The position numbers and the translations under genes are program-made. The notes beneath the pieces are model-generated. The model was not told the origin of the DNA. It did no database searches and saw nothing but the letters and a program-made list of their open reading frames with translations. From NCBI GenBank assembly GCA_030040475.1, contig JASHTQ010000285.1:1-8769 (forward strand): a stretch of DNA of 8,769 bases. Direction: 5' to 3'. The DNA is from Streptosporangiaceae bacterium (GTDB lineage: Bacteria; Actinomycetota; Actinomycetes; Streptosporangiales; Streptosporangiaceae). Of this stretch, positions 1-8,769 are shown one piece after another. Each line of letters begins with the position of its first letter. Position 1 is the stretch's first letter.

Positions 1-25
1 TCAGAGGGCATCCGGCTTACGTGGG

Positions 26-42
26 ACCGGCTCACAGCCGGT
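26..42 (-). terminator. Perfect 7-bp hairpin downstream of int
   Basis: ACCGGCT and AGCCGGT are perfectly complementary around a 3-base loop (CAC). The hairpin lies 22 bases past the integrase stop, in the direction of integrase transcription. There is no T-run, so a Rho-independent terminator of the GC-hairpin type common in actinomycetes is only one reading; a structural part of the attachment region is another. Confidence 0.35.
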
Positions 43-44
43 GG

Positions 45-68
45 TGAGTAACTAACTGAGTAACTAAG
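45..68. repeat. Tandem 12-bp direct repeat at the 3' end of int
   Basis: TGAGTAACTAAC (45-56) is followed directly by TGAGTAACTAAG (57-68), identical in 11 of 12 positions. The second copy spans the integrase stop codon (TAG on the minus strand, 64-66). Tyrosine integrases of AICEs usually act on an attachment site beside int, and short direct repeats there can be arm-type integrase sites. That role is inferred from position only. Confidence 0.5.
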
Positions 69-1149
69 CATCGTGGTCCGCCTCGCCGGGGAAGATCTGG
101 TCCATGACGTCAGCGCCGTGGACGATCACCGGCCGGATCTGCTTACGGTAGATGGTCTCTGTCGTGGTCGTGCTGCTGTGGCCGACCAGGCGCGAGATGC
201 GCTCTATCGGTACATCGGCGTCGGAAAGCAGTGAGACGAAGCTGTGCCGCAGTTCGCGAGGAGTCCACTCCTGTGGATTCAGTCCGGCTGCCTCCACGAC
301 CTTGCGGAAGGAGCGCCGGACGTGTGAGGCGTCGGCTGGCCTGCCGACCTGGGAGGGGAAAACCAGGTCGTTGTCTTGCCATCTGGTGCCTGCGGCCAGT
401 CGTATCTCGTCTTGGCGCGCTCGATGGCAGCGCAGTACATCAACGCAGCGCTGTGGCAGTTTCAGCGTGCGGCGCGATTTCCTCGTCTTTGTGTCGCCGC
501 TAGCGCGAACCGAGGCCCAGACCATGATGAACGGCGGGTCACTGTCGAGGTCGACATGGGACCAGGTGAGTGCGCGGAGTTCCTCGGTTCGGGCACCGGT
601 AAGCAACGACACGACGATGTAGGCGTGGAGACTGGTGTTCTCCGCAGCGACGAGCAGGGCTTCGGCTTGGGCCAAGGTCAGCGATTTGGATGGCCGCCCG
701 GTGCGGCCTTGCGGGATGTCGCACAGCAGGACGACGTTGCGCTTGACCCTATCTCTCGCCTGAGCGCGCGTGATTGCGCGTTTCAGCACTGACCGGACTT
801 CTCGCAACGAGCGGGTGCTGAGAATTTGTGCCTTGTCGGCAAGCCATTTGTCTATGTCATCCGCCGAGAGGTCGCGGAGCTTGCGTGCACCAAGTGCCGG
901 AATAATGTGCGTGTTCGCGAGGATGGTGCACTTGATGACGGTGTTGGTGTCGCGTTCGCTCAAGCCGAAGCCGAGCCAGTCGCGAACAGCGTCAGCCACG
1001 GTGTAGCCGTAGCCTCCAATGACGAGCCCGTCTTCATATTCGCGGATGATCTCTTTGAGCTTGCGCTGGGCCTCGGTTTTGGTCCGGCCACGTGCACGCT
1101 TAACGATCCGCTTCCCATCGGGGCTGTATCTGACCGTGACGGATGCCAC
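64..1149 (-). CDS. int: Site-specific tyrosine integrase of an AICE
   Basis: A 361-residue tyrosine recombinase that would integrate and excise the element at an attachment site, normally in a tRNA gene. Residues about 1-50 form a basic arm-binding N-terminus, about 50-135 the SAM-like core-binding domain, and 155-345 the catalytic domain. Visible catalytic residues are Arg187 (in TGARTEELR), lysines 221/224, Arg301 (in PRELRHSF), His324 (in LVGHSS) and the nucleophile Tyr334 (in ETIYRKQ). The usual first His of the HxxR box is Arg298, a variant I recall from related actinomycete integrases. The start is GTG at 1149 with a weak upstream purine stretch (CGGAAAC). It lies 62 bases after xis and is probably cotranscribed with it. 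Length is usual for the family and the frame is intact. Confidence 0.93.
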   Translation of the reverse strand: MASVTVRYSPDGKRIVKRARGRTKTEAQRKLKEIIREYEDGLVIGGYGYTVADAVRDWLGFGLSERDTNTVIKCTILANTHIIPALGARKLRDLSADDIDKWLADKAQILSTRSLREVRSVLKRAITRAQARDRVKRNVVLLCDIPQGRTGRPSKSLTLAQAEALLVAAENTSLHAYIVVSLLTGARTEELRALTWSHVDLDSDPPFIMVWASVRASGDTKTRKSRRTLKLPQRCVDVLRCHRARQDEIRLAAGTRWQDNDLVFPSQVGRPADASHVRRSFRKVVEAAGLNPQEWTPRELRHSFVSLLSDADVPIERISRLVGHSSTTTTETIYRKQIRPVIVHGADVMDQIFPGEADHDA

Positions 1150-1211
1150 CTATCGTTTCCGGGCGTTGTCCCACGAGAGACCACCGTCACCGCGGCTTCT
1201 GCGAGCTGGCA

Positions 1212-1448
1212 TCAGGCGGCGTTTGCTTCCCGCTCAAGCAGGGAGATGTAGTCCGCGATCGCGGATGCAGGGATCAGCCGACTACGGCCCTGAGTTACGG
1301 ATCGCAGGCGACCTGCGCGGATTTGCTCGTAGATGACGCTCATGGACAGTACGACCATGGCGTCCACGATCCTGTACAGCTGCTTCTGGTTGGCTTCGCT
1401 TAGACTCACGTATTCATCGCTCTCCTTCGGTTGACCGACTGATGTCAT
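1212..1448 (-). CDS. xis: Excisionase-like HTH protein
   Basis: A 78-residue protein with a MerR/excisionase-type helix-turn-helix. The recognition helix region is around residues 35-48 (SVIYEQIRAGRL), followed by a wing at 49-60 (RSVTQGRSRLIP) and a C-terminal helix ending in LLEREANAA. In AICEs this protein binds near attP and directs Int towards excision. Its ATG (1446-1448) overlaps the stop of the replication gene (1445-1447) in an ATGA, so translation is probably coupled. The N-terminal 12 residues match no motif I recognise. Order rep-xis-int is the classical pSAM2-type order. Confidence 0.82.
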   Translation of the reverse strand: MTSVGQPKESDEYVSLSEANQKQLYRIVDAMVVLSMSVIYEQIRAGRLRSVTQGRSRLIPASAIADYISLLEREANAA

Positions 1449-2887
1449 GCGGCATTGCGCTGCTGCTCGCGGGCACGGGCAGCCGATGCGAGCGCGAGTT
1501 CTGCGCCGGGGGCGGCGGTGTAGCCGATTCCGGCGTAGGTCCAGGTGGCCAGGATCAGGACGACGGTTTCGTCAAGGGGCCTGCCCCAGGGGTCGCGTTC
1601 GCCGCCAGGGTGGCGTTGCTGGCGGCGGTGCTCGGTGCGGGCTTTGCGGAGCTGGCCGAAGGTGACGGAGTAGCGGCAGGATTTGGTCAGGAAGTGGCCG
1701 CCGTAGCCGAGCATGTGCGCCCAGGCCCGGAACCGTGCCTGGCCGGTGGCGCGGCGGCTGCCGAGCTGCCAGGCGGTGGTGATCATCCGTTTCTGGTGGG
1801 GCGGGCAGCGCAGGTGCTCGATGTCGGCCTGGTGGCGGAGCCGCTGAGCGGGCAGGCCAGGCACGTCAGGGTCTTGGTGGCGTACTTGGCGATGTAGTTG
1901 GCCACGGCCTGATGGTTGAGCGGCTTGCCGGTGCCGGTCAGGTCGTCGCGGCGGATCGGTCGTACGTCGGTGCCCTGCGGTGCGCCGAAGCCGAGGTTAA
2001 TGGTGGTGCCGGTGCCGTCAGGCGGGGCGATGCGGACGGCGACAGCAGCAGCCCGGACGGCATCGCACACCATCGCGGCGTCGATGCCGGGCGGCGGGGG
2101 CCGGTAGCCGTCGCCGGGGGCGTCAAGCCGGATGACCGCATGAAAGTGGACGACGCCGCGGGCCTGGTATTCGGCCACCTTGACGTACCGGATGCGGACT
2201 AGGGCACGAAGTCGTTTCTGGGTGATACCCAGGCTGCGGGCCAGATGGCGCGGCAGGTAAGTGGTGAAGCGGCGCCATAGCGTGCCTGCCCAGGCGTTGA
2301 ACAGCACGGCGGCGGTGTAGTCGTAGCAGTCCGGACACATCGGCTGGCCGAGGCGGGGATCATCTTCGACATGCCGGGTCGGGCAGGAGATGTCCCGGCC
2401 GTGCGGGCAGCGCCGTGCCGTGGCGTCGCGGCGGGGACGGCAGGGCAGCACGGTCTTGCCGTGCATCCGCCGGGAGTGAACCGGCCCGAAGGAGGGGGCG
2501 GTGAGGGTGGCGAACACACACGGGTGCGTGGCGATCGTCTCGGGGATGCCCTTGTCTCCGGCCAGCCCGGCGCGGACGAGTTGGCGGGCGTCGCGCTTGT
2601 ACACCTGGGAGCAGGCCGGGCAGACCGTCTCGCGGCGGTGACCGCAGGCGACGTGCAGCACGCCGCCGTGCTCGGCGGAGGTGTCGTAGACGCGTGCCAC
2701 TTCGCCAGTGGCCAGGTCGATCGCGTCGACGCGGCCGCGAAGCCGGATCGGGTGCGAGCAGGCTCCGGAGCTGGCGTTCCCAGGCACGGAAGTCGGCCCA
2801 GGAGATGGTCTCGGTGTCGTCGGCGTCCGCCCCAGGTCCCGGACTGGTCGGGGGTCCGGGGCTCAGGGCGGCTGTCGCGGCGGTCAT
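1445..2887 (-). pseudogene. repSA: RepSA-like HUH replication initiator with two compensating frameshifts
   Basis: Replication initiator of the pSAM2 RepSA type, which nicks the element's origin for rolling-circle replication. The start ATG (2885-2887) overlaps the upstream stop. Three segments read in two frames: residues 1-40 (2887 to about 2768), a middle part (about 2766-1868) and a C-terminal part (about 1866-1445) back in the first frame. Joined, they give about 480 residues with Cys pairs CPAC (about 89-92) and CPDC (about 184-187), the HUH-type metal motif HFH (about 247-249; codons at 2140-2148) and a NYIAKYATK tyrosine motif (about 330-338). The first shift behaves as one extra base (in CTCC near 2767), the second as one missing base (CTGAC near 1868 where CTGGAC would restore the frame). 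All family motifs survive, so the damage is either recent or a sequencing error; programmed frameshifting is unlikely, as I see no slippery heptamer. Confidence 0.85.
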
Positions 2888-3234
2888 GAGGCGCGGCCCC
2901 AGCGTTGCTGGGCGGCCTGGCGGGTGATCCCGAGCCGGGAGCCGATCTCGGCCCAGGAGTAGCCGGACGCGCGCAGGCCGGTGACGGCCTGGGCGATGGC
3001 GGTGTCGATCTCGGCGGACAGGCCGAGCATGAGGGCCAGGGCTTCGACGTCGCCGTCTGCGATGCGGCGGGCGTAGGCCCGCAGGATGCGGCGGGCGAAC
3101 CTGGCGTAGTCGTCGTTCTCGACCAGCCGCCGTGCCGGTTTGGGTGTCATCCGGGTCTTGACGGTGTTCTGGCCAGCTGCGCTGGCTTGCTGCGTGGGGC
3201 TGTGCGGCCTGCCCAGGGCGTCTGGGGGGCTCAT
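2884..3234 (-). CDS. Small HTH protein (sigma-70 region 4-like) upstream of repSA
   Basis: A 116-residue protein. The first 35 residues are polar and probably disordered. A helical region (40-90) follows, then a C-terminal helix-turn-helix at about 92-113 (YSWAEIGSRLGITRQAAQQRWG), which resembles sigma-70 region 4 or a transposase-type HTH. I chose ATG at 3234 because AAGGA lies 9 bases before it and because it forms an ATGA overlap with the preceding reading frame. A longer frame to 3342 runs across the junction with the hydrolase gene and is not convincing. Its stop overlaps the repSA start. A role in DNA binding, perhaps controlling replication or copy number, is inferred from the HTH and from its place just before the initiator gene. 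Confidence 0.75.
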   Translation of the reverse strand: MSPPDALGRPHSPTQQASAAGQNTVKTRMTPKPARRLVENDDYARFARRILRAYARRIADGDVEALALMLGLSAEIDTAIAQAVTGLRASGYSWAEIGSRLGITRQAAQQRWGRAS

Positions 3235-3335
3235 GCGGCGGTGTCCTTGCCGCGCAGGTGGGCCGCGTAGGTGGCCAGGTACTTGATGGTGTCGTCGTCG
3301 AGCCAGGCGGTCTTGATCCGGCACAGCAGCGGGTG
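3231..3335 (-). pseudogene. 3' remnant of an AICE gene (probably a transfer gene)
   Basis: Thirty-four codons, then TGA (3231-3233), read a protein-like tail including LLCRIKTAWLDDD and YLATYAAHLRG, with strong third-position GC. The stop overlaps the ATG of the HTH gene (ATGA), as in the two junctions downstream. This indicates the true upstream operon partner. The frame ends at the stop of the hydrolase gene (3336-3338), so the gene has lost its 5' part. In AICEs the gene at this place is usually a tra/spd transfer gene, but the tail is too short for me to name the family. Confidence 0.55.
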
Positions 3336-4067
3336 TCAACACTGGTCAGTCAGAGAACGAATCGCGCTAACCACCAACTCCGGCTGGTCAACGGAAATGA
3401 GATGACCGCTGGCCGCAGCTACACAGAACTTCGACCGTGAGGACTTAGCCGCGAGCTTGCGCTGGTACTGCTGCCATGCGGCCTCTGCCAGGTCAAGATC
3501 ACCCTGGCTAAGGCCAAACGCGCCGCTAATCCAGTCGGCGCGGCCATGAGTGATTACTACCAGCGGCAGATCATCCAGGGAAGGCAACCCCCGCACAATA
3601 GCATCGGCACGGTCAGCAGCATCGCCAGGCACAAGTTCCTTCAGTCTCCTCAAGAAGGACTCCGGAAGCTCCGGAAACAAGTCTTCATGGCGAGCATCCA
3701 CCAAGATCATGCCCGCTACATCGGCTGGATGACGAGCTGCGAAAGTGCGGGCGATATGACCTCCCAAGGAATGACCGACCAGCAGGTACGGAGGCGCAAC
3801 CTGGGCGATCGACAACCATGCTTCAAGATCAGCCAGCCAGCCCTCAAGCGACCACGGTCCACTCGGATCACTAGTTCCGTGCCCGGCCCGGTCATAGCTG
3901 TACGTGACGGCGAACGCACCAGCCAGCTCCTGGACGGCACGCCAGATCTCAGACCCGCATCCGGACCCAGCCTCCAGAATTACCGCCAACCCGCCAATAG
4001 TGCCCGACTTGACAACATGCAAGTTCCGGCCTCCGATGCCGAAATACATGTCAGTCAACGCTGCCAT
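3336..4067 (-). CDS. Alpha/beta hydrolase
   Basis: A 243-residue cytoplasmic alpha/beta-hydrolase-fold enzyme; the substrate cannot be told. The oxyanion-side loop is EAGSG (32-36), the strand-5 elbow GHSLGG (98-103) carries the nucleophile Ser100, the acid is probably Asp178 (RADW) or Asp124, and the catalytic His is His222 (SGHLI). A lid-like helical insert covers about 125-165. No signal peptide. I start at ATG 4067 because AGAAGG lies 5 bases before it; GTG at 4073 would touch that site. Codon use is less GC-rich than region 1. The stop abuts the remnant of the AICE gene with no spacer and in the same frame, so this gene was probably joined here by recombination. It could be an esterase, lactonase or haloperoxidase-like enzyme. 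Confidence 0.88.
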   Translation of the reverse strand: MAALTDMYFGIGGRNLHVVKSGTIGGLAVILEAGSGCGSEIWRAVQELAGAFAVTYSYDRAGHGTSDPSGPWSLEGWLADLEAWLSIAQVAPPYLLVGHSLGGHIARTFAARHPADVAGMILVDARHEDLFPELPESFLRRLKELVPGDAADRADAIVRGLPSLDDLPLVVITHGRADWISGAFGLSQGDLDLAEAAWQQYQRKLAAKSSRSKFCVAAASGHLISVDQPELVVSAIRSLTDQC

Positions 4068-4578
4068 GACCACCTTCTACATCACTCAGCAGACAACCGG
4101 GGCAACAAGCAAACCATGATCACTGCCCAGACCGTACAGCAGCGAGGTACAGCAGCCGTACGCACTACGCTGTTCCAGGCGAGCACCAGCACACCCGCTG
4201 GACTGCACGGTCGACTGCGAGCATGGCCGCGCCAGTAGTTTGCATCCAGATGGTCATTCCTCGGTCGCGTGCCCGTCGCGTGCCCGATGGGGGAGTTAAG
4301 ACCGGTACTCGACGGCTACTAACGTACAACCAATGATGGCCGCTGACCTGCGGTTCGCTGATCGGTGGGACGTGACAAGCCAGTTCCCGAGCTGATAGTC
4401 CACCGTCAACCCTGTCTTGACACTTGATCGGCTGTCGGCTCGGGATCGACAGTCGAAGCTGTCTGGCCTTGTTTTGGCCCTACAACGACGCTCAACGCCG
4501 CCGCTCCCTGCGCATCGTGACGAGTGTTCCGGCAGGTCAGCGTAAAGATCAGCACTCAGCCGACATTGCTGTAGATCA
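4068..4578. other. Region without a convincing gene
   Basis: About 510 bases between the starts/ends of two minus-strand genes. It should hold the hydrolase promoter at its left end and the terminator of the winged-helix gene at its right end, but I see no clear -35/-10 pair or hairpin. The one clear structure is the tandem repeat at 4264-4285. Short open frames here show no family motif or ribosome-binding site. Confidence 0.5.
4264..4285. repeat. Perfect 11-bp tandem repeat
   Basis: GTCGCGTGCCC occurs twice in direct succession (4264-4274, 4275-4285). On the minus strand this reads GGGCACGCGAC twice. Short GGCACGC-type repeats are something I associate with attachment regions of actinomycete tyrosine-recombinase elements, so it may mark an old element boundary. 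This is inference only. Confidence 0.6.
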
Positions 4579-4938
4579 CTACGGATCAGAGGGTGATGGC
4601 GGCTTCGCTTCATCCTGGCGTGGTTGGGCCGCAGTATCCAAGCCCATAACGACCCGAGCCAAGCTGACTAGGGCGGGCCACAGCTCGCTCTCAAGGTTCT
4701 TCTCGTAGTAAGCGGGGCCACGTGGATGTCCTGTCTTGGGCAAGGCACGAAGAGCTGGCGTACCGCTGAGGCGGATGAGTACGGCCCTGACGAGGCTATG
4801 GCCGAACCCGGTTCGACGAGCGATTTCGGCTGCTAGCAGTGCGCCTGGCTCGGAGTCGAGCAGGAGAACGATCTCCGCGAACTTCTCGTTCCCGAAGATG
4901 ATCGCTGAGAGGCGGCGTGTCGCAGGGGCTTCATCCAT
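4579..4938 (-). CDS. Winged-helix DNA-binding regulator
   Basis: A 119-residue protein with an ArsR/MarR-like winged helix: helix 1 about 15-28 (GNEKFAEIVLLLDSE), helix-turn-helix about 33-58 (LLAAEIARRTGFGHSLVRAVLIRL), and a wing about 64-80 ending in GPAYY. The tail from 101 is polar. No metal-binding Cys cluster is present, so a metal sensor is unlikely. It is divergent from the DUF5678-like/peptidase operon, with 91 bases between the two starts that are rich in inverted repeats. The simplest inference is that it represses itself and that operon. ATG 4938 has no good ribosome-binding site, so a leaderless or near-leaderless transcript is possible. GC is lower than in region 1. Confidence 0.72.
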   Translation of the reverse strand: MDEAPATRRLSAIIFGNEKFAEIVLLLDSEPGALLAAEIARRTGFGHSLVRAVLIRLSGTPALRALPKTGHPRGPAYYEKNLESELWPALVSLARVVMGLDTAAQPRQDEAKPPSPSDP

Positions 4939-5029
4939 AGTACGTGTAGGGTGATGCTTAAAGGCTTACCGCTTAACAGTAAGCGCTCATACATGAGCTA
5001 TTATAGCCGAGACGGGGAGGCGCAAGCAG
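4939..5029. promoter_or_regulatory. Divergent promoter/operator region with palindromes
   Basis: This gap separates the two divergent starts. GCTTA occurs at 4956-4960, 4964-4968 and 4971-4975, and its complement TAAGC at 4980-4984. The last two form a perfect hairpin, CGCTTA-ACAG-TAAGCG (4970-4985). A second perfect palindrome, GCTCAT-AC-ATGAGC, covers 4985-4998. TATTAT at 4999-5004 is a plausible -10 for the rightward operon, with TTAACA (4973-4978) upstream at a long spacing of 20. GGGGAGG (5014-5020) is the ribosome-binding site of the 5030 gene. Both palindromes would overlap RNA polymerase, as expected for operators of the neighbouring winged-helix protein. Confidence 0.6.
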
Positions 5030-5314
5030 ATGAGCAGCGCCGCCTGGCGTGTCGCTAGACTTCTGGCGTACCGTTGTGGTATGGCGAGAGGTCGTGGGCA
5101 CAAGCCCGTGGAGCCCGAACGTCGACTCCCGGAGTTGGACGGCTATATCGGCCTATGGGTGGCCGTCAAAGACGGTAAGGTGATTGCGGCAGCGTCTACT
5201 TCCTTGGAGTTGGTCACGGCGCTCCATGAACTCCGTCCAGTAGGTGCTGGGCGGGGGGCAGTTGCTCAGTACGTACCACGGCCGACTAAAGAAATCATGA
5301 TTGGCGTCGGATAG
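5030..5314 (+). CDS. Small DUF5678-like protein
   Basis: A 94-residue protein. The core at about 38-90 (GYIGLWVAVKDGKVIAA, then a helix with LELVTALHEL, then QYVPRP) fits the pattern of DUF5678: a strand pair with WVA..DGKV, a helix and a final strand. Its function is unknown. I chose ATG 5030 for its ribosome-binding site (GGGGAGG, 9 bases upstream). An internal ATG at 5081 (MARGRGHKP) is possible and would drop a short basic N-terminus that has no homologous look. The stop is 21 bases before the peptidase start, so the two are an operon. I recall DUF5678-type proteins beside retropepsin-like peptidases elsewhere, which supports a functional pair, but I cannot check it here. Confidence 0.68.
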   Translation: MSSAAWRVARLLAYRCGMARGRGHKPVEPERRLPELDGYIGLWVAVKDGKVIAAASTSLELVTALHELRPVGAGRGAVAQYVPRPTKEIMIGVG

Positions 5315-5335
5315 CACTTCCGGGGAGGGACTTCG

Positions 5336-5776
5336 GTGGTGAAGTTCCCCTATAGGGAAGAAGGAAATCCGCCGATCCTGCGGCCGACTGTCGATGTGCA
5401 TCTTGAGTGCGCACCTACCGGAGAATGGACTACCCGCGCTCTGATTGACACGGGATCACCGCTGACTGTTTTCGATCGCGGGGTAGCTGAGGCTCTATGT
5501 ATTAGCATTGGACACTTGGGCGCTGAAAGAGGCACGGTCGCCCTTTTGGGAGCATCTCGCCAGGTTCAATTTGAATACGTTGACCTAAGCCTGCCTCGGT
5601 ATCCTGGACTGTCATGGACTGCCCGTGTGGCATTCATCACAGATCGAACATTTCAGATGCCATTTCAGGGCATACTTGGCGCAGAGGGCTTCTTGAACAA
5701 GTTTGTCGTAACGTTTCATGCATATGAGAACTTCTTTTTGATCGACCACCCTGATGAATGGAAAGGCTCCGAGTGA
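5336..5776 (+). CDS. Retropepsin-like aspartic peptidase
   Basis: A 146-residue single-domain aspartic peptidase. The active-site motif is ALIDTGSPLTVFD with Asp38-Thr39-Gly40. The second conserved block, FQGILGAEGFLNKFVVTF (110-127), matches the hydrophobic-Gly strand and helix near the C-terminus of this fold, and FFLID (133-137) closes the sheet. With one DTG per chain it should act as a homodimer, like retroviral protease. There is no signal peptide or membrane segment, so it is probably cytoplasmic. The start is GTG 5336, with GGGGAGGGA 5 bases upstream (5322-5330). The natural substrate is unknown. GC content is low for the window, suggesting transfer. The IS fragment begins just after the stop, so any further gene of the operon may have been lost. 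Confidence 0.85.
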   Translation: MVKFPYREEGNPPILRPTVDVHLECAPTGEWTTRALIDTGSPLTVFDRGVAEALCISIGHLGAERGTVALLGASRQVQFEYVDLSLPRYPGLSWTARVAFITDRTFQMPFQGILGAEGFLNKFVVTFHAYENFFLIDHPDEWKGSE

Positions 5777-6060
5777 GAAGTGGAGAGCGGCGACAAAGGG
5801 TACATCGGAAACGACATGATCACGCCTTACAGGAAACCTGCGGGAGGCGAGCTGCTCGGCTGGCAGAAAGAGTACAACGCAGAGGTAAATAAGATTCGCT
5901 GGATAGTCGAGCAGGTGATCTCCCACTTCAAGAACTGGACCATCATGCACACTGACTACCGGCGGCCGCTTAAAACTTTTGAGACGACTATCTCAGCTGT
6001 AATTGGCCTGCACTTCTACCGAATGGCCTGAATAACCTTCAAGGACATAAGCTGATCCGG
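5777..6060. mobile_element. Truncated insertion sequence (right-end fragment)
   Basis: The transposase fragment plus about 30 bases after its stop would be the right end of an IS5-type element. The left end is missing at about 5777-5790. I see no matching terminal inverted repeat in the window and cannot fix the right end exactly. Confidence 0.45.
5780..6031 (+). pseudogene. 3' fragment of an IS5-type DDE transposase
   Basis: Eighty-three codons from a fortuitous GTG encode the C-terminal part of a DDE transposase of the IS5/DDE_Tnp_4 type. GDKGYIG holds the second catalytic Asp (residue 5), and WIVEQVISHFKNW the catalytic Glu (residue 44). YRRPL and AVIGLHFYRM are the usual C-terminal pattern. 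The N-terminal domain with the first Asp and any HTH are missing, so it cannot be active. The AG-rich bases before GTG belong to the junction with the peptidase gene (three bases past its stop). Confidence 0.82.
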
Positions 6061-6285
6061 CCAGGACCACAGCGGGTCATGGTCGAGTTGATGCCAACGC
6101 GGCCTTGATAGCGCTCAGCGCGGTGGAGGGACCCACGCCGGCACGAATTTCCGTCGTTCCTCGCCTGTACCACCCCAGATTCCGAGATCCGCGTCCTGCT
6201 GCAGAAGGGCGGTGACGCGAAAACCTCCGAGGAGCGCATGCATATTGACTTGGAGGCCGACGATGTCCAGGCAGAAGCCTGCTCG

Positions 6286-6969
6286 CTAGCCGCCGTAGGT
6301 GACGCTGACCTCGTCGATATTGACGTCGACCAGTTCGCCGCGGCCGTCTCGAATCCAGCGGATGCCTGCGGCGTCGGTGAAGTGAATGGCGACCACGTAG
6401 GTCTGGGCGTCGCACCGGTCGCTCATCGTCCTGATCTCCTCCGGGATCTCGACGAATCTCTTCTCACCCGGCGGCAGGACACGTATCGGCTCGACCGGGC
6501 CGCCCCGGTCGATCGGGTACCAGGACAGCCCGCGAGGGCCGAGGCCCCCGGACGACAACTCCTGCACGAAATGAAAGAACACGCGCACGTCGAAGACGGG
6601 TAGCAGGGACGCGTTGCGAACGAAGGCGCCCCACTCCAGCCGCAGTTTCCCGGTTTCCTCCGGGTCGCTGTCTGACCCGAACCAGGCGGCGACCTGATGG
6701 GCTTGCGCTTCGCGCCGCTCGACATCCTGCCGCTCGCGCTCGTCCTGGGCGGCCCGCAGTTCCTGTTCCTGCAGCGCCATGAGCCTGACCTGCTCGTTGT
6801 TGACGCGTTTTTGATCCGCTAGCTGCTCACTCTCCAGGCGCAGCTGTTCGGCGTGGCCGTGCACCTCCTGCGACTGCTTCTCGTAGGCAAGGACGGCGGC
6901 CCCGAGGGCCAGCAGGCCGACAAGCACCAGGAGCCAGGTGGGGACGTCGCCCCAGGCCACGCTGTGCAT
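6286..6969 (-). CDS. Membrane-anchored coiled-coil protein of unknown function
   Basis: A 227-residue protein from ATG 6969. One transmembrane segment (about 12-30, WLLVLVGLLALGAAVLAY) is followed by a Gln/Glu/Arg-rich coiled coil (about 31-95), then a mostly beta domain with conserved-looking pieces GAFVRNASLLPVFDVRVFF and VVAIHFTDAAGIRWIRDGRG, ending in VSVTYGG. The topology suggests an N-terminal anchor with the beta domain in the cytoplasm, though this is not certain. The frame continues upstream to 7053 without a stop (other starts at 7008, 7053), but none has a good ribosome-binding site; GGGGA is only one base from the 6969 ATG. Proteins of this layout are frequent in actinomycetes and lack an assigned role. 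Confidence 0.72.
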   Translation of the reverse strand: MHSVAWGDVPTWLLVLVGLLALGAAVLAYEKQSQEVHGHAEQLRLESEQLADQKRVNNEQVRLMALQEQELRAAQDERERQDVERREAQAHQVAAWFGSDSDPEETGKLRLEWGAFVRNASLLPVFDVRVFFHFVQELSSGGLGPRGLSWYPIDRGGPVEPIRVLPPGEKRFVEIPEEIRTMSDRCDAQTYVVAIHFTDAAGIRWIRDGRGELVDVNIDEVSVTYGG

Positions 6970-7081
6970 GTCCCCAGAGCATAACCGCAGCCAGATCCGG
7001 TAAAGCATTCCGGCGTGCCCTTGCGCAGCGCGTTTCAGCGCAAAACAGCTCACTCAGGACCGGGCACCGCGCCGGGCACCG

Positions 7082-7106
7082 GGCCGGGGAGCGGCTGGGC
7101 CCGGCC
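7082..7106 (-). terminator. GC-rich hairpin between the transporter and coiled-coil genes
   Basis: GGCCGGG (7082-7088) pairs perfectly with CCCGGCC (7100-7106) around an 11-base loop. It lies 29 bases past the transporter stop and has no T-run. It would separate two minus-strand genes, consistent with termination in a high-GC genome. Confidence 0.4.
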
Positions 7107-7134
7107 TCGCCGACCTCGGGCCGCTAGCCGGCTA

Positions 7135-7839
7135 TCACCGCGTCCCGCGGCCCTTGGCCGGCCACATCGGCAGCAGTTCCCTGCCGAGGGTCACGTTGAG
7201 CAGGATCGCGCTCGCCAGGTATCCCGCGGCGAAGCCATCGAGGATGGCCACCCAGCCGCCGATCTTGCTGACCGTGGTTGTCCAGCTGGCCGTGCCGCCG
7301 AGGTTGGCGATGGCCAAGACCACGAGCACTATGAACGCCAGCGTGAAAGGCGCGAAGGCGGCCATGCTGATGCTCCGCGCGCCGATCGCGAACACCGCGG
7401 TGAACAGCGCCCAGAGGATCAGCCACGCGGCGAAGGCATGGTCGAAGGCGAGGACCCCGCCCGCACTGATGATCGCCGGAGCGAAGAACTTCAGTATCAG
7501 GGCCGTGGAGAACAGGAATCCCGCGTAGCCCACGCCGAAGGTACCGCCGAACAGCTCCCCGCCCCGGAACTCCCACAGTCCGCCGATCAGCAGCCCGACG
7601 GCACCGATCCCGAAGCAGGTGGCGATGAAGATATCGTTTGCAGCGCTGGACAGGATCCCGGTCTCGACCAGCCCGAGGAATCCGACGGCGAACGCGAACG
7701 CGAACCCGGACAGCGGAACACCTGGCGCCGTGGCCGGATAGGCATGGCCGGGCCCGGGCGCCCACATGACCGGGGCGGGCTCACTGACCTGCGTGATTAT
7801 CGTTTCTGAACTGAGGGTCGGCTCGTCATGTGTGGTCAT
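7135..7839 (-). CDS. satP: Acetate/succinate transporter of the GPR1/FUN34/YaaH (SatP) family
   Basis: A 234-residue membrane protein of the AceTr family, which imports acetate and related short acids with protons. It has a polar N-terminal tail of about 40 residues, then six transmembrane segments at about 42-62, 69-88, 100-119, 136-153, 160-179 and 193-216. The family's NPAPLGL-like signature before helix 1 is present only in altered form (APGVPLSGF). Other typical pieces are FGIGAVGLLIGGLWEFRGG and FGVGYAGFLFS. Start ATG 7839 has AAGGAG 6 bases upstream; a longer frame to 7920 has no such site and is rejected. It stands alone, with a hairpin behind it and a long intergenic region before it. 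Confidence 0.9.
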   Translation of the reverse strand: MTTHDEPTLSSETIITQVSEPAPVMWAPGPGHAYPATAPGVPLSGFAFAFAVGFLGLVETGILSSAANDIFIATCFGIGAVGLLIGGLWEFRGGELFGGTFGVGYAGFLFSTALILKFFAPAIISAGGVLAFDHAFAAWLILWALFTAVFAIGARSISMAAFAPFTLAFIVLVVLAIANLGGTASWTTTVSKIGGWVAILDGFAAGYLASAILLNVTLGRELLPMWPAKGRGTR

Positions 7840-7884
7840 GTCGTTCTCCTTCTCGATGACCGCTAACAGAAGCCCTGGACATGG

Positions 7885-8022
7885 GACCCGGGACGGGTCA
7901 TGAATGCCGCTACGCGGCACTAAATGCGCAGGCGCCGCCTGCTCGCATGGGCGCGATTAGCTGCCGACCGTCGTTGGTCCGCCGCGCCCTAATTCCCGGC
8001 CGACCCGCGATCCCCGGTCGGC
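7885..8022 (-). other. Cluster of hairpins upstream of the transporter gene
   Basis: Perfect inverted repeats follow one another: GACCC/GGGTC (7885-7889, 7895-7899), TGCCGC-TAC-GCGGCA (7905-7919), GCAGGCG-C-CGCCTGC (7928-7942) and GCCGACC/GGTCGGC (7999-8005, 8016-8022). If transcription starts near 8135 they would all lie in a structured 5' leader. They match no riboswitch class that I know. Confidence 0.4.
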
Positions 8023-8140
8023 GCCACCAACACCATGGCCTTCGACGTGCGCATCAGCATCACCTGCCGCAGAAGTCGAAAACGCGCTGTGCCGCCCGGC
8101 GAATGTATCCCTGGCCGGCATCCGGGGTCGGCATGCCCTC

Positions 8141-8168
8141 ATCGTAGAATCTTTACAACCGATTGCAA
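8141..8168 (-). promoter_or_regulatory. Candidate promoter for the transporter
   Basis: On the minus strand, TTGCAA (8163-8168) and TACGAT (8141-8146) are separated by 16 bases, in a locally AT-richer stretch. The -10 fits the actinomycete TANNNT form. It would give a leader of about 295 bases before the transporter ATG. Confidence 0.35.
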
Positions 8169-8321
8169 GATGCTATCTATCGTCATCGCGCAACTCGCGG
8201 CCGCGCAATTACCACATATTGATAATTTCTTCGGGGCGATCGGCGTTGCCCGGGCCGATGCAATTCTCGTTCGCTGGGAATCGATCCGCACAGCCCTTAC
8301 CCCGGGATCACCGACATCATC

Positions 8322-8361
8322 GTGGGTCATTACTTCCCCCAGCAGGGCAGTAACGACCCAC
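8322..8361. repeat. 13-bp inverted repeat with structured loop
   Basis: GTGGGTCATTACT (8322-8334) pairs with AGTAACGACCCAC (8349-8361), with one mismatch that becomes G-U on one strand. Inside the loop, CCC (8338-8340) can pair with GGG (8345-8347). No T-run follows on either side. It could be a terminator, a transposon end remnant or a dyad-symmetric binding site. Confidence 0.6.
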
Positions 8362-8454
8362 AATCACGATTTCGACCGTTAAGGGACAGCTGGGTGGGTG
8401 GTGACGGCGGATGTGGGGCGTCCCAATTACCACAACGGTCCCACGGTTCACCCA

Positions 8455-8549
8455 TGCCCTGCCCGTGCCCGTACCAAGTGCCCTGCCCGTGCCCGTACCA
8501 AGTGCCCGGCCCCTGCCCTGCCCCTGCCCGTACCCGGACCCGGACCAAG
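8455..8549. repeat. C-rich 24-bp tandem repeat with degenerate third part
   Basis: A 24-base unit that begins TGCCCTGCCCGTGCCC and ends GTACCAAG occurs twice without change (8455-8478, 8479-8502). A longer, diverged part follows (8503-8549) that again ends in ACCAAG. The minus strand of 8505-8529 contains five G-runs of 3-4 separated by 2-base loops, a strong G-quadruplex motif. Confidence 0.8.
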
Positions 8550-8593
8550 TACCCGGGCCTGCTACGCCGGCTGCGCTGACCTGGGAACACTTA

Positions 8594-8623
8594 TTGTATG
8601 TGAGCGTTCACTATGGGTAAGAT
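8594..8623 (+). promoter_or_regulatory. Promoter with repressor-like palindrome in the spacer
   Basis: TTGTAT (8594-8599) and TAAGAT (8618-8623) are separated by 18 bases. Between them lies GTGAGCGTTCAC (8600-8611), a palindrome with one mismatched pair, of the TGA(A/G)CGTTCA type often bound by TetR-family repressors. The transcript would start near 8630, about 30 bases before the ATG at 8660. Confidence 0.5.
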
Positions 8624-8659
8624 CGCTTCAGTGGTTGCTGTGCTCGGGGGGGACACGCC

Positions 8660-8769
8660 ATGGCGGAAGCTACGGTTGCCACGTCGGAAGCGTATGGGCG
8701 AGGACGGTTGCGGCTCCGCTTGATCTCCGTCGTGACTCTGATCATCTTGGGCGTGGCGGTCGTCGCCTC
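8660..8769 (+). CDS. N-terminus of a membrane protein (cut by window end)
   Basis: Thirty-six complete codons are visible. A short polar start (MAEATVATSEAYGRGRLRLR) with a basic stretch is followed by a hydrophobic segment (LISVVTLIILGVAVVA) that should be a first transmembrane helix or signal anchor. ATG 8660 has a G-run (GGGGGGGA, 8646-8653) 6 bases upstream. Too little is present to name a family; a sensor kinase, an efflux protein and an enzyme with an N-terminal anchor are all possible. Confidence 0.6.
   Translation, partial: MAEATVATSEAYGRGRLRLRLISVVTLIILGVAVVA

Follow-up and report, generated by a model that had tools for sequence, protein, structure and literature searches.

Does the retropepsin-like aspartic peptidase encoded at this locus act alone, or does it belong to a functional unit with the small genes beside it? 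The window, i.e., the whole stretch of 8,769 nucleotides analyzed here, had been interpreted in a sequence-only reading as carrying a self-contained cassette of a winged-helix regulator, a DUF5678-like protein and the peptidase, in which the peptidase might cleave its small partner or the regulator.

The three genes and their surroundings

The three open reading frames, encoding proteins of 119 (minus strand), 94 and 146 amino acids (both plus strand), are all present (Table 1), and the previously reported spacing of the two plus-strand genes was reproduced, with 21 nt between the DUF5678 stop codon and the peptidase start codon. GGGGAGGG is located at 5322-5329 within this gap. Measured in 500-base steps, the GC content fell to 0.53 and then 0.51 across 5251-6000 (two steps), was 0.56 in the following one and ranged from 0.59 to 0.74 in every other step of the window. 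The low-GC patch that had been assigned to all three genes was thus retained for the peptidase, whereas the regulator gene and the DUF5678 gene have a GC content of about 0.59-0.60. The patch mainly comprises the peptidase and the transposase remnant downstream, which starts three bases past the peptidase stop codon, where the GC content of the window is lowest. To the left of the three-gene group are an alpha/beta hydrolase gene and the genes for an integrase, an excisionase-like protein and a pSAM2-type RepSA, the latter three as found in actinomycete integrative elements. The RepSA match is divided between two frames, with profile positions 11-311 at 1783-2787 and positions 315-437 at 1445-1864, so that the element looks decayed, unless the contig carries a frame error. 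On the right side, a 255-aa ORF at 6286-7053 (minus strand) matched only T7 gp14, and this below the threshold (E 0.004), and a GC-rich array of short tandem repeats is located at 8451-8536 (8455-8518: period 24, 2.7 copies, 95% match).

Table 1. Coordinates of features in the window and the basis of their assignment.
Feature	Position	Strand	Basis
Integrase, excisionase-like gene, pSAM2-type RepSA	64-2787	-	family matches
Putative small regulator, winged-helix-like (MarR/ArsR/IclR-like), 119 aa	4579-4938	-	relatives
Divergent intergenic region, putative operator/promoter	4939-5029	.	palindrome statistics
DUF5678-like small protein, 94 aa; proposed peptidase partner/inhibitor	5030-5314	+	PF18929, relatives
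Retropepsin-like aspartic peptidase, single-domain, 146 aa	5336-5776	+	PF13650, conserved Asp38, predicted fold
Catalytic Asp38 codon	5447-5449	+	sequence and alignment
IS5-type DDE transposase, C-terminal 83-aa fragment	5780-6031	+	family match

The peptidase matched Asp_protease_2 (PF13650) with an E-value of 4.8e-4 and 21.2 bits, which is below the cut-off of 24.3; 16 of 32 aligned relatives also matched this family. It has 142 close homologues at E <= 0.001, among them ACLP52_00605 of a Streptosporangiaceae MAG, which also encodes a homologue of the regulator (ACLP52_00615). The DTG motif comprises residues 38-40. A lack of conservation of Asp38 among close homologues had been named as a possible refutation of the proposed module, and this residue is unchanged in all 32 aligned peptidases. 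An AF2 model of the protein (pLDDT 92.7) matched APRc and retroviral proteases in fold. By its D[TS]G motif together with this predicted fold, the window peptidase is assigned to the retropepsin-like proteins (clan AA, family A2-type), and it presumably acts as a homodimer. Of 58 distinct DUF5678-linked peptidase ORFs with a D[ST]G motif, 39 have DSG and 19 DTG. Eleven further linked ORFs from eight places gave no match to the pattern and are mostly truncated or decayed, although one of them (L017) does contain DSG; the peptidase of L064/L143 has DFA where others have DTG. An N-terminal F-x-Y/W-[RKE] motif was considered as a mark of DUF5678-linked peptidases (20 of 58 linked versus 1 of 23 unlinked), but is suggestive rather than general. 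For archaeal linked peptidases (profile A10, 15 sequences from L008 and L046-L069), the top profile match was the UBA-domain Ddi1-type protease 7efy (E 5.8e-9), followed by retroviral proteases and other Ddi1 chains with E-values of about 1e-6.

The 94-residue protein matched DUF5678 (PF18929) with an E-value of 2.8e-4 and 21.1 bits, below the cut-off of 23.2. At E <= 0.001 the family was also matched by 25 of 29 aligned relatives, the best of them with 1.5e-8, and the homologue from L002 exceeded the cut-off with 28.1 bits. There are 153 close homologues at E <= 0.001. The DUF5678 domain follows an N-terminal extension of about 36 residues that is conserved in part. Most archaeal DUF5678 proteins in the alignment stop after the same C-terminal strand as the close relatives, but without the terminal GVG, with the exception of L008. 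Among solved structures, the best profile match of DUF5678 was a phosphoribosyltransferase (E 0.006), followed by beta-lactamase inhibitory protein II (E 0.016); both were treated as chance matches.

Distribution of the gene pair and of the divergent regulator

Linkage was sampled in two phyla, represented by 346 genomes of Actinomycetota (the phylum of L002) and 196 genomes of the archaeal phylum of L008, and genes upstream of the peptidase were recognized by a DUF5678 profile iterated on the same loci. When contigs were first scanned with the alignment of the peptidase, nine loci were obtained, seven of which had DUF5678 directly upstream, including that of a Methanoregulaceae archaeon (L008, 37% identity). 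The two exceptions are L005, whose start coincides with a contig edge, and the fragment L009. Peptidase profile A1, which was built from homologues whatever their linkage, identified 14 places in 12 actinobacterial genomes, 13 of them with DUF5678 directly upstream; the remaining one is a fragment (L086) overlapped by a regulator-like ORF. With the archaeal profile A10, 59 places in 25 genomes were found, and the loci of 30 were examined. DUF5678 was located upstream in 22 of these and fused to the peptidase in one, a fraction somewhat favored both by the iterated DUF5678 profile and by the origin of A10, for which linked archaeal peptidases had been used. The seven others comprise L139, which has a 54-aa DUF5678-like ORF without Pfam match directly upstream (recognized by eye), two contig edges (L146, L147) and four archaeal retropepsins for which no DUF5678 was found (L145, L148, L149, L154).

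Searches starting from DUF5678 (PF18929) gave matches in 20 of the 346 actinobacterial genomes (30 places), in 21 of the 196 archaeal genomes (53 places, loci examined for 30) and in none of 14 control genomes. Of the 21 archaeal genomes with DUF5678, 20 also have the peptidase, which occurs in 25 genomes (p 1e-21); in Actinomycetota both were found in 10 genomes, with 20 having DUF5678 and 12 the peptidase (p 2e-12). The lists of peptidase and DUF5678 homologues shared 23 contig-length fingerprints, compared with a mean of 3.4 and a maximum of 8 in shifted controls, which is indirect evidence consistent with linkage. A module of the peptidase and its 94-residue neighbor is thus supported: separate occurrence of the two in most genomes had been named as a refutation, and they are linked in most of the places found in both sampled phyla. 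As a yardstick, PF13650 itself identified 44 places in the 346 actinobacterial genomes; of 30 loci examined, 15 had DUF5678 upstream and 15 did not, and therefore many actinobacterial retropepsins stand outside the module. Another conserved kind of actinobacterial retropepsin, with the sequence VDALVDTGS or VDAVIDTGS and without DUF5678, was observed in L096, L097 and L104.

The distribution is patchy. In the order of G003 only G003 itself gave a match among 150 genomes (E <= 1e-6), and in the order of G001 two of three genomes did. Some archaea have multiple copies, with nine DUF5678 matches in G490 and seven in G451. Searches of plasmid, phage and IMG/VR viral collections gave no match to the module, and plasmid and phage records searched with the window peptidase likewise yielded nothing; a mobile origin is not supported by these searches. 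In this lack of matches the pair differs from many toxin-antitoxin modules. The neighbors of the archaeal pairs are mixed and largely housekeeping genes. Of 206 flanking ORFs in total (122 of the first set and 84 archaeal), the 67 archaeal ones checked included one HEPN match within the best 25 of 80 families. In the first set, PemK/MazF matched three of 72 ORFs (69 of the 122 plus three from L081); this was rejected as a neighborhood enrichment, as the three toxin-antitoxin-looking L081 ORFs had been added by hand.

The regulator behaves differently from the pair. No HTH family match was obtained for the window protein; the HTH assignment is made because its relatives match, with MarR_2 and HTH_IclR each found in only two of 25 aligned relatives and a MarR match of the L002 homologue (E 1.8e-4). 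Profile matches to PDB entries were mainly HTH regulators, but not significant (best E 0.14). The protein has 53 close homologues at E <= 0.001, 50 of which carry an FGNEK motif. A divergent regulator-like gene adjoins the pair in only seven loci, all of them actinobacterial (the window, L002, L003, L004, L006, L013 and L033), and none was found in the archaeal loci scanned (L008, L045-L074). The copy of L033 (G089) is more distant and was picked up only by the iterated profile. Regulator profile A3 matched two of the 346 actinobacterial genomes, one being the cassette-bearing G002 and the other, with a decayed match, G043. The regulator is a companion of the cassette in a single branch, not a regular part of the pair, and the three-gene cassette is not supported as a general unit. 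The divergent intergenic region contains the imperfect palindrome GCTTACCGCTTAACAGTAAGC at 4964-4984, which is not significant on its own (p about 0.13 versus shuffles). For the 90 nt 5' of DUF5678 in the seven regulator-bearing loci, palindromes were stronger than in shuffles (combined p 5e-5), with single-locus values of 0.0025 for L003 and 0.0075 for L004.

Spacing, co-divergence and loss of the pair

In 49 pairs, DUF5678 and peptidase genes overlap in 29 cases, are separated by 0-30 nt in 15 and by longer distances in five, with a median of -4 nt. Since the peptidase start was taken as the start codon nearest to the domain, single spacing values are estimates. These pairs share with type II toxin-antitoxin modules the arrangement of small, close or overlapping genes with the partner first. 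The distances among the DUF5678 proteins and among the peptidases were correlated in 48 pairs (Mantel r 0.76), both within 19 archaeal pairs (0.80) and within the other 29 (28 actinobacterial pairs and archaeal L008; 0.82), and none of 2000 permutations reached the observed value; such co-divergence would also be expected from shared ancestry alone. In L056/L142 the two parts are joined in a natural fusion of 204 aa that matches DUF5678 and RVP.

The two genes differ in how often they are found without each other. Peptidases were counted as intact if 75% or more of the profile was covered and D[TS]G was present. Loci were examined for 60 places ascertained by DUF5678: the downstream peptidase is intact in 35 of them and partial or inactive-looking in 12, the profile detects none in another 12, and one is at a contig edge. 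Some of the places scored as "none" are special cases: in L023 a divergent, SEC-C-tailed retropepsin is present after all, L037 represents a tandem arrangement of two DUF5678 genes, of which it is the second, L056 adjoins the fusion, L063, L071 and L022 show peptidase remnants by eye, and L029, L039 and L044 have other architectures. Conversely, of 45 peptidase-ascertained loci, 32 pass the intact filter and 31 of these have DUF5678, the exception being L139, which is also the sole "unlinked" carrier of the F-x-Y/W-[RKE] motif; the distant retropepsins of L145 and L148 fail the filter. Thus, 31 of 32 intact peptidases have DUF5678, whereas 35 of 59 non-edge DUF5678 genes have an intact peptidase (p 6e-5, with the two sets sharing places). 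This asymmetry may in part result from the length of the peptidase (about three times that of the DUF5678 domain), from draft assemblies and from profiles trained on linked loci. Two of the loci showed further features. The linked retropepsin of L023 (3-548, minus strand) ends in a C-terminal SEC-C zinc motif, and L044 contains at 1471-2052 (minus strand) an ORF that by eye resembles a sigma factor with a partial DUF5678-like end, possibly a recombination product.

Possible roles of the DUF5678 partner

The recurrent gene order, the coupling, the co-divergence and the fusion point to DUF5678 being a stoichiometric partner of the peptidase. With confidence that is evenly balanced, we propose that 5030-5776 represents a two-gene module common to Actinomycetota and archaea in which DUF5678 holds the peptidase in check, or chaperones it. 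DUF5678 would be translated first and the retropepsin second by coupled translation; the small protein would most likely bind the peptidase stoichiometrically and inhibit (or chaperone) it until a signal removes DUF5678, and the freed peptidase would then cut one or several cellular proteins. In this actinobacterial branch, the winged-helix protein encoded divergently is the probable repressor of the operon, acting at a palindromic site. A tethered read-through model of DUF5678 and the peptidase had a pLDDT of 44 and gave no support for binding. A protective, inhibitor- or antitoxin-like partner is favored over a pure substrate by the survival of DUF5678 next to broken or missing peptidases, with the reverse being nearly absent among close peptidases. 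The recurrent pairing offers a first testable role for DUF5678, a Pfam family with no assigned function, and makes the role of prokaryotic HIV-like proteases a question of co-purification and toxicity. A more far-reaching version, which we regard as tentative and clearly less probable, is that the pairs are cross-domain toxin-antitoxin-like, possibly defensive modules with a retroviral-type protease as effector, the archaeal branch of which is related in sequence to eukaryotic Ddi1, and with DUF5678 as antitoxin, perhaps blocking the substrate cleft or the dimer sheet via its conserved C-terminal strand. Retroviral-type targeted proteolysis would then join the list of toxin mechanisms.

Alternatively, DUF5678 might be a precursor that is processed by the peptidase to an active product, as SpoIIGA processes its operon partner pro-sigma-E. 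We consider this unlikely. Adjacency and co-divergence of the genes speak in its favor; co-conservation, translational coupling and the one natural fusion agree with a stoichiometric partner or inhibitor no less well than with a substrate. The N-terminal extension could serve as a pro-segment, but some relatives, of 68 aa, lack it, and the exact C-terminal G-V/I-G in 117 of 120 close relatives leaves no C-terminal pro-segment; the retention of DUF5678 at many loci with a broken or absent peptidase would be odd for a pure substrate. Precedents for retropepsins sharing operons with functional partners are RimB and RloA (PMC11957791; PMC12239564, accessible text). We rate as equally doubtful that DUF5678 is an adaptor or activator, serving substrate delivery or dimerization in a regulated housekeeping or stress protease. 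The same linkage, co-divergence and coupling would be expected, the archaeal neighborhoods would fit, and RimB is described in the accessible text of PMC11957791 as binding and regulating its partner; however, the patchy presence, the several copies in some archaea and the frequent decay are unlike a housekeeping enzyme, and DUF5678 outlasts broken peptidases. Very improbable in our view is an ImmA/ImmR-like switch in which the peptidase cuts the divergent winged-helix repressor and thereby relieves repression of the operon or of the integrative element around it. The divergent regulator with its palindrome, the int, xis-like and RepSA genes in the same window and the COG2856-Xre precedent (PMC2701414, accessible text) would suit such a switch, but the protease is not constantly paired with a repressor, the window peptidase matched nothing in the plasmid and phage records searched, and cleavage of the regulator, one of the two activities initially suggested, is argued against as the core function by the regulator being found in only seven actinobacterial loci and in none of the archaeal loci scanned.

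The preferred reading, i.e., a peptidase controlled by DUF5678, has partial counterparts in known systems. Few prokaryotic retropepsins have been characterized so far, according to the accessible text of PMC12239564. RimB and RloA show that bacterial retropepsins work with operon partners, though with ones other than DUF5678. RimB of Pseudomonas is likewise a retropepsin-like peptidase encoded with a functional partner, of which a RimB-RimK hybrid is known, but the partner is the ATP-grasp glutamate ligase RimK and the target the poly-glutamate tails of RpsF (PMC11957791, accessible text). RloA of Pseudomonas aeruginosa also shares an operon with formerly uncharacterized partners, RloB and RloC, but is secreted, and its partners belong to other kinds, one an inactive transglutaminase and the other an ATP-grasp protein (PMC12239564, accessible text). 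APRc of Rickettsia conorii (5c9f) matches the window peptidase in fold, yet with 9% identity. The COG2856 (ImmA-like)-Xre pair is a two-gene protease-regulator module treated among toxin-antitoxin-like systems (Makarova 2009, PMC2701414), but combines a zinc protease with an Xre repressor instead of an aspartic peptidase with a partner lacking an HTH match; neither "aspartyl" nor "aspartic" appears in the accessible main text of that article. The accessible parts of PMC9252829 (PADLOC) and PMC2642776 (clan AA) contain nothing about the pair. Literature searches, with subscription papers mostly outside their coverage, found no description of DUF5678 or the pair and no relevant report of retropepsin-like, clan AA or aspartyl proteases in toxin-antitoxin systems. 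Four stand-alone DUF5678 proteins had no match among PADLOC families. Linked peptidases gave weak profile matches to the PADLOC candidates PDC-M08B and PDC-M52B (E 4e-5 to 0.06), and the L056 fusion was matched via its peptidase part and weakly by JetB.
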